DNA of 64,000 bases from Solobacterium sp. Lineage in GTDB: Bacteria; Bacillota_I; Bacilli_A; Erysipelotrichales; Erysipelotrichaceae. Position 1 is the stretch's first letter. Each line of letters starts with the position of its first letter. The DNA lies in the NCBI GenBank assembly GCA_017512725.1, contig JAFWEW010000013.1, forward strand, positions 62,001 to 126,000. The letters run 5' to 3'. The position numbers and the translations under genes are program-made. This document shows, in pieces, positions 1-64,000 of the stretch. A model generated the notes under the pieces. The model worked only from the letters and a program-made list of their open reading frames with translations. It made no database searches and had not been told where the DNA came from.

Positions 1-532
1 CGGTAATTGCCGTTTCTTCCAGGAAGCCGTTTTCAAAGTCGATTGAACCGCCTTCCACCATGGAATCCTCATCCATATTGGCAAGTTCCAGTGCTTTGGA
101 ATTAACGACCATCTTATGTCCGCAGCATCTTGTGACCGCAATAGGACGTTCTTTGGAAATCTGATCGAGGTCTTCTTTGGTCGGCATCTGAGGATCCTCA
201 AACAGTCCCTCATTAAAACCGCGTCCGAGAAGCCATTCCCCTTCCTGCAGTTTCTTCTCCTGTTTTTTCAGAAGATCCAGTACTTCCTGTTTGCTGGTGC
301 AGTTATGAAGCTGTACGTTTTCAAGATAACGGCCATATTCCAGAAGATGCAGATGCGAATCAATAAACCCGGGGCATACAAACAATCCGTTCAGATTGAT
401 CACTTCATCAACCGATTCCGCTTCCTTCTGAAGTTCCTCTGTCATACCGATCCGATAGATCTTTTCCCCTTCCGTAAGAATTGCAGTATCGGTTCTGCCC
501 CAGATGATCGCATTTATAAATAACCGCTTCAT
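1..532 (-). CDS. Amidohydrolase, YtcJ-like (N-terminal part, cut by window edge)
   Basis: The minus-strand frame opens with ATG at 530-532 and stays open to the window edge, giving about 177 N-terminal residues. A small N-terminal beta-sandwich segment leads to PGFIDSHLHL, with the HLH metal-binding pair at residues 60-62 that starts the TIM-barrel of amidohydrolase-superfamily enzymes. The later GRGFNEGLF and CCGHKMVVNSKAL stretches resemble the YtcJ/amidohydrolase_3 group, metal-dependent hydrolases of largely unknown substrate. The C-terminal metal ligands lie outside the window. Substrate cannot be inferred. Confidence 0.85.
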   Translation of the reverse strand, partial: MKRLFINAIIWGRTDTAILTEGEKIYRIGMTEELQKEAESVDEVINLNGLFVCPGFIDSHLHLLEYGRYLENVQLHNCTSKQEVLDLLKKQEKKLQEGEWLLGRGFNEGLFEDPQMPTKEDLDQISKERPIAVTRCCGHKMVVNSKALELANMDEDSMVEGGSIDFENGFLEETAIT

Positions 533-582
533 ATCTGTTTTCCTCTCTGTTTCCAATGTCCTATCATAGCACCAGTCGGCAC

Positions 583-1038
583 TCAGTCTCCTGTCGCTGT
601 ATCTCTTTGCATTTTTACATGCGGGATTCCGTCTTCCAGAAATTCCTCTGAAATTACCCGAAATCCCTCTTTTTCATAGAACCCGATGGCATACGTCTGG
701 GCTTCCAGAACGATGGGCCGGCCCGGATATATATGATCAATATACTCCACCGCCGCATGCAGGATCTCCTGTCCAAGATGTGCATTCCTCTTTCGGGTCA
801 GAACTCTTCCGATCTGTAATTCTCCGTTACGGTTCTCAAAAATCCGCAGACAGGAGATGACCGTTCCGGATTCGTCTTTCATGAACATATGGATCGCATC
901 ATAATCGATACCGTCTAATTCCGGATACAGACAGTTCTGTTCCACAACGAAAACATCAACTCTTGCCCTCAGAATCTCATACAGGTCTCTCAGATCCAGT
1001 TCATTAAACCGCCGGATTTCGATTTTTCGGTGTTCCAT
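583..1038 (-). CDS. GNAT-family N-acetyltransferase
   Basis: This is a 151-residue protein. I chose the ATG at 1038 (MEHRKIEIRRF) because the family fold starts there; the upstream in-frame ATG at 1236 would overlap the neighbouring lipoprotein gene and adds residues unlike any GNAT. The segment IGRVLTRKRNAHLGQEIL (about residues 79-96) fits the acetyl-CoA pyrophosphate loop, and GFYEKEGFRVISEEF near the C-terminus is the usual closing GNAT motif. It resembles the ElaA-like branch. The acceptor substrate is not predictable. Confidence 0.85.
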   Translation of the reverse strand: MEHRKIEIRRFNELDLRDLYEILRARVDVFVVEQNCLYPELDGIDYDAIHMFMKDESGTVISCLRIFENRNGELQIGRVLTRKRNAHLGQEILHAAVEYIDHIYPGRPIVLEAQTYAIGFYEKEGFRVISEEFLEDGIPHVKMQRDTATGD

Positions 1039-1066
1039 GTGTCTATTGTAACCAAGACCACTAAAA

Positions 1067-1092
1067 AATCCCGCATATTGACCTGCGGGATT
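1067..1092 (-). terminator. Rho-independent terminator for the DUF4353 gene
   Basis: Stem AATCCCGCA/TGCGGGATT with an 8-base loop, followed on the minus strand by a T run (the A run at 1063-1068). It sits just past the stop of the 1103-3235 lipoprotein gene. Confidence 0.8.
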
Positions 1093-1102
1093 CGGTTCTA
1101 TA

Positions 1103-3235
1103 TTACAGCGGTTTCGTTTCGGAAAATCCTTCGGAAGTACCGCTGTCTTCACTTCCGTCGCCTGCATCACTGCCGGAATCCGGCTTCTGCTGCATATCTG
1201 GTTTGTTATTTCCGTTCCATTGTTCACGGTTTCCATCCTGGAATCCTCCAGGTCTCTGTCCGCCGCTCATGCCGCTTCCGGCAGTACGGTTCACATAAGA
1301 TACGGTGTCAGAAATCGTAACTTCACCGATCGTCTCAGAACCCTGTGTAACTGTATAGATGCTTCCGGTTTTGAACGCTTCCGTTGCAATCACAAGATCA
1401 CCGAACGCACGATCCGATTCAAATTCCGCAACCGTTTTACCGGAGTTGTCTTTTACTTCAATCTTTCCGGAAGAATTCGTAATGCCGATCTCGATGATGT
1501 TGACCTTTGAACTTGCAGAAGGTGCTGTTGCCATTCCGGAACTGCCCGCGGCGATCAGTGTACCGCTGTTTATTACAAATGTTCCGTTATAGTCCAGGGC
1601 ACTGTTGGCACCTGATACTGGACCATACACGATCATAGAACCGCCATTCATGACACCGCTCCCGTTGCAGTCGATTCCATCTCCATCTGCAGTAACCGTT
1701 ACCGAACCGCCGTTTATTGTCAGCATCGATCCATCATCATGGAACTCACCAGCATTGGAATCTCCGTCGCGGGTGTTAATACCGTCATCCGATGCATTGA
1801 TCACAATCGTTCCGTCATCAATGGTCAGATTCTTCGCTTCAAGACCCTCATAGCAGGAATCCATCGTGATCTCACCGGAATGGATCGTCATCTGTTCATC
1901 CGCATGCATGCCGTCATCTCCGGCAAGAATGGTATAGGTTCCGCTATTGATCGTCAGATCACCATTGGTATTGATGGCATCATCTGCGCTGTTGATTGAA
2001 ATGGTGGTTCCGGAGAGGAGGATCGAACCATCTGCTTTTATGCCAGAGGATGTTTCGCTCTCATCCGTATCAGTATCAGAAGACGCATTGTTTTCCTCCT
2101 GGCCTTCCTGGAACATGCCGTTCATCTCAGGCATTTCTCCGTTCATTTCCGGTCTTTCTCCATTCATCGACGGCATTTCACCGTCCATCTCAGGCCAGTC
2201 GCCATTCATTTCCGGCATCATCCCGAATCCCGGACGTTCCTTTTCGGATTCGCCTTCGGATCCTTCCTGCCATTCCCCAGGTCTTCCCTGCGGGAAGGAT
2301 GATCCGAAATTACTCTCTGGTCTGTTTTCATTGTCAAAGCCTGAGAACATTCCATTCGGCATTTCATTTTTATGCGCCTGAGCATTTTCATAACCACCTC
2401 CGGCTTCGGTATTGAGCTCGCAGTTCTCTGCAGTCAGATTTCCTGTTGTCTGAATTCCGTCGTCTTCCGCAGTAATTTTGATAACTCCACCGCTGATTTC
2501 GATATCTGCAGGGATGTCGGTTCCATTGTCATCCGTGTCACCTGCTTTGATGCCGTCTTTTCCGGCCTTTACCGTCAGGATGCAGTCTTTTACTGCCAGA
2601 CCGTCATTCACATCCATACCGTCAGAATCTGCTTGAATGGTAACGATGGTATTGATGAGCTTCAGTTCATCTCCGGCGTGGATTCCGTCTCCGTCTTTTG
2701 CATTAATATCCAGATTCCCGCCGCCATTGACCGCAAGATCATCCTTAGCGTAAATACCGCCTTTTTTCTCATCTGCATTTTCACCGGAAGTGCTGATCGT
2801 ATTGGTTGTTCCGGTCAGTACGGTGAGAACCGTTTCTTCTGCATTTTTTACATAAACTGCCGGTCCGCCGGTGCTTTCAATCGAAACATTATTCAGAACC
2901 AGATGCACGATTGTATCATCTTCCGAATCGACAATGATCTGCCCTTCTTCCCAGCTTCCGCTGACCACATAGGTTCCTCCCTTTGTGATTGTTATTGAAG
3001 TATCTTCGCAGACTGCACCATCACCATCCGCAGTGACATCGGATCCATTCAAACGGATATGTACCGCTGTGGCATCATCATAGGTCTCATTGAGTTCATC
3101 CTCGGTGAACTTCATGTTTACAACGGATTCTGCGGAAACAGTGATTGTTTTTTCATTGACTGCCGCACTTGCCTGTGTACATCCTGCTGCAAGGAATACC
3201 GTAAGTACTACGGCAAGATAGTTCCTTGTTTTCAT
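1103..3235 (-). CDS. Carbohydrate-binding domain (DUF4353) lipoprotein
   Basis: A 710-residue surface protein. The N-terminus MKTRNYLAVVLTVFLAAGC is a lipoprotein signal with the lipobox cysteine at residue 19. Most of the protein is a repetitive beta-helix-like domain with recurring DDG(I/M) turns (AEDDGIQT, GDDGMHAD, SDDGINTRDG), typical of DUF4353 carbohydrate-binding proteins. A low-complexity acidic insert of PEMNGEM-like heptads (about residues 338-372) and a Gly/Gln/Ser-rich C-terminus interrupt or follow the fold. It lies directly upstream of a terminator and downstream of DUF4956 and VTC genes, the common company of DUF4353 and CotH proteins in gut Bacillota. A role in cell-surface or polyphosphate-linked biology is inference. 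Confidence 0.85.
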   Translation of the reverse strand: MKTRNYLAVVLTVFLAAGCTQASAAVNEKTITVSAESVVNMKFTEDELNETYDDATAVHIRLNGSDVTADGDGAVCEDTSITITKGGTYVVSGSWEEGQIIVDSEDDTIVHLVLNNVSIESTGGPAVYVKNAEETVLTVLTGTTNTISTSGENADEKKGGIYAKDDLAVNGGGNLDINAKDGDGIHAGDELKLINTIVTIQADSDGMDVNDGLAVKDCILTVKAGKDGIKAGDTDDNGTDIPADIEISGGVIKITAEDDGIQTTGNLTAENCELNTEAGGGYENAQAHKNEMPNGMFSGFDNENRPESNFGSSFPQGRPGEWQEGSEGESEKERPGFGMMPEMNGDWPEMDGEMPSMNGERPEMNGEMPEMNGMFQEGQEENNASSDTDTDESETSSGIKADGSILLSGTTISINSADDAINTNGDLTINSGTYTILAGDDGMHADEQMTIHSGEITMDSCYEGLEAKNLTIDDGTIVINASDDGINTRDGDSNAGEFHDDGSMLTINGGSVTVTADGDGIDCNGSGVMNGGSMIVYGPVSGANSALDYNGTFVINSGTLIAAGSSGMATAPSASSKVNIIEIGITNSSGKIEVKDNSGKTVAEFESDRAFGDLVIATEAFKTGSIYTVTQGSETIGEVTISDTVSYVNRTAGSGMSGGQRPGGFQDGNREQWNGNNKPDMQQKPDSGSDAGDGSEDSGTSEGFSETKPL

Positions 3236-3249
3236 TCTGTTAAACCTCC

Positions 3250-3918
3250 TTACAGTTCACTGGTAGCCGGTGCCATCCGACTGGACTGTACGGTCAGATT
3301 TCCGTTTCTGACCCGGATTGCATCCAGCAGTTCCTTTTCCTTTGCCGGATCTTTCAGGGTCATTTCATAACGCAGTTCGTACAGCGCTCCAAGATTGACC
3401 GTCTTCATGGAAGATAATGAAGCCTGATCTGTGTAAGTTTTGAAGATATCTGCGAATACATCGGCGTAATCGAGATCTTCCGGAATCGTAATCGTCAGAT
3501 ACCGCAGTGTTTCCGGCTGCGAAAATAATCCGCTCCGATACAACAGGTATGTGACAACACAGATCAGTATGGTCATGCCCACCGCAAATGTGACATAACC
3601 GGTACCACAGGCCAGACCTGCGGCCATGGCAAGAAATACCGCCCCGATATCACTGGCTCTGCCAGGCAGGGAACGAAAGCGTACCAGCGAGAAGGATCCC
3701 GCAACTGCTACGCCGACTCCAAGATTTCCATTGACCATCAGGATCACAACCATAACCATGACCGGAAGGACTGCTGTCGTAATGGCAAAGGATTTGGAAG
3801 GATGTGCTGTAACTCTATAACTTAATGCGATGATGATACCCGAGATCAGTGCTGCTGCAGTGCAGATTCCGATCTCCGTCAGTGTCAGTTCTGCATCCAT
3901 CAGGATTGTGTTAAACAT
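3250..3918 (-). CDS. DUF4956 membrane protein
   Basis: A 222-residue protein with four hydrophobic segments in its first half and a soluble C-terminal domain of about 90 residues. SFSLVRFRSLPGRASDIGAV is the characteristic conserved loop of DUF4956 proteins. Its start overlaps the end of the VTC-domain gene by 19 bp, so the two are probably translationally coupled. DUF4956 proteins are regularly encoded beside VTC-domain polymerases. The function is unknown, and a membrane partner for the polymerase is a reasonable guess. Confidence 0.85.
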   Translation of the reverse strand: MFNTILMDAELTLTEIGICTAAALISGIIIALSYRVTAHPSKSFAITTAVLPVMVMVVILMVNGNLGVGVAVAGSFSLVRFRSLPGRASDIGAVFLAMAAGLACGTGYVTFAVGMTILICVVTYLLYRSGLFSQPETLRYLTITIPEDLDYADVFADIFKTYTDQASLSSMKTVNLGALYELRYEMTLKDPAKEKELLDAIRVRNGNLTVQSSRMAPATSEL

Positions 3919-4700
3919 GGTATATTCTCCTTTTTCTCATATGCCGGTTGGAATACCGGCCGGTTTTTACATACCGGTACTGCGGTTGTTTCGCAGCGAC
4001 GTCTTGATTCAAGTTCGGAATAGATCGTTCCGTATTTGGAAAAGGTCTGTCGATAAAGCTTCATTTCCGTAAGAATTTCGGTCAGCCAGAGCGGATACCG
4101 GTCTGAGACTTTGATCTCCATCAGGACATCTTCTTCATTTGTGATCATTCGTTCTTCTCCGGTTTTATGCAGAGACAGATGATCGAGCCGATAACAGATA
4201 TCCGTATCGAATGTGATCCGCAGATCTTTTTCTTCGATACCGGAGAATGCCTTTCGGTGATAGGCGATAAACATCTTCTGTGACAGATTTGCCCGTTTCA
4301 CGAGATAATCGATCTCTTTGGCGATCTGGCTGTGATCATCCAGCGGCATATGCTGATTCATATATGCACTGGCTTCCTGTTCACTTACCGCAATCCGACG
4401 TTTGACACCGGTGGTTTTGAACTTTTTCTTGATTTCCAGATAACACGGGGTTTTTTCATCCGGTTCTCCATAGGTTCTTAACCGAAGTTTTTCCTTGTAC
4501 TGAGGGTGGCCCAGACAGTTGATGATCAGCGCATTGTCCGGGGTATCGTAATAGATATTGTGCAGATCGTATTCCGGGTAAACATCCTTCTTCAGGTGCG
4601 GCATTGCTTTCTTCAGAAATAGCTCTGCCTGCCTGCGGTTCATCGGAAACTTATGTTCCACCCGCATCATGGTTGCTTCATACATCGCTTCGCTGTTCAT
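3900..4700 (-). CDS. VTC-domain polyphosphate polymerase-like protein
   Basis: A 266-residue cytoplasmic protein matching the VTC domain of the triphosphate tunnel metalloenzyme superfamily, which makes polyphosphate from NTPs in eukaryotic Vtc4. Visible signatures include an N-terminal RVEHKFPMNRRQ, basic strands KEKLRLRTYG and CYLEIKKKFKTTGVKRRI (alternating acidic and basic residues that line the tunnel), and VLMEIKVSDRYPLWL near the C-terminus. First gene of the VTC-DUF4956-DUF4353 cluster; the start has a good AGGAGG-like site upstream. Catalytic activity is inferred from the family. Confidence 0.85.
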   Translation of the reverse strand: MNSEAMYEATMMRVEHKFPMNRRQAELFLKKAMPHLKKDVYPEYDLHNIYYDTPDNALIINCLGHPQYKEKLRLRTYGEPDEKTPCYLEIKKKFKTTGVKRRIAVSEQEASAYMNQHMPLDDHSQIAKEIDYLVKRANLSQKMFIAYHRKAFSGIEEKDLRITFDTDICYRLDHLSLHKTGEERMITNEEDVLMEIKVSDRYPLWLTEILTEMKLYRQTFSKYGTIYSELESRRRCETTAVPVCKNRPVFQPAYEKKENIPCLTQS

Positions 4701-4783
4701 GGGTTTCCTCCTTACAGCGAACAGAATACCGTCTTAATCTGGGGTCTGTTTGAATGAAATGTGAATTTTATCTGAAGAAAAAA

Positions 4784-4803
4784 GACCCGCTTTTCGGCGG
4801 GTC
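4784..4803 (-). terminator. Rho-independent terminator after 2-hydroxyacid dehydrogenase
   Basis: Stem GACCCGC/GCGGGTC with a 6-base loop and a T run on the minus strand. It overlaps the stop codon of the dehydrogenase gene. Confidence 0.85.
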
Positions 4804-5785
4804 AGAGAATGATATGGGAAGAAGGTCTGTCTTTCTCGAAGGCATCTACGGCATCAAAGACACTTCGGACCATTTCCTCTACATTGGTTTCAGTATAGAA
4901 GGCCGTATGCGGAAGTACTAAGACATTCGGGAATGAACGCAGTTCCGCAAGTTCCGGGTGATTGATCACCTGTCCGGCAAGATTGTAATAGTACAGTCCG
5001 TTCTCATCTTCCAGAACATCCAGTGCGCAGGCACCGACCTTTCCGGATTTCAGAGCCCGGATCAATGCCGCCGTATCAATCAGCTTTCCTCTTGAGGTAT
5101 TGATAATGGTCACATGATCTTTCATCATTGCGAAGGCCTCATCATTGAGAAGATGATGGTTTTCCGGTGTCGCATTTGCATGAACGGTGATGACATCGCT
5201 GTTCCGGAACAGTTCCGTAAGACTGCAGTAAGTACCGTATTGTTTCGCTTCTTCATTTTCAAAGACATCATAGGCCAGCATCCGGCAGCCAAAGCCCGAG
5301 AGGTGCTTCATGAGGGTTGTGCCGATCTTTCCGGTGCCGATGACGCCAATGGTAAGCCTTGAAATATCCCGGCCAGGCTTTCCTTTCAGGGAATAATCCT
5401 GTATTTCAGAACGGTTCAGGATCTCCTTAATCTTCCGTTCGCACATCAGAATGCACAGAATCGCATAATCCGCTACCCCTTCCGGCGGATAGGAAACGTT
5501 GGAGACCCGGATGCCATATTTCCGGCAGGCATCCAGATCGATATGATCATAGCCGATGGACCGGGTGCACAGATATCGGACACCATATTCATGCATGGTC
5601 CGGATGTACGGTTCGCTCATCTCACACGGGGTGCAGGAAACGGCATCACATCCCCGGACCCATTCCAGATTTTCCAGCGTCGGATACGCCTCACTCCAGT
5701 CAAACGCAAACCCGTATTCCTGTGCGCATTTTTCTGCAGCAGGAAGTTCATCGAACGGACGGAACGCATAAAAGAAGATTTTCAT
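4802..5785 (-). CDS. D-isomer-specific 2-hydroxyacid dehydrogenase (D-lactate dehydrogenase-like)
   Basis: A 327-residue NAD-dependent reductase. The Rossmann motif GVIGTGKIG sits at about residues 147-155. The catalytic Arg lies in NTSRGKLIDTAAL, the Glu in DVLEDENGLYYY, and the His in VLPHTAFYTE, so the R-E-H catalytic set is complete. The LDVLEDENGLYYYNL stretch is typical of fermentative D-lactate dehydrogenases, which reduce pyruvate to D-lactate. Single-gene unit with its own terminator. Related 2-ketoacid substrates cannot be excluded. Confidence 0.85.
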   Translation of the reverse strand: MKIFFYAFRPFDELPAAEKCAQEYGFAFDWSEAYPTLENLEWVRGCDAVSCTPCEMSEPYIRTMHEYGVRYLCTRSIGYDHIDLDACRKYGIRVSNVSYPPEGVADYAILCILMCERKIKEILNRSEIQDYSLKGKPGRDISRLTIGVIGTGKIGTTLMKHLSGFGCRMLAYDVFENEEAKQYGTYCSLTELFRNSDVITVHANATPENHHLLNDEAFAMMKDHVTIINTSRGKLIDTAALIRALKSGKVGACALDVLEDENGLYYYNLAGQVINHPELAELRSFPNVLVLPHTAFYTETNVEEMVRSVFDAVDAFEKDRPSSHIIL

Positions 5786-5855
5786 AAGGGCTGGCCTCCA
5801 AAAGCATTATACGAAACATACAGCCGCCACAGGGCTGAAAGAAAGCGCAAAAAAA

Positions 5856-5876
5856 CATCCGCTTTTCAGGCGGATG
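5856..5876 (-). terminator. Rho-independent terminator
   Basis: Stem CATCCGC/GCGGATG followed on the minus strand by seven T residues. It ends the two-gene unit of the TetR regulator and the coiled-coil protein. Confidence 0.85.
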
Positions 5877-5897
5877 CCGGAACCGGTTCACTGCCGG

Positions 5898-6245
5898 TTA
5901 CTTTTCAAGCGCATCAAGCTGACTCTGAAGCAGTTCCACCAGCTTGCGGTTGGACTGGATCAGGGCCATAAGATCCTTAACGTCTTCCATGGCCTTATGT
6001 TCGGCTGTGGAATTATAATACGCTTCCCCAAGACGCATGTACGCCTTGTTCAGGGTGCGTGTATGATCTCCGATCTCAGAGCGGAGCTCCATCTTTTTGC
6101 GTTCTGCATTGATGGCAGCGGTGATGTCCTTTGTGTTGGCACGGACAAACTTCACGACTTTATCGCTCTGCTCGTCAACATACTTTACCCAGTCTTCCGC
6201 TTCCTTCTTGAGTTCATCTGTGATTTTCTTGATTTCATCTGCCAT
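5898..6245 (-). CDS. Small helical coiled-coil protein of unknown function
   Basis: A 115-residue, charged, almost wholly helical protein without signal or membrane segment. Heptad-like hydrophobic spacing (for example LMALIQSNRKLVELLQSQLDAL at the C-terminus) suggests a coiled coil. No catalytic motif is visible. It starts two bases after the TetR gene stops, so it is co-transcribed with, and probably controlled by, that regulator. Confidence 0.7.
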   Translation of the reverse strand: MADEIKKITDELKKEAEDWVKYVDEQSDKVVKFVRANTKDITAAINAERKKMELRSEIGDHTRTLNKAYMRLGEAYYNSTAEHKAMEDVKDLMALIQSNRKLVELLQSQLDALEK

Positions 6246-6246
6246 G

Positions 6247-6813
6247 TTATTTACCTGCCTTTCTAATCAGTTCTTCAATCATTTTCCGGATCTCCCGGAT
6301 ATCAGCTTCCGTATGGCTGGCAAGATCCGCAATTCCGCTGATAATCAGTTTGGAGAAGTATTCCGGGTTCGGAATACAGGTCCGTTTCAGTTCATTTCCT
6401 TCCTTCAGAAGCTCACTCAGTTTTTCCGAAGCAATTTCCTTGGCTTCTTCGACGCTTCTGGAAGAAAGAATCGTAAGGTCGATGTTGTCATTGGCGCCGT
6501 GAAGGTTATCCCACATCATCCGGAATGATGCGATGGTATTATCAATAAACTCATCCAGCTTGTCATCAAATTCCGCACTGGAATCCAGTGACCGCTGGAT
6601 CGCAGCTTTGAAATCATTGTTGTACTTTTCGCAGATCGCGTCGATCACATCATCCTTGGACTTGAAATAGTAGTAGAACAGTCCTTTTGCGACATCCATC
6701 TCCTTTACGATGGCGTTGATTGTCGTATCAACGACTCCGTTTTCCTTAAACAGCTTTTCCGCAGCGTCAATAAACTCGTTGCGGCGCTCGTCGGTATCTT
6801 TCGTTTCTTTCAT
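6247..6813 (-). CDS. TetR/AcrR-family transcriptional regulator
   Basis: 188 residues. The N-terminal HTH is classical: AAEKLFKENGVVDTTINAIVKEMDVAKGLFYYYFKSKDDVIDAI (residues 17-60). The C-terminal ligand-binding helices are divergent, so the ligand is unknown. A palindrome 36 bp upstream of the start (6849-6865) is a likely autoregulatory operator. It heads a two-gene unit with the coiled-coil protein. Confidence 0.9.
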   Translation of the reverse strand: MKETKDTDERRNEFIDAAEKLFKENGVVDTTINAIVKEMDVAKGLFYYYFKSKDDVIDAICEKYNNDFKAAIQRSLDSSAEFDDKLDEFIDNTIASFRMMWDNLHGANDNIDLTILSSRSVEEAKEIASEKLSELLKEGNELKRTCIPNPEYFSKLIISGIADLASHTEADIREIRKMIEELIRKAGK

Positions 6814-6848
6814 GATCCGCCGCTCCTTTCAAAGGATAGAATAGCCGC

Positions 6849-6865
6849 TGACTGACCGCCAGTCA
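6849..6865. promoter_or_regulatory. Putative TetR operator
   Basis: TGACTGACCGCCAGTCA has 6-bp arms TGACTG/CAGTCA around a 5-base centre, close to common TetR-family operators. It lies directly upstream of the TetR gene and 395 bp from no other start on that side, so autorepression is the simplest reading. Confidence 0.6.
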
Positions 6866-6901
6866 ATAGAAGAAACCAATTATGTGAAAACTGCGTATTT
6901 T

Positions 6902-7459
6902 TCACATTTTTCCCGTTTCCGAAACCGGGGTGTCTTCCAGATCGTAGATGTCATTCCCCTGTGCATCGATGCCGACAAAACACGGGAAATCCTTCAGGGT
7001 CAGCCGGACAATCGCTTCGGCAAGCAGATCATCAAATGCGACCGGCTGGCTTTCCGTGATGCAGTGCGACAGCAGTGCCCCTGCTCCGCCGCAGGCAACA
7101 AAATACACGGCTCCATGTTTTTGAATCGCTTCCTTTACCGCCTCACTGCGTCTGCCCTTTCCGATCATCACCCGAAGCCCTTCGTCCAGAAGAACCGGTG
7201 TATAGGCATCCATCCGGCTGCTGGTCGTGGGGCCGGCCGAGCCAATCGCATGTCCGGGGGCAGCAGGTGTCGGGCCGACATAATAGACCGCCGCATTATT
7301 CAGATCGACCGGCAGCGGTTCTTCGCATTCAAGCATATGCACGAGCCGTTTATGTGCTGCGTCGCGGGCAGTATACACGGTGCCGCTCAGAAGAACCGAT
7401 TCTCCTGCCTTCAGAGAGGTTCTTGTTTCATCATCCATCGGTAATGTCAGTTTTTTCAT
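6902..7459 (-). CDS. Class I fumarate hydratase / tartrate dehydratase, beta subunit
   Basis: 185 residues. The ATG at 7459 (MKKLTLPMDDE) overlaps the alpha-subunit stop as TGATG, which decides the start. Family motifs are present: GPTPAAPGHAIGSAGPTTSSRMD (central, substrate-binding), GKGRRSEAVKEAIQKHGAVYF and the C-terminal FVGIDAQGNDIYDLE. With the alpha subunit it forms an oxygen-sensitive [4Fe-4S] hydro-lyase interconverting fumarate and malate, or acting on tartrate. The sequence alone does not separate the two substrates. Confidence 0.9.
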   Translation of the reverse strand: MKKLTLPMDDETRTSLKAGESVLLSGTVYTARDAAHKRLVHMLECEEPLPVDLNNAAVYYVGPTPAAPGHAIGSAGPTTSSRMDAYTPVLLDEGLRVMIGKGRRSEAVKEAIQKHGAVYFVACGGAGALLSHCITESQPVAFDDLLAEAIVRLTLKDFPCFVGIDAQGNDIYDLEDTPVSETGKM

Positions 7460-8304
7460 CAGAGTCTGATCTCCCTGTGTCTGCACGCATGACAGCAGAT
7501 ATTGACTGCGCACGGCATTCCGGCAATATGCGTCGGGGCTGTTTCGATCCGGATCCCGAGTACGGTCGTATTTCCATGGAGCCCCATCGGACCGATCATG
7601 AGCTGATTTGCGGCTGTTTTCAGTTCTTCTTCCAGCTTCGCATAACGCGCATCCGGGTTTGGCCTGGACAGATCTCTCAGCAGCGCATGTTTGGCAAGAA
7701 CGGCACTGTAGTCAAACGTTCCGCCCAGTCCGACTCCAACGATCATCGGCGGGCAGGCATTGGGACCGGCAAGCCGGATCGTCTCCAGCACAAAGTTCTT
7801 TACGCCCTGTTCACCTTCGGAAGGCTTCAGCATCTTCTGCCGGCTCATGTTTTCTGATCCGAATCCCTTGGCCGTCAGTTCAATCACCAGCTGATCGCCT
7901 TCGGTGATGTCAAAGTAGATTACGGCCGGTGTATTGTCTCTGGTATTGACTCGTTCATATAACGGGTCCTTTACAACAGATGCTCTGAGATAGTTTTCAG
8001 CATACCCTTTTCTGACCCCTTCCTGGACCGCCTCTTTCAAAGAGCCGCCCGTAAAGGAGATTTCCTGTCCGGCATGGATCCATACCGTTACAAGTCCGGT
8101 ATCCTGGCAGATCGGGATCCGTTCTTCGCGGGCAATGGCCGCATTCTTTAACAACATATCCATTGCCGTCCGGGAACGCTCGCCGCATTCGTTTTTCCTT
8201 CCTTCCTCCATCCGCTCCAGGATGTCCGGACTGTAAAAAAACGCCATCTCTCCGCATGCTTTCCGGACTGCTTCCGTGACCGCTGAAACCGATATTGTTC
8301 TCAC
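7459..8304 (-). CDS. Class I fumarate hydratase / tartrate dehydratase, alpha subunit
   Basis: 281 residues, the usual size for the separate alpha subunit. Iron-sulfur ligands are visible at PICQDTG (Cys66), in NACPPMIVGVGLGGTFD, and in the C-terminal Cys-rich NICCHACRH. It is the first gene of a two-gene operon with the beta subunit (TGATG overlap). It probably feeds the reductive branch of a fermentative C4-acid pathway; that is inference. Confidence 0.9.
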   Translation of the reverse strand: MRTISVSAVTEAVRKACGEMAFFYSPDILERMEEGRKNECGERSRTAMDMLLKNAAIAREERIPICQDTGLVTVWIHAGQEISFTGGSLKEAVQEGVRKGYAENYLRASVVKDPLYERVNTRDNTPAVIYFDITEGDQLVIELTAKGFGSENMSRQKMLKPSEGEQGVKNFVLETIRLAGPNACPPMIVGVGLGGTFDYSAVLAKHALLRDLSRPNPDARYAKLEEELKTAANQLMIGPMGLHGNTTVLGIRIETAPTHIAGMPCAVNICCHACRHREIRL

Positions 8305-8359
8305 TCTCTGTCTCCTTCTGCTCAGATGAAAATATTATACATGAACGGCTGTCCGGCAC

Positions 8360-8415
8360 TTGAAGTTCTTTTCGTTCAGTGCTATATTTTAGCAGTCGAC
8401 ACATGAGAGTGCTAA
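8360..8415 (+). promoter_or_regulatory. htpG promoter with CIRCE (HrcA) operator
   Basis: A sigma-A promoter reads TTGAAG at 8360-8365, a 17-bp spacer, and TATATT at 8383-8388. Immediately downstream is TTAGCAGTC-N9-GAGTGCTAA (8389-8415), matching the CIRCE consensus TTAGCACTC-N9-GAGTGCTAA with one mismatch in the left arm. HrcA binding here would block initiation and release htpG on heat shock. The hrcA gene itself is not in this window. Confidence 0.9.
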
Positions 8416-8449
8416 AGTGTTAACCAGTCAATCAGGAGGTACTGAATAT

Positions 8450-10396
8450 ATGGCAAAGAAACAGTTTAAAGCGGAATCCAAGCGTCTGCTGGAGCTGATG
8501 ATCAACTCTATTTACACCAATAAGGAAATCTTCCTGCGGGAGCTCATCTCCAACGCAAGCGATGCCCTGGACAAGCGCTATTACGAAGGTCTGACCGACA
8601 AATCCAAGAATGTCGCAAAGAAAGATCTCTGGATCAAAATCTATCTGGATAAAGATGCCCGTACCATGGTCATCGAAGATACCGGCATCGGCATGGATGC
8701 GGAAGAACTGGAAAAGAATCTCGGTACGATTGCCCGTTCCGGCTCGGCAGAATTCCGGCAGGCACTCGAGAAAGACACTTCAAAGATCGATATCATCGGT
8801 CAGTTCGGCGTCGGCTTCTACAGTGCATTCATGGTTTCCAGGAAAGTTACCGTTGATTCGAGAGCTGCCGGAAGCGATCAGGCTTACCGCTGGGTATCGG
8901 CCGGGGAAGACGGCTATACGATCACTCCGTTCGAAAAGGATTCCATCGGTACGATCATTACCCTTGAACTCAAGGATGATACCGAAGACGAGAAGTACAG
9001 CGACTATTTGGATGAATGGACCGTTAAGAAGTTGGTCAAAAAATACAGCGACTATGTCCGCTATCCGATCAAGATGGATGTGACGAAATCCATTCCGGAT
9101 CCGACCGATGAGAATAAGACCATCGATACGAAGGAAGAAGAAACGCTGAACTCGATGATCCCGCTGTGGAAAAAGAACAAGTCCAAGATCACCGAGGAGG
9201 ACTACAACGAATTCTACAAAGGCAAGTTCTCTGACTGGGAGAACCCTCAGAAGGTCATCCACTATAACGTGGAGGGCAATATCAGCTATACCGCCCTGCT
9301 CTATATCCCTTCCAAGACTCCGTTCAATTTCTACAACACAGAGTACGAATCCGGTATCCAGCTGTATTCCAAGGGTGTGTTCATTCTCGACAATGCGAAG
9401 GATCTTCTGCCGGACTGCTATCGGTTCGTAAAAGGTCTAGTCGACAGTGACGATCTCAGCCTGAACATCTCCCGTGAGATCCTTCAGCAGGACCGTCAGG
9501 TCAAGGCACTGGCAAAGTCAATCGACAAGAAGATCACCAAAGCACTGGAAGACATGCGTGACAAGGAGCGTGAGGAATATGAGAAGTTCTTTGAGAACTT
9601 CGGCCTCAACCTCAAATACAGCATTTACAAGAGCTATGGCATGGAGAAGGAAAAGCTTCAGGATCTGCTGCTGTTCCGTTCTTCCAAAGAAGGAAAGTAT
9701 GTCACGCTGAAAGAATACCGTGAGCGCATGGCAGAAGGTCAGAATGAGATCTACTATGCCTGCGGTGCGACCATGGAAGACATTGAAAAGCTGCCTGCCC
9801 TTTCCCGTGTAAAGGAAAAAGGCTATGAGATCCTCTATTTCACGGATTCCATCGATGAGTTCATGATCAAGATGATGATGAACTACGATGAAAAGATGTT
9901 CCGCTCCGTCACAGAGGCCAACCTTGATCTTGACAGCGAAGACGAAAAGAAAGCACGCGAGGCAACCGCGCTTGAAAACAAGGAAATGCTTGAAGCGATG
10001 AAGAATGCCCTCGACGGCAAAATCACCGATGTCCGCATTTCTTCCCGTCTCAGTGATGATCCGGTCTGCCTTGTCGCAGATCAGGGCATGTCGATCGAGA
10101 TGGAAAAGGTGCTTTCTCAGGATCCGATGAACCGCGGCATGAAAGCTTCCAAGATTCTCGAGATCAATCCGAAACATGCGATCTTCGCCAAGCTGAAGGA
10201 TGTCTTCGCTTCAAATCCGGATGTGCTGAAGGAATATGCGGATGTGCTCTATGATCAGGCATTGCTGATTGAAGGGCTTCCGCTTGAAGATCCGGCTGCC
10301 TATGCCCGCAGAATCGTTGACCTGATGGTCAATGCGGCAGTGCCTGCGGCCGAAAAAAAGGACTCCGAACCAGTCGAAGCCGAAATCGTTGAATAA
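8450..10396 (+). CDS. htpG: Molecular chaperone HtpG (Hsp90)
   Basis: 648 residues, normal for bacterial Hsp90. The start is ATG 8450 (MAKKQFKAESKRLLEL) behind AGGAGGT; an upstream in-frame ATG at 8417 lacks a ribosome site and lies next to the operator. The GHKL ATP-binding motifs are intact: ISNASDALDK, DTGIGM and GQFGVGFYS. Middle-domain signatures (LNISREILQQDRQV) and the C-terminal dimerisation domain follow. An ATP-dependent chaperone in the cytoplasm, here under a CIRCE element and followed by its own terminator, so a monocistronic heat-shock unit. Confidence 0.98.
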   Translation: MAKKQFKAESKRLLELMINSIYTNKEIFLRELISNASDALDKRYYEGLTDKSKNVAKKDLWIKIYLDKDARTMVIEDTGIGMDAEELEKNLGTIARSGSAEFRQALEKDTSKIDIIGQFGVGFYSAFMVSRKVTVDSRAAGSDQAYRWVSAGEDGYTITPFEKDSIGTIITLELKDDTEDEKYSDYLDEWTVKKLVKKYSDYVRYPIKMDVTKSIPDPTDENKTIDTKEEETLNSMIPLWKKNKSKITEEDYNEFYKGKFSDWENPQKVIHYNVEGNISYTALLYIPSKTPFNFYNTEYESGIQLYSKGVFILDNAKDLLPDCYRFVKGLVDSDDLSLNISREILQQDRQVKALAKSIDKKITKALEDMRDKEREEYEKFFENFGLNLKYSIYKSYGMEKEKLQDLLLFRSSKEGKYVTLKEYRERMAEGQNEIYYACGATMEDIEKLPALSRVKEKGYEILYFTDSIDEFMIKMMMNYDEKMFRSVTEANLDLDSEDEKKAREATALENKEMLEAMKNALDGKITDVRISSRLSDDPVCLVADQGMSIEMEKVLSQDPMNRGMKASKILEINPKHAIFAKLKDVFASNPDVLKEYADVLYDQALLIEGLPLEDPAAYARRIVDLMVNAAVPAAEKKDSEPVEAEIVE

Positions 10397-10404
10397 GCAT
10401 CATG

Positions 10405-10429
10405 GGAATGACAAAGGTCATTCCTTTTT
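10405..10429 (+). terminator. Rho-independent terminator of htpG
   Basis: Stem GGAATGAC/GTCATTCC, 4-base loop, then five T residues. It overlaps the end of the convergent transporter gene. Confidence 0.85.
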
Positions 10430-11314
10430 CATGTCGATCTGACTGAGCAAAACTGCCGCAAACATCAGCACACAGCCCAGCAGTTCCGCACCATTCATTG
10501 TTTCTCCAAGGAGCCAGAAGCCAAACAGCGCACTGAACACCGATTCAAGACTCAGGATCACACTGGCAACCGCCGGATCTGCATCCCGCTGCCCGATTGC
10601 CTGAAGGGTGTAGCCAAGTCCTGCCGAAAGAAATCCGGCATAGAGGATGGAAGGCGCCGCTTTTAAGAGAGACACTGTCGAAAACAACTCAAACAGCATC
10701 CCGAAGATGATTCCGACCACTCCTGCAGTCAGGTACTGAACGGCACAGAAGCGGATCGGATTCGGGTTCCCGGCTGCCGAAGCGATCACAAGAATATGAA
10801 CCGTAAAGCAGACGGCACAGAGCAGCTCCAGAAAATCCCCAAACTGCACTGCCCCCTTTTCCGGCGAGGAAAGCAGGTACAGCCCGATACATGCTATGCC
10901 GACGGCAATCCAGATGTTGAACGCAGACTTATGATGCAGAAACAGCAGCTGCGCCAATGGAACCAGCACAACATAAAAGGATGTGATAAACCCTGCCTTT
11001 CCTGCGGTGGTATAACGGATCCCGGCCTGCTGGAGCCAGCTGGCAGTAATCAGTACGAGCCCTGCAAGAACTGCCGTTTTCATCCAGCCGCTGCTGCTTT
11101 CTGCTGCTTCAATCTTCAGGAAGCGTGACAGAAACGGTTCCAGCAGGAACACTTCCAAAGAAGCCAGCAGAAAACGGATCCCGTTAAACGTCATCGGGCC
11201 GATCAGATCCGCTGCCACGGACTGGGCAACAAATGCCAGTCCCCAGATCATGGCAGTGATCATCAGCAGCAGGCTGCCGCGCAGTTTCCGGTTATTCAAG
11301 GATTTCACTGACAT
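10418..11314 (-). CDS. EamA-family (DMT) transporter
   Basis: A 298-residue membrane protein with about ten hydrophobic segments in two EamA repeats; MITAMIWGLAFVAQ opens the first and LSAGLGYTLQAIGQRDADPAVASVILSLESVFSALFGFWLLGE is the hallmark of the second. I take ATG 11314 (MSVKSLNN) as start because the fold begins there; the longer frame adds a polar tail within the preceding gene. It overlaps the cation efflux gene by 23 bp, so both are likely one transcript. Substrate unknown (amino acids or metabolites in characterised relatives). Confidence 0.85.
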   Translation of the reverse strand: MSVKSLNNRKLRGSLLLMITAMIWGLAFVAQSVAADLIGPMTFNGIRFLLASLEVFLLEPFLSRFLKIEAAESSSGWMKTAVLAGLVLITASWLQQAGIRYTTAGKAGFITSFYVVLVPLAQLLFLHHKSAFNIWIAVGIACIGLYLLSSPEKGAVQFGDFLELLCAVCFTVHILVIASAAGNPNPIRFCAVQYLTAGVVGIIFGMLFELFSTVSLLKAAPSILYAGFLSAGLGYTLQAIGQRDADPAVASVILSLESVFSALFGFWLLGETMNGAELLGCVLMFAAVLLSQIDMKKE

Positions 11315-12473
11315 GCCCCCGATCAAAGGTGATCCGGCATCGTACCGGCGGCTTCCGGTCCGCAAGCGCCTGCTTTACTGCATTCAGAAGTGCTTCGTTG
11401 GAATATGCGCATTCATACCCGATATCCGCATCAAACTGCAGCAGGATCCCGTCTTCTGCTTCCCGGATGCGGAAATCATGGACACTGATCTCCGGATCTT
11501 TTTCATGAAGTGTTTTTTCCATTAAGTCTTTCCAGAAAGAAACCGATTCATCCTCTTCCAGCGGATCCGGATGGATCGTCAGCATCAGTTCGCATTCCTG
11601 CAGGATCTTTTCTTCACAGCGGTCAATGATCGCATGCGCTTCCATCAGGCTGAGGCGGGCATCCAGTTCCACATGAGCACTGCCCATCCGGGTACCGGGG
11701 CCGTAGTCATGGATGACAAGATCATGAAATCCCTTTACTTCCGGTTCTTCTTTCAGGATTGCCGTAATTCTCTGTTCCAGCGCTTCATCCGCATTTTCTC
11801 CAAGCAGTTTGCCGATGATATCGCTTGCCAGTTCATATCCGCTGCGGAATACATACAGGGCCACAAGACTGGCAGTGATTCCGTCCACCGGCACATTCGG
11901 AAGCAGTCTGGAAAGGATCAGGGAAAGAATCGTTCCGGAGGTCGCCAGCACATCATTCAAAGAATCCTTTGAAGCCGCCAGCAGACCGGTATGGTTCACC
12001 CGTTCCCCCAGGATCCGGTTGAACCGGCTCATCCAGTATTTCACCAGTACCGTTATCACCAGGATGCCCAGCATTACGGGAGTGATATGAAGCTCGGTTG
12101 GATGAAGGATACGGTGAATGCCTTCCTTCAGCAGTTCAAACGCTGCCGAAAAGATGATGGCAGTGATGATCAGGGAAACGATATACTCCATCCGGCCATG
12201 CCCAAAGGGATGATCCTTGTCGGCAGGACGGGAAGCGATCTTGTTGCCGAGCATCGTAATGATGCAGGAGATACAGTCTGAAAGATTGTTTACGGCATCG
12301 GAGATGACTGCCGCAGAAGAGGAAAGAATTCCGGTTGCGAGCTTCACAACCGCCAGCATCAGATTGCAGGCAATGCCAACCACACCGGCCAGTGTTCCGT
12401 ATGCAAGACGAACAGACCGTTTTTCGGTCTGTTCATGGTTTTTGATAAAGTGTCTGATCAGCCATTCCGTCAT
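11292..12473 (-). CDS. Cation diffusion facilitator family transporter
   Basis: 393 residues. The transmembrane part carries the two CDF metal-site motifs: SDAVNNLSD (helix II) and DPxxHPFGHGRMEY written here as DKDHPFGHGRMEY. A helix-V sequence LAASKDSLNDV supplies the second HxxxD-like site. The C-terminal cytoplasmic ferredoxin-like domain (about residues 205-290) is present, with an extra tail of roughly 100 residues. It exports divalent cations such as Mn, Zn or Fe by proton antiport; NDV/SDAVNN variants are often Mn or Fe exporters, but I cannot assign the metal. Confidence 0.9.
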   Translation of the reverse strand: MTEWLIRHFIKNHEQTEKRSVRLAYGTLAGVVGIACNLMLAVVKLATGILSSSAAVISDAVNNLSDCISCIITMLGNKIASRPADKDHPFGHGRMEYIVSLIITAIIFSAAFELLKEGIHRILHPTELHITPVMLGILVITVLVKYWMSRFNRILGERVNHTGLLAASKDSLNDVLATSGTILSLILSRLLPNVPVDGITASLVALYVFRSGYELASDIIGKLLGENADEALEQRITAILKEEPEVKGFHDLVIHDYGPGTRMGSAHVELDARLSLMEAHAIIDRCEEKILQECELMLTIHPDPLEEDESVSFWKDLMEKTLHEKDPEISVHDFRIREAEDGILLQFDADIGYECAYSNEALLNAVKQALADRKPPVRCRITFDRGHVSEILE

Positions 12474-12507
12474 AGCCTTAATTATATGCCTCTGTGACAG
12501 GAATGCA

Positions 12508-13008
12508 TCATTTCAGAACTCTCCGGTGCAGGCGAACAAAATAAGCGCACAGCACCGGCATGAAGATCAGAAGTACCAGCATCAGCGATGCGGCTCTCGG
12601 CAGGATCCTGCCCATCAGGAAGATTTCAGCCGGCAGCGGCATTGCAAGCGATACAAACACAAAGATCCAGAAACTGACCAGCAGGATCATCATGGTTTCC
12701 CGCAGTGCCCGCAGGGAGCTTTCCATCCAGAGAATTGAAACGACGGTATTGCAGAAGGCAAGCAGTACGATCGTTTCAATCTCGCCGGACAGACCGGAAG
12801 CCAGAATGAATGGAATCTGGATCAGCGTAAAGCAGATGATCCGGTGAAAGTTGTTAAGAAACCGTCCCGCGGAATGCCAGAAGACGGCAAGAAATGCGCT
12901 GCAGATACCGAACATTGCCGCTGCGCGGGAATACCCGCTGACCGCATAAGCGTAGGAAAGAAGCAGGATTGCCTCATTCACCATAAATCGTTTCCCGTAT
13001 TCCATCAT
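12508..13008 (-). CDS. Small integral membrane protein, unknown function
   Basis: 166 residues with about six hydrophobic segments and a short basic C-terminus (VRLHRRVLK). The start is the ATGATG at 13008 behind AGGAGG. I recognise no family motif. It is divergently transcribed from the WYL regulator, and the 77-bp gap holds a near-palindromic site (13057-13074). A membrane target regulated by that WYL protein is therefore a plausible guess. Confidence 0.65.
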   Translation of the reverse strand: MMEYGKRFMVNEAILLLSYAYAVSGYSRAAAMFGICSAFLAVFWHSAGRFLNNFHRIICFTLIQIPFILASGLSGEIETIVLLAFCNTVVSILWMESSLRALRETMMILLVSFWIFVFVSLAMPLPAEIFLMGRILPRAASLMLVLLIFMPVLCAYFVRLHRRVLK

Positions 13009-13054
13009 CCATTCCTCCTGTTCCGCTGTTATCGTAGACGGAAGATACGGATTC

Positions 13055-13074
13055 ACTGTCCCAAAAATGGTACA
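13055..13074. promoter_or_regulatory. Near-palindromic site in the divergent WYL promoter, repeated at 39068
   Basis: TGTCCCAAAAATGGTACA (13057-13074) has arms TGTCCC/GGTACA with one mismatch. Its last bases with the following AAT form a TACAAT -10 box for the WYL gene, so a bound protein would cover the promoter. The same 18 bases, plus two more on one side, recur in reverse at 39068-39085. It could be a WYL-protein operator or a fossil insertion-sequence end. Confidence 0.5.
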
Positions 13075-13085
13075 ATGAAAAAGAA

Positions 13086-14066
13086 ATGAATCCTGTTGCC
13101 GGACATATCGCAAGAACGTTTGCGATTTTGGACATCCTGAATGAACAGACCGACCAGAACCACTGTATCTCCATGAATGATCTGGTTCTTTTCCTTGAGG
13201 ACAGGAACATCACTGCCGAACGGAAGGCTGTCTACAAATCCATTCATGCCCTGCAGGACCACGGTTATGACATCCGCTATACCCGGAGAGACGGGCAGAA
13301 CGGATATTATATCGAGCGCCCCTGGTCTTCTTCGGAGATCCGGGTGCTCATCGATGCGGTAAACAGCTCCTATTCCCTTTCCGAAAAGGTTTCCGGGGAA
13401 CTGAATCAGAAACTGAAAACCTGTCTCAGTCCGTTTGAACAGGAACTGGTGCCGGAAGGATCCGTTGCCCGGAACAAGACGGACAATGATGACGTGCTCG
13501 AACTCATTTCAAAACTGCTTCAAGCGGCTTCAAAGTCCCTTCCGGTGGAATTCTGTTACTACGATCTGACCCTCACCCGCAAAAAACAGTACCGCCGCAG
13601 CAAGGCAGTCTACCGTCTGCTGCCGGTTGCGGTCATGGAAAACAGCGGCCGTTACTACTGTGTGTTTTATTCCCGGAAGCACAGCAGTTTTGCCAATTAC
13701 CGGATTGATAAGATGAATTCCCTTATTGTTGGCAGTGAGCCGGAAGAACCGGTCCGCTTCGATGCAGAGCGCTGGGCAGAAACATCGTTTCAGATGTACC
13801 GCGGCGATCCGGTTACCGTACAGCTGGAATGTGAACGTTCCATGGTTCCGATCATCTTTGACCAGTTCGGAAAAAACATCCTGGTCTCGGCAGTCGGTGA
13901 ACATACCTTTACGATAAACCTGAAAACTTCCATCAGCCCTACCCTCATTTCGTGGATCCTGATGTTTTACGACCGCATCACCGTCAAAGCACCGGACGAA
14001 CTGATTGACCGGCTGCTGGAAATCGCAGATTCCGTCTGTCAGAACTACCGGAAAGCACTAAAATAG
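13086..14066 (+). CDS. WYL-domain transcriptional regulator
   Basis: 326 residues. An N-terminal winged HTH (about residues 10-78, ending in the wing QDHGYDIRYTRRDGQNGYYI) is followed by a WYL domain (about 150-220; SLPVEFCYYDLT, KAVYRLLPVAVMENSGRYYCVFYS, FANYRIDKM) and a WCX-like C-terminal extension. WYL proteins are regulators that sense nucleic-acid or nucleotide ligands and often control phage-defence or mobile-element genes. The start lies 10 bp after a TACAAT box and lacks a ribosome site, so the mRNA may be leaderless. Confidence 0.85.
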   Translation: MNPVAGHIARTFAILDILNEQTDQNHCISMNDLVLFLEDRNITAERKAVYKSIHALQDHGYDIRYTRRDGQNGYYIERPWSSSEIRVLIDAVNSSYSLSEKVSGELNQKLKTCLSPFEQELVPEGSVARNKTDNDDVLELISKLLQAASKSLPVEFCYYDLTLTRKKQYRRSKAVYRLLPVAVMENSGRYYCVFYSRKHSSFANYRIDKMNSLIVGSEPEEPVRFDAERWAETSFQMYRGDPVTVQLECERSMVPIIFDQFGKNILVSAVGEHTFTINLKTSISPTLISWILMFYDRITVKAPDELIDRLLEIADSVCQNYRKALK

Positions 14067-14086
14067 AGATAGCAGGAGGAACTTCC

Positions 14087-14821
14087 ATGAGTACACTGGA
14101 CGAAAAAATCAAACAGCTTCAGGAGATCATTGACGGAGCACATGCCATCGTTTTCTTCACCGGCGCCGGCGTCAGCACCGACAGCGGCATTCCGGACTTC
14201 CGCTCTCAGGACGGACTGTACCATCTCAAGTACAAATATCCGCCGGAGGAGATCGTCAGTCATCATTTCTTCGTTGAAAAACCGGAGGAATTCTGGGAGT
14301 TCTATAAAGATAAAATGCTGAACCTTGACGCCGAACCGAATGCGACGCATAAATTCATGGCGGCCTGTGAAGATGCCGGCAAATCACTCGGGGTCGTGAC
14401 CCAGAACATTGACGGTCTTCATCAGAAAGCAGGATCCAGGCACGTCTATGAGCTGCACGGCAGTGTGCTGCGCAACTACTGCACCCGCTGCGGCGCATTC
14501 TATGATGCGGAATATATCAAAAACAGCAAGGGGATCCCCTGCTGTGAAAAAGACGGTGCGATCGTCAAACCGGATGTCGTACTGTATGAGGAAGGTCTCA
14601 GCACGCCGGTCATCAACGGTGCGGTTGCGGCGATTCAGAGTGCAGATGTACTGATCGTTCTTGGCACTTCGCTGGTTGTATATCCGGCAGCCGGTCTGAT
14701 CAATTACTTCAGCGGAAAGCATCTCATCCTGATCAACCGGGATGTCACGCCTTATGATTCGCAGGCGGATCTTCTGATCCAGGCCAGCTTCTCGGATGTA
14801 TTTCCGAAACTGCATGTCTGA
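14087..14821 (+). CDS. NAD-dependent protein deacylase, SIR2 family
   Basis: 244 residues, the full bacterial sirtuin. NAD-binding motifs FFTGAGVSTDSGIPDFRS and TQNIDGLHQKAG, catalytic His in ELHGSV, and the zinc module CTRC...PCCEKDG are present; the second zinc pair is CC rather than CxxC. GTSLVVYPAAGL and LINRD complete the Rossmann fold. It removes acyl groups from lysines, making nicotinamide and O-acyl-ADP-ribose. Located 20 bp after the WYL gene and ended by a terminator, so probably a two-gene unit. Confidence 0.95.
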   Translation: MSTLDEKIKQLQEIIDGAHAIVFFTGAGVSTDSGIPDFRSQDGLYHLKYKYPPEEIVSHHFFVEKPEEFWEFYKDKMLNLDAEPNATHKFMAACEDAGKSLGVVTQNIDGLHQKAGSRHVYELHGSVLRNYCTRCGAFYDAEYIKNSKGIPCCEKDGAIVKPDVVLYEEGLSTPVINGAVAAIQSADVLIVLGTSLVVYPAAGLINYFSGKHLILINRDVTPYDSQADLLIQASFSDVFPKLHV

Positions 14822-14834
14822 TCAAACTTCGTTT

Positions 14835-14858
14835 GGACAGCTCAGGCTGTCCTTTTTT
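14835..14858 (+). terminator. Rho-independent terminator after sirtuin gene
   Basis: Stem GGACAGC/GCTGTCC, TCAG loop, then six T residues. Confidence 0.9.
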
Positions 14859-14869
14859 CTTCCCGAACG

Positions 14870-14892
14870 AAAAAAACGTTGGTTTTCCAACG
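14870..14892 (-). terminator. Rho-independent terminator after carD-like gene
   Basis: Stem CGTTGG/CCAACG with an AAAA loop and a T run on the minus strand, placed back-to-back with the sirtuin terminator. Confidence 0.85.
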
Positions 14893-14896
14893 CCTC

Positions 14897-15445
14897 TTAC
14901 TTCTTGGTACTCTTTGCCTTCGCTTTCCGTTTTGCCTTTGCGGCTTCCCGCTTTTCGCATTTTGCGACTTCTTTTTCAAAATACGCCTTGGATTCTTCAT
15001 AGGTCATTCCAAGTGCGATCGCTACTTCGCTGTAGAGCAGCTTTTCGGCCTTTTCCAGATATTCCGCATCAATGCTGGCAAGCTTTTTATGGTTTTTCAG
15101 ACGCTCATCATTGCGCAGATAGGAAGTTTTGATGATACATACCAGATCTTCCAGAGAATCCCCTTTCATGAGAGTCGCATACTGGCTCTTCATGTTTGCC
15201 GGCTTTGACTCAAGGGTTTCAATTCCCGGCGCATTCTGGATCAGCTCTTTGATTTCTTCCTCAGTGACCAGATCGCGGAGATGACCGGCACGGTTGGAAA
15301 CCGGCACCTGCATGGTCACCGTACGGTCCGTACTGTCATATGGGACAAGCACATAGCACATCTCGCCCGTAAAATCACTTTTCTTCTTTGCGACTACTTT
15401 GCAGACATCCCGGCGATACACAACAACATCATTGATCTTGTACAT
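14897..15445 (-). CDS. CarD family transcriptional regulator
   Basis: 182 residues. The N-terminal RNA-polymerase-interacting Tudor-like domain is recognisable (MYKINDVVVYRRDVCKV, YYVLVPYDSTDRTVTMQVPV as a variant of the YYVL/PV pattern). The C-terminal helical DNA-binding domain spans about 95-165, with a Lys/Ala-rich tail. CarD proteins bind the polymerase beta subunit and stabilise open complexes. Monocistronic, with strong AGGAGGTAAG ribosome site upstream of ATG 15445. Confidence 0.85.
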   Translation of the reverse strand: MYKINDVVVYRRDVCKVVAKKKSDFTGEMCYVLVPYDSTDRTVTMQVPVSNRAGHLRDLVTEEEIKELIQNAPGIETLESKPANMKSQYATLMKGDSLEDLVCIIKTSYLRNDERLKNHKKLASIDAEYLEKAEKLLYSEVAIALGMTYEESKAYFEKEVAKCEKREAAKAKRKAKAKSTKK

Positions 15446-15565
15446 GTGCTTACCTCCTATTTGATGTTCATTATAACATTTATTTTATTATAATGATACA
15501 TTTCGAGGGTTCACTCGGTGCCCTGCCCGGAGGTTCCGAACAGGATGTCATCTGTCTCTTTCGCA

Positions 15566-16789
15566 CTATACGATCTGAAGAATGTAAAACTTCAGATATT
15601 CCGTTTCGGGTACGGAAAGATGCACGGGATGATCCATTGCCGCATGCCGTTCCTCAATGATTCTTATCCCTACCCCGGCTTCATCCGCCGCTTCCTTCAG
15701 CATCTTCCGGAACTCACTGTTGGGCATGAAGTGACTGCAGGATGCGGTTGCCAGATAATCGCCGCGATGAAGTGCCTTCATGGCCAGGGCGTTCACCCGG
15801 CGATAGCCGATCCGGGCAGTCGCAAACGTCTTTCTGCTTTTGGTGAAGGCAGGCGGATCAAGAATGATGAAATCATAGCGGTATGGCTTTGAACGAAGCT
15901 CTTCCAGCAGATCAAACACATCTGCACACACAAAATCCATCCGGTCGTCGAGCCCATTGAGAACCGCGTTCTGTTTTGCATTGTCCAACGCGAACTGTGA
16001 GATATCCGCAGCGGTCACGTGCAGAGCACCGGCAGCGGCCGCATTCAGGGCAAAACTGCCGGTATGCGTACAGCAGTCCAGAACGGTTCTTCCCTCTGCG
16101 ATCGGACGGATCGCTCTGCGGTTATATTTCTGATCCAGAAAGAAGCCGGTCTTCTGTCCGTTTTCAACATCGACCTCATACCGGATGCCATTCTCCGTGA
16201 TAACGATCCGCGGGGATTCCGGAGCCGGTTTTCCGATCTCTGCCCAGCCTTTGTACAACGGCAGCCCTTCCTTCTTCCGCAGTGCTTCCTCATTGCGCTC
16301 AAAGATTCCCCGGACTACGGTTCCTCTTTCTTCCAGCTCCTTCACAAGCGCGCGGTAGATCACCTCTTTTTTCTGTTCCATGCCATAGGAGAGCACTTCA
16401 CTGACCAGCAGGTCTTCATATTTATCAACGGTCAGTCCGCACAGACCGTCCGCTTCTCCGTGGATCAGCCGGCAGGAGGAAACATCCTCCTTCATCACCG
16501 CGTACCGGTAATCAACCGCATATTTAACCCTGCGCTCAAAAAAGGCATCCGAAAACGTCTCATTGGCATTGCGGTCCAGGAGCCGTACACGGATTTTGGA
16601 ACAGGCACTGTAAAACCCGGTGCCAAGAAATGCCCCTTTTTCCGAGAAGAGATCGATCAGTGTACCGTTTTCGACCGCTTCACTCTGCTCGATAATCTCA
16701 TCTTCATAAACCCATGGATGCCCGCTTTTCAGAGAAGCTTCCTGTTTCTTTGTGACCTTTGCGTAAGGATTGTTCCGTTTCTGTTTCAT
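15566..16789 (-). CDS. Class I SAM-dependent rRNA methyltransferase, RlmI-like
   Basis: 407 residues. An N-terminal PUA domain (KSGHPWVYEDEIIEQ) precedes a linking EEHVD-like domain and a Rossmann methyltransferase domain. SAM motif I reads VLDCCTHTGSFALNAA, motif IV DPPAFTKSRK. This matches the RlmI/RlmK-like 23S rRNA (cytosine-5) methyltransferases, although the exact target base is not established. Minus strand, single gene. Confidence 0.85.
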   Translation of the reverse strand: MKQKRNNPYAKVTKKQEASLKSGHPWVYEDEIIEQSEAVENGTLIDLFSEKGAFLGTGFYSACSKIRVRLLDRNANETFSDAFFERRVKYAVDYRYAVMKEDVSSCRLIHGEADGLCGLTVDKYEDLLVSEVLSYGMEQKKEVIYRALVKELEERGTVVRGIFERNEEALRKKEGLPLYKGWAEIGKPAPESPRIVITENGIRYEVDVENGQKTGFFLDQKYNRRAIRPIAEGRTVLDCCTHTGSFALNAAAAGALHVTAADISQFALDNAKQNAVLNGLDDRMDFVCADVFDLLEELRSKPYRYDFIILDPPAFTKSRKTFATARIGYRRVNALAMKALHRGDYLATASCSHFMPNSEFRKMLKEAADEAGVGIRIIEERHAAMDHPVHLSVPETEYLKFYILQIV

Positions 16790-16905
16790 ATGTCTTCCAC
16801 CCGGAAAATCGTATCATTTTCACTGCTCATTTTCACGCCTGCCGGAAACGATTCTCAGGCTGTTTTTTATATATAGTCTTGTTATAATAGGCAGGGACTA
16901 AACAC

Positions 16906-18303
16906 ATGGTATTCAGCAGCCTGACATTTCTGTATGCCTATCTTCCGATCGTACTGACGATCTATTTTCTTGTGCCGATCCGGTGGCGGAACCTCGTTCT
17001 TCTTCTGGTCAGCCTTTTTTTCTACGGCTGGGGAGAACCGGTATATGTCCTGATCATGATCGCATCGATCATCATCAACTGGCTGTTTGGAAAAGCAATC
17101 GCTGCCAACCGCGATACAGACCGCCCGAAGGCAAAGCGGTACCTGATCCTGTGCATGATCTTCAATCTTGCCCTGCTCGGGTTCTTCAAATACCATGACT
17201 TTCTGGCGGAAAACCTGCGGGCACTCGGAATCTATCTTCTGAAGCCCCTGCATCTCGGTCTCCCGATCGGCATCTCCTTCTATACCTTTCAGACCATGTC
17301 GTATCCGATCGATCTGTACCGCCGGGAAACCGACCCTCAGAAGAGTCTGATCTCCTTCGGGGCTTACGTATGCATGTTTCCGCAGCTGATCGCCGGTCCG
17401 ATCGTCCGTTATACCGACATCGCAAAGCAGCTCAATCACCGGATCATTACCACCGAAGGCTTCTATCGCGGAATCCAGCGCTTTATGGTCGGCCTTTCCA
17501 AAAAAGTTCTGCTGGCCAACAGTGCCGGTCAGGTATACGAGAACATCGCTGCCCTTCCAGTCTCTCAGCAGTCTGCTCTGACCGCATGGATCGGGGCGAT
17601 CTGCTATACCTTTCAGATCTACTATGACTTCAGCGGATATTCTGATATGGCCATCGGCATGGGAAAGATGCTCGGATTTGATTTTCTGGAAAACTTTGAT
17701 CACCCGTACATTTCCCGTTCCATCACCGAATTCTGGAGACGCTGGCACATGTCACTGTCCTTCTGGTTCCGTGACTATGTCTATATTCCGCTGGGCGGGA
17801 ACCGGAACGGTCTTCGCCGGCAGATCCTCAATATCATGATCGTCTGGCTTCTGACCGGATTCTGGCACGGCGCTTCCTGGAACTTTGTATTATGGGGTGT
17901 CTTCTACGGCATCGCCCTGATCATCGAAAAGCTGTTCCTGCTGAAGCACTTAAAAAAAGCTCCGGTCTGGCTCTGTCACGTCTATACCATGGTGCTGGTC
18001 ATTCTGAACTGGGTGATCTTCGCCAATACCGATATCGCAAGAGGATTTGCCTATATCGGTTCAATGTTTGGTTTGACCGGCTCCCTGGCCAACCAGCTGA
18101 CCCTGTATTATCTCCGGGACAATCTTGTGCTTCTGATCGTCTGTGCGATCGCAGCCACACCGATTGCCCAGTCGAAATGGAATATTCTCAAAAAGGATTA
18201 CGGAGAGTGGCTCGTTCCCGTACTGACCGTAGCGGGACTGGTCGTCTGCACGGCATTTATTGTGGATGCCTCCTATAATCCGTTCCTGTATTTCCGGTTC
18301 TGA
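16906..18303 (+). CDS. MBOAT-family O-acyltransferase (AlgI-like)
   Basis: A 465-residue polytopic membrane protein. The characteristic motifs are present: SFYTFQTMSYPIDLYR, FPQLIAGPIVRY, ITEFWRRWHMSLSFWFRDYVYIPLGGNR and the catalytic His in WLLTGFWHGASWNFVLWG. Such proteins move acetyl groups across the membrane for O-acetylation of exopolysaccharide or wall polymers. A TATAAT box lies about 20 bp before the start. The next gene, a DHHW/AlgX-like protein, starts 5 bp after the stop, forming the classical two-part acetylation module. Confidence 0.95.
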   Translation: MVFSSLTFLYAYLPIVLTIYFLVPIRWRNLVLLLVSLFFYGWGEPVYVLIMIASIIINWLFGKAIAANRDTDRPKAKRYLILCMIFNLALLGFFKYHDFLAENLRALGIYLLKPLHLGLPIGISFYTFQTMSYPIDLYRRETDPQKSLISFGAYVCMFPQLIAGPIVRYTDIAKQLNHRIITTEGFYRGIQRFMVGLSKKVLLANSAGQVYENIAALPVSQQSALTAWIGAICYTFQIYYDFSGYSDMAIGMGKMLGFDFLENFDHPYISRSITEFWRRWHMSLSFWFRDYVYIPLGGNRNGLRRQILNIMIVWLLTGFWHGASWNFVLWGVFYGIALIIEKLFLLKHLKKAPVWLCHVYTMVLVILNWVIFANTDIARGFAYIGSMFGLTGSLANQLTLYYLRDNLVLLIVCAIAATPIAQSKWNILKKDYGEWLVPVLTVAGLVVCTAFIVDASYNPFLYFRF

Positions 18304-18307
18304 GCTT

Positions 18308-19414
18308 ATGAAAAAGAAACAGACACTTCACATCGTTACGATCCTCTGCTTTGCCGGTGTTCTCGGCATCCTTTCCCTGTGGAACGTCTTTGCCGAAAAA
18401 AAGACGGTCAGCTGGAATGAGAACCGTACGCTTGCGGCAGCACCGGAGCTTACGCCTTCGCATATCTTCGGAGGCCGTTTTGACGATGACTTCGAAAACT
18501 GGTTTTCTGATCATTTCGTGAACCGGGATTTCTGGATCGAACTGAAAGCCATGATGCGCAGAGTCACGCTTTCCATTGAAAACAATGATATTTACTTTGC
18601 ACAGGGCGAACGCCTGGTATCCCGCTTTGACAAGGTCAATGAAGATGCGCTGAAGGCGAATGCGGAGATCATCTGCGGCTTTGCGGAAGACCATCACACA
18701 ACCGCAAATGTCCTTCTTGTCCCGACCGCCGCCTGGGGTGCGAAGCGCTCCCTGCCTTACGGTGCCTGGGACATGGATCAGCCAAAGCTGCTTGCGGCTC
18801 TTAAAGAGTCTTTCCCGGGACAGAACGTTGTTGACTATCTGTCCGTGGCGGAAGCAGAACCGAACCTTTACTTCCGTACCGACCACCACTGGAATGAACA
18901 GGGTGCCTATCTTGGCTATGCGGCGATCTGCCGGCAGGTACTGAATAAAGAACCGAACCGCTTTTCCTATGAGCCTGCCAGCGATCAGTTTATCGGCACA
19001 ATGTATTCCCGGTCCGGCGCGTTCTGGGTGACCCCGGATACGGTTTATACCATTCTTCCGGAGCAGCCCCTTCATACCACGGTTACGTTTGAAGACGGCA
19101 GTACACTCGACAGTATTTACAGTGTCCGCCGCCTGGAAGAAAAGGACAAGTACACGTATTACGCCGACGGCAACCATGCGCGGGCGGATATCCATACGGA
19201 CTGCGGCACTGGCAGAAGAGCCGTGATCATCAAGGACAGTTATTCCCACATCCTGCTTCCCTATCTGATCAGTGAGTACGAAGACATCCTTCTGATCGAT
19301 CTGCGCTATTACCATGATCCGGTTTCGGATCTGCTTCAGGATAACGATGATCTTTATTTCATCTATTCCCTCGATAATTTCTCGACCGATCCGAATCTAG
19401 CATTTCTGAGGTAA
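18308..19414 (+). CDS. DHHW (AlgX/AlgJ-like) extracellular acetyltransferase partner
   Basis: 368 residues. A single N-terminal membrane anchor (HIVTILCFAGVLGILSLW) leads to an SGNH-like domain with the family signature YFRTDHHWNEQGAYLGY. The C-terminal KDSYSHILLPYLISEYEDILLIDLRYY is the region carrying the nucleophilic Ser. Works outside the membrane, accepting acetyl groups delivered by the upstream MBOAT protein. Start ATG 18308 chosen because the 5-bp spacing follows the MBOAT stop and the signal anchor begins there. Confidence 0.9.
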   Translation: MKKKQTLHIVTILCFAGVLGILSLWNVFAEKKTVSWNENRTLAAAPELTPSHIFGGRFDDDFENWFSDHFVNRDFWIELKAMMRRVTLSIENNDIYFAQGERLVSRFDKVNEDALKANAEIICGFAEDHHTTANVLLVPTAAWGAKRSLPYGAWDMDQPKLLAALKESFPGQNVVDYLSVAEAEPNLYFRTDHHWNEQGAYLGYAAICRQVLNKEPNRFSYEPASDQFIGTMYSRSGAFWVTPDTVYTILPEQPLHTTVTFEDGSTLDSIYSVRRLEEKDKYTYYADGNHARADIHTDCGTGRRAVIIKDSYSHILLPYLISEYEDILLIDLRYYHDPVSDLLQDNDDLYFIYSLDNFSTDPNLAFLR

Positions 19415-19417
19415 GCT

Positions 19418-20770
19418 ATGAGAATCACGGTGAAAAAACCCGGCATCAACGGTGAAGGCATCGCCTTTATGGAGAAAAAACCGGTTTTTGTCCCAGGTGC
19501 GATTCCGGGAGAAACTGCAGAAACACGGATCCTCGAAGAGAATGAACGGTATGCCCGGGCAAAGCTGATCCGTATTGTTACCCCTTCCCCTTCCCGCCGG
19601 GAACCGGCCTGTGCTTACTGCAGAGAATGCGGCGGATGCGCACTCCTGCATGTCCGTTATGAAAAGCAGCTGGAATGGAAAAGCGAGCTGCTGAAGGAAG
19701 CGCTTTGGAAGTATGGCCATGTCAGAGATACCATGGTACGCCCGATCCATGCATCAAAACAGGAAACCGGTTATCGGAGTGCCCTGAAGATGCCGGTACA
19801 GTCGGTAAACAGACAGTGTGCAGCCGGTATGTATCAGCCCGGAACGAATCATTTTGTTGCGATTGACTGCTGTCTCATGCATGACGAAAAACTGGAGGCG
19901 GTCCGAAGAACTGTCCTGGCGATCCTTCATGAAGAACAGATCCCTGCCTATGAAAACAAGCACGGGTTACGAAATCTTGTCATGCGAAGGATCGATCAGA
20001 AGATCTCCATTGCCCTGATCACCGGACAGGATCCTCTTCCGGATACGCTGATTCAGAAACTGAGCCTTCTTCCGGAAGTCGTCTCCATTGTCCAGTCGGT
20101 CAATACCGCAAAACGCCCGGAGTATCTGTTCGGTTCAAAGAGCACCGTTCTTTACGGGGAGGAAATGATTACTGTTTCCTTCTGCGGATCTTTGATCGCA
20201 CTTACTCCGGAATCCTTCTTCCAGCTGAATCTTGCGCAGGCAGAAGCACTCTATACGACCGCAGTCTCCAAAATCGATCCCTGCAATGTGCTGGCAGAAG
20301 CCTACTGCGGGGTCGGTGTCATGAGCATCCTTGCCAGAGACAAAGCCCGCAAAGTTTACGGCATTGAAGAAGTGCCCGGTGCCGTCCGATGTGCCGAAAA
20401 GAACGTTGAACTCAACCGGGTCCCGAATCTCTCGTTTCTGTGTGCGGATGCGGCTAAGGGACTGCAGGAACTGCTGAAGAAAACCGATGTGGATACCCTG
20501 CTGTGTGATCCGCCCCGGTCCGGACTGGACAGTGCCATGATCGAAACGATCCTTTCTTCCTCGATCCGGAAGATCGTTTATGTTTCCTGCAATCCGGCAA
20601 CACTGGGAAAAAATATCCATGATCTGAAACAGGAATTCGATGTCCGTACGGTCATCCCGTTCGATCTGTTTCCAAATACACCGCATGTGGAATCGGTAAC
20701 CGTACTGACCCGCCGGGGAACCAGCGACCGCATTATCAAGCGAAAAAAGCGAAAGAAGGAAAACGCATGA
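19418..20770 (+). CDS. rlmD: 23S rRNA (uracil-5-)-methyltransferase, RlmD/RumA type
   Basis: 450 residues. An N-terminal TRAM-like domain is followed by the Fe-S cluster motif CAYCRECGGCALLHVRYEKQ (three closely spaced Cys and a distal Cys). The methyltransferase domain has SAM motif EAYCGVGVMSILA, DPPRSGLD, and the nucleophilic Cys in YVSCNPATLGKNI. The family methylates a uridine of 23S rRNA; related enzymes modify tRNA, so the position is uncertain. Ends in an ATGA overlap with the RluA gene, showing TGA is a host stop. Confidence 0.9.
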   Translation: MRITVKKPGINGEGIAFMEKKPVFVPGAIPGETAETRILEENERYARAKLIRIVTPSPSRREPACAYCRECGGCALLHVRYEKQLEWKSELLKEALWKYGHVRDTMVRPIHASKQETGYRSALKMPVQSVNRQCAAGMYQPGTNHFVAIDCCLMHDEKLEAVRRTVLAILHEEQIPAYENKHGLRNLVMRRIDQKISIALITGQDPLPDTLIQKLSLLPEVVSIVQSVNTAKRPEYLFGSKSTVLYGEEMITVSFCGSLIALTPESFFQLNLAQAEALYTTAVSKIDPCNVLAEAYCGVGVMSILARDKARKVYGIEEVPGAVRCAEKNVELNRVPNLSFLCADAAKGLQELLKKTDVDTLLCDPPRSGLDSAMIETILSSSIRKIVYVSCNPATLGKNIHDLKQEFDVRTVIPFDLFPNTPHVESVTVLTRRGTSDRIIKRKKRKKENA

Positions 20771-21681
20771 ACTATACGATAAAACCGGGCATGCTCGAAA
20801 TTGAGATCCCTGCAGAATACAGCGGTCTGAGCATCACGGAATTTATGAGGCAGTACCATATCTCCGGCAAAAAACGGAATGACCTGTTTCTTTCCCATGG
20901 CGTTCTGATCAACCGGAAAGATGCTTCACCGGCAGCCGTGCTGCAGGAAAAAGACCGCCTGACCTTCCGGCTCGAGCCGTGTGAACTCGATTATCCCCCT
21001 GCGGATGCGCCGTGCGAAGTGGTCTATGAAGATGACTTTGTCTATGTCGCACATAAAGAGGCAGGCATTCTCATTCATGATCCGGATGACCGGACCTGTC
21101 TTGCCTCTCAGGCTGCCGCATGGCAGCAGGAAAACGGGATCCGCAGTCCGGTGCGCTATATTCACCGGCTGGATCAGGAAACAACCGGTCTTGTGCTGTT
21201 TGTCAAAGTGCCGCTGCTGCTGGGCTGGTATGACGCAATGCTGGAAGAAAAAAAGATCGAACGGCGGTATCTTGCGATTACCGGTGGAAAAGGTCATAAA
21301 GGACAGAAGTTCACCTATAACCAGAAGATCGGCCGCGACCGTCATGAAAGCGGCAGATACCGCTTTTCGGAAACCGGAAAGGAAGCGGTCACAAAGGCTG
21401 TGGTCCTGGACCGGAAACATGATGATCTTTTGATGCGTTGCCGTCTTTTGACCGGCCGCACGCATCAGATCCGTGTGCATCTGTCCGGAAACCGGCACCC
21501 GATCGTCAACGATCCGCTGTATGGGATCCCTTCCTCCCGCTACCGCAATATGGGACTCTGGGCTGATACGCTGATCTTCTCCAATCCGTTTACCGGTGAG
21601 CGATGCGAAGTCCATGACCGCATGAATCCGGATTATGCAGGATTTGACCTCTCAGAAAAAGGAGCTGTAACGAACAGGTGA
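20767..21681 (+). CDS. RluA-family pseudouridine synthase
   Basis: 304 residues. N-terminal S4-like region (LSITEFMRQYHISGKKRNDLFLSHGVLINRK), then the catalytic domain with YIHRLDQETTGLVLF containing the essential Asp, and RTHQIRVHLSGNRHPIVNDPLYG. Converts a uridine of rRNA or tRNA to pseudouridine. The last seven codons (GAVTNR plus TGA) lie inside the structured repeat at 21660-21729, so the C-terminal tail appears to have been rewritten by that repeat. Confidence 0.92.
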   Translation: MNYTIKPGMLEIEIPAEYSGLSITEFMRQYHISGKKRNDLFLSHGVLINRKDASPAAVLQEKDRLTFRLEPCELDYPPADAPCEVVYEDDFVYVAHKEAGILIHDPDDRTCLASQAAAWQQENGIRSPVRYIHRLDQETTGLVLFVKVPLLLGWYDAMLEEKKIERRYLAITGGKGHKGQKFTYNQKIGRDRHESGRYRFSETGKEAVTKAVVLDRKHDDLLMRCRLLTGRTHQIRVHLSGNRHPIVNDPLYGIPSSRYRNMGLWADTLIFSNPFTGERCEVHDRMNPDYAGFDLSEKGAVTNR

Positions 21682-21729
21682 ATTGAGAAACACATTTCTC
21701 ATGACACCAGAAGTTACAGCCCCTTTTTG
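21660..21729 (+). repeat. Structured palindromic repeat, copy 1 (terminator-like)
   Basis: Outer stem AGGAGCTGTAAC/GTTACAGCCCCT (one A.C mismatch), middle GGTG/CACC, inner perfect hairpin TGAGAAA/TTTCTCA with a CACA loop, then a T run. A near-identical copy lies at 22315-22383. Works as a terminator for the RluA gene and may be a miniature mobile element. Confidence 0.8.
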
Positions 21730-21752
21730 TTAATCATCAGATTTAAATATTA

Positions 21753-21884
21753 TTATGCAGATACAGTTTCCATTGCACAGAATTCTTTCGTCTTTTTTTT
21801 AAGTCTGAAAATCATCGCATAAATGAATACCGCAAAACTGACAAACGCTATAACCATCAGGGCAGAACCAATCCAGAATTCTGT
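21753..21884 (-). pseudogene. Remnant of a small membrane protein gene
   Basis: A minus-strand frame ends at TAA 21753 and reads FWIGSALMVIAFVSFAVF then IYAMIFRLKKKTKEFCAME, a transmembrane helix with a basic cytoplasmic tail. In frame upstream it meets stop codons at a GTAACGAACAGGT sequence that is the inverse of one inside repeat copy 1. This looks like the C-terminal leftover of a membrane protein truncated by insertion or deletion at the repeat. Confidence 0.5.
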
Positions 21885-21998
21885 TCAACCTGTTCGTTAC
21901 TTGAGGAAACCTATATATCACATACGAAGCACTATAACAAAATGGTAACAGATAGTGCTAAAATATATCATTATTCAGATATCAGGAGGAAATCATAT

Positions 21999-22292
21999 AT
22001 GTCAGATTTAGCAAACAGTAAATTTGTTGGTACATGGAAACCAGCAACTATTGAATTTTTCGGAAAAAAAGATGATTTTGAATCAAAAAGCAGAATCGAT
22101 ATAAGAGCTGATGGAACAGCCTTAATGTATTCCCCAGATGAGAAAGAAGAAGATAAAAAAGCATTTATCTGGAAAGAAACGGATTATGGTGTGTTCTTAG
22201 ATGGTAAAAATGATCTTAAACTAAAGTATATAGATGATACTCTGTTTTTAAATTTCCTTGGTGTTAAAATTGGCTACATTAAAGAAAAATAA
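21999..22292 (+). CDS. Small lipocalin-like protein, unknown function
   Basis: 97 residues from ATG 21999, chosen for the AGGAGGAAA site upstream. The sequence alternates short beta strands (KFVGTWKPATIEFFG, SRIDIRADGTALMY, LFLNFLGVKIGYIKEK) and looks like a small beta barrel of the kind annotated as lipocalin-like; no signal peptide. AT-richer than its neighbours and flanked on both sides by the same 70-bp structured repeat, which suggests acquisition as a cassette. Confidence 0.65.
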   Translation: MSDLANSKFVGTWKPATIEFFGKKDDFESKSRIDIRADGTALMYSPDEKEEDKKAFIWKETDYGVFLDGKNDLKLKYIDDTLFLNFLGVKIGYIKEK

Positions 22293-22314
22293 TTGATTTG
22301 TTCATATTATGAAC

Positions 22315-22383
22315 GGGGCTGTAACGAATCGGTGAATTGAGAAACACATTTCTCATGACACCAGAAGCTACAGCCCCTTTTTT
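22315..22383 (+). repeat. Structured palindromic repeat, copy 2 (terminator-like)
   Basis: GGGGCTGTAAC/GCTACAGCCCC outer stem with one mismatch at a position different from copy 1, the same GGTG/CACC and TGAGAAA/TTTCTCA inner stems, followed by a long T run. It follows the stop of the small lipocalin-like gene by 22 bp and would terminate it. Confidence 0.8.
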
Positions 22384-22688
22384 CATATCAGGAAGAATTC
22401 CGAGATCAGGACAACCAGACAGCAGGCAACAGCAGTCTTCGGAAGTGAAGCGTTATTCCACGTCAGCGCGAGACCTACCACAAAGGCAAGGATTCCGCTG
22501 TACAGAGAATTCGTTGCGTAGATCATAGCCGGGAACGTCATGACCGCAAGGCTGACATACGGCACATAATACAGGAACGAACGGATCCAACGGTTTTTGA
22601 TATGCTTGCGGAACAGCGTCAGCGGAATTACACGGACCGCATATGTCACTAGCGTCATCACAATGATCTGAAGTACGGTATGGCTCAT
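22383..22688 (-). CDS. azlD: AzlD-family branched-chain amino acid exporter subunit
   Basis: 101 residues, four hydrophobic segments, with TYAVRVIPLTLFRKHIKNRWIRSFLYYVPYVSLAVMTFPAMIY typical of AzlD. It overlaps the azlC stop by 4 bp. AzlD is the small partner of AzlC; together they export branched-chain amino acids or analogues. Confidence 0.9.
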   Translation of the reverse strand: MSHTVLQIIVMTLVTYAVRVIPLTLFRKHIKNRWIRSFLYYVPYVSLAVMTFPAMIYATNSLYSGILAFVVGLALTWNNASLPKTAVACCLVVLISEFFLI

Positions 22689-23425
22689 TCGGTTTCCCCC
22701 TTCACCGGTGCCAGGAAGGCTGCGCCGGCCGCAATCAGAATCGTAAGTCCGATCATCCGCACTCCTTCGGATAAATCACGGATCACAGGAACAATGGTTG
22801 AAAGAAAGCTGAAGACAAAGCCAAGCATCACGGTAATCAGTATCACCCGGTTCGTACGTGCGGTCGGTATGATAACAGCCAGAAACATCGCAAACAGCGC
22901 GACCGAAAGTGCACTGACGATCCTTGCCGGAAGCAGGGATCCGAAAATCACCCCGAACATGGTTCCAAATGCCCAGCCAGGCATGGCAACTGACATCATG
23001 CCGTAGTAATACTCCGGTTTCAGCGATCCTTTTGTACGGATGCCGAGCGCAAACAGTTCATCGGTCAGAACAAAACCGATGATGCACCGATGGATCATCG
23101 GTGTCTTCTCATCGAACTTCTGAGAGAACGCTGTGCTCATCAGAAAATACCGCGCATTTGCCGCAAGAACCATCAGAGCGGTTTCGATCAGTGAGGCATT
23201 TGCGGCAATCATCGTGATTCCTGCAAACTCCCCTGCACTGGCATTGTTCAGAAGACTGATGATAAAGCCCTGAAATGCCGTCAGCCCGACATTGCGCATC
23301 GCAATGCCGAGGGCAAACGAAACGGCAAAATAACCCAGCCCGACCGGAACCGCATCTTTCTGCCCGTTCCGGAAGGTCTGCTGTTCTGCCTGTTCGACTT
23401 CTTCCCTGATTCCCTGTTCACTCAT
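22685..23425 (-). CDS. azlC: AzlC-family branched-chain amino acid exporter
   Basis: 246 residues, about eight hydrophobic segments. VPVGLGYFAVSFALGIAMRNVGLTAFQGFIISLLNNASAGEFAG is the conserved N-terminal half of AzlC; LTDELFALG and YYGMMSVAMPGWAFGTMFGVIFG follow. Large subunit of the exporter. Overlaps both neighbours by 4 bp, so patatin, azlC and azlD form one tight operon. Confidence 0.92.
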   Translation of the reverse strand: MSEQGIREEVEQAEQQTFRNGQKDAVPVGLGYFAVSFALGIAMRNVGLTAFQGFIISLLNNASAGEFAGITMIAANASLIETALMVLAANARYFLMSTAFSQKFDEKTPMIHRCIIGFVLTDELFALGIRTKGSLKPEYYYGMMSVAMPGWAFGTMFGVIFGSLLPARIVSALSVALFAMFLAVIIPTARTNRVILITVMLGFVFSFLSTIVPVIRDLSEGVRMIGLTILIAAGAAFLAPVKGETE

Positions 23426-24324
23426 TTTTTCAGATATTCCTTCATTGCCGGTGCGGCTTCTTTGGCATCGTTATAGCCGAGGCAGTACAGTGCCCCAAGT
23501 TCTTCGATATCTCCTTCAAAACGGCTGATTCCAACCGGCTGGCTGGGAGCCAGGACAAACAGTCTGCCTGCTTCCTCCAGCTGATCGATCCGGTCGAGAA
23601 GAATGTTGTAGTGTTCCGGTTCTTCGTACAGATCATACATGAGGTTCGGATATTTCCTTCCGTATTCCAGCTTTGCAAAACGGTTGGTTGCCCGCAGCGG
23701 CTTCCGGTAGGAGCGGTCGCGGGTGCGGATCAGGATGATCTTCTCCTCCGGCTGTTCCAGTGCCCAGTCCAGCGGGATCTTCTGAGCGATTCCGCCGTCC
23801 AGATACCGTTTTCCGTCAATTTCCACCGCTTCGGAAACATACGGCACGGTCGCACTTGCCTGGATCGCCTTGAAGATGTCGCTGCACTTTCCTTTTTCGA
23901 AATACTCGGATTCCCCGGTATCGATATTGGTCGCAACTGCTACAAACCGTCTGGAGGGATCATAGAAACGCTCTTCATCCAGAGGCCACTCATCTGACAT
24001 CTTTCCAAACAGATAGGAGAACCCGGTCACACCATGGTCTTTCAGGATCGCACCCCTTCCGACATAGTTCGGATCATGGCGGTAATGCAGGTTCAGATGC
24101 ACACTGCGGCCGATCTGCCCGGCCACATAGCTGAATCCGCTGAGTGCCCCTGCGGAAACCCCGATCACAGCGGAAAGATTGATATCTTCTTCCATCATGG
24201 CATCGAGCGCTCCCTGGGTATACATTCCTCTCCAGGCTCCGCCTTCCAGTACGGCCAGGCCTTTGGTAATATTACGGCTTGCCGTTCCTCTTGGAAGATC
24301 GTCAAGCCCGGTATAAGTAATCAC
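23422..24324 (-). CDS. Patatin-like phospholipase
   Basis: 300 residues. I choose GTG 24324 (VITYTGLDDLPRG) because AAGAAGG lies 7 bp upstream; the longer ATG frame runs into the promoter of the divergent gene. The catalytic Ser-Asp dyad is complete: glycine-rich oxyanion GGAWRGMYTQG, nucleophile GVSAG, and DGG in YLDGGIAQKIP. A C-terminal domain of about 100 residues follows, as in the bacterial RssA/YjjU-like group. Lipid acyl hydrolase, probably cytoplasmic. First gene of the azlCD operon. Confidence 0.9.
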   Translation of the reverse strand: MITYTGLDDLPRGTASRNITKGLAVLEGGAWRGMYTQGALDAMMEEDINLSAVIGVSAGALSGFSYVAGQIGRSVHLNLHYRHDPNYVGRGAILKDHGVTGFSYLFGKMSDEWPLDEERFYDPSRRFVAVATNIDTGESEYFEKGKCSDIFKAIQASATVPYVSEAVEIDGKRYLDGGIAQKIPLDWALEQPEEKIILIRTRDRSYRKPLRATNRFAKLEYGRKYPNLMYDLYEEPEHYNILLDRIDQLEEAGRLFVLAPSQPVGISRFEGDIEELGALYCLGYNDAKEAAPAMKEYLKK

Positions 24325-24467
24325 GATAAAACCTTCTTTCTTAAAAATCCGAATCACATTATACCAAATTCCTGTTTTTCTGCAGGCAAATGAATGCGCC
24401 GGATCCGCATCGTCACGACCCAAGCGCCGGTCTTGCCGAATTCGTTTCGCGTGGTATGATGAGTCCT

Positions 24468-25403
24468 ATGCAAACAATCCCCGACAGATGGAAAGGTGCA
24501 GTTCTGGCAACGCTCGGCGGGATCGGATGGGGTGTATCCGGTTCGGTCGGTCAGATCCTGTTTACTGCAGAAGGCATGAGCAGCCGCTGGCTGGTACCGG
24601 TAAGACTTGGGCTGGCCGGAATCCTTCTGCTGGCTTGGGAGTTTCTGAACCATGGCAGAAAAACCATTGCCCCCTGGAAGACCCGGCGCGATCGGATCGA
24701 TCTCTTGATCTATGGCATTGCCGGAGTTTCCATGTGCCAGTATTTCTATTTCCGTACGATCGAACTCAGCGATGCGGCAATCGGTACGATCCTGCAGGAT
24801 CTTTCCCCGGTATTCATCCTCATCGCATCTTCCGCCGTCCTGCACAAACTCCCCTCCGTCTTTGAATACGCTGCGGTGGCACTGGCACTGGCCGGAGTAT
24901 TCTTTCTCAGTACCCATGGCGACATCCGTCATCTGGCAATTGATTCCAGAGCGCTGCTGACCGGAATTCTCTCTGCCGTCTGCGTCACCATCTACAATGT
25001 GTATCCACGCCGGCTGCTGTCATCCTTTCCGCTCACGGTTCTGCAGGGCTGGGCGTTCCTGCTCGGAGCTCTGTTTTTCATCCCGGTCTTCCAGCCGGCA
25101 CGATACTATGTGCCGCTGAGCGTTACGGGTCTTCTTGGAATTGCGGTTGTTGTGCTGATCGGCAATATTTTCTCCTTCCTGTGCTACATGGAAGGCGTGA
25201 AGCGGATCGGTCCCAAGCGCAGCATTTTATATGGGTTTTCAGAACCGGCCAGTGCCGCACTGATTACGGTGCTGCTGTTCCATCAGCCGTTCAGCGGCTA
25301 TGATGTGCTCGGCTTTTTTCTGATTTTCGCATCGATTGCGCTGATCTCCTTTTCTCCGGAAGAAAAGCAGCCGGAATCGATTGATCACCAGCTGCCTGAA
25401 TAA
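24468..25403 (+). CDS. EamA-family (DMT) transporter
   Basis: 311 residues, ten hydrophobic segments, two EamA repeats (GGIGWGVSGSVGQILF; GNIFSFLCYMEGVKRIGPKRSILYGFSEPASAALITVLLFHQPF). I take ATG 24468 because a TATGAT box ends only about 8 bp before it, leaving no room for a ribosome site, which suggests a leaderless transcript. Substrate unknown. Ends convergently with, and overlaps, the DUF1294 gene by 19 bp. Confidence 0.85.
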   Translation: MQTIPDRWKGAVLATLGGIGWGVSGSVGQILFTAEGMSSRWLVPVRLGLAGILLLAWEFLNHGRKTIAPWKTRRDRIDLLIYGIAGVSMCQYFYFRTIELSDAAIGTILQDLSPVFILIASSAVLHKLPSVFEYAAVALALAGVFFLSTHGDIRHLAIDSRALLTGILSAVCVTIYNVYPRRLLSSFPLTVLQGWAFLLGALFFIPVFQPARYYVPLSVTGLLGIAVVVLIGNIFSFLCYMEGVKRIGPKRSILYGFSEPASAALITVLLFHQPFSGYDVLGFFLIFASIALISFSPEEKQPESIDHQLPE

Positions 25404-25660
25404 ACCATATATGCGAGAACCGCTGTCCATACCGCCATCAGAAACGGCACACCGTATCGGAACAGCGGTTTTCTTGTTTTGTGATGAAACAGCCGCATTC
25501 CAAGATACGAACCGTAACATCCGCCCAGCACACTGAAAAAGATCAGTGTTGATTCCGGGATCCGCCACTGTCCCTTTACTGCTCTTGCCTTATCTACTCC
25601 GTAGAAAACCAGCGCAGCCAGGTTCACCGCAGCGAAATAATACAGCAGTGTTTTACCCAC
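25385..25660 (-). CDS. DUF1294 small membrane protein
   Basis: 91 residues. VNLAALVFYGVDKARAVKGQWRIPESTL is the strongly conserved DUF1294 signature; two to three transmembrane helices with a basic loop (RLFHHKTRKPLF). Function unknown. It overlaps the stop of the SbcC-like gene by 8 bp. Confidence 0.88.
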   Translation of the reverse strand: MGKTLLYYFAAVNLAALVFYGVDKARAVKGQWRIPESTLIFFSVLGGCYGSYLGMRLFHHKTRKPLFRYGVPFLMAVWTAVLAYMVYSGSW

Positions 25661-28463
25661 AGCGGATCTCCGCCTTACTGCCGGAGCTCTTCCCGTCGGT
25701 GCGCAGATCCTTTGTGACGAGGATCTGGTTCGGGATCCGCTCTCTCAGTTCTTCCACGTGCGAAATAATGCCGATCTGCCGGTTCTGTCCGGAAAGCTTC
25801 TCCAGTACCCGGATTGCCGTGCGGATCGCATCGATATCCAGAGTTCCAAAACCTTCGTCAACGAACATGGTATCGATTGCGATACCGGCCTGTGCCTGTA
25901 CTTCATCACTGAGTCCAAGCGCCAGTGCCAGCGATGCCAGGAACGATTCACCGCCGGAAAGCGATCTTACGGTACGTTCTTTTCCGGTGTAACGGTCCAG
26001 AACGTTCAGTTCCAGTGCCGCATGCCGGGAAGGATCGTTCGGACGGGAACGGATCAGATAATACTGTCCGTCTGACAGGAAATGGAGCCGCTGATTGGCC
26101 CGGTCAATGATCCGGTCAAAGTATTTGATCTGAACATAATCTTCCAGTGTTACGCGCTCTTTGTTTGCCAGTTCACCGTTTGCCGTATCACTCAGCGCAT
26201 CGACCCATTCCTTACGGTTGATCGTGCCTTTGAGTTCTGCACCGGTATGGATCAGTGCGGCAAGCGAAGGCTGGTTCATCGCCGTACGTACGATGATGTC
26301 TTCCTTTTCCTTCAGACGTTCCTTCCGCTCATTCTCAAAATGATTCTTCCGGACCATCTGTTTGTCCAGTATTGCCTGTGCTTCTTCGGGACTGGTTCCG
26401 CCATTTTCCCGGATGGTCTTCAGCACTTCATCCCTTCCGGCCAAAGCCTTCTGCAGTGCCTTCTCATCCGCTTCCGCTTTTTCCCTGCGGCTGTCCAGTT
26501 CTGCCTGCCGTATTGTGATCTCCCGGGTCAGAACAGCCATATCCTTACGGGCTGCTTCTTCGGTCGGATACGGGAAGTCTTTCTTCATCCGATCAGCCTT
26601 TGCCAGCTCATAATTGGATTTTTCATTCAGAACGGCTGCCTTTTCCCGCAGTTCGGAAAGTCTCGCAGAAGCGGTATCGATCTTTTCCCGGATTTCCGGG
26701 ATCCGTTCTCTGAGCTGTACCAGACGGTCCGCGTGGACCTTCTGTTCCGCCAGATCCTTTTTTGCGTCCGCTCTTGCGGCATAAAGCTGTTCCCGGCGCT
26801 GAATCAGAACCTGCAGTCCTTCTGAGGTGCATTCCGGTATACCTGCTGAATTAAACGCCGCTATTACCGCTTTGTTTTCGACTGCCAGCCGCTCCTTTGC
26901 GCCATGTGATTCCCGGGCGGTTTGTTCTGCCGCCTCTCTAGCGTCATCCATTGCTTTTTCGGAAAGATGGACCCGGTCTTCTGTCGGCGTACCGACCGAT
27001 TTGACCGCCTTGCGCGGATGCGTCGTAGAGCCGCACACCGGACATGGGTACCCGTCCACCAGCTGTTCCGCCAGAATACCGGCCTGTCCGGCCAGATACG
27101 CACCAAGGATCGCATGATATTCTTCCGATTTCCGGTTGAACTGTCTGGTATCCTCTTTCAGCTGTTCGACCAGCTGTTTGTAAGCCACCGCCGTATTTTC
27201 ACGGGTATTATATTTTTCCTCTGCCTGATCGTAGCTTTCAATACCGCGTGTGATCTCAATGATTGCCTCATTGGCTTTCAGCACGGCAAGATCAGCGCCT
27301 TCAATCGATTGCCGTTCCGCTTCATCCTTTTCCCACTGTGCCTGATGAAGCTTCAGAGCCGCTTCGGTTTCATCCGCTTCTGCCTCAAGGCGCTTTGCCT
27401 CCTGGCTGGCTTCCTCAGCGATCTCATACATCCGGTTCAGTTCGATATAGCGCGGCAGCGATGCTTTCCCCTGCTCATAGGTTGCCCTCATGCGGGCGAT
27501 TTCTTTTTCCTGCCCGATATATTCCATGAGGTAATCATGAGACTGATCACGCTGCTGCTGAAGCTCCGGGATTCGCGTACTCGCCTTGTCCAGATGCGAA
27601 TAGATCTGAAGAATCTGCTCGTTTTTTGAAATGATTTCACCAATCGAGGCAATTCTTCGATCCAGTTCTTCAATCTCTTTATTCTTCTGATCAAGACGAT
27701 AGGAATCTTCGACAATGATCTTTTCCAGAAGCGCAGAAGCATCTTCTGCCGAAACCGCATCACCAAGCGCAATCAGTTTCTGAGCATCACTGAAATGAAC
27801 GCTGTCTTCCGTACACTTGGCGCTTTTCATCGTTCTTCCGAGATCATGATGAAGATCATGGATCAGCTGTTCCAGACGGTCGGATTCCTTCTGAAGTGAT
27901 TCTTCCAATTCTTTGTAGCGGCTGGTTTGAAACAGCTGCCGGAAGATCTCATTCCGCTTTTCCGTATCCGCCGTAAGAAGTTCCTGAAACCTTCCCTGTG
28001 CGATCATCACGATCTGGGTAAACTGTTCACAGGTCAGCCCAAGCATTTCATCGATCTTCTCACTGACCGCTTCCCCTGTTATGACAGTTCCGTCCGGCAG
28101 AACAAGCTTCGCAGATGCAGGATGACGGATCGTACGCAGTACGCCGCTGTCTTTAATCTGCTCATAGATATATGCCGGACTGCGTTCAATATGATAGAAC
28201 GCATCCCGGAATTCAAAATCCATCGCAACATATGTCTGTTCATTCTGATCAGCATACTGGCTTCTCAGCAGATCCGGGCCTCTGCCGGGACTGCTGGCCT
28301 CACCGTATAATGCGAAAACAATCGCATCAAAAATAGCGGTCTTTCCTGCCCCGGTGTCTCCCGAAATCAGGTAGAGACCGTGGTCACCAAGTCGCGAAAA
28401 ATCGATCTCACTGATGCCGGAATAGGATCCGAATGCAGATATGGTCAGTTTAAGCGGTCTCAT
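25653..28463 (-). CDS. sbcC: SbcC-like exonuclease ATPase subunit
   Basis: 936 residues of the SMC/Rad50 type. Walker A is in ISGDTGAGKTAIFDAIVFALYG (about 32-53), the zinc hook Cys pair in GYPCPVCGS at the centre, long flanking coiled coils on both sides, and the ABC signature SLSGGESFLASLALALGLSDEVQ with Walker B MFVDEGFGTLD at the C-terminus. With SbcD it cleaves hairpins and protein-blocked DNA ends. It overlaps sbcD by 14 bp. Confidence 0.95.
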   Translation of the reverse strand: MRPLKLTISAFGSYSGISEIDFSRLGDHGLYLISGDTGAGKTAIFDAIVFALYGEASSPGRGPDLLRSQYADQNEQTYVAMDFEFRDAFYHIERSPAYIYEQIKDSGVLRTIRHPASAKLVLPDGTVITGEAVSEKIDEMLGLTCEQFTQIVMIAQGRFQELLTADTEKRNEIFRQLFQTSRYKELEESLQKESDRLEQLIHDLHHDLGRTMKSAKCTEDSVHFSDAQKLIALGDAVSAEDASALLEKIIVEDSYRLDQKNKEIEELDRRIASIGEIISKNEQILQIYSHLDKASTRIPELQQQRDQSHDYLMEYIGQEKEIARMRATYEQGKASLPRYIELNRMYEIAEEASQEAKRLEAEADETEAALKLHQAQWEKDEAERQSIEGADLAVLKANEAIIEITRGIESYDQAEEKYNTRENTAVAYKQLVEQLKEDTRQFNRKSEEYHAILGAYLAGQAGILAEQLVDGYPCPVCGSTTHPRKAVKSVGTPTEDRVHLSEKAMDDAREAAEQTARESHGAKERLAVENKAVIAAFNSAGIPECTSEGLQVLIQRREQLYAARADAKKDLAEQKVHADRLVQLRERIPEIREKIDTASARLSELREKAAVLNEKSNYELAKADRMKKDFPYPTEEAARKDMAVLTREITIRQAELDSRREKAEADEKALQKALAGRDEVLKTIRENGGTSPEEAQAILDKQMVRKNHFENERKERLKEKEDIIVRTAMNQPSLAALIHTGAELKGTINRKEWVDALSDTANGELANKERVTLEDYVQIKYFDRIIDRANQRLHFLSDGQYYLIRSRPNDPSRHAALELNVLDRYTGKERTVRSLSGGESFLASLALALGLSDEVQAQAGIAIDTMFVDEGFGTLDIDAIRTAIRVLEKLSGQNRQIGIISHVEELRERIPNQILVTKDLRTDGKSSGSKAEIRCG

Positions 28464-29634
28464 TCGTATCCTCCCGGAATACCGTTCCGATCACATCGGT
28501 CAGGAATTCCTTCTGTTCTACGGTCAGTTCTTTTTCATTCTGTTTCTCGTAAAACTCCGAAAACAAAGCCATCGGTTCCTTCAGCAGAAGTTCCCGTACC
28601 TCGGTCTTAACGGTAAAGTCATCTTCCGTACGGATGACATGATTGGTCTGGATCCGGCCATCTGCATAAGAAACCGCAAGAATATAGGGGTATTTCTGAC
28701 GCAGAACAGTAATCGCATCCGGAATATCCTCTTCTTCATCCAGAACGATATGAAGATAGTTGCGGTTATGGGCTTCAATGACATCCTGCATCATTAATTC
28801 CTTGAATGTTCCGACAAGACGTTCGATTTCCCGGTCCGGCGTGAGCAGAACCGTACTGATCCGGTAGATTCCCTTATCCGCAAGGGTCACAAAGGTAAAC
28901 GAACATTCCTTGTTCATTTCCGTTTCGGTAAACTTCAGCGGAGCCCCGCTGTAGCGGATCGTATCTTTACTGACTCCCTGTGCAGTATGGATATGCCCCA
29001 AAGCAACATATTCAAATCCGTCAAATACTGCCGGATCAACTGCCTCATGCCCAAATGCCAGATAATCTTCCGACCCGTCAACATTCACCACAGAGCCATC
29101 CACATACTGATGGGCAACCAGAATATTGCGTTCGTCAAAATGGATATCCCCACAGCTCAGCGCATGACGCACCGCACCGGTATAATCGCTGACGTAATCT
29201 TCTTCCTTTTCGATAAACTGGTTCACGATCGCCGGTGTAAGATACGGCAGGCACCAGACATGAAGCGGTCCGTAACGGTCAATAAGATCGACACATTCCA
29301 GTTTCCCCTTCCAGACCCCGCTTACATGAATATCCAGTTCCTTGAACAGTTCTGAACCGTATTCGATATAGTCTCCCCGGTCATGGTTCCCGGCAATCAT
29401 AAAAACATTCTGGTTTTCCTTCTTCAGTGCAGAAAGAAAATCGTTCAGAACAGCGACCGCTTCCGCATCCGGTACCGGAGAATCATAGATATCTCCGGCA
29501 ATGATGACAGTTTCGATCTCTTTTTTTACTATTTTTTCAACGACCTGTTCCAGGATCTTCCGCTGATTCTCAATCAGCGAATAATCATTCAGTTTTCGTC
29601 CCAGATGCAGATCTGCAAGATGTGCAATTCTCAT
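28450..29634 (-). CDS. sbcD: SbcD-like DNA repair exonuclease
   Basis: 394 residues. Metallophosphoesterase motifs are complete: HLADLHLG, IIAGDIYDS, MIAGNHDRGD, and VALGHIHT. A C-terminal capping domain follows. Nuclease subunit of the SbcCD (Mre11-Rad50) complex acting on double-strand breaks and DNA hairpins. Start ATG 29634 lies at the beginning of the first motif (MRIAHLADLHLG), as usual. Confidence 0.95.
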   Translation of the reverse strand: MRIAHLADLHLGRKLNDYSLIENQRKILEQVVEKIVKKEIETVIIAGDIYDSPVPDAEAVAVLNDFLSALKKENQNVFMIAGNHDRGDYIEYGSELFKELDIHVSGVWKGKLECVDLIDRYGPLHVWCLPYLTPAIVNQFIEKEEDYVSDYTGAVRHALSCGDIHFDERNILVAHQYVDGSVVNVDGSEDYLAFGHEAVDPAVFDGFEYVALGHIHTAQGVSKDTIRYSGAPLKFTETEMNKECSFTFVTLADKGIYRISTVLLTPDREIERLVGTFKELMMQDVIEAHNRNYLHIVLDEEEDIPDAITVLRQKYPYILAVSYADGRIQTNHVIRTEDDFTVKTEVRELLLKEPMALFSEFYEKQNEKELTVEQKEFLTDVIGTVFREDTNETA

Positions 29635-29694
29635 TTACTCTCTCTTTTCGCGTATTATTATAACCCGAAACAGTTTCTTAATCCTTTATCTGAA

Positions 29695-29731
29695 AAGACC
29701 TCAATTCACGATCGCTGTGAAATGAGGTCTT
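29695..29731 (-). terminator. Rho-independent terminator after SGNH gene
   Basis: Stem AAGACCTCA/TGAGGTCTT with an inner TTCAC/GTGAA pairing and TTTT following on the minus strand. Confidence 0.75.
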
Positions 29732-29797
29732 GTATGTTGAATTTGATAAATATTACACGGGATCTGTAACTGCCGCCGGTTCTTGATGAGTATTTGT

Positions 29798-31204
29798 TTA
29801 CGGCGTTACCTGTTGTTGATCCTGCGGCTGCTGATCTTGTTGCTGTTGATCTTGCTGCTGTTGTTGATCTTGCTGCTGTTGTTGATCTTGCTGCTGTTGT
29901 TGATCTTGCTGCTGATCTTGCTGCTGATCTTGCTGCTGATCTTGCTGCTGTTGCTGATCTTGCTGCTGATCTTGCTGCTGCTGTTGTTCTTGTTGTTGCT
30001 GCTGTTGTTCTTGTTCTTTCTGCTGCTGTTCTTTATATGCAGCCTCTGCAGCGGCACTATCCTTTGCTGTGGGAAAGCATCTGTTTAATATGGTTGACCA
30101 GGTATACCCAATGGACGAGTATGCCCCACATGCGTTTGCGTTTGTTAACGTCGAAGCTGCAGGAACAGCAGACGCAGATGGTGTCGGAGTTGGGGTTGGA
30201 GTAGCCGTAGGCTCCGGAGTCACATTGTTTTCTATGGTTGAAGGATCCTCTTTGAATTCCTTATTCGTCAGCGGATCGGTCTTGATCAGACCATCCGGTA
30301 CACCGATGATCGTCGGAATCGCTGCCAGCGGTTTCGGCCGGTCATCATCCGTGATCCAGGAATGTGTGCGGATATACTTGAACAGTGCTTCCAGTCCTTT
30401 GTTTGAAAGATGAAGACCATCTGCAGATACCATGTAGCCGTCTTTGGCATAACCGGTTTTCTCATCTTTCATGGTCTCTGCCGAATTCAGATACTTCCAC
30501 TTGTTGTCCTTGCACATCTTTGCGATTGCTTCATTGTATGCATCGATCTGCTTCATGGAAACATTGGTATAAGTGGTATTCTTGGCAACCGGAGGAATCG
30601 AGTTGACTATGATATCAACCGAAGGATATGCCTTTTCGATTGCACGGATACCGGCTGTATAGCGTTCAATGAAAGATGTCGCATCTGTGCTGGTGCCATA
30701 CAGGTTATTGGTACCCATGGTGATAATCACCCGTTCCGGCTGCAGTATCTTCACCGACTGCGGCATGGAATAACGCCCGGTCGAAAAGTCCATGCAGGGA
30801 AATGAAGCGATCGCATCAATTCCCATGCCGACGACGCCGATTGCATTCTGTTTGGACGCATAGGTCTTCTTGGTTTCCGGATTGATTTCCTTCAGGAAAC
30901 GGGCAGTATTGGAGTCGCCAAGAAACAGCGTACTTTCAACATATTTGATGCCCGCATCTTCGGTTTCCTCAAGCACAGTACCATCAAACTTCTTTTTATC
31001 CAGAACACCTGCCGACGCATCGTAATCGTCTGCCTCTGCAGTCGCTTCCGGTGTCGCTTCCTGTTCTTCTTCGTTTTTATGACCTCTTGTGGCTAATACC
31101 ACGATTAAAACAATCACGAGTAGCACCGCTGCCGCAATGGCTGCGATTCCTGCAGGCTGAAGATAATATTTTCTGCCGTTAAAACGGATTACGATTGGTT
31201 TCAT
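29798..31204 (-). CDS. Membrane-anchored SGNH/GDSL hydrolase with Gln-rich C-terminus
   Basis: 468 residues from ATG 31204 (MKPIVIRFNGRKYYLQ), chosen because the signal anchor (IAAIAAAVLLVIVLIVV) follows directly; the longer frame crosses a terminator. The SGNH domain has the nucleophile block TLFLGDSNTAR, ITMGTNNLY, and the Asp-His block SADGLHLSN. A Pro/Thr linker (TPEPTATPTPTPTP) follows, a short Cys-containing segment, and then about 75 residues made of Q, D and E only. Probably a surface esterase, for instance acting on wall or polysaccharide acetyl groups. The Gln-rich tail is encoded by a CAG/CAA/GAT microsatellite. Confidence 0.88.
   Translation of the reverse strand: MKPIVIRFNGRKYYLQPAGIAAIAAAVLLVIVLIVVLATRGHKNEEEQEATPEATAEADDYDASAGVLDKKKFDGTVLEETEDAGIKYVESTLFLGDSNTARFLKEINPETKKTYASKQNAIGVVGMGIDAIASFPCMDFSTGRYSMPQSVKILQPERVIITMGTNNLYGTSTDATSFIERYTAGIRAIEKAYPSVDIIVNSIPPVAKNTTYTNVSMKQIDAYNEAIAKMCKDNKWKYLNSAETMKDEKTGYAKDGYMVSADGLHLSNKGLEALFKYIRTHSWITDDDRPKPLAAIPTIIGVPDGLIKTDPLTNKEFKEDPSTIENNVTPEPTATPTPTPTPSASAVPAASTLTNANACGAYSSIGYTWSTILNRCFPTAKDSAAAEAAYKEQQQKEQEQQQQQQEQQQQQDQQQDQQQQQDQQQDQQQDQQQDQQQQQDQQQQQDQQQQQDQQQQDQQPQDQQQVTP
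29813..30045. repeat. Coding microsatellite (Gln/Asp tract)
   Basis: On the minus strand CAACAGCAGCAAGAT-like units of 9-18 bp repeat many times. All units are multiples of three, so copy-number change alters tail length without frameshift. Confidence 0.85.
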
Positions 31205-31273
31205 GTTAATTATTTTATCCTGTTTTTCTCTCTTCCGCCACTTGGCCGCCAGCCTGGAAAACGTACCTTCATG

Positions 31274-31305
31274 AAAAAAACCTTCGGAAAATTGATGTCC
31301 GAAGG
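31274..31305 (-). terminator. Rho-independent terminator separated from its gene by the IS
   Basis: Stem CCTTCGGA/TCCGAAGG with T7 on the minus strand. The nearest minus-strand gene upstream is the DUF4353 lipoprotein at 33229-34422, which is now separated from this terminator only by the IS200/IS605 element. Confidence 0.75.
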
Positions 31306-31438
31306 CTCTTAGGATACTAAGCGGGAATCCTCGGCAATTCAATTGCCGAGATGAAAGCGCACCTTAAAGAGTCATTTTCCCTAGTCTTTTTCTTTGATTC
31401 TCTATTGGGTTTTGATGCAAAAATGTTATACTATGTGT

Positions 31439-31849
31439 ATGAAACAGAGCCTTGTTCATTACAGAACTTCTGTGTGTAATATCAACTACCATATGGTGTG
31501 GTCTGTCAAGTACAGAAGAAAGATTCTTTCTCCAGAGATTGAAGCCTATTTAAAGGTGCTTGTACAGGAGATCGCAATGGATAAAGGATTTACTGTTCAT
31601 TTGTTCGAATGCGGCGAAGGAGATCATATTCACTGCTTTGTTTCTGGTCCTCCAAAGCTTTCGATCACTGATATTGTGAAATATCTGAAAGGGATCACCG
31701 GCAGGAAATTGTTTGAAAAGTTCCCGGAAATCAAAGATAAGCTATGGCGAGGACAGCTCTGGAATCATTCTTATTATGTCGAAACGATTGGATCGGTATC
31801 AGAAGAGAATATCCGACGATACATTGAACACCAGACCAAATCGTATTGA
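31439..31849 (+). CDS. tnpA: IS200/IS605 transposase TnpA (HUH, Y1)
   Basis: 136 residues. The start ATG 31439 follows a TATACT box by about 7 bp. The HUH motif is HIHCF (EGDHIHCFVSGPP) and the catalytic tyrosine lies in WNHSYYVETIGSVSEENIRRYI. Single-strand DNA transposase that excises and inserts the element at the 3' side of a short target, recognising the end hairpins. Confidence 0.95.
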   Translation: MKQSLVHYRTSVCNINYHMVWSVKYRRKILSPEIEAYLKVLVQEIAMDKGFTVHLFECGEGDHIHCFVSGPPKLSITDIVKYLKGITGRKLFEKFPEIKDKLWRGQLWNHSYYVETIGSVSEENIRRYIEHQTKSY

Positions 31850-31864
31850 AAAGAGGAAAAGCAT

Positions 31865-33118
31865 ATGCGGCTGAGTAAGAAAACGACTGTAAAACTCAAT
31901 AACAATGAGTCCAATCTCCTTGGACATCTTTGTTATGCCGCACAGAAACTCTGGAACCAGTGCAATTATGAGCGCAGGAACTATCAGGAACTTGGATTTG
32001 AAACATATCCGGACTGGTATTACCAGAAGAAGGCTCATAAGGATGATCTTTGGTTCAAGTCTCTTCCATCCCAGACAGCACAGGAGGTATGTAAACAGCT
32101 GGATAAGGCATGGAAGAGTTATTTCGCTCTTTTGAAAACAAAAGGTATCGAGAATCCGAATCCTCCGCATTTCAAGCAGGAACCTATGGTGATCACCTAC
32201 ATGCAGAACGGTATCGTACATAAAAAAGGAGAAAACACTGTACGGCTGTCGCTTCCCGGGAAACTGAAGGAATACATGAAAACTGAATATGGCATCGAAG
32301 ATAAATACCTATATCTGGAAAACTGTATTTTCCAGGACACAGATGTCATCAAACAGATCAAACTGTATCCTCCGGTAAATGGAGAGACGCAGGTCATTGT
32401 GATCTATGAAGTAGAAGATCCTGTTCCAGTAGAAGAAAACGGGCATTATCTTTCTGTTGATCTCGGACTTCATAATCTGTTTACCTGTTATGACAGTGAA
32501 GGGAAGGCTTTTATTGCGGGCAGAAAGTATCTGAATATCTGTTACCGGTATGACAAAGAGATCGCAAGAGTGCAGTCCCAATGGAGCAGTATACAGTCCG
32601 CAAAAGGGATTGCATACCCGAAATCATCTGCACATCTGAAAAAGCTGTACCGAAAGAAGGCAAACAGTGTGAATGATTATCTTCATAAGGTAACACGAAT
32701 GATTGCGGATTACTGCCGTGACAATGAAATTACGACTGTAGTGATCGGAGATATTCGGAATATCCGCAGGAACAATGATCTTGGGCATATGGTGAATCAG
32801 AAGCTTCATAGTCTTCCGTATTCCAGGATTTATCAGATGCTTTCCTACAAGCTGGAGCTGTATGGGATCCGTATGGTTCGACAGAACGAAGCGTATACCA
32901 GTCAGTGCAGCCCATTAACACCGGCAGTCGGAAAAGAATATGCGAAAAAAGAGAAACGGGTAACGAGGGGGTTGTACAAAGACGGTGACGAAATATTCAA
33001 TGCGGATGCGGTTGGGGCATACAACATCCTTCGAAAGAATCTTGAAGAAAATGAAAAAGGGATCGTACTTCCAATTAAAGGAATATCCAATCCCAAAGTA
33101 ATAAAAGCAGCTGTGTAG
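31865..33118 (+). CDS. tnpB: TnpB RNA-guided nuclease (IS605 OrfB family)
   Basis: 417 residues. N-terminal helical/WED part, then a RuvC-like domain: first Asp in HYLSVDLGLHNLF, bridge-helix-like KLYRKKANSVNDYLHKVTRMIADYC, second block VVIGDIRNIRRN, third Asp in EIFNADAVGAYNILRK. The second block has Gly-Asp where the classical TnpB has Glu-Asp, and the usual CxxC zinc ribbon is replaced by SQCSPLTPAVGKEYAKKEKRVTRGL; a conserved Glu in RQNEAYTS may supply the missing acid. Such 'rearranged' TnpBs are a known branch. Starts 16 bp after tnpA. Confidence 0.9.
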   Translation: MRLSKKTTVKLNNNESNLLGHLCYAAQKLWNQCNYERRNYQELGFETYPDWYYQKKAHKDDLWFKSLPSQTAQEVCKQLDKAWKSYFALLKTKGIENPNPPHFKQEPMVITYMQNGIVHKKGENTVRLSLPGKLKEYMKTEYGIEDKYLYLENCIFQDTDVIKQIKLYPPVNGETQVIVIYEVEDPVPVEENGHYLSVDLGLHNLFTCYDSEGKAFIAGRKYLNICYRYDKEIARVQSQWSSIQSAKGIAYPKSSAHLKKLYRKKANSVNDYLHKVTRMIADYCRDNEITTVVIGDIRNIRRNNDLGHMVNQKLHSLPYSRIYQMLSYKLELYGIRMVRQNEAYTSQCSPLTPAVGKEYAKKEKRVTRGLYKDGDEIFNADAVGAYNILRKNLEENEKGIVLPIKGISNPKVIKAAV

Positions 33119-33215
33119 TCTTTCATGAGACAGCAGTAAAGGTGTTATGGACGCACCCGGGAGCTGCACAGCCCTTGGCTGTGCCAACCCGATGCTCGGT
33201 AATTTAATTGCCGAG
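33119..33215 (+). ncRNA. Probable omega-RNA scaffold (3' end of tnpB to right hairpin)
   Basis: The stretch after tnpB carries a perfect hairpin GCACAGCC-CTT-GGCTGTGC (33167-33185) and the end hairpin CTCGGTAATT/AATTGCCGAG. TnpB guide RNAs derive from this end of the element, with the guide reading into the flank after the right end (about 33216 on). The 5' limit probably lies within tnpB and is not visible. Confidence 0.6.
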
Positions 33216-33228
33216 TAGTTCACTGTGA

Positions 33229-34422
33229 TTAACCTCTTTTTCTGTTTTGGCCGGCAAAACCGCCCATCATCTGATTGGTCAGACTCGTTACTGTTGCACC
33301 GTTTACGATGATCGTACCGCCGGTATACTCACCTGTGCCGTCATAATCAAACGGTGACTGCGCTGTAATGTTGATGGAACCACCGCTGATATAAAGATCT
33401 CCGTTGGAATCAATCGCATCTGTATCGCCGGCTGCCATTTCAATCGTAAGATTTCCTCCGCTGATCGTGATCACCGGATCATATGCCTTTGATTTCTGAC
33501 CGGCATTGATTCCGTCATCCGCCGCAGTGATATTTATCGTTCCGTCAGAGATGGTAACCTGTGTTGATTCGATACCCTCCCCGGCTTCGATCTCCAGGGT
33601 TCCGCCTTCGATCGTGACAATGCTTTGGCCATGAAGTGCATCATCCTTTGCGCTGATATTAAATGTACCACCCAGGATCACAAGCTCTCCTTTTGTATCG
33701 TCCTCATCGTTTTCCGAATGGAAGCCGTCGGTTCCTGCCGTAATGGAGAAAGTGCCGTCGTTGATCAGAATCGAATCATTGGCTTCAAACGCCTTGGAAG
33801 AAGCGGTAACGTAATAGGTTCCGCCGGTAATCTTCAGATCATCTTTGCAGACGACACCGTTTTCAGAAGAACTGATCGTCAGTGTTCCGCCGCCGTTCAG
33901 CACAAGATCATCCTTGGAAAAAATCACTCCGTCGGTATTGGTATCTCCATCGGAGGAAAAACTTCCGGTGACCTGGAATATATTTTCGGAATCCGTTGTC
34001 GTCACAAATACCTTATCTGCATGTTTGACATAAATGACCGGTGAAGAAGTGTTTTTGATGGATACACCGTCCAGTACAATCTGTACCTTTGCGTCATCTG
34101 CCGCATCAACTGCCACCGTAACTTCTTCTGCAGAGCCGCTTAAGACGTAAACGCCTTCTTCTGATATCGTGATATTTTCCCCGTCACTTACGGTGTAATA
34201 AACCGCATTTTCAAGATCCGGTGTCTGCTGGAGATCCCGTTCGGTGAAGCGTTCCGAATCATCGGAAGATACTGTTTCAGCAGTGACCGTTTCAACGGTG
34301 TTATTTGTGTTCTGTTCCGGTTCAGCCTTACTGTTTGACTCTGCAGATGAACCGCATCCGCACAGCATCAGTGAAAGCACCGCCGCAAGAAGTATGTTTT
34401 TTCCTGTTTTATTGATCTTCAT
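33229..34422 (-). CDS. Carbohydrate-binding domain (DUF4353) lipoprotein, second copy
   Basis: 397 residues from ATG 34422. Lipoprotein signal MKINKTGKNILLAAVLSLMLCGC with the lipobox Cys at residue 23. The mature part is the same repetitive beta-helix-like fold as the 1103-3235 protein, with turns AADDGINAGQK, AGTDGFHSENDED and AKDDALHG, but lacks the acidic heptad insert and the C-terminal Gly/Gln tail. Surface-exposed; ligand unknown. Its stop is 14 bp from the right end hairpin of the IS. Confidence 0.85.
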   Translation of the reverse strand: MKINKTGKNILLAAVLSLMLCGCGSSAESNSKAEPEQNTNNTVETVTAETVSSDDSERFTERDLQQTPDLENAVYYTVSDGENITISEEGVYVLSGSAEEVTVAVDAADDAKVQIVLDGVSIKNTSSPVIYVKHADKVFVTTTDSENIFQVTGSFSSDGDTNTDGVIFSKDDLVLNGGGTLTISSSENGVVCKDDLKITGGTYYVTASSKAFEANDSILINDGTFSITAGTDGFHSENDEDDTKGELVILGGTFNISAKDDALHGQSIVTIEGGTLEIEAGEGIESTQVTISDGTINITAADDGINAGQKSKAYDPVITISGGNLTIEMAAGDTDAIDSNGDLYISGGSINITAQSPFDYDGTGEYTGGTIIVNGATVTSLTNQMMGGFAGQNRKRG

Positions 34423-34539
34423 TGATCGTACCTCCGCGCAGATATTTGGTTTGCGCATGGTTATTGTATTCGTTCAACCTGAAGATTATCTGAACAGCAA
34501 CTGGAAACTTCATGAAAACGGAATTCCGGCCCCTATTTG

Positions 34540-36264
34540 TTAATCCGTTCCGTTTTCCTGTTCCAGAGCTGCCCGCACCTCTTCTTCCGTCAGAGATCTG
34601 CCGTTTGGATTTCCGCCATCTTCAAGAAGCGAGAGATCGATCTTGCCGTTTCGGATCAGTTCCACTGCCTTCTGGTACAGTTCCTCATCCCAGTCTATCC
34701 CGGTAATCTTCCAGTTGTTTTCAGTTTCCGGAACGACGTATCCATGGAGTACCGTTTCGATATAATCCCGGATCATACCCTGGATGCCGCCCATTTCACT
34801 GTGAATATCCGATTCAATCAGTTCCGGCAGACCTTCTTTCTCCGTAAACACTTCGCCATATGAAGTAAAACTGCTTCCGTATCGGTATCCGTTGACCGCC
34901 AGATCAAATTCATCCTCATCTTTGATCGGAGTACCGTCCGGCCAGGTTAGGTTTTCAATCCGGTTATTGACCTCTTTTGCAAGGTTGATCTCGTAATAAA
35001 TGCCGCTGAAGATATCCAGATTGTAGATATGCATGTCTTTGTTAAACGAAATCGTCAGATCCCCTGGATGCCACGTATTGTAATACGACACTTCCCACTC
35101 CAGGAACCGTTTCAGCTGTCTGCCGGTCATTCGAACCTTATTCAGCGTATTGGTGTAGATATACAGTGATGCCGCATCACTTTTGGTGATCGGACCCGGA
35201 GACAGATTTGTTTCATTTTTGCATAACAGCGTGCAGGAAACCGGGGCGTCTGAATAGTATCGGGAAATCTTGTTAATCAGAGAGATCAGCGCGGTGGGTT
35301 TGATCTGCGGTGTGGGAATCACTTCAATTTCATTCTCTTCCGCAAGGCTTTCCCCTTCCAGCTCGCCGATCACACTTCCGGCATCTTCCAGCAGACGCCC
35401 ATGACAGGACCGGTACCGTTCCATGAACTCTGCATCCGGCTGATAGGTGCTGATATCGATGCATTCCGAATTCTTCCCAATTACGTTCCAGCCTTCATCT
35501 GTCCGTTCCAGTTCAAAATCCAGACGGATCATCGTTTTTGCGTTGTTTTTGTTCTGAACCGTCAGAACGCCGTTTATTTCCTGATTCACAATCAGCTGGT
35601 GTTCGTGAGAAGAAACTACCGCATCATATTGCGGAAAATGCGGAAGATAGCTTTCCATTCCGGTTCCATTGGTATTCAGTTCATCCTTGATGCCCATATG
35701 ATGCACACCGAGCAGAAGATCATACTTTCCTTCGAGTTCTTTCAGAATCTTTCCGGTTTCTTCGATTGGGTCAGTAACGTCATATCCGTCCATCCGGTTT
35801 CCCTCCCATCGTTTTATAAGAGGTGTAACCATGGATACAACGGCAATCCGGATTCCGTCTTTTTCAAAAATGGCATACGGTTCTGCGATTCGCTGTCCTT
35901 TGGAATCAAAGACGTTTCCAAGCACCACATGACCACTAAATGATGCGATGGTCTTCTTAACAATATCCATTCCAAAATCATATTCATGATTTCCGGTCGT
36001 CCAGAGTTCATAACCCATATCGTTCAGTGCATTCATCAACGGGTTAATATCATCCATCAGAAAAAGTTCTGCGCAGTTGTCCTGAATCGTATCGCCCGCA
36101 TCAACAAGCAGCGTATTGTTTGGATCATACAGTTCTTTGACAGCGCCTGCCAGCTGCATCATACTGCCGCTCAGGTCTTCTTTTTTCTGAACATAATCCC
36201 ATGGATAAAGCTTGCCATGGAGGTCGCTTGTCGCAAGTATTGTTATTTTTCTTCTTTCGTTCAT
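34540..36264 (-). CDS. 5'-nucleotidase / 2',3'-cyclic phosphodiesterase family metallophosphatase
   Basis: 574 residues. Metallophosphoesterase motifs ILATSDLHGKLYPWD, LVDAGDTIQD, TTGNHEYDFG and SSHEHQ are complete. A 5'-nucleotidase C-terminal domain follows (SDAASLYIYTNTLNKVRMTGRQLKRFLEWE). No signal peptide is visible, so unlike many relatives it is probably cytoplasmic. Releases phosphate from nucleotides or cyclic nucleotides. Last host-like gene before the accessory region. Confidence 0.9.
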   Translation of the reverse strand: MNERRKITILATSDLHGKLYPWDYVQKKEDLSGSMMQLAGAVKELYDPNNTLLVDAGDTIQDNCAELFLMDDINPLMNALNDMGYELWTTGNHEYDFGMDIVKKTIASFSGHVVLGNVFDSKGQRIAEPYAIFEKDGIRIAVVSMVTPLIKRWEGNRMDGYDVTDPIEETGKILKELEGKYDLLLGVHHMGIKDELNTNGTGMESYLPHFPQYDAVVSSHEHQLIVNQEINGVLTVQNKNNAKTMIRLDFELERTDEGWNVIGKNSECIDISTYQPDAEFMERYRSCHGRLLEDAGSVIGELEGESLAEENEIEVIPTPQIKPTALISLINKISRYYSDAPVSCTLLCKNETNLSPGPITKSDAASLYIYTNTLNKVRMTGRQLKRFLEWEVSYYNTWHPGDLTISFNKDMHIYNLDIFSGIYYEINLAKEVNNRIENLTWPDGTPIKDEDEFDLAVNGYRYGSSFTSYGEVFTEKEGLPELIESDIHSEMGGIQGMIRDYIETVLHGYVVPETENNWKITGIDWDEELYQKAVELIRNGKIDLSLLEDGGNPNGRSLTEEEVRAALEQENGTD

Positions 36265-36403
36265 ATCGTCCCTATTCTTTATAAGACATTGTATCTTTTT
36301 CTGATATGCATTTACGAACTAAACCTCACTGTAAGAGGAGGCCTTTCCATCCCTGCTTTTCTATCTGCCCTTCCCGCTAATCCCGTTTAAAATCCGAAAA
36401 CAA

Positions 36404-36432
36404 TAATAAAACCCGCATTATTGCATGCGGGT
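36404..36432 (-). terminator. Minus-strand terminator at the edge of the accessory region
   Basis: Stem ACCCGCAT/ATGCGGGT followed on the minus strand by TTTTATTATTG. No minus-strand gene lies directly upstream now, which suggests its original gene was displaced by the insertion of accessory DNA. The stretch 36433-36631 that follows holds no convincing gene. Confidence 0.65.
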
Positions 36433-36631
36433 CATATATGGCGCAGGAACAGGGAAATAGAGTCATTCCGCATGGTTATGCGGTTGTAAGCGCTTTACCC
36501 ACTTTCTTTTACCCACACTATTGGCAAAATGTTCTAACGCAAAAAAAGTGCCATCCATCATCTGAAATGGTCAAAAATGACTATTTTATTAGTCTCTTTT
36601 TTTATTGTATTCGTAAAGGAGATTTACCATT

Positions 36632-37078
36632 ATGAACGATTTTTTATTAGACCTCGAAAGAGGCAGAACCGCAGAAGTTGCGGTAACGAACGCGTTCAGA
36701 AGACGCGGTTATGATGTGAAAGATATGACAGATAATCCTGTCTATTGAGCCAAAGACATAGACCTTCTGATCTACGACCACGACGGCACTATCTGACGCT
36801 TTGAAGTAAAGAATGACTATAATCTGTGAAAAACCGCAAATGTCTGTTTGGAACTAACAAGCAAAACAGGAAAAGACGGCTGATTCAAAACAACAGAGGC
36901 CTCTCATATTGCGTTCGTTGATCTTCACTTTAACATTGCATACATCGCTCGCACGCACGAACTCAGAGAGTATGTTTATAGTCACCCTTCTTTGAGACAC
37001 AAGCGATTAAATGGCTGCGACTGCGTACTTGTTAATACTGATGAATGCTTCATGCTATTTCAGCGAATTGAAGTATAG
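36632..37078 (+). CDS. PD-(D/E)XK nuclease-like protein with four in-frame UGA (Trp) codons
   Basis: Begins at ATG 36632 behind a strong AAAGGAG site (36615-36621) and reaches TAG 37076-37078 only if TGA at 36746, 36794, 36827 and 36881 is translated. There are no other stops or frameshifts. With TGA as Trp the 148 residues form a compact PD-(D/E)XK fold: helix Glu15, then AKDIDLLIYD with Asp44, and WRFEVKND with Glu58 and Lys60. The four UGA codons give YWAKD, TIWRF, NLWKT and DGWFK; GWF before EASHIAF matches a Trp position in related phage and plasmid nucleases. There is no UGG codon in the gene. The TAG is also part of the next gene's TAGGAGG site, so the two are coupled. Under the standard code the product would stop after 38 residues. 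Confidence 0.8.
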
Positions 37079-37091
37079 GAGGCAGATTATT

Positions 37092-37307
37092 ATGACAAAA
37101 GAAGAAAATATACTGCTTTCAAATAAAATCAGAGCGATTATAAGAGAAGCCCGAAAGAAAGGTTATCTGTTTAAATTTTTCTTCAGCAGAATTAACTACA
37201 ATTCTGTAGAGATAAATAATTTTATGAACCATAACAGAAAAATGACCGATTCAAATTTACTGACTTTGAAAGAATTCATCGAGAAAACTTTCCAAATGCA
37301 ACTATAG
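37092..37307 (+). CDS. Small helical protein, unknown
   Basis: 71 residues, ATG 37092, preceded by TAGGAGG that contains the stop of the UGA-containing nuclease gene, hence translational coupling. Basic and helical (KIRAIIREARKKGYLFKFFFSRINYNS); the segment NSVEINNFMNHNRKMTDSNLLTLKEFI could be a helix-turn-helix. No Trp; ends with TAG. Possibly a regulator or partner of the nuclease; that is a guess from coupling only. The gap 37308-37489 holds only a likely promoter. Confidence 0.65.
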   Translation: MTKEENILLSNKIRAIIREARKKGYLFKFFFSRINYNSVEINNFMNHNRKMTDSNLLTLKEFIEKTFQMQL

Positions 37308-37434
37308 GATCTTTTTTCCTAATTTGAATAATGATAATAATTTCAAGCGTGGTTACAAGCCACATATTCGAATAATAACTCCTTATTTCTGCTCACGAAA
37401 AAACCGACTTTTAATGATTATTAATAAATCTAAA

Positions 37435-37464
37435 TTGACTTCACTTGTTCATAAAATGTATCGT
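37435..37464 (+). promoter_or_regulatory. Possible promoter of lipoprotein gene
   Basis: TTGACT (37435-37440), 18-bp spacer, TATCGT (37459-37464), upstream of an AGGAG site and the lipoprotein start. The -10 is weak. Confidence 0.4.
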
Positions 37465-37489
37465 TAAATAAATAGGAGATTAAAGTCGT

Positions 37490-37975
37490 ATGTCTAAAAA
37501 TTTTTATTCTACTGTTGCATTCTCTTTAGCTTTTTCATTTATGTTAGTGGGGTGTGGCACAGCATCAGAGTCAAGCGATAATTCCATTGAACTAACTAAA
37601 CAGAATTGTGAAGATTATCTTGAAATTGGTGGCAATATTGGAGTCGATGGATATAAAGTCAAGAGTGATTGGTATGGGGATTTCTATGATCATATCGTTG
37701 GAAAAGTAGTCGTCAATGGTGCCAATTCTAATTTCATTTACAATGATGTTGTAGTTACAGTTAATCTTTCTGGAACCTATGATTCCTATGATTGGCTCCT
37801 TAAAAAAATGAAGGATAATATTGATTTTTCTTATACAGTAACTGTTAAATGCAATACTGGCGGAAACGGATCTGAATCTTTTGCGGTACAAATAGCGGAT
37901 TATACTGCACAAGATGAACTTAATATTGGTTATCAAATAGTTGATGTGACTGGAACAGTAACCGTTGCAAAGTAA
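37490..37975 (+). CDS. Small lipoprotein, unknown function
   Basis: 161 residues. Lipoprotein signal ending in MLVGC (Cys22). The mature part is beta-rich with no recognised domain (KVVVNGANSNFIYNDVVVTVNLSG; a FxxL-type extracellular domain is possible). Two Trp codons are both UGG and the stop is TAA. Own promoter and terminator, so an independent unit within the recoded segment; might be a surface-exclusion or bacteriocin-protection lipoprotein, but nothing proves that. Confidence 0.7.
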   Translation: MSKNFYSTVAFSLAFSFMLVGCGTASESSDNSIELTKQNCEDYLEIGGNIGVDGYKVKSDWYGDFYDHIVGKVVVNGANSNFIYNDVVVTVNLSGTYDSYDWLLKKMKDNIDFSYTVTVKCNTGGNGSESFAVQIADYTAQDELNIGYQIVDVTGTVTVAK

Positions 37976-38003
37976 AAAGAATTGAAATAAGCGTAATGAA
38001 ACA

Positions 38004-38025
38004 AGAGGCTTGACCGCCTCTTTTT
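38004..38025 (+). terminator. Rho-independent terminator after lipoprotein gene
   Basis: Stem AGAGGC/GCCTCT, 6-base loop, five T residues. Confidence 0.85.
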
Positions 38026-38182
38026 CAGGCAGGAACTTCATTAATCATAGATTTCTTCACTCATATTGTTTCATCCTGATTTGTGCTTATAAAAAAATTT
38101 TGGCATATTCTTATTGGGAATACTGATTTTTCACTTTCCAAAACAATCATTAAATCAAAAAAAGGAGACAATAGTTTTTATT

Positions 38183-38557
38183 ATGGCTACAGTGGCAAAT
38201 CAAAAAATAATTATTATAGGAAAAGAAACTTGCGAAAACGCGTTATATACAAAGATAAATCTCGAAGCGCTTAATTCTGCTATGACAAATCCTCGCTTGA
38301 CTGCAACAGAATTAAAGTTTTGGCTATATCTTGGAAAGAACAAGCACGAATACAATCTCAAACTCAGTCCTTCGGACGCAGAAAATTGGGGCATCTCACG
38401 AGCATCTTTCTATCGAGCATTCAAAACACTTCTTAATGAAGGATACCTTGTGCCTGAACATGAAGGCAGCAATGTATTTCAATTTCATGAATATCCGCAG
38501 ACACAAAAAGAAAGAAAAAAGAAAAAATGGCTTCACAGCGATAATTATTCATTTTAA
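38183..38557 (+). CDS. Winged-helix protein, replication-initiator-like
   Basis: 124 residues from ATG 38183 (an AAAGGAG lies 15 bp upstream). The middle NPRLTATELKFWLYLGKN...WGISRASFYRAFKTLLNEGYLV (about 33-88) is a winged helix like those in plasmid/phage replication proteins and Rep-like regulators. The C-terminus is strongly basic (QKERKKKKWLH). All three Trp codons are UGG; stop TAA. Paired iteron-like repeats and a hairpin follow within 60-135 bp, which would suit an initiator and its origin. Confidence 0.65.
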   Translation: MATVANQKIIIIGKETCENALYTKINLEALNSAMTNPRLTATELKFWLYLGKNKHEYNLKLSPSDAENWGISRASFYRAFKTLLNEGYLVPEHEGSNVFQFHEYPQTQKERKKKKWLHSDNYSF

Positions 38558-38618
38558 TAAATCTCATTTTGAAAATGAGTGCTTCATATTGTTACAAAAA
38601 ATGACTCGTATGCAGCAT

Positions 38619-38690
38619 AGAAATATAACAATACATAACAGAAATATAACAATGAAGCGACTCTTGCAGACGTACCGCCCGCAGAGTCGC
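38619..38690. repeat. Iteron-like repeats and hairpin, possible replication origin
   Basis: AGAAATATAACAAT occurs at 38619-38632 and exactly again at 38640-38653 (21-bp spacing, two helical turns). A related inverse ATTGTTAC lies at 38588-38595. A perfect 8-bp stem GCGACTCT/AGAGTCGC (38657-38664, 38683-38690) follows. The layout after a winged-helix gene resembles a small plasmid or phage origin; this is inference. Confidence 0.45.
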
Positions 38691-38715
38691 ATCCAAAAGA
38701 AGAAGGAGAAAAAAG

Positions 38716-38907
38716 ATGGAAAAACAAAATGCTAGATGACTTCACGAAGAAGGACTAATGCCTGATTGGGTATTCTATCAACTTTATGATGATAGATCTC
38801 CTCAGGAAAGATACGCAGAACAGAAAAGAAAGATAATGGATCAGATCCAAGAGAGAGAAAACTTCGAAGAACCTGAAACAGCAATATATATAGTAGGTAT
38901 GAAATAG
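38716..38907 (+). CDS. Small protein with one in-frame UGA (Trp) codon
   Basis: ATG 38716 stands behind AGAAGGAG at an ideal distance. TGA occurs at codon 8 (38737-38739), after which the frame stays open to TAG 38905. With UGA as Trp the 63 residues start MEKQNARWLHEEGLMPDWVF, a plausible helix; a second Trp is UGG. An internal ATG at 38758 could start a 49-residue product without UGA but lacks a ribosome site. Function unknown; the next gene begins 3 bp after the stop. Confidence 0.6.
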
Positions 38908-38909
38908 CT

Positions 38910-39059
38910 ATGCCACGCAGAACAAATAATACAGACAAAAAAAAGAAGAAAAAGAAGGATAAAGGTATCCTCGAACAAGAAATCTTCAGAATGATGCAAG
39001 CAATGGCAAAATCCGCTATTGAAGCAGCTTTAGACGAAATTTTAAAATTGTGAAAATAA
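38910..39059 (+). CDS. Very short basic protein; ends TGA-AAA-TAA
   Basis: ATG 38910 opens MPRRTNNTDKKKKKKK and then an amphipathic helix (QEIFRMMQAMAKSAIEAALDEILKL). TGA stands at 39051 and TAA at 39057. The standard code gives 47 residues; UGA=Trp gives 49, ending LWK. It follows the previous gene by 3 bp. Unknown function; the basic tail suggests nucleic-acid binding. Confidence 0.5.
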
Positions 39060-39067
39060 AATAGTAC

Positions 39068-39085
39068 TGTACCATTTTTGGGACA
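39068..39085. repeat. Inverse copy of the 13057 near-palindrome
   Basis: TGTACCATTTTTGGGACA is the exact reverse complement of 13057-13074. It lies 77 bp upstream of the 39163 gene. Confidence 0.7.
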
Positions 39086-39162
39086 GTCAATCTTCACCTT
39101 AATCCTAAACTAAGAGTGTAAAGGAAAGGTGGAAGGAAGATTCCTTCCAAAAGGTGATTGAT

Positions 39163-39825
39163 ATGAAAGAACTCCACATTACTCCGTTTGAAAAAGAGAC
39201 AATCTATACTACAGAGAATATGATCAAAGCTTTGGATCATATTGAATCGTACATTCCTGGATTCGAAGATTTGATTAAAAAATCTCTCGATGATGCAATT
39301 TCTGTATTCATTGATGAAATGCTAGAAAATTTTGATGTAACCCTTGAATGTATGGGTATGAACGATTCTCAAACAAAGCAAATTTACGATATGGTTGATA
39401 CTAGAGATATTATCTGTTATATCGGTGATATCGGATCGGATTTCAATAAAGAACGTGTCACTAAAGCAATTAAAATGGTTTATAACGGCGAAAAACCTGT
39501 GTATTATTCCGAAGAAGCAAAGAATATTTTCACTCTCGAAGTATTGAAGAAATTATATGATGAAAATAACAATAACGAAGAAAGCTTTGAAGAATACTTT
39601 GGCGGTACAGAAGATGAAACTCGTATTGTTATGTTATTTTTCGAATACGATCGCTTCTTATCTGAACTTGAGCATGCAGGTGTTCCTGAAGGTAAAATGT
39701 TTGACTTGATGGATGAATACAATATCAAACCTGAAGAAGTGGCTTGTTATTATTACAATCTCGGTCGTAAAGAAACTAGAGACAAAGTTAAGAACGTTTA
39801 CAATCTTGCAATGAGTTTAGTATAA
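39163..39825 (+). CDS. Acidic protein of unknown function
   Basis: 220 residues from ATG 39163, preceded by AAAGGTG; a GTG at 39154 overlaps that site and is less likely. Very acidic and helical, with no Trp at all and stop TAA. No domain recognised; the C-terminal MFDLMDEYNIKPEEVACYYYNLGRKETRDKVKNVYNLA could be a small helix bundle. Acidic proteins of this kind in mobile elements are sometimes DNA mimics; that is speculation. Confidence 0.6.
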   Translation: MKELHITPFEKETIYTTENMIKALDHIESYIPGFEDLIKKSLDDAISVFIDEMLENFDVTLECMGMNDSQTKQIYDMVDTRDIICYIGDIGSDFNKERVTKAIKMVYNGEKPVYYSEEAKNIFTLEVLKKLYDENNNNEESFEEYFGGTEDETRIVMLFFEYDRFLSELEHAGVPEGKMFDLMDEYNIKPEEVACYYYNLGRKETRDKVKNVYNLAMSLV

Positions 39826-39894
39826 ACTGTCCGTTTCCTATCTCTTCAAGACAACCGTAATTATCTAGAAACAGATAAAAGCATAATACTGCTC

Positions 39895-40032
39895 TACCCA
39901 TCCTACACCGCAGGCAGCCTGAACAAATCTGAACTCGGCAGGATCTGCGGACTATCGCGAAATACTATAAAGAAGTACATAAAAATTGTGGAGGCATCAT
40001 CTTAACGATGCCTCCCTTTTTATGACGATCGA
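39895..40032. repeat. 138-bp perfect direct repeat, copy A
   Basis: Identical to 41534-41671. It holds the 3' end of the serine recombinase reading frame without its 5' part, the stop, and a terminator hairpin GGAGGCATC/GATGCCTCC. The sequence from 40033 to 40327 is non-coding and includes the palindrome CGTAGAATTCTACG (40191-40204). Confidence 0.95.
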
Positions 40033-40327
40033 TAACGGTCGAGTCGCGGGTGTGCCTCTGCGTAGGACAAAAGCGCAGGCACTTTCGCCAAAAGCAAAAG
40101 TGAGAAGATTTTTCCCAAAACCTCCGCGGGTGGTAAAGAAAACCTACATTTAATTTCTTGCGCACTTTTGGCTGCTTTTTTGCGGAAAAACGTAGAATTC
40201 TACGGACGGTGAGGCTGGTAATTTTAACAGTTGATTGTTTGACAGCCCCGTCTATCGTGTTTTCCGTGTTTTTTCGTTAAACGGTTTGAACGATAAGGCC
40301 TACATTTGTGAATATTTTCACGTATTG

Positions 40328-40552
40328 TTATTCATCATCAGGTACGTATTCCATTAGATCTCCTGGCTGACAATTGAGAAGTTTGCACAGTTTATCAATG
40401 GTCTGATCGGAAACACCCTTTGGTATGCCATTCCCTTTCTTCCCCTTCATTGCGGATAGTTGCGATTGCCCTAATATATTTTCTTTTCTTATTCGATAGG
40501 TTGTATAACCTCGTTCCTCAAGCAGATCAAAAGCCTTTTTATAACTAATCAT
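40328..40552 (-). CDS. XRE-family repressor
   Basis: 74 residues, a single HTH domain: SYKKAFDLLEERGYTTYRIRKENILGQSQLSAMKGKK then a recognition-helix region and the closing DKLCKLLNCQPGDLMEYVPD, typical of Cro/C1-type small regulators. Transcribed divergently from the 40739 gene; both promoters carry copies of its probable operator. Stop TAA. Confidence 0.88.
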   Translation of the reverse strand: MISYKKAFDLLEERGYTTYRIRKENILGQSQLSAMKGKKGNGIPKGVSDQTIDKLCKLLNCQPGDLMEYVPDDE

Positions 40553-40601
40553 TTTATAAACCTATTGGGAGGCTGCGAAGCAGCCCCTCTCCCGCAATTA
40601 T

Positions 40602-40713
40602 AGTATATACCAGATATGGTATTCAAGTCAAGCGAAATTCTGTAAAAACTTCAAAAAATATTTGCATAAGCACCAAATATGGTATTGACAGTATACCATA
40701 TATGGTATATACT
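40602..40713. promoter_or_regulatory. Divergent promoters with three palindromic XRE operators
   Basis: Operators: TATACCAGATATGGTATT (40606-40623), CACCAAATATGGTATT (40671-40686) and the perfect palindrome TATACCATATATGGTATA (40692-40709). The rightward promoter is TTGACA (40685-40690), 17-bp spacer, TATACT (40708-40713), with operator 3 filling the spacer. The leftward promoter is TTGACT (40626-40631, minus) and TATACT (40602-40607) with operator 1 in its spacer. A symmetrical repressor switch. Confidence 0.85.
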
Positions 40714-40738
40714 GTAATCGTAAGGAAGGTAAAGAAAA

Positions 40739-41017
40739 ATGACAGACACAATGATTATGAAACAGATTGAAGAACTCAACGAATGGGAAAGCATTCTCGA
40801 AGAAGCAAAGATTCAGGCCAACGCGATCAAGGAGATCATCAAGGCTGAGATGGCTGAACGCGAGACTGAAGAACTCATCTGCGGACAGTGGATCGTTCGT
40901 AACACCTCGGTGCTTACTTCGAAGTTCGATACCCGTAGATTCAAGAGCGAGTACGAAGAAGTCTATAAAGCCTACCTGAAACAGGTTAGCAGCACACGCT
41001 TCAGCATCACCTGCTGA
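40739..41017 (+). CDS. Small phage/ICE-type helical protein (host-nuclease-inhibitor-like)
   Basis: 92 residues. Coiled-coil N-terminus (IEELNEWESILEEAKIQANAIKEIIKAEMAERETEELICG) and a short beta-rich tail (WIVRNTSVLTSKFDTRRFKSEYEEVYKAYLKQVSSTRFSI), a shape common in Firmicutes phages and mobile elements and usually just called hypothetical. First gene rightward of the XRE switch. Ends TGC TGA GGC GTG TAG, so reading UGA as Trp would add only three residues. Confidence 0.65.
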   Translation: MTDTMIMKQIEELNEWESILEEAKIQANAIKEIIKAEMAERETEELICGQWIVRNTSVLTSKFDTRRFKSEYEEVYKAYLKQVSSTRFSITC

Positions 41018-41041
41018 GGCGTGTAGCCAAGAGGTTAAACA

Positions 41042-41644
41042 ATGACAGTGTTTGGATATAGTCGCTGCTCAACTTCTGAAGCAGCGGGAAAGCAAGACAT
41101 CAATCGTCAGATACGCGAACTGAAAGATGCGGGAGCAACAACAATATATTACGAGCACGAACACGGCGACGCTGCCGTAAAACCGCAACTTTCTCTCTTG
41201 CTCGATTCTGCTCAGGCAGGCGATGTGATTATCACAACAGAAATCTCTCGTTTAGCACGATCAACAGCACAACTTTGTCAGATAATAGACACAATAAAGG
41301 ATAAGAAACTATGCCTGCAGGTTCTTGGATCTATTACTGTTGATTGCAGAGGCGGAACCCTCGACCCTTTCTCTGCCGCCTTCTGTGAGATAGCAGCAGT
41401 TTTCTCAGAACTCGAACTACAATTAATTCGGGCAAGAGTTCGCAGCGGACTAGAGAATGCGCGCAGTAAAGGCCGAACTCTTGGAAGACCAAGTGTCACA
41501 AAAGAGAATATCCCGCAGATTTTCTATAGGTATTACCCATCCTACACCGCAGGCAGCCTGAACAAATCTGAACTCGGCAGGATCTGCGGACTATCGCGAA
41601 ATACTATAAAGAAGTACATAAAAATTGTGGAGGCATCATCTTAA
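41042..41644 (+). CDS. Serine recombinase (resolvase/invertase type)
   Basis: 200 residues. Catalytic Ser in FGYSRCST, YYEHEHGDAA, the arginine motif TTEISRLARST, the long E-helix with ELELQLIRARVRSGLENARSKGRTLGRPS and a C-terminal HTH (LNKSELGRICGLSRNTIKKYIKI). Small resolvase class, probably resolving plasmid multimers or mobilising the unit flanked by the 138-bp repeats, whose copy B is its own 3' end. AAGAGG serves as ribosome site; stop TAA; no Trp. Confidence 0.92.
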   Translation: MTVFGYSRCSTSEAAGKQDINRQIRELKDAGATTIYYEHEHGDAAVKPQLSLLLDSAQAGDVIITTEISRLARSTAQLCQIIDTIKDKKLCLQVLGSITVDCRGGTLDPFSAAFCEIAAVFSELELQLIRARVRSGLENARSKGRTLGRPSVTKENIPQIFYRYYPSYTAGSLNKSELGRICGLSRNTIKKYIKIVEASS

Positions 41645-41671
41645 CGATGCCTCCCTTTTTATGACGATCGA
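41534..41671. repeat. 138-bp perfect direct repeat, copy B
   Basis: Identical to 39895-40032, offset 1,639 bp. Covers the last 37 codons of the serine recombinase, its stop and the terminator stem GGAGGCATC/GATGCCTCC followed by T5. Confidence 0.95.
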
Positions 41672-41679
41672 GTGAGCTA

Positions 41680-43107
41680 TCATAACATCAGTTTTTCCAA
41701 ACAATCACATAAAGGTAATAGTTCGTCCAATTTTTCAACGATGCGTTGCTGTTCTTCAATGGGAGGGATTGGTACCATAATTGAGTTTAAGTTTTCCTGA
41801 TTGAGCTTCGGAACAGCTATTCCGTTTATCAATCCCATCAAAGGAAGATTGCAGGAGTCAAGGAACCCTTTGAGAAATCGTATTTCTATTTCAATTGGTT
41901 TTACAACGTGAACGTGATTATTTGCCCAAAACCTACCTTTGGCAATAAACGAATTATCCCTATCCACAAAGAAGTTGCCACCATCTTCTCCAATCATTAA
42001 GTATTCACCATCAAACAAATAGTCATCTACCTTGTCAATTGCACCGGTTGCACCATAATAAGGATAAACACCGCCACTGGATTTAACCCTAAGTTCCTTG
42101 GAAACCGGCCTTCTGTCTCCATCGCAATTTGAAACTAATGCTCCAAAGCGCATCCATTCCCAATTTATAGGAATATCAAACGGTATATCGCCTTCTCCAA
42201 ACGTGAGAGAACCCTTAGGTTTTCTAATTGTTTTATCTTTAATACCCCGCTCTCTAATGGTATTGATCCTCGCAATCAATTCGTGAACATCCCCATCACT
42301 CTCCAACTGCTCCGTCAACTTTCCCTGCATAGCCGCCTGCAGAATGGCATCCCTCATATTCCCAGGGAACGCCTTATGCAGTTCCGTAAGCTGCCTCTCA
42401 ATCTTCTCGTATTCATCGATCTTTGCCATCAATTCATCGACTCTGGCAACGATACGGGCTTGTTCTTCGATGGGAGGGAGCGGAATGAGAAAATGTTTAA
42501 GTTTATCGGCTTTGATTCCTTTAGCTGTTGTCCCGGTACAGTTATCAAGTAGCTGATGCTGGAATGCCGGTGAAAGAATGAAAAGCATGTATAATTTCGG
42601 AATTAATCGTCCTTTTACATATTCCTTAAATGTGATAACTCTTTGTCCACATGATGTTTTTTCAAGATCACAAAGAGCTGCCATTCCCATTGGGGCTTCG
42701 GTGGTAAATAAAAGATCGCCGTATTCTGTAATTCCTCTCGACTGTCGGTTTTGATACTCATCTTCTGAAATATATTCCTTGCGAGTATAATCCATATATC
42801 CTTTGCGGATATTTGATGCAGTTATTAAGAACACCCCTTCTTTAGTTTTGTTTGGTGTTTTACCTCTGTAATCGACGAAATCAAACAACTCATTCAGTTC
42901 TGTCATCACCCAATTCGAAGGTATTTCGAAATCCATAGAGCTATAGTCAAGTTCTGATTTACAAGGTGATATCCTACTATGTGCATCTTTTATTACCTTA
43001 TAATTCTCATTTGCATTGCTATCTGTATAAATTTGTTCTGTCAGTTTTCCTTGAATAGCGGCCTGTAGCACCGCTTCTCTCAATTCCTGTGCTAATACAT
43101 GAGGCAT
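41680..43107 (-). CDS. hsdS: Type I restriction specificity subunit HsdS (resident system)
   Basis: 475 residues with two target-recognition domains. The conserved repeats bracket them: LREAVLQAAIQGKLTEQ near the N-terminus and MRDAILQAAMQGKLTEQ in the centre, with IPLPPIEEQARIVARVDELMAKIDEYEK and VPIPPIEEQQRIVEKLDELLPLCDCLE after each domain. Determines the bipartite DNA site. It starts 1 bp after the truncated hsdM 3' part and looks intact, but its cognate HsdM is broken by the insertion. Confidence 0.92.
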   Translation of the reverse strand: MPHVLAQELREAVLQAAIQGKLTEQIYTDSNANENYKVIKDAHSRISPCKSELDYSSMDFEIPSNWVMTELNELFDFVDYRGKTPNKTKEGVFLITASNIRKGYMDYTRKEYISEDEYQNRQSRGITEYGDLLFTTEAPMGMAALCDLEKTSCGQRVITFKEYVKGRLIPKLYMLFILSPAFQHQLLDNCTGTTAKGIKADKLKHFLIPLPPIEEQARIVARVDELMAKIDEYEKIERQLTELHKAFPGNMRDAILQAAMQGKLTEQLESDGDVHELIARINTIRERGIKDKTIRKPKGSLTFGEGDIPFDIPINWEWMRFGALVSNCDGDRRPVSKELRVKSSGGVYPYYGATGAIDKVDDYLFDGEYLMIGEDGGNFFVDRDNSFIAKGRFWANNHVHVVKPIEIEIRFLKGFLDSCNLPLMGLINGIAVPKLNQENLNSIMVPIPPIEEQQRIVEKLDELLPLCDCLEKLML

Positions 43108-43108
43108 T

Positions 43109-44095
43109 TCACTTCACCCCCAGCAGATTCAAAATCTCCTGAAGCTTGGCATCCATTTCGGCATCCAATGTTTCCCGTTTCTCGATAAAGGTCTTAATTG
43201 TATCTTCCGGAGACAGAATGACCTTTTCTTCTACAGGGAATCCGCAGAGATCAAGATTGTAGCCATTGTCTGCGATCTCCTGAATGGTATATTTCTTCGA
43301 CTTCCATGTATCAGATTGGCTGTCGTCTTTCTTTTCATCCATGATTTCAACACGGTTATTCCACCACTCAATTGCAGGATTAAAGTGTTCCAACTTCATA
43401 GGCTTAGTTTTGCTGAAGTGTTTGTAGCCTTCCGGCATATCTAAGCGATAGAACCAAGTATCTTCCGTTGGCTTGTCATGATCAAAGAACAGAATATTTG
43501 TCGCAATATTTGTATAGGGCGAGAAAACACTTTGTGGCATGCGGATAATGGTGTGTAGATTGAACTCAGACATCAGCTTCTTCTTTATTGAAACCTTCGC
43601 ATTATCATTACCAAACAGGAAGCCGTCCGGAAGGATTACTGCAGCTCTTCCATTCTTCTTCAGACGATACATAATGACAGACATAAAGAGATCGGCTGTT
43701 TCGCTGCTTGCAAGATCCGCAGGGAAATGATTCTTGATCTCTGTCTTTTCCGATCCACCATACGGCGGATTCATGAGCACTACATCGAACTGATCATCAT
43801 CTGTATAGTCCAAAACATCTTTTGTCAGGGAATTGTCGTGATAAATCTTCGGCATGTCAATATCATGAAGCAACATATTCGTAACACACAGCATGTACGG
43901 AAACTGCTTCTTTTCGATACCATAAATTGAATTATTGACCTTTTCCTGATCATCAGCCGACTTTGCTTTGGGCTGCAGCTGCCCAAGCCAGCTGGTAAGG
44001 AATCCGCCGGTTCCGCACGCAAAATCTGCACACTGTTCACCAATCTGCGGATTGATCATCAGAGCCATAAATTCTGTGCATGCACGCGGCGTGAA
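43109..44095 (-). pseudogene. hsdM: hsdM 3' part (resident methyltransferase, split by transposon)
   Basis: The coding frame begins at 44095 with FTPRACTEFMALMINPQIG and continues through SAM motif FACGTGGF and catalytic NPPYGGSEKTEIKNHF to a normal C-terminus. The N-terminal 168 residues are missing here and sit at 60755-61258. An internal ATG (44068) could start a 319-residue fragment lacking the N-terminal helical domain, so methyltransferase activity is unlikely. Confidence 0.92.
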
Positions 44096-44115
44096 TACGT
44101 ATAATAATTTTGAAA

Positions 44116-44295
44116 GTGTTCATCTTTTTCAACACACCCATCAAAAACCGCATAAATAAAGGCTTTTGCGCACCTTGCCGGTTCTAATTGTAATATATTT
44201 TATGTTTTTTGGAAATTCACAGGCCGGAAAACGAAAACAATTATTTTACACACTTTGTGATAATATATAAATTTTGAAAATGTTCATATTTTTAT
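44116..44295. repeat. Left-end subterminal repeats
   Basis: TTTTGAAAGTGTTCATCTTTTT (about 44108-44129) and TTTTGAAAATGTTCATATTTTT (about 44272-44292) are near-identical. GTGTTCAACTTTT recurs at the right end (60690-60702). Likely recombinase binding sites. Confidence 0.6.
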
Positions 44296-44355
44296 TGTTT
44301 TGCCCTATAATGGAATTAGCTATCAGATCCATTATCTGTCTATTTAGGAGGCCTG

Positions 44356-45729
44356 ATGAAAGCCATCATTGAAAAGAAAAAGGGTAACGAGACTTTTTAC
44401 GAAGTCCAAGAATACATAGACGACAAACTTATAAATAAACGGACTGTGTTTTGTAAGGTTGCAAGCATCAACAAGAAAACAACCACATATTTCATTTTTT
44501 ACAATTCTGACATGGTCCCTATTTCTGACGCTTTTTCATTTGTTAATCAGTACCTGGCAGGTAAAGCCTTGAACACCAGAATAAAAGCATGTGAAGCATT
44601 AAAGGTTCTCTTTTGCTTCGAAGAAATAGTCGGAAAACAGATCAAAACCTTTAAAGCCTCAGACATTAACGATCTGAAGTATTTTCTGCATGGGTATTCC
44701 CCTTCTGGACAACTGCTGTCACTAGACTTAGCTACTATACGTTCAAATGACACGATCAATGGATACCTTTCTGTGTACCGGAATTATTTGGGTTACTTAG
44801 GAATTACCGATCACTCTTTATTTGATACGTCCGGGAGAATTACCTATCCCCGGGACGAAATTGGCAGTGACTTTGCTTACCGTGGAAAGAATTACAAAAA
44901 TAACGAGCGTTCGCCGAAGAAGGTAATTGAAGTTCCGAAATATATTTCTGTCGAAGAATTTGAAGCAATTCTCAAGTACATTCGTAAAAAATACTCCTTA
45001 AGAGAGGAAATAATCGTACGCCTCATGTATCAATGCGGGTTGAGAATTGGAGAAGTCCTTGGCTTAACGTTCGATGATGTTGTGATGGAAAAGTCCAATG
45101 ACGGAGTCTATTTCCCGATCGCCTATATACGGAATCGCGTATCTGACAAATATGGGCAGTTTGCAAAGACATGTATGAAAGTATTTAGTAGAAAACAATA
45201 CACAACAAGCGAATACAACACCTACGGATATGGGTATCAGTCAGTAGTCTTACCGAGAGACTTGTATGACCTTATAAACGAATACATTGAAACCACACAC
45301 GTACCTATCCGTGATAATCCCGTCACTAATAAAAGATATATTACTAAGTCGATTGCTGATCGAGTTCGCGGTTCGGAACTGTATGAAGACGACAACTATT
45401 ACATCTTTATTAATTCGATTGGAACACCATTTAGCATCGCGAGCTGGGATGATATTTTGCGGGATATCTTCAAGTCTGTCGGTATTCACGTTGATAAAAA
45501 CCGCCGCAAAAACAATTTAAATCACAGATTCCGGCATGGGTTTGCGATGTTTCAGGTTATGTATCTTGGTGTAAAAGAAGTTGAACTGGCCAAATTAATG
45601 AGACATTCAAACCTCTCGTCGGTACTGTGCTATTTCCAACCGACAATAACCGATCAGATCAAGTTGAAAACGGAATTTGTGGAAAGTTTATACGAAGTCG
45701 TCCCTGCACTTAGGAGGACACAACAATGA
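44356..45729 (+). CDS. Tyrosine recombinase, Tn554 TnpA-like
   Basis: 457 residues, start behind TAGGAGG. The C-terminal catalytic domain has Arg in YQCGLRIGEVLGLTFDD, NHRFRHGFAMFQ (H-x-x-R-H), the second His in LMRHSNLSS and the nucleophile in VLCYFQP, so the set is complete. First of four overlapping genes (ATGA with the next). In Tn554 the TnpA and TnpB recombinases act together at a fixed target. Stop is TGA. Confidence 0.88.
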   Translation: MKAIIEKKKGNETFYEVQEYIDDKLINKRTVFCKVASINKKTTTYFIFYNSDMVPISDAFSFVNQYLAGKALNTRIKACEALKVLFCFEEIVGKQIKTFKASDINDLKYFLHGYSPSGQLLSLDLATIRSNDTINGYLSVYRNYLGYLGITDHSLFDTSGRITYPRDEIGSDFAYRGKNYKNNERSPKKVIEVPKYISVEEFEAILKYIRKKYSLREEIIVRLMYQCGLRIGEVLGLTFDDVVMEKSNDGVYFPIAYIRNRVSDKYGQFAKTCMKVFSRKQYTTSEYNTYGYGYQSVVLPRDLYDLINEYIETTHVPIRDNPVTNKRYITKSIADRVRGSELYEDDNYYIFINSIGTPFSIASWDDILRDIFKSVGIHVDKNRRKNNLNHRFRHGFAMFQVMYLGVKEVELAKLMRHSNLSSVLCYFQPTITDQIKLKTEFVESLYEVVPALRRTQQ

Positions 45730-48416
45730 GCCAGTTAAGCCAGCATTTTCAAAACAGCCCTGTTTTAGCTGCATATACCGATACCGGAACAAGGGAATTC
45801 GTATGTGAATTTTTACAAGCCACTTATGAAAAAGAGTTCTTAACCAAAAAAGCATCCGTTCTACAGCATCTTTATAATTTGTCGGCGTTTACAAAGAACA
45901 TTACTATCAGCGAGATTACCACTGACAGCGTCGTTTCATTTTTGCTTGACGCGTCGCCGGGAAGAAGAAAAATCCTTATACAGTTCTTAATTTATATGTG
46001 CAAGAAAGGCTACTTCCATGAAGATAGTTCACGGAATATTCGCAGATTGCCGAAACTTGAACAGTTTTTTACAGAACATCCTTTCAAAGCCCGGCACGCA
46101 ATCTACGTTCTTACAAATCCTCATTTTGAAGAACTGATGGCATCAGCTTTATTCGCAAAACGAGAAGAGAAATACGGATACTCCGCGTTATTCTTCGAGT
46201 TGCCTTCAGATGAAATAGTGGCGGATGGTGTGTTCCCGGTACTCAAAAACTTTATTGAGTCTACAAAATGTTCAAGCACCGAAACACCGACGAAAATTAT
46301 TCGCGGTTTTGAAGGAATTAATTATGGTGCATGTAAGCTATTCAATAAGCCAGGGCCAGTTTGCATTACTCCATCAGACATAATGAATGTGTTCGATGAT
46401 GCAGAAAAAACGTACAGTCCTCCCACACCGGCTCAAATATTCACCGCCTCATTCAAAATGCTGCGTGTTTTAAAAGATAAAGGGCTTATTTCTGATCGGC
46501 ATATTTGTGCCGCAGTAGATATTTCCAGTCGCGTTTCTACGCTTACCAATAACATGATTCGCAATATATTCGCTTCAGATCACCCGGAGCAGTTTTCCGT
46601 TTTTACCTTTCAGGAAGGATCTCATGCAGGAGAAAATCATGTCGTTTATATTGACATAGCGAGTGCATCACTTAGAGAAGCGGCGACGGCATTTCTTTCG
46701 CAATATAACCACACTGACAGCGGAACAATACACTTCTTCTCGACGTTTGACACTTCATTGATGCCAATTAAGAACGCTTCTTTTTCCGATCTGTCATTCA
46801 ACACATTTTCCAGCCAAATTGAGTATTACAAAACTCATTCGTTAAAAAAACGCATCATTAGTGCTTGCACGGCCTTTTATCTGTACCTTCAGCAACATTA
46901 CGTTTCAGATGTGTTTGAAAAATCCGGTATTCCTGATTGTGTTCTGCATCGAAGCGACGTTGGTTACTTAATAGCAGATGGGTACTCTGTAGTTATTCAT
47001 AATCCGCTTGAACCGGTTCCTTCGAGTAATAAATGGCTTCTTTGCTATTTTCCAACCAAAAACAGTAGCGTAATTGAAACGCGGACATTGGATTTTACTA
47101 CTGTTCGTTGCCCTCTGTATAAAGACTGGTTAAAAAGCTATATATGGCACGAAGATGTAAAAGTTGAAACCAAAGCGCATCCGTTTTATAACATCCGGGA
47201 TTGCCTTAACTACCTATATGACCTTAAGACAGGCGCCGTTGCAAGTATCTTCGCGCGTCCTAGTTCTCAAATTGCAAGAATTACGTCAAATGATGCCGCC
47301 GCTTTGAGAAATCATATCATCACGATGTTTGATAACAACAGGACTATTCTGCGGTATATTTATGGCACTCGTTCCGTTCTCCAATACGTTTCCGATAATA
47401 AGCTTGGTCATGTTGACCCAGGGTTTTTCTACAATCTTTCGTATACTCTCAGCAATGATTATGACACCGGAACAGCAATACCCGATGCAGAACTGATCCT
47501 GCTTACGGATGCTTTCAAAAAGCGCGCATTAACTGATAACATCGCTGCAATATGCTATTCAGTTGTATATATTGCATTGGAAACAGAATTACGGCCTATT
47601 TCAATTTACGGGTTGAAAACCGACTGTGTTTTGGAAACCGCCAAGAAGGGCGAACATGTTATTGCTGTTGAGGAAAAGACATCCGGTGGCGAAATCGTTC
47701 ATCATCCCATCACAAAGTACTGTGTGAAGGAAATTGAAGAAGTCCGCCGGAGAACCGAAGACTATCGTAATCAGTGTGTTGATGAGATGTTACATGGGAC
47801 GTTGTTTATTATTCCTCATAACAAAATCGGGACTTTTAAGCAGATTGACGGCGACACAGTAAACAAATACATAAAAAAATGCTGCTCCGATGCCGGCATA
47901 GCCAATTACACAATGCGTGATGTTCGCAAGACTCATATGACAAACGCCTTACGATACAAGATTAAGAATTCTCTCTCTGACCTGCAGCAAAACATACTTT
48001 CTGGGCATAAGAGTCCGGTTACAGACGATATTCATTACGCTCGACTTGATATTCGGGAGATGCTTGAGTCTGTTCATGGCATTGTTATCGGAAAAGAAGT
48101 CATTAAAGGCTCTGTCGGAAGCGAATCTGACGTTTCCATAATGACACCTGATAATTCTGTATCAAATGGTTGTGGTTACTGCAAAAGCAAAGATTGTAAT
48201 GAGCTTTCCTACATTGATTGCTTATTATGCAAGGATTTCGTTACTTTTCCGGATCGACTCCCCTTTTTCAAGGAGCGAATTGCTACTATCAATGAACAAA
48301 TACAGAAAGCTTCCGTTCCGCATGACAAGGAAGATCTTGCCAATATTAAGAAGCTGCTTGTTATGTATGAAGAACAAATTCTCATTCGTATGAAGGAGGA
48401 TAGCACCGATGAGTGA
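45726..48416 (+). CDS. Large tyrosine recombinase, second of trio
   Basis: 896 residues, unusually long. The catalytic domain is C-terminal: Arg in ALETELRPISIYGLKTD, YTMRDVRKTHMTNALRY (box II with Arg in place of the usual first His), LSGHKSPVTDDIHYARLD with His and the candidate Tyr. A Cys-rich segment follows (CGYCKSKDCNELSYIDCLLCKDFV), resembling a zinc-binding element. The long N-terminal half has no motif I recognise. Overlaps the first gene by 4 bp and the next by 8. Confidence 0.82.
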   Translation: MSQLSQHFQNSPVLAAYTDTGTREFVCEFLQATYEKEFLTKKASVLQHLYNLSAFTKNITISEITTDSVVSFLLDASPGRRKILIQFLIYMCKKGYFHEDSSRNIRRLPKLEQFFTEHPFKARHAIYVLTNPHFEELMASALFAKREEKYGYSALFFELPSDEIVADGVFPVLKNFIESTKCSSTETPTKIIRGFEGINYGACKLFNKPGPVCITPSDIMNVFDDAEKTYSPPTPAQIFTASFKMLRVLKDKGLISDRHICAAVDISSRVSTLTNNMIRNIFASDHPEQFSVFTFQEGSHAGENHVVYIDIASASLREAATAFLSQYNHTDSGTIHFFSTFDTSLMPIKNASFSDLSFNTFSSQIEYYKTHSLKKRIISACTAFYLYLQQHYVSDVFEKSGIPDCVLHRSDVGYLIADGYSVVIHNPLEPVPSSNKWLLCYFPTKNSSVIETRTLDFTTVRCPLYKDWLKSYIWHEDVKVETKAHPFYNIRDCLNYLYDLKTGAVASIFARPSSQIARITSNDAAALRNHIITMFDNNRTILRYIYGTRSVLQYVSDNKLGHVDPGFFYNLSYTLSNDYDTGTAIPDAELILLTDAFKKRALTDNIAAICYSVVYIALETELRPISIYGLKTDCVLETAKKGEHVIAVEEKTSGGEIVHHPITKYCVKEIEEVRRRTEDYRNQCVDEMLHGTLFIIPHNKIGTFKQIDGDTVNKYIKKCCSDAGIANYTMRDVRKTHMTNALRYKIKNSLSDLQQNILSGHKSPVTDDIHYARLDIREMLESVHGIVIGKEVIKGSVGSESDVSIMTPDNSVSNGCGYCKSKDCNELSYIDCLLCKDFVTFPDRLPFFKERIATINEQIQKASVPHDKEDLANIKKLLVMYEEQILIRMKEDSTDE

Positions 48417-50343
48417 CAATGTTATTACACTTACAGAACTGAATGATCAGTATAATTTACCTTCAAACATTTCTATCGACTCCGACAAATTCGGCGGTTA
48501 CTTGGAGAACATAAAGCATCTACAGAGGCTTCCGTTTTCTAAGGCGGACATTTGTTATGGTGATGATCTTTGGGACTTTTCAGGTTATTCACAGCTTAAT
48601 ATTGCTAAGAGCGAACTCAGGTTCAACTTCTCAAATGTGCCAGAAGCATTCCGCGATGATTTGAAGAACTATGTGCTTGCGAAAATTCTTGAAAATAAAT
48701 TGAAAATACAGAGCATTCACAGTGCGATGCTTTCTATTTCTCAGTTTTTTCAGTATGCCGAGAGCCGACATGTTTATGCGGTTGAAGATATCACAAAGGG
48801 GATTGTGAAAGACTATTTACAATTATGCAGGAACACTAAATCCCTCTCCGGTGTTCGCATTGCCAAAACCAATATTAAGTCGTTTTATATTCAGTACGAC
48901 ATTAACATTAAAGACATTACTACTCCTGGATTGATGGATCTGTTTGAATACGATGATCATCGTGCGTTTAAGGCTCTCAAAGAACAGAACCGCACTAAAA
49001 ACATCCCGGATGGGTATTTCAATAGGTTAAAAACCGCCATTTATACCGTTATAAATGATGATAATGTTCCGGTTCATATACGCGCTGCCGCTTGCATATA
49101 TGTCATTCTAATGCAAACAGGTTTACGGATCGGCGAAATCCTCGGCTTATATTCAGATTCGCTGAAAACAACAACAATATTCACAGGCGAGGAAGCTTAT
49201 TATATCGAATATCGTACTTGGAAGCGGGAGCACATGAACAATCTGGCGACTATCGCAAAAACTGCCGCGAATAAGGAGGCAAAAGATGCATTTGATCGTC
49301 TTGTCGAGCTTCATAAAGATAAAAGAGAAGCATTAAACCTGCCTTACTTATATATGGGCAGTGATCGTTATCCTACTGAAGACAAATTCCCTTTATGCAG
49401 TGAAGACTTCAAGGAAGACGCCTTCGATCTGATGATCTATCTCCATGAAAATGGTCTTTTGGAAACAGTAGACCTTTCGGCAGATACATATCCCGATATC
49501 CATGTTTTCAAAGTGCGTCATCGCTATATCAAGGGCGCAAATGGCACTAAGACGCCAATTATCACATTGTCCTTTCCTGATACCCAGCAATTCCGGTTTC
49601 ACTGTTGCTCAGAGTTATATAACAAAGGAGTTCCGCTTGAGTATATCAAACGATTTATGTCTCATCTAACAACAGAGATGGTGAGGTATCACATCTACCC
49701 GGAAAAGAGCCCGCAAGAAAACATGGAGTTCTCCGTTTCCGTATTAAAAGGGATTATTACCGGAGAAACACCCATTCTTGGTGGTGATAAAGGATTAACA
49801 AAGTCTATTTTGAAATTCATAGAGTCAAATAATCTATCTGTCGAGAAAGACTTGGAGACTATCAGCAAAAACCTTGCCCTGAAAATACCAATCCGTCAAA
49901 AGGCGGGTGGAGTTTGCATAAAATCATCGCAATTACGTGACTGCCGTGTGGATGGCCAAACCAATGAGTTTTACTGCGCTTATGGTGTATGCCCGAACAT
50001 CGTTCACTTTTACTACATGGCCGACATTACATATCGCCATTGTAAAGAATTGGCCGAAGTCATTGGGGTGAATAGAATTCGGGAGCAACAATATTACAAT
50101 TCGCAAGGCAAAAACATGTCTAAAGCAGACCGGAACATTTATCCGAAACAGATTCAAAAGAATATAAATATGCTTTATTCGTTAGCTACTAAAAAATTGG
50201 ATCCAGAGATTACGGATCTTAAAAGGGCTCTACGGGAGCAGGGATTGGAAAAAGTATTCTACGCACATCCGGAGCTTAAAGATATTGTAGAAAACCTGGA
50301 CACTATCGAAGAGGAATTAAAGGTATGGAAAACATTGAGATAA
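48409..50343 (+). CDS. Tyrosine recombinase, Tn554 TnpB-like
   Basis: 644 residues, close to the size of Tn554 TnpB. Catalytic Arg in LMQTGLRIGEILGLYSD, FRFHCCSELYNKGVPLEYIKRFMSH and nucleophile Tyr in EMVRYHIYPEK; the first box-II His is Gln. A C-terminal Cys-containing segment (GGVCIKSSQLRDCRVDGQTNEFYCAYGVCP) follows, as in TnpB proteins. Third of the overlapping set. Confidence 0.85.
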   Translation: MSDNVITLTELNDQYNLPSNISIDSDKFGGYLENIKHLQRLPFSKADICYGDDLWDFSGYSQLNIAKSELRFNFSNVPEAFRDDLKNYVLAKILENKLKIQSIHSAMLSISQFFQYAESRHVYAVEDITKGIVKDYLQLCRNTKSLSGVRIAKTNIKSFYIQYDINIKDITTPGLMDLFEYDDHRAFKALKEQNRTKNIPDGYFNRLKTAIYTVINDDNVPVHIRAAACIYVILMQTGLRIGEILGLYSDSLKTTTIFTGEEAYYIEYRTWKREHMNNLATIAKTAANKEAKDAFDRLVELHKDKREALNLPYLYMGSDRYPTEDKFPLCSEDFKEDAFDLMIYLHENGLLETVDLSADTYPDIHVFKVRHRYIKGANGTKTPIITLSFPDTQQFRFHCCSELYNKGVPLEYIKRFMSHLTTEMVRYHIYPEKSPQENMEFSVSVLKGIITGETPILGGDKGLTKSILKFIESNNLSVEKDLETISKNLALKIPIRQKAGGVCIKSSQLRDCRVDGQTNEFYCAYGVCPNIVHFYYMADITYRHCKELAEVIGVNRIREQQYYNSQGKNMSKADRNIYPKQIQKNINMLYSLATKKLDPEITDLKRALREQGLEKVFYAHPELKDIVENLDTIEEELKVWKTLR

Positions 50344-50855
50344 TAAAAGCCAAGTTGAATGAACTCGGCGAAGACTATGATTCGCTAAAACCTTTTATGC
50401 AGAAATGGCTGCTGAAAGTAGAAGAAGCTATCCAGCAACAGGAGCTGCAGCAAAAGGAGGCACTTGAGAAATTGAAAACCGCTGATTACTCTGTAAAGAC
50501 CATAGCAGAGTCTGTCGGCGCCTCCCGCACGACGATGTATAATCACCAGCAGCTGCTTAAGCGGTACATCGAGCACTCTTATCAGGCTTCTGTATCATCC
50601 AGCCCGTTCTCGGCTATATCAAAGCTCCAAGAGGACAAGTCTCTTCTCCAGGAACAGCTTTCTAAAATGATTGAACGCGATGTCGATGTTGAACTTTTAA
50701 AAATGGAGAATGTTTCACTTGTAAACACTCTTGAAGGTAAAAATGCAGAGATTAAGCGGTTAGAAGCCAGAGTTTCTGAACTCTCAGAAGAAAACCATCG
50801 TTTAAAAGCATCAAACACCGCTATCCCGAATAAACCCTTTATGAAAAAGTCATAG
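50325..50855 (+). CDS. TnpC-like HTH/coiled-coil protein of Tn554-type elements (DUF6262-like)
   Basis: 176 residues. An HTH (YSVKTIAESVGASRTTMYNHQQLLKRYI, about 52-80) is followed by a long coiled coil (LQEDKSLLQEQLSKMIER to VSELSEENHRLKA). It overlaps the TnpB-like gene by 19 bp. In Tn554, TnpC influences the orientation and frequency of integration. Confidence 0.82.
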   Translation: MENIEIIKAKLNELGEDYDSLKPFMQKWLLKVEEAIQQQELQQKEALEKLKTADYSVKTIAESVGASRTTMYNHQQLLKRYIEHSYQASVSSSPFSAISKLQEDKSLLQEQLSKMIERDVDVELLKMENVSLVNTLEGKNAEIKRLEARVSELSEENHRLKASNTAIPNKPFMKKS

Positions 50856-50856
50856 T

Positions 50857-52221
50857 TCAGCTGAAGATTTTGAATGCCTTATTTTTGCAGTAATCTGTAA
50901 TGAACTGATATGTTACGTTGTTCGTTTCAATCGCCTTTTGACATGCCTCTTCCAACAACGCTGGGGTATATTTTGTTGAATAGTGAAGTAATGTTTCACA
51001 TACTTTGTACGCCTGTACTTCATACGTTTTCTTTTGTAGAAGCCAGTCAATAGCCTGTAACGTATTGGATCCTATCTTTGCCGCCCACAATCTGAGTGAT
51101 TTTCCGGATATCTCTCCAAATGGCACAGCATCATCACTAACGACATGTTCCGGCAGCGTACTATATTTTCCGGTCCCTGGTTTTAGCCGACGGTGCGTAC
51201 AGAGTACTGTGTTCAAATAGCTAATCTGAATATATTCGTCTGACAGGAATGCCATGAGCTTCTCATGGCGATATTCAAACGGAACGGAGTAATAACAGCC
51301 ATCAACCCGAATATGACGGTTTGATTGCACAGAAACAGGTACATATTCAACTAAGTCATAGTCGGTTTCCGGAAGTTTCCGCAATACCGCTTGTTTTTCA
51401 CATTCAAAGGCGTCCTCATGGTTGAAACGCCCGGAAAAGAGCGGCTGGGTATTGTATTCCTTTAACGCCAGTCTTAATGCCCATATCTGGCTGTCGTCAG
51501 AAATGTCGCCGATCTCTTTCATTGCAGAATTGACGATCTGAATAAATGCATCTGTTTTAGAAACAGGAGTTTCCGTTACCGACATTCCATAATATCCGGC
51601 GCAATCTTCCGTCTCGGCCTTATATTTTTTTGACAGTTGCCCAACAAAATTAATGCAATCTGGTAATGCACCTATTTGATGCATTAATCCGATTAACGCA
51701 TGAATCCACGTCCTGGTTTTTTCGTCGCTTTGTGCCGTCGTGAAAAACACTTTCCCGGAATGCCGGTCTTTAGCAAATAAAACAGAGATCTTCTTTCCAT
51801 TTCTGAAGGAAAACCCGTTTTTGATATATTTGATATCAACGCACGATTGGTATGCCGGAAGCGTATATTTTTCCCTATTCTCTCTTATAAGAAGTTGAAA
51901 CATGGATTTACTGTATCCGGATTTGTTGTTCTCTTTGTAATTGTTCCAAACTGAGGTAACTGTGCTGTTTGGGAGACTAAGTTCAAACATGACCTTTTCT
52001 ATATCAAAAGCCCTTTGATCATGATCTTTTTTGCGATGAAGGATACGGTGTATTTCTGTATCTGACATGGCGGCGTCCGCGTTAAAAACAAATCCCTTCT
52101 CTTCTGCAAGTTTCAGGGTGGTGATAATAGTCTTCCTTGATACTGTCCCTAAAGCATGCTCAATCTGAGAATTATTCATTCCCTGCTGCTTTAAACGGAA
52201 TATATCGTTGTATGGCGTCAT
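50857..52221 (-). CDS. IstA/Mu-transposase-like protein, DDE residues apparently lost
   Basis: 454 residues. N-terminal HTH (IFRLKQQGMNNSQIEHALGTVSRKTIITTLKLAEE) and an RNase-H-like core like IS21 IstA, then a Mu-type beta barrel (HIRVDGCYYSVPFEYRHEKLMAFLSDEYIQI). The first Asp is present in SCVDIKYI. Where IS21 proteins have DN and KGxVE, this one reads CINFVGQL and SKTDAFIQ. No istB ATPase gene is near. It looks like a catalytically dead relative adapted for DNA binding or target choice. ATGA overlap with the serine recombinase gene upstream; ends 2 bp from the TnpC-like gene, tail to tail. Confidence 0.75.
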   Translation of the reverse strand: MTPYNDIFRLKQQGMNNSQIEHALGTVSRKTIITTLKLAEEKGFVFNADAAMSDTEIHRILHRKKDHDQRAFDIEKVMFELSLPNSTVTSVWNNYKENNKSGYSKSMFQLLIRENREKYTLPAYQSCVDIKYIKNGFSFRNGKKISVLFAKDRHSGKVFFTTAQSDEKTRTWIHALIGLMHQIGALPDCINFVGQLSKKYKAETEDCAGYYGMSVTETPVSKTDAFIQIVNSAMKEIGDISDDSQIWALRLALKEYNTQPLFSGRFNHEDAFECEKQAVLRKLPETDYDLVEYVPVSVQSNRHIRVDGCYYSVPFEYRHEKLMAFLSDEYIQISYLNTVLCTHRRLKPGTGKYSTLPEHVVSDDAVPFGEISGKSLRLWAAKIGSNTLQAIDWLLQKKTYEVQAYKVCETLLHYSTKYTPALLEEACQKAIETNNVTYQFITDYCKNKAFKIFS

Positions 52222-52898
52222 TGGGATTGCCTCTTTATAATTTCCGCGTACTTTTTGACCGTGTTTCTGCTTAACCGGTGTTTTTTCATTATTGATTGCT
52301 GTGTAATACTGCGGTCTTGTAAGTATGCTTTTATGTCGGTTTCGACTTCAGGCGTCATCTTATCTAAATGCCCGGCCGCTCTTCCGGATTTTTTATTTGA
52401 GGCAGCAATTCCGTCTTTTGTTCGCTGAATAAGCATCGTTCTTTCTCTTTCCGCCCGATCCAGCTCGACAATAAGAAGAAGCTTCACCGTGCTTTCTAAG
52501 GATGTTCTGGCAACGATATCTTGTGTCTCTGCAACATGTAAGAGCTCGCGGATATAGTCGGTACTGACAGTCGGATTATCAATAAACACAAGGTTAATAT
52601 TCTTGTGCAGCAGATCCATATACTTTGTGTATCCGGTTTCGGCCTCCCGCGTAAAACGTGAGATATCTTTACAAACTACCGTGTCCCCAGGTTGTAATAA
52701 CCGTTCGAGGTTATTCCACTGCGCTCTGTCAGTAAAGTTTTTGCCTGATACATCCTCTTTAAAGGTCAAAATATAGTTAATTCCATGTGCCTTGGCATAT
52801 TTATCCAAAGCGTGTTCCTGCCGGTTAAAACGCTGTTTCTGACGCTCCTCCTGCGTGCTTATTCTCATATATCCAAAAACATTTGTTTGATTGTTCAT
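52218..52898 (-). CDS. Serine recombinase (resolvase type)
   Basis: 226 residues. Catalytic Ser in FGYMRISTQEE, FKEDVSGKNFTDR, arginine motif CKDISRFTREAETGY and a C-terminal HTH (RSITQQSIMKKHRLSRNTVKKYAEII). Intact. Forms a two-gene operon with the IstA-like protein (ATGA). It may resolve transposition intermediates or act with the IstA-like partner in target choice. Confidence 0.88.
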   Translation of the reverse strand: MNNQTNVFGYMRISTQEERQKQRFNRQEHALDKYAKAHGINYILTFKEDVSGKNFTDRAQWNNLERLLQPGDTVVCKDISRFTREAETGYTKYMDLLHKNINLVFIDNPTVSTDYIRELLHVAETQDIVARTSLESTVKLLLIVELDRAERERTMLIQRTKDGIAASNKKSGRAAGHLDKMTPEVETDIKAYLQDRSITQQSIMKKHRLSRNTVKKYAEIIKRQSQ

Positions 52899-53318
52899 AT
52901 ATGTACCTCTTGTGTCATTTAAACGATATCCGAATTGTTATCTGATACTAATGTCATTTTATCATTAAAAACAGTTTGTTTGACGGTACGCTCAATCAAT
53001 CAAATAATCGTTCGTTATTTTGATCATAAGTATCCATGTGCCGTAATGACATGGTGGGCAAATTAGGAGTTTTTCGCCGGAAAACGCATGGGAAATCCTA
53101 TAAATAGGCTGATAATTTAGCCGGAACCGGTTGAGGGTACCTGTTTTTCCCTGATTGTGCCACCTATGTTTTGGCTTCTCATAGTGAATTTGTGGGTCAA
53201 AATGACCCGCAAATTCATCGTCACACCTACAAATCCCTCTTACCCTAACATGATGTTAGGATTCATTTTGTCGCATAACCCATTAATTATTACCACGGAT
53301 TTGTATCATAATAATTCC
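52899..53318. promoter_or_regulatory. Intergenic control region with two inverted repeats
   Basis: No gene seen. GAATTTGTGGGTCA-AAA-TGACCCGCAAATTC (53186-53216; arms of 14 with one mismatch) and CCTAACA-TGA-TGTTAGG (53244-53260; perfect) stand upstream of the HTH-methyltransferase start, which could bind them. The region also holds the promoter of the minus-strand serine recombinase. Confidence 0.55.
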
Positions 53319-54191
53319 ATGGCACGTCCGCATAAAGATTACGATCAAAAGGAGTTTTTAAAGTTGTATAACCGGTGGGAACGGAACCTGCTTACACAGC
53401 AGGAAATGGCAACTTTGCTTGGAATTAGCCGTGCAACTCTCGCCCGGAGACTATCTGAATATCGCCATCTGGAGACTGTCGAGACAATTCGGCGGAATAT
53501 TTTTCTTGATCCTAATGTGGTATATAACCTTGATAGCCAGAATTTAGCTGACGCAGTCCAGCTTCTTTCCGCATTGAAAACAAATAGCATCGGCGCCGCC
53601 GTTTATGATCCGGAATACCGCACATTACTTGACCATCTCGCATATGGGAATGAAGGTCATGCCGGTTCACGTCAACGAAAACGCGTTTCTTTGCCTCAGA
53701 TGTCTGACGATGACATTCAGAAGCATTTACATGAGCTATATCGTGTGCTGAAGCCGTCTGGGTACTGTTTTCTGTGGACTGATCAGTACAGTTTGCTTGA
53801 GTCACTTCCTACTTGGCTCAAACAGACAAACTTTGAAAAGGTTGGTTTGGTCACATGGGATAAAGGGCGTTCCGGCTCAGGTTGGCGAGTCAGACATAAA
53901 GCGGAATACCTAGTAATCCTTCAAAAGGAACCTTCCGTGGCTAAATGGGTTGACCATAGTATTCCTGATATATGGTTAGAACGGGTAAAGAAGAAAGTTC
54001 ATCCTCATTCAAAGCCTATCTATTTAATAACACGGCTTATTCTTGTGACAACGACACCGGGAGATGTGATTCTCGATCCTGCAGCAGGTGGATATAGTAC
54101 TCTTGCGGCGTGCAAGAAAGCAGGCCTTCGACATTTTATTGGCTGTGACCTGCTTCCTGCACCTTCTGCTTTACAACATAAAGACCAATGA
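53319..54191 (+). CDS. DNA methyltransferase (N4/N6 amino type) with N-terminal HTH
   Basis: 290 residues from ATG 53319 (MARPHKDYDQKEF); the longer frame runs through both inverted repeats. The HTH is at about 20-50 (LLTQQEMATLLGISRATLARRLSEY). The methyltransferase domain is of the beta order, with motif IV written DPEYRTLLDHLAYGN (normally DPPY) and motif I ILDPAAGGYSTLAACKKAGL. Target unknown; both key motifs deviate slightly, but the fold is complete. No cognate endonuclease nearby, so a solitary or regulatory methylase. Confidence 0.8.
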   Translation: MARPHKDYDQKEFLKLYNRWERNLLTQQEMATLLGISRATLARRLSEYRHLETVETIRRNIFLDPNVVYNLDSQNLADAVQLLSALKTNSIGAAVYDPEYRTLLDHLAYGNEGHAGSRQRKRVSLPQMSDDDIQKHLHELYRVLKPSGYCFLWTDQYSLLESLPTWLKQTNFEKVGLVTWDKGRSGSGWRVRHKAEYLVILQKEPSVAKWVDHSIPDIWLERVKKKVHPHSKPIYLITRLILVTTTPGDVILDPAAGGYSTLAACKKAGLRHFIGCDLLPAPSALQHKDQ

Positions 54192-54473
54192 TCAGTTTTG
54201 TAATGCTCTTGTTTCTACAGCTACAGCGTACAATGCAATGAGCAAAATGGCGTGTCCACGGTCCAGTCCTCCTCTCACAAGGCCACCGATTATCTCCATC
54301 GCCAAGTCATGCTCATGTTCTGAGAGGACTACCGGCTCGGGATAGCCAACCGCATCATCAGTTGCCTCAATCATCTCGCAAGTGGCATCAACGATGAGCG
54401 ATTCGGCTTCTTCGCGAGTTGCTCCTCCTTTCTGAACCGCTTTTACTGCTTCTTCAAACTTAAATCCAATCAT
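54192..54473 (-). CDS. Small acidic helical protein, unknown
   Basis: 93 residues from ATG 54473, chosen because GGAGAT precedes it by 10 bp (an upstream GTG would include the site). Acidic and helical (EAVKAVQKGGATREEAESLIVDATCEMIEAT; HEHDLAMEIIGGLVRGGLDRGHAILLIALYAVAVETRA). No known domain. It abuts the methyltransferase stop, tail to tail. Confidence 0.6.
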   Translation of the reverse strand: MIGFKFEEAVKAVQKGGATREEAESLIVDATCEMIEATDDAVGYPEPVVLSEHEHDLAMEIIGGLVRGGLDRGHAILLIALYAVAVETRALQN

Positions 54474-54516
54474 GTACGTTAAATCTCCTTCCACTATTCT
54501 TTTAGTGATCGAGATT

Positions 54517-54545
54517 TAAAAACCCCCGCAAAAACTTACGGGAGT
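54517..54545 (-). terminator. Minus-strand terminator after the RHH gene
   Basis: Stem ACTCCCG/CGGGGGT (one wobble) and a T5 run on the minus strand. Confidence 0.65.
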
Positions 54546-54579
54546 TTGCACAAATATTACGTTGGATTGCGCATGCAAC

Positions 54580-54762
54580 TCATTTAGGGATGCGTTTCCC
54601 CTCAGGCTGAGAAAAATAGTCCTTAAATGCCGCATCCAGTATTCGTTCAATAGCTGTTGTTTTAGGTTGTCCAGTCTCTTTGCAATACTCCTCAAGCATA
54701 TTACTCACCTCAGTAGCAAGCTTAATGTTAAGACTGACAGCATCTTTCTTCGGTCTTGGCAT
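54580..54762 (-). CDS. Ribbon-helix-helix (CopG/Arc-like) regulator
   Basis: 60 residues behind AAAGGAG. A short beta strand (DAVSLNIKLATEVSNMLEEYCKETGQPKTTAIERILDAAFKDYF) gives the RHH pattern, with two helices after it. Follows hsdS of the transposon-borne system by 57 bp; probably a small regulator of the element. Basic N-terminal MPRPKK. Confidence 0.75.
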   Translation of the reverse strand: MPRPKKDAVSLNIKLATEVSNMLEEYCKETGQPKTTAIERILDAAFKDYFSQPEGKRIPK

Positions 54763-54818
54763 TTTATCGCTCCTTTACAAAGTCTTTAGTATCCTTTTAT
54801 AGCCGAATTCAACACCTG

Positions 54819-56045
54819 TTACACAAACATTTGCTGAAGCAGACCTCTCTTTACCTGTTTGATAGCTTCAAGTTTATCTTTTTCAATTTGTATCTGTTTA
54901 TCGAGCAACTCGATGAAATCTTGAATTTTCTTTGCTTCTTCCTCAGAGGTTGGGAGCAAAATCTCCTTTTCAAGGAACACGTCGTTTGTAATGTTGATAG
55001 TGTTCTTGGCTCCTTTTCTGATTTGTGTGATCAGGTAGTTATGCGCTCTTACGCTTGAAGAGAAGTACGCATCCAGAATGAAGCCAAATGCATAGCTCTT
55101 TGGGATGAAAATACCGTACAGCGGCGACACAATGACATCCTTGTCAATCATCGACTGCTTTACTATGCCCCACTTGAAGTCGCCTGTGGGAGATTTCGTA
55201 TAGACCACATCTCCGGGTTTCACAACCTTATACTTCGATGTATCTTCAGCTGCAAATGAACGTCCAAGATGTTCAATCTGATTAACCAAGCCCTTTGTTA
55301 CAGACACTGAATAAACTTCCTCGTTACCAGTACTCTTAAGCTTGCGTTCGGTTAAGATATCACTGAGCATTGTATCTTCCCAATCAGGAAACTCACTTCC
55401 GTCATCTGCTTTAAACCGGATTTCCTGAGAAAAAATCTGCTGAAGAAAACCCTTGCGACGAGCTTCGAGGGCTTCGACTTTTGTCATCTGTTTTTCAATC
55501 TTCTGGTCATAAAGTGACAGGAAGGCTGCCACCTTGTCCTGTTCCTCTTTAGTCGGGGCGAAATGGTGTGTTGTGGCAAAGAAATCATCTGGGGATACAT
55601 TCAGAAGGCCATGGTTACGAGCGCCTTCCGCACAGACTTCATTAACCGCCTCATACCACGCAGGTGAATTGAAATACTGTACCAGATAATCCGAAGTAAC
55701 ATCTGCATTCTCTTTCAGAGCAAAGCAAATATACAGCGTCGATAACGCCCCCTGAGCATACTTGTCCAGTCTTTTGATAGAGCCGACAGGAAAACCTTTG
55801 GAATAGCTCTTGTTATAAGCAAATTCTCCGTTCTTAAGCAGATAATAACCAGACATGTCCTTGCTTGCAACAGTCTTCCCAAAGTATGTTCTCTGGTCTA
55901 CAAGGCCTTCGATGGAAGCTATTGTCAGCGGGATATCAGTCTGATTTTCGGAGTTTTTACGGCGAACTCTATCAGATATCTCCGACAAAGAGTCATTGAT
56001 ATATTCGCCTTGAAATTCTGGAAATCTAATCTTCGGTGCAATCAT
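54819..56045 (-). CDS. hsdS: Type I restriction specificity subunit HsdS (transposon-borne)
   Basis: 408 residues, two target-recognition domains separated by helical repeats (KVAAFLSLYDQKIEKQMTKVEALEARRKGFLQQIF and KKIQDFIELLDKQIQIEKDKLEAIKQVKRGLLQQMF). Recognition strands GEFAYNKSYSKGFPVGSIKRL and GDVVYTKSPTGDFKWGIVKQ are typical of the IC-like family. Starts 2 bp before hsdM ends in the same operon. Different family from the resident HsdS, so the two would not be interchangeable. Confidence 0.93.
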   Translation of the reverse strand: MIAPKIRFPEFQGEYINDSLSEISDRVRRKNSENQTDIPLTIASIEGLVDQRTYFGKTVASKDMSGYYLLKNGEFAYNKSYSKGFPVGSIKRLDKYAQGALSTLYICFALKENADVTSDYLVQYFNSPAWYEAVNEVCAEGARNHGLLNVSPDDFFATTHHFAPTKEEQDKVAAFLSLYDQKIEKQMTKVEALEARRKGFLQQIFSQEIRFKADDGSEFPDWEDTMLSDILTERKLKSTGNEEVYSVSVTKGLVNQIEHLGRSFAAEDTSKYKVVKPGDVVYTKSPTGDFKWGIVKQSMIDKDVIVSPLYGIFIPKSYAFGFILDAYFSSSVRAHNYLITQIRKGAKNTINITNDVFLEKEILLPTSEEEAKKIQDFIELLDKQIQIEKDKLEAIKQVKRGLLQQMFV

Positions 56046-56047
56046 GC

Positions 56048-57640
56048 TTACACCTCCAATCCAAGTTCTTTCAGGAATGCAGACAACTGTTTATCGATTT
56101 CTGCTGACTGAGCATCGCAATCCTGAATTACCTTAGTCTGTGCACTGATATCAACAAGCTCTTCCTTCTCGAAGCTATCCACATAGCGAGGAATGTTGCA
56201 GTTGTAATCATTACGTTCCAATTCATCCATGTATGCCACATGAGAGAACTTATCGATTTCAGACCTATTTACATAGGCGTCAACAATGCGATCGATGTCT
56301 TCGTCCGTAATGACATTCATGGTCTTTTCAGGTGTGAAATACTTACTGGCATCAATGAACAGGATGTTGTCAGAGTTGCCATTGCGTTTCTTCTTCAGCA
56401 CCATCACGATAACGGGCAGTTTTGCACCATGGAACATTTTGGCTGGAAGCCCGATAACAGCGTCAACTACATTCAGATTCTCAATCAGATGCCTACGGAT
56501 ATCATATTCAGCATCGTTCTTGCCGTTCTTTTTCTGCTTTCCACGGAATAAAGCACCGCTCGGAAGGAGAACAGCAATTCGGCCATCTTCCGACATGTGA
56601 TAGACCATACTCTCAACAAACATCAAGTCAGCCTTGCCCTGAGGGGCAAGAACACCGCATGAGGAAAACCGGGGATCATCCAGAAGCTTCGGGTTCTGAT
56701 CAAACTTGGCGGAATACGGCGGATTTTCAACTTGAATATCGAACAAAATCGGCTCGCCGTTCTCATAATAATTATCTGTCTTAATGGAATCAGAGTTGAA
56801 GCAGCTGAACTTCTTATATGGAACGCCGTGCATCAGCAGGTTCATACGAAGCAGATTATAGTTGCTGCCATTCTTTTCGGTTGCGTAGAAGTGTCCAACC
56901 TTCTTGGTAGACAAATGGTTCTGTACTTCAAGAAGCAAAGATCCGGAACCGGCACAGCTGTCGGCAGCGTTCTTGACTTCATCCAAACCAACAGTAGCAA
57001 GACGAGCAAGAAGCTTGGATGCACAGGTTGGCGTGAAGAATTCTCCGCCTTTTTTCCCCGCATCGGAAGCAAACAAGGAAATAAGGATCATGTATGCTGT
57101 TCCCAGCACATCCATCTCTGCATTATCAACATTGAAGGAAATATCATCAACTTTCTGCATGACCTTGCCAATCAATGCCGTTCTTTCAGATACTTCCTTG
57201 CCGAGATCTTTGTCCTGCAGGTTCATATCGTCAAACAGCTTATCAAAAGCCGCTTCGGACTCTTGACCGATAGTAGATGCCACCAGAGATGAAATCGCCT
57301 TATCAAAGTGCTCAATAGAAAACTCCGCACCTCTTATTTCGTCGATAAGAGAAGCCCAAAGGTACTTTGGCTCAATGATATAGCCAAGATGTTCAATAGA
57401 CCATTCCCTGACAGTGGGAGCGAACTCATCATTTTTCAGTGCGTCACGGTATGAAATGCCGTCATCCTTCAGCAGATCGTCCATGTAATTTTCTGTTTTC
57501 TCAGACAGATATCTGTAGAAGATAACACCGAGGATATAGTTCTTAAACTTACTGGCATCCATATTGCCACGAAGTTCGTTTGCGATAGCCCAGAGCTGGG
57601 TTGCCAGCTCCTGGGACTGTTTCTGTACTGCATCAGCCAT
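56048..57640 (-). CDS. hsdM: Type I restriction methyltransferase subunit HsdM (transposon-borne)
   Basis: 530 residues, complete. N-terminal helical domain (ELATQLWAIANELRGNMDASKFKNYILGVIFYRYLSEK), SAM motif ADSCAGSGSLLLEV (DSCAGS in place of the usual DPTCGS), catalytic VENPPYSAKF, and GEFFTPTCAS. The GEFF codons spell TTCTTCACGCC (57030-57040), also found at the disrupted resident target. Adds N6-methyl groups to adenine with HsdS. Confidence 0.95.
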   Translation of the reverse strand: MADAVQKQSQELATQLWAIANELRGNMDASKFKNYILGVIFYRYLSEKTENYMDDLLKDDGISYRDALKNDEFAPTVREWSIEHLGYIIEPKYLWASLIDEIRGAEFSIEHFDKAISSLVASTIGQESEAAFDKLFDDMNLQDKDLGKEVSERTALIGKVMQKVDDISFNVDNAEMDVLGTAYMILISLFASDAGKKGGEFFTPTCASKLLARLATVGLDEVKNAADSCAGSGSLLLEVQNHLSTKKVGHFYATEKNGSNYNLLRMNLLMHGVPYKKFSCFNSDSIKTDNYYENGEPILFDIQVENPPYSAKFDQNPKLLDDPRFSSCGVLAPQGKADLMFVESMVYHMSEDGRIAVLLPSGALFRGKQKKNGKNDAEYDIRRHLIENLNVVDAVIGLPAKMFHGAKLPVIVMVLKKKRNGNSDNILFIDASKYFTPEKTMNVITDEDIDRIVDAYVNRSEIDKFSHVAYMDELERNDYNCNIPRYVDSFEKEELVDISAQTKVIQDCDAQSAEIDKQLSAFLKELGLEV

Positions 57641-57657
57641 TATTTTTTCTCCTTATC

Positions 57658-60555
57658 TTATTCGCCTTCAGCTGTAAATTTGTTGTAGCTGTCATTCAGG
57701 AAATCAAGCATCTTATTGATAAGAGCAGTTATTTTCAACAACCCCTTTACACCAACAGAGGACAATTCTTGCCTGAGTGTTTCTTTTGTGACTGCTTTTG
57801 TGTCCATGAAGTACTGGTGTAATATTCTGGAAACAAATTCATTGCTCAAGCCGTTTTCCGTCGCGAATGATTCAACATCCGCTTGCAGAACTTCGCGTTC
57901 ATATTCGTTGTAAGCCTCAATGATATCGGCATCAGGATCTAATTCAAAGAACCTTTCGGTGACGAATGTCTTCATAATGTCGCGTTTGTAGCGCATCTTT
58001 TCGTTATCCGAACGTTCTATTTCGCGGAGAATGAGGTCCACCGACTTCTTCATCTCGGTTTCGTCCTTACGGTTGATGTCCTTCAACAGGTTCAAGATGT
58101 AGACCACATTGATTTTGTCGGTTCTGACAAGTTCGATATTGAAGTCTACGTCAACCAGAACAGACTCTTTATCTCCCTTTTTATGCTTGTCGTAATAGTA
58201 GAGATACCATGATTTGAAATCAGCATATTCATCTTCATCCAGTGTCGGTGCAAGATCAGCCCAATCGAATTTCGAGAATGTTTTCAGCGTGCTGAGAATG
58301 CCCGCCAGCGTTCTAAACGCTATGACAAATGCTCTGATATCATCTTCAGACTGAAGGTTTCCGGCATCATCAGGTGTCGCCACAATAGACCTTAATTCAT
58401 CTACTTGCTTATAGTATTCCGTTACATAGAAGTCATAAGACTGCAGCAGATATGCGTTCGGATCTCCGTCGCCGGAATACAGTTTCAGCGCATCGTCCTG
58501 GGCTTTTTTGATATTACGGTAGGTTACGATCTGTCCAAATTGCTTCGTGACCTTGTCCACGCGATTTGTGCGGCTGTACGCCTGCACCAAAGAGTGCCAT
58601 ACGAGATTCTTATCAAGGAACAAAGTGTTCGTCGGCTTGCTGTCGAAGCCCGTTAAGAACATGTTCACAACCAGTAACAGGTCAACCTGAGGCAGATCCT
58701 TCTGCTTCATTCTCTTGGAGATATCCTTACGGTACGCGTCGAATTTACTGAGATCGTAGTCCGTGCCAAACATCTCGTTGTAATCCTTCATACAGGCTTC
58801 CAGGTGCTCACCTGCTTGTTTATCAGGGCTTTCCTCCATATCCTGGTTGGCCTGATATGTGAAAATAGCCGCTATCTTATACCCATTCGGGTTATGAGCC
58901 TTCATGTAGTTGTAATACTTCACAAGAGTCTCGATCTTATCGATCGCAAAGATAGCTGTATAAACATTATTGTTTTCCAACCTTGTGTGCTGGTTCAGGT
59001 GTTCAAGGATATCGTCCGAAATAGCAGCAATACGCTCGTCGGAATGATAAAGCTCCTCAAGGTCTATTTTGTGGCGTTTACAGTATTCCGCATCATCCAA
59101 TGCTTTCGGATCAATCTTAGAGTTTTTAATGCTCGTGACAGAAATACTTCTCATGTATTCCACCGAGAAGCGGAGAACATTACCATCGGCTATGGCCTCT
59201 TTGATCATGTACTTATGGATACACGGATCCAGGTTGCCGGAATGAAAGATGTCGGCTGTTGTCTGTCCCTGTGGACCTTTGTTTTCCTTAAAGATCGGTG
59301 TTCCTGTAAAACCAATGTAATTCGAGTTCTGGAAATGCTTGCGAATCTGAGCATGCATCTTCCCGAACTGCGAACGATGACACTCGTCGATGATGAATAC
59401 ACATTTCTGCTCTCTGAATGTATCCATGATGGCATCGTACTTTTCGGACCGGAGCGCAGTTGCCATCTTCTGTATTGTTGTAATGATCAATGTCTTTGAA
59501 GAGTCCTGCAGGTTCTTTACCAGATTATATGTGCTGTCCGTCTGATCAACGCAGCCGGCTTCAAAGCTGTTGTATTCGTCAACGGTCTGGTCATCAAGAT
59601 CGCTTCTATCGATGAGGAAGAAAACCTTATCGATTCGGCGGTCATCGCGCAGTAAAGAAGCAAGCTTATAACTGGTAAGCGTCTTGCCGGATCCAGTCGT
59701 ATGAAAGACGTAGCCATTCATTCCAGCCATAATGATTCGGTCAAATGCGCGCCGGACGGCGTAAACCTGATATGGCCGCATCACCATTAAAACGGGTTCT
59801 GTTTCTTTAATTACAAAGTACTTGCTCAGCATCTCTGTCAGATGGAACTTTGTTAAGAATGCATTTGTAAAGTCCATCAGCTTATTCACGCGGATATTGT
59901 TTTCATCTGTCCAAAAGAATGTCAGGGATTTCAGAATATCCTGCTTATGACCGAACGGGTCATTCTCGTTGATATTGGCACAGTATTTGGTCATCGTTGA
60001 ATTTGAAATCACAAAAATCTGTATAAACCTGAACAATCCACGGAAAGAAAACCTTCTATACCTATTGATCTGGTTCACAGCCTCGTTAATTTCGATACCG
60101 GGACGCTTCAGTTCAGTCTGCACAAGTGGTAATCCGTTAATCAGGATGGTGACATCGTATCTGTTCTTATACAGAACATCTCCTTTATGTGCCGGATCCA
60201 TTGTCACCTGATGAGTAACTTGATATATGTTCCTGGTTTCATCATTGGTAAAAAACACAACGTAAATGGTTTTCCCATTGTCGAGTTCCAGCACCCACTG
60301 CTCACGGAGTATCTTTGCCGACTCATAAATTGTGTGGTTCTCAAGGCGGAGCATAACCCTGTCGAACTCGGCATCAGAAAGTTCCGCCTTTCCTTTAGCG
60401 GCTATCAGCTCCTTGGCATTCAATTTACAGAATTGAACTCTGAAGTTCGAACACACGTCATCGTAGTTCTTCAGGGTTACATATTCATATCCCATGTCAT
60501 CGAGCCTATCAATGTAGAGCTCTTCAACCTGGTACTCTGACTTTGCTTTAGGCAT
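57658..60555 (-). CDS. hsdR: Type I restriction endonuclease subunit HsdR (transposon-borne)
   Basis: 965 residues from ATG 60555 behind AAAGGAG; the longer frame lacks a site. N-terminal PD-(D/E)XK nuclease with Asp in YDVTILING and ExK in VQTELKRPG. The SF2 motor has Walker A FHTTGSGKTLTSYKLA, DEAH box IIDECHRSQFG and FTGTPIF, plus TGFDSKPTNTLFLDK. IC-like. Translocates DNA and cleaves distant from unmethylated sites. First gene of the operon; upstream region to 60754 has a TATAAT box and an inverted repeat CTACAC/GTGTA (60635-60651). Confidence 0.95.
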   Translation of the reverse strand: MPKAKSEYQVEELYIDRLDDMGYEYVTLKNYDDVCSNFRVQFCKLNAKELIAAKGKAELSDAEFDRVMLRLENHTIYESAKILREQWVLELDNGKTIYVVFFTNDETRNIYQVTHQVTMDPAHKGDVLYKNRYDVTILINGLPLVQTELKRPGIEINEAVNQINRYRRFSFRGLFRFIQIFVISNSTMTKYCANINENDPFGHKQDILKSLTFFWTDENNIRVNKLMDFTNAFLTKFHLTEMLSKYFVIKETEPVLMVMRPYQVYAVRRAFDRIIMAGMNGYVFHTTGSGKTLTSYKLASLLRDDRRIDKVFFLIDRSDLDDQTVDEYNSFEAGCVDQTDSTYNLVKNLQDSSKTLIITTIQKMATALRSEKYDAIMDTFREQKCVFIIDECHRSQFGKMHAQIRKHFQNSNYIGFTGTPIFKENKGPQGQTTADIFHSGNLDPCIHKYMIKEAIADGNVLRFSVEYMRSISVTSIKNSKIDPKALDDAEYCKRHKIDLEELYHSDERIAAISDDILEHLNQHTRLENNNVYTAIFAIDKIETLVKYYNYMKAHNPNGYKIAAIFTYQANQDMEESPDKQAGEHLEACMKDYNEMFGTDYDLSKFDAYRKDISKRMKQKDLPQVDLLLVVNMFLTGFDSKPTNTLFLDKNLVWHSLVQAYSRTNRVDKVTKQFGQIVTYRNIKKAQDDALKLYSGDGDPNAYLLQSYDFYVTEYYKQVDELRSIVATPDDAGNLQSEDDIRAFVIAFRTLAGILSTLKTFSKFDWADLAPTLDEDEYADFKSWYLYYYDKHKKGDKESVLVDVDFNIELVRTDKINVVYILNLLKDINRKDETEMKKSVDLILREIERSDNEKMRYKRDIMKTFVTERFFELDPDADIIEAYNEYEREVLQADVESFATENGLSNEFVSRILHQYFMDTKAVTKETLRQELSSVGVKGLLKITALINKMLDFLNDSYNKFTAEGE

Positions 60556-60754
60556 ACGTTCTCCTTTCGAAAAGTTATTACAATTTGTATTATACCACAA
60601 ATCTATATAATTCTCCATATTTATTGAATTATCTACACGTTATAGTGTAAATAAAAATCGGATTGATTTCCGACGGAATGACTATTTGTGTGTTCAACTT
60701 TTACACATGGTTTGCTCAATGAATGTTGTACACTTTTTATTTTTACTATATATA
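60556..60754. promoter_or_regulatory. Right end of the transposon and hsdR promoter
   Basis: Non-coding. Minus-strand TATAAT (about 60588-60593) lies 38 bp before the hsdR start. GTGTTCAACTTTT (60690-60702) matches left-end subterminal repeats, and TGTACACTTTTTATTTTTAC (about 60727-60746) is a looser copy next to the end. Confidence 0.55.
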
Positions 60755-61258
60755 GAACTCACCAGAAGAACCCGCACTCTGCAACTCACGAAGGATCGTT
60801 TCATAGATCTCACCAAACGCATGGCTTTCTTCATAATCACCAAGATCCAGATCATCGATTGTGTTGATTACCTGACGAAGTAATACGCCGTCTTTCATAT
60901 ACTGGTTCGCATCTTCAAAAACAGTACGAACGATAGATTTCTTGATCGGTGTATCAGGTGACACTTCTAGCCCTTTCAGAGTCGGAAACAGCTTGTTATT
61001 CACGAAATCCAGTAATTTATCACCGGTTAGAGCCTTACCCGATCCATCATCGACTGCCCAGTTAATCCACCGGCATTCTTCCGGAATGATCGACTCGTAA
61101 TTCTCTTCGCTGAATTCCCAGTCCTGTTCTTTGGCATCATAAACCTTCAAAAACAGCATCCAGGCAATCTGCTCAATTCTCTGCGCGTCACCGTTAATTC
61201 CGGCATCATTACGCATGATGTCTCTTATACGCTTCACAAACCCTGAAAGATTACTCAT
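60755..61258 (-). pseudogene. hsdM: hsdM 5' part (resident methyltransferase, split by transposon)
   Basis: ATG 61258 follows the hsdR stop directly. 168 resident residues (MSNLSGFVKRIRDIMRNDAG to AGSSGEF), then TAT ATA TAG contributed by the transposon ends the product as ...GEFYI. It contains only the N-terminal helical domain (family HsdM_N) and stops right before the SAM-binding core. Joined to 43109-44095 it gives a normal 496-residue HsdM. Confidence 0.93.
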
Positions 61259-63604
61259 TTATGCCACCTCGTATAATGCAGTTCCTAATGAGTGAACTGC
61301 GTTCAGATAACCTATTTTACCGCCAAAATAACTGGCAATCTTAGCTTGACTGCCGTACTTTTTGAAATCATTAGTTTTGAGAATGTCCAGATTCTCAATC
61401 TGATAAATTCCAAAGTCTTTATATTTATCAATCAATGTTTCCAGAACCTCACGGGCAACTCCGCTATATTGGCTCAGGAAGTCTTTTTTCTTTACCCCTT
61501 CCGCACGTTCCTTCCGTGTGAGAGGTTTCTGGTCATAAGCCACATGACAGATGAAGTCAAAGTCGTCTACATCGGACATACCTTCTTCTGCCTTCATGAG
61601 ATCAAGATCAATACCCTTTGAACGCAGCGCATCCTGAATTGCTTCCTTCTTTTCCTCAGAAGTCCATCTTTGAATAAACTGATCCAGAGATGCATATTCA
61701 CCCGTAATACTTGTCTTTGTATAATCAACAATGCTTTCTTGCTTCAATAGTTTTCCATTGGAATCATATACTGAGACAGTTTTATTAATAATTTCCACCC
61801 TACATCCATCAGCATCAACAACAGGAATATATCTACGCTCAGGGGGAATTTCAGGCGGTGTTGGAGATTCACCAGAAGGCTTTTTATCAGGATCATAATC
61901 TGGATCTACTTCTATCGGACCATCCCATTCTGGATCCGCAAACAATCGTGTCACACCTCTAAAATCCATGATTACGAAGTGTGTCTTACCTTCTTTTTCC
62001 CTGAGACGGGTACCTCGGCCTATGATCTGTTTGAATTCCGTCATGGAATTGATCATTTGATCCAAAACAATCAGTTTTGTCATTTTGCAGTCAGCACCTG
62101 TTGAAAGCAACTTAGAAGTTGTTGCAATAACAGGATATGGCGATGATACCGAAATAAAGTAGTCGAGTTTACTCTTCCCATAAGTATCACTTCCCGTTAT
62201 TCGTACAACATAATCAGAATTCTGCTTAACCATATCCGAATTCGCATTTGAAAGTGCAATCCGCATTCGCTCAGCATGTTCCTCTGTAGCACAGAAAACT
62301 ATTGTTTTTGCCATGCGGTCTGTCTGTTTCAGATACTTGGTTATTTCTTGAGCGACTTGTTCAGTTCTATCCTGAATGATGATGTTATAGTCATAATCTT
62401 TGTTGTTATAAATCCGATCCTCAATCAGTTCTCCATTGATGTCTCTCTGTCCTTTACTTGGCCTCCAGCCGTCTCCAATATCAGTAGTTATATTTATTAC
62501 TCGGAACGGTGCTAAAAAACCGTCATCAATGCCTTCACGGAGACTGTATGTATAAATCGGTTCTCCAAAATAATCAATATTTGAAACATATGCTGTTTCT
62601 TTAGGTGTTGCAGTCATGCCCAACTGAATAGCAGAAGAAAAGTATTCAAGAATTTTCCGCCAGTTGCTATCTTTTACAGCCGATCCTCTATGACACTCAT
62701 CCACAATAACCAAATCAAAGAAGTCTGGCTGAAATAGAGAAGATAGTTTTCCAAGAATATCATCTTCCCTTTCCTCATCATCGCTATTACCTGTTAATTG
62801 CTGATAAAGAGAAAAGTATACTTCATGCGATGTAATAGTAGTTGGGTCGTCTTTTGCATAGTTAATCTTGTGTATTGTTTTCTCAAGCGGTGCAAAATCC
62901 TGTTGAATCGATTGATCCACCAGAATATTACGATCTGCCAAATATAACACCTTGTTCACAGAATCTGACTTTAATAGACGGTACACGATCTGAAACGCAG
63001 TATATGTTTTACCTGTACCTGTAGCCATTACCAGCAACAACCGATCCTGACCTTTTGCAATCGCATCGAGTGTGCGGTTTACAGCAATTCGCTGATAATA
63101 ACGAGGCGGATATGTTTTCTGGCTGGAATAATACGGTTGCTTGATCATCTTTTCTTCTGCATCAGATAGATTGGTTTCTGCTTTATAGCGTGCAAGCAGT
63201 TCATCATACGAAGGAAACTTATCAAGATCTATCTGCTTTTCTATTCCTGTCAGAAAATCATGTTCATAAAAGGCATCACCGTTTGAACTGTACGCAAACG
63301 GAACATCTAACATCTTTGCATATGTCATAGCCTGCTGCAGTCCAAAAGAAACAGTATGATTATTATCTTTTGCCTCTACGATCGCGATCGGATTGTTTGA
63401 GTTTATGTAAAGAATATAATCTGCTTTTTTAGGTGCTTCACGAGTAGCAACATTTCCTTGAATATTCACTTTACCATCAGTAAAACTCACTGATGTTTCC
63501 ATAGTGATTTTGTTCTGCCATCCCTTACTAAGTAATGCTGGAGTAATATAATTCAGTTTAATATCTTCTTCTGTCATCTGACTTTTCGGAATGATTCCTG
63601 CCAT
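61259..63604 (-). CDS. hsdR: Type I restriction endonuclease subunit HsdR (resident, EcoEI-like)
   Basis: 781 residues. N-terminal nuclease with ADYILYINSNNPIAIVEAKDNN (Asp and E-x-K), Walker A LLLVMATGTGKTYTAFQIV, DEAH box IVDECHRGSA, GMTATPKET, and IIGRGTRLREKEG (motif VI). The C-terminal domain (ASLDQFIQRWTSEEKKEAIQDAL) is of the EcoEI_R_C type. Intact and first of the resident operon, behind GGAGAGG. Without a working HsdM partner it should be inactive as a restriction enzyme. Confidence 0.94.
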   Translation of the reverse strand: MAGIIPKSQMTEEDIKLNYITPALLSKGWQNKITMETSVSFTDGKVNIQGNVATREAPKKADYILYINSNNPIAIVEAKDNNHTVSFGLQQAMTYAKMLDVPFAYSSNGDAFYEHDFLTGIEKQIDLDKFPSYDELLARYKAETNLSDAEEKMIKQPYYSSQKTYPPRYYQRIAVNRTLDAIAKGQDRLLLVMATGTGKTYTAFQIVYRLLKSDSVNKVLYLADRNILVDQSIQQDFAPLEKTIHKINYAKDDPTTITSHEVYFSLYQQLTGNSDDEEREDDILGKLSSLFQPDFFDLVIVDECHRGSAVKDSNWRKILEYFSSAIQLGMTATPKETAYVSNIDYFGEPIYTYSLREGIDDGFLAPFRVINITTDIGDGWRPSKGQRDINGELIEDRIYNNKDYDYNIIIQDRTEQVAQEITKYLKQTDRMAKTIVFCATEEHAERMRIALSNANSDMVKQNSDYVVRITGSDTYGKSKLDYFISVSSPYPVIATTSKLLSTGADCKMTKLIVLDQMINSMTEFKQIIGRGTRLREKEGKTHFVIMDFRGVTRLFADPEWDGPIEVDPDYDPDKKPSGESPTPPEIPPERRYIPVVDADGCRVEIINKTVSVYDSNGKLLKQESIVDYTKTSITGEYASLDQFIQRWTSEEKKEAIQDALRSKGIDLDLMKAEEGMSDVDDFDFICHVAYDQKPLTRKERAEGVKKKDFLSQYSGVAREVLETLIDKYKDFGIYQIENLDILKTNDFKKYGSQAKIASYFGGKIGYLNAVHSLGTALYEVA

Positions 63605-63711
63605 TACTCACACCTCTCCTCGGTTTTCTGTTATTTATTATTTCAGAAAAACAAAGTGAATAGTATTACATAAAAGCAATTCCAAGCATCCAACCAAAAA
63701 AGAAGCCCAAT

Positions 63712-63987
63712 TTATCGAGCTTCTTTCACTTTTACCCTAAAATCTATAGATGAAGCAGATGGAAGATTTGATTTAATCTCCTGAATAATATCCTCATCCT
63801 TCGGATTGTAATAATAAACCTTTTGTCCTCGTGCTACCGCTTGCAGAATCTGATCCTGAATGCGATAGAACTTAGCCGTACCGATCGCTCTGGCTTGTGC
63901 TTCTCCAGCCGTGATCTTTTTTAGAGACTTTTTTTCTTCCTGTTCGTAGATTTTTCCTAGATCTTCGGTAGATATCAGTTTATTCAT
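63712..63987 (-). CDS. Small protein upstream of the resident hsdR, unknown
   Basis: 91 residues. Helical N-terminus (STEDLGKIYEQEEKKSLKKITAGEAQARAIGTAKFYRIQDQILQAVARGQKVYYY) and short strands. No recognised domain. Same strand as the resident operon, 107 bp upstream of hsdR; possibly part of it. Confidence 0.6.
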   Translation of the reverse strand: MNKLISTEDLGKIYEQEEKKSLKKITAGEAQARAIGTAKFYRIQDQILQAVARGQKVYYYNPKDEDIIQEIKSNLPSASSIDFRVKVKEAR

Positions 63988-64000
63988 CTTAACATTCGCT

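What the first reader, a model, noticed from the sequence alone, without database searches (positions are those of the whole stretch)
36632..37078. Nuclease gene readable only with UGA as tryptophan
Four in-frame TGA codons (36746, 36794, 36827, 36881) interrupt an otherwise perfect gene with strong ribosome site and coupled downstream gene. Decoding them as Trp gives a full PD-(D/E)XK nuclease, with catalytic Asp44, Glu58 and Lys60 read through. Host genes use TGA as stop. All stops are TGA, none TAA/TAG, and there is no frameshift, so this is not random decay. It implies DNA from a UGA=Trp replicon, an element-encoded recoding system, or a nuclease kept silent unless UGA is suppressed.
Basis: partly seen in the sequence, partly recalled or inferred. 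Interest (0 to 1): 0.92.

Follow-up and report, generated by a model that had tools for sequence, protein, structure and literature searches.

The report
Nuclease gene gated by UGA stops
A small mobile element in rumen bacteria carries a conserved DNA-cutting gene in which every tryptophan is written as a stop codon, so the cell cannot make the enzyme unless something, probably an invading virus with its own genetic code, teaches the ribosome to read that stop as tryptophan.

Summary
The gene at 36632-37078 has four in-frame TGA, no TGG, and ends in TAG. Two homologues about 60% identical, in other genomes of the same genus (uncultured Erysipelotrichaceae), carry five and three in-frame TGA and also no TGG (12 TGA to 0 TGG in all). 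Two TGA columns are shared by all three, and a phage homologue has ordinary TGG at both. The protein behind the last TGA is under purifying selection. Read as Trp, it folds confidently as a PD-(D/E)XK nuclease.

The host does not use this code: TGA is its commonest stop, RF2 is intact, and its only tRNA-Trp has a CCA anticodon. So the gene is silent unless UGA is suppressed. It sits in a small recombinase-bearing element whose operon neighbours carry a few further in-frame TGA, while the recombinase module follows the standard code. A distant homologue on gut plasmid pRGI00117 has four in-frame TAG, beside a small-terminase gene that also has TAG.

Most likely these are satellite-like or defence operons read only when a recoded phage supplies its suppressor tRNA. 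That trigger is inferred; no helper phage was identified.

The parts
36615..36621 (+). Shine-Dalgarno-like AAAGGAG of the nuclease gene
   Evidence: sequence; G014 and G099 have GGAG at similar spacing
36632..37078 (+). PD-(D/E)XK nuclease gene; TGA (=Trp) at 36746, 36794, 36827, 36881; no TGG; stop TAG
   Evidence: AF2 pLDDT 87.5; best folds I-Ssp6803I Z 12.0, SPARDA nuclease 10.7, Hjc 10.3
37092..37307 (+). 71-aa basic protein directly downstream; conserved neighbour in all three elements (one in-frame TGA in G014)
37490..37975 (+). lipoprotein-like gene, found only in this copy of the element
38183..38557 (+). 124-aa protein conserved in all three elements and in phage contig L083; TGG here, one TGA at the aligned Trp column in G099
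38716..38907 (+). 63-aa ORF with one in-frame TGA (38737); the homologues in G014 and G099 share a TGA
38910..39059 (+). short Lys-rich ORF; in all three elements TGA is followed by one codon and then TAA (stop or Trp, ambiguous)
39154..39825 (+). 223-aa cargo gene, standard code; a different 194-aa gene sits there in G099
39895..40032 (+). direct repeat, left copy (138 nt, 100% identical to the right copy); carries the 3' end of the recombinase gene
40328..40552 (-). Cro/C1-type HTH regulator (HTH_26)
   Evidence: Pfam E 3e-13
40739..41017 (+). 92-aa phage-type protein; TGG for Trp and TGA as the real stop in all three elements
41042..41644 (+). serine recombinase (Resolvase N-terminal domain), standard code
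   Evidence: Pfam E 5e-27
41534..41671 (+). direct repeat, right copy

Best explanation
A roughly 5 kb integrative element carries an operon written for UGA=Trp, while its regulator and recombinase are in the host's standard code. In the uninfected cell RF2 ends translation at the first UGA, so no nuclease is made. When a code-4 phage enters and expresses a UGA-suppressing tRNA-Trp(UCA), the operon becomes translatable and the PD-(D/E)XK nuclease appears. It then acts on DNA, either for the element (satellite-like use of the helper phage's late code) or against the phage (defence). Shown: UGA=Trp by homology, purifying selection behind the stops, a standard-code host, nuclease fold and motif. 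Inferred: that suppression comes from phage, and the physiological target of the nuclease.
For: Three syntenic copies at about 60% identity with TGA 4/5/3 and TGG 0/0/0. TGG at both shared columns in phage L083. pN 0.26-0.29 against pS 0.69-0.93 behind the last TGA. Host: TGA is 161 of 323 stops, RF2 intact in all three genomes, one tRNA-Trp CCA and no UCA among the tRNAs found, no tRNA-Sec above cut-off. A few further in-frame TGA in neighbouring operon genes, none in the recombinase module (nuclease 12:0 against module 0:5 TGA:TGG, Fisher p 1.6e-4). A distant homologue on plasmid pRGI00117 has 4 in-frame TAG beside a terminase-small-subunit gene with 2 in-frame TAG (phrog_2538, E 7e-29). In pRGI00117 and its relative pRGI00100 the operon genes have TAG:CAR 14:28 and the replication-type genes 0:50, p 4e-6. 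UCA-anticodon tRNAs with a Trp-like acceptor exist in IMG/VR phages. PMC11210395 reports Sup-TCA tRNAs in 11 of 73 phages predicted to use table 4.
Against: No helper or target phage is identified for this genus, and no prophage with a TGA-bearing terminase was seen (one terminase family tested). No TerS-like gene in the three Erysipelotrichaceae elements. The host tRNA-Trp itself has features (C9, A24, a 27-43 mismatch) linked to UGA misreading. Only three copies are known, all in metagenome-assembled genomes. Neighbouring operon genes mix TGA and TGG. The pRGI homologue is only about 29-31% identical.
Confidence: 0.6

Rival explanations
1. Host-driven readthrough. The genus's unusual tRNA-Trp(CCA) (4-bp anticodon stem, C9, A24) misreads UGA, perhaps more under stress or when RF2 is short, and traces of nuclease suffice.
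For: tRNA sequence; PMC13092985 shows that a 4-bp-stem tRNA-Trp(CCA) reads UGA in E. coli and discusses A9C and G24A.
Against: The tRNA is genus-wide, not specific to carriers. UGA is the commonest stop and RF2 is intact. Three to five UGAs in series would multiply losses. TGG is avoided altogether. PMC13092985 suggests from simulation that the G43C type of mismatch reads through poorly.
Confidence: 0.17
2. Recent import of a gene from a UGA=Trp replicon (recoded phage or Mycoplasma-like) that is simply dead in this host.
For: All-TGA Trp usage is typical of code-4 genes; a homologue sits in phage L083.
Against: Three copies with saturated synonymous divergence, in the same gene order with standard-code neighbours, still under purifying selection.
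Confidence: 0.12
3. The suppressor is encoded by the bacterium or a co-resident plasmid and was missed because the genome is a 97% complete draft.
For: Genome in 45 contigs.
Against: 58 tRNAs found without UCA; no second Trp-like UCA tRNA in 70 genomes of the genus by DNA search; host genes end in TGA in all three genomes.
Confidence: 0.08
4. Pseudogene decay with chance TGA codons.
For: Stops interrupt the frame.
Against: 12 TGA, no TAA/TAG, no frameshift, Trp at homologous columns, low pN/pS.
Confidence: 0.02

Closest known systems
Stop-codon-recoded phages (code 4 UGA=Trp; code 15 UAG=Gln)
   Same: Selected genes carry in-frame stops at conserved residue columns in a standard-code host; other genes of the same replicon stay standard
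   Different: Here the recoded genes sit in a bacterial chromosome or small plasmids, without recognised phage structural genes and without their own suppressor tRNA
Phage satellites (PICI, PLE and similar)
   Same: Small element with regulator, recombinase and variable cargo; the related pRGI plasmids carry a terminase small subunit
   Different: No packaging gene found in the Erysipelotrichaceae copies; helper dependence would be through the genetic code, which I did not find described
I-Ssp6803I / Hjc-like PD-(D/E)XK nucleases
   Same: Fold and D, ExK motif (Z 12.0 and 10.3)
   Different: Only about 12-14% identity; substrate unknown
4-bp-anticodon-stem tRNA-Trp(CCA) UGA readthrough (PMC13092985)
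   Same: The host tRNA-Trp has an unpaired 27-43 position
   Different: The host keeps UGA as its main stop; the tRNA also carries C9 and A24, and the mismatch is U-C
Synthetic suppressor-tRNA leak dampener (PMC7969014)
   Same: A suppressor tRNA supplied in trans tightens control of a gene (title and start of abstract only)
   Different: Engineered, not natural

Membership tests
PD-(D/E)XK nuclease | restriction-endonuclease-like fold | tested here: met
   AF2 pLDDT 87.5; I-Ssp6803I Z 12.0, rmsd 2.9, 122 aligned; Hjc Z 10.3
PD-(D/E)XK nuclease | D and ExK catalytic residues conserved | tested here: met
   D44, E58, K60 invariant in 6 homologues
PD-(D/E)XK nuclease | nuclease activity | not testable with these tools
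   -
UGA=Trp recoded phage gene | TGA at Trp columns of ordinary homologues | tested here: met
   both shared columns are TGG in L083
UGA=Trp recoded phage gene | TGA not used as the gene's own stop | tested here: met
   all three nuclease genes end TAG
UGA=Trp recoded phage gene | suppressor tRNA on the same replicon | tested here: not met
   no tRNA in the window, no UCA in the genome's tRNAs
UGA=Trp recoded phage gene | lies in a phage genome | tested here: inconclusive
   no TerS-like gene near the element; none of the tested element proteins gave a structural-protein match; not every phage family was tested
Phage satellite | own integrase/recombinase and regulator | tested here: met
   Resolvase and HTH_26
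Phage satellite | packaging or capsid-interference gene | tested here: not met
   no TerS-like protein in the three elements; present in pRGI00117; other packaging genes not tested
Phage satellite | mobilised by a helper phage | not testable with these tools
   -
Selenoprotein (UGA=Sec) | tRNA-Sec in the genome | tested here: not met
   no RF01852 match over cut-off in the three genomes; the homologous residue is Trp
Genome-wide UGA=Trp organism | UGA not used as stop, RF2 lost, tRNA-Trp(UCA) | tested here: not met
Known anti-phage defence system | match to a PADLOC model | tested here: inconclusive
   no PADLOC 2.0.0 match for the nuclease or two other element proteins

The most novel reading that the evidence does not exclude
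A natural sensor of genetic-code change: a host-resident nuclease locked by stop codons at every Trp, unlocked only when a recoded phage suppresses UGA, so that the phage's own code switch triggers its attacker. Related plasmids may do the same for UAG.
Probability: 0.35. Interest if true: 0.97.

Novelty: new variant of a known kind. Interest (0 to 1): 0.87.

Why it matters
Stop-codon recoding in phages has no agreed purpose. A bacterial element written in the phage's code would show that code switching is visible to, and exploited by, third parties, as a satellite's helper signal or as a defence trigger. It also warns that standard gene calling breaks or misses such genes: on pRGI00117 the record's annotation covers only the last part of the nuclease homologue.

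Tried and rejected
IMG/VR search with the single sequence found nothing; with alignments it gave L083 and a weak L084, both with ordinary codons. Order, class and phylum searches gave no further stop-bearing homologue, only weak short matches in other lineages. PDB sequence search gave mainly designed TIM barrels. Extra Trp-like tRNA hits in G082, G025 and G102 were CCA or Gly. A strict Trp-UCA tRNA pattern gave no phage match; a looser one did. SECIS-like or context readthrough was set aside: the contexts of the 12 TGA differ. TerS not found in the three elements. No PADLOC match. Literature searches found no phage satellite or defence gene gated by stop recoding, but preprints and many journals are not held.

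Full report
Observation. The frame 36632-37078 reads from ATG to TAG with exactly four internal stops, all TGA, and no TGG. The window lies on contig C36 of a 2.72 Mb, 97% complete draft. Named records of its relatives are uncultured Erysipelotrichaceae metagenome-assembled genomes (a rumen origin is my reading of the record names).

The pattern recurs. Searching 60 relatives and then 273 genomes of the family found two close homologues, both in the same genus: G014 (5 in-frame TGA) and G099 (3 in-frame TGA). They are 62% and 61% identical to the window's protein. All 12 Trp codons are TGA and none is TGG; none has an internal TAA or TAG; all three end in TAG. Two TGA columns are common to all three. 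A phage homologue in IMG/VR contig L083 (about 40% identical) has ordinary TGG at exactly those two columns. At the other TGA columns the relatives have mostly Tyr, Phe or His.

Selection. pN is 0.22-0.27 and pS 0.68-0.88; behind the last TGA pN is 0.26-0.29 and pS 0.69-0.93. The protein beyond 3 to 5 stops is therefore kept. Lys/Glu/Gln codons in these genes end in A in 42 of 66 cases; at that rate 12 of 12 TGA has probability about 0.005, so TGA looks preferred over TGG even if both mean Trp. This figure treats the codons as independent, which is only roughly true.

The host does not use UGA=Trp. TGA ends 161 of 323 long genes and TGG occurs 1297 times in them. RF2 is intact in all three genomes. 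The tRNA search gave 58 tRNAs over the cut-off; ARAGORN plus two read by eye account for them, with one tRNA-Trp, anticodon CCA, and no UCA. No tRNA-Sec passes its cut-off. No second Trp-like UCA tRNA was seen in 70 genomes of the genus. One caveat: the tRNA-Trp has C9, A24 and, by my manual fold, an unpaired 27-43 position, features linked to UGA misreading in PMC13092985. They are genus-wide, and UGA remains the main stop.

The protein. With UGA=Trp the model has pLDDT 87.5 and pTM 0.82. The closest solved folds are I-Ssp6803I (Z 12.0), the SPARDA nuclease (10.7) and Hjc (10.3). D44, E58 and K60 are invariant across six homologues. Activity is untested.

The element. Nuclease, 71-aa protein, 124-aa protein, two small ORFs, then a Cro/C1 regulator, a 92-aa protein and a serine recombinase are conserved in order in all three genomes. 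The regulator-recombinase module is flanked by direct repeats that are 100% identical within each element (138, 100 and 94 nt) but differ between elements, which suggests recent movement or homogenisation. Neighbouring operon genes contain a few further TGA: at the aligned Trp column of the 124-aa gene in G099, in the 71-aa gene of G014, and one in each copy of a 62-63-aa ORF. A Lys-rich ORF has TGA, one codon, then TAA in all three, which is ambiguous. The module has none inside; its 92-aa gene uses TGG and ends with TGA in all three. TGA:TGG counts: nuclease 12:0, other operon genes 8:8 (some of these TGA may be stops), module 0:5.

A UAG parallel. A distant homologue on the 7.2 kb plasmid pRGI00117 has four in-frame TAG and no internal TGA or TAA. 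Next to it lies a terminase-small-subunit gene (phrog_2538, E 7e-29) with two in-frame TAG. A related plasmid, pRGI00100, repeats the pattern in its terminase operon. Summed over both, the operon genes have 14 TAG to 28 CAA/CAG and the replication-type genes 0 to 50 (Fisher p 4e-6). UAG=Gln is the known code 15 of gut phages; here it is inferred. The rat-gut origin of the pRGI plasmids is from my own knowledge, not from the record.

Mechanism. Several UGAs in series make weak readthrough useless, so selection on this protein implies episodes of strong UGA suppression. Phages are the obvious source: IMG/VR contigs hold UCA-anticodon tRNAs with a Trp-like acceptor, and PMC11210395 reports Sup-TCA tRNAs in 11 of 73 phages predicted to use table 4. 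I therefore read the operon as gated by an incoming recoded phage. Whether the nuclease serves the element as a satellite or attacks the phage is open: the plasmid parallel with a terminase gene favours the first, the exclusive TGA use in a nuclease favours the second. No helper phage, no TerS-like gene in these three elements, and no recoded prophage by one terminase family were found, so the trigger is inference.

Novelty. I found no paper describing a satellite or defence gene gated by stop-codon recoding. The library lacks preprints and many journals, so absence there is weak evidence.

Noticed in passing
window 39895-40032 and 41534-41671: Exact 138-nt direct repeats carrying the recombinase 3' end flank the regulator-recombinase module; the same layout in G014 (100 nt) and G099 (94 nt) suggests an excisable module.
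   Followed up: partly
L145 (pRGI00117) 3935-5632; L147 (pRGI00100) 4424-5308: Small gut plasmids whose terminase-containing operon has in-frame TAG while the replication genes have none: candidate code-15 phage satellites.
   Followed up: partly
G000:C36:134674-134745 (L068 19726-19799): The only tRNA-Trp of this genome has C9, A24 and an unpaired 27-43 position, features linked elsewhere to UGA misreading; near-identical across the genus.
   Followed up: partly
window 41680-50343: Next to the element: type I restriction genes (HsdS, HsdM-like) and three consecutive recombinase-like genes, as in a defence or integration hot spot; named from the translations, not searched.
   Followed up: no
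L170, L180, L195, L214: Phage contigs with a UCA-anticodon tRNA whose acceptor stem is Trp-like; L170 and L180 hold a 456-aa frame with two in-frame TGA and no TGG.
   Followed up: partly
L077 3991-4578 (G099 element) and window 39154-39825: The slot before the recombinase module holds different genes in different elements, like variable cargo.
   Followed up: no
BFVD A0A8S5U0K7 (Siphoviridae sp. ctNEy24): A 90-aa phage 'putative endonuclease', 38% identical to the nuclease in the fold alignment; it could be cut short by an in-frame stop.
   Followed up: no
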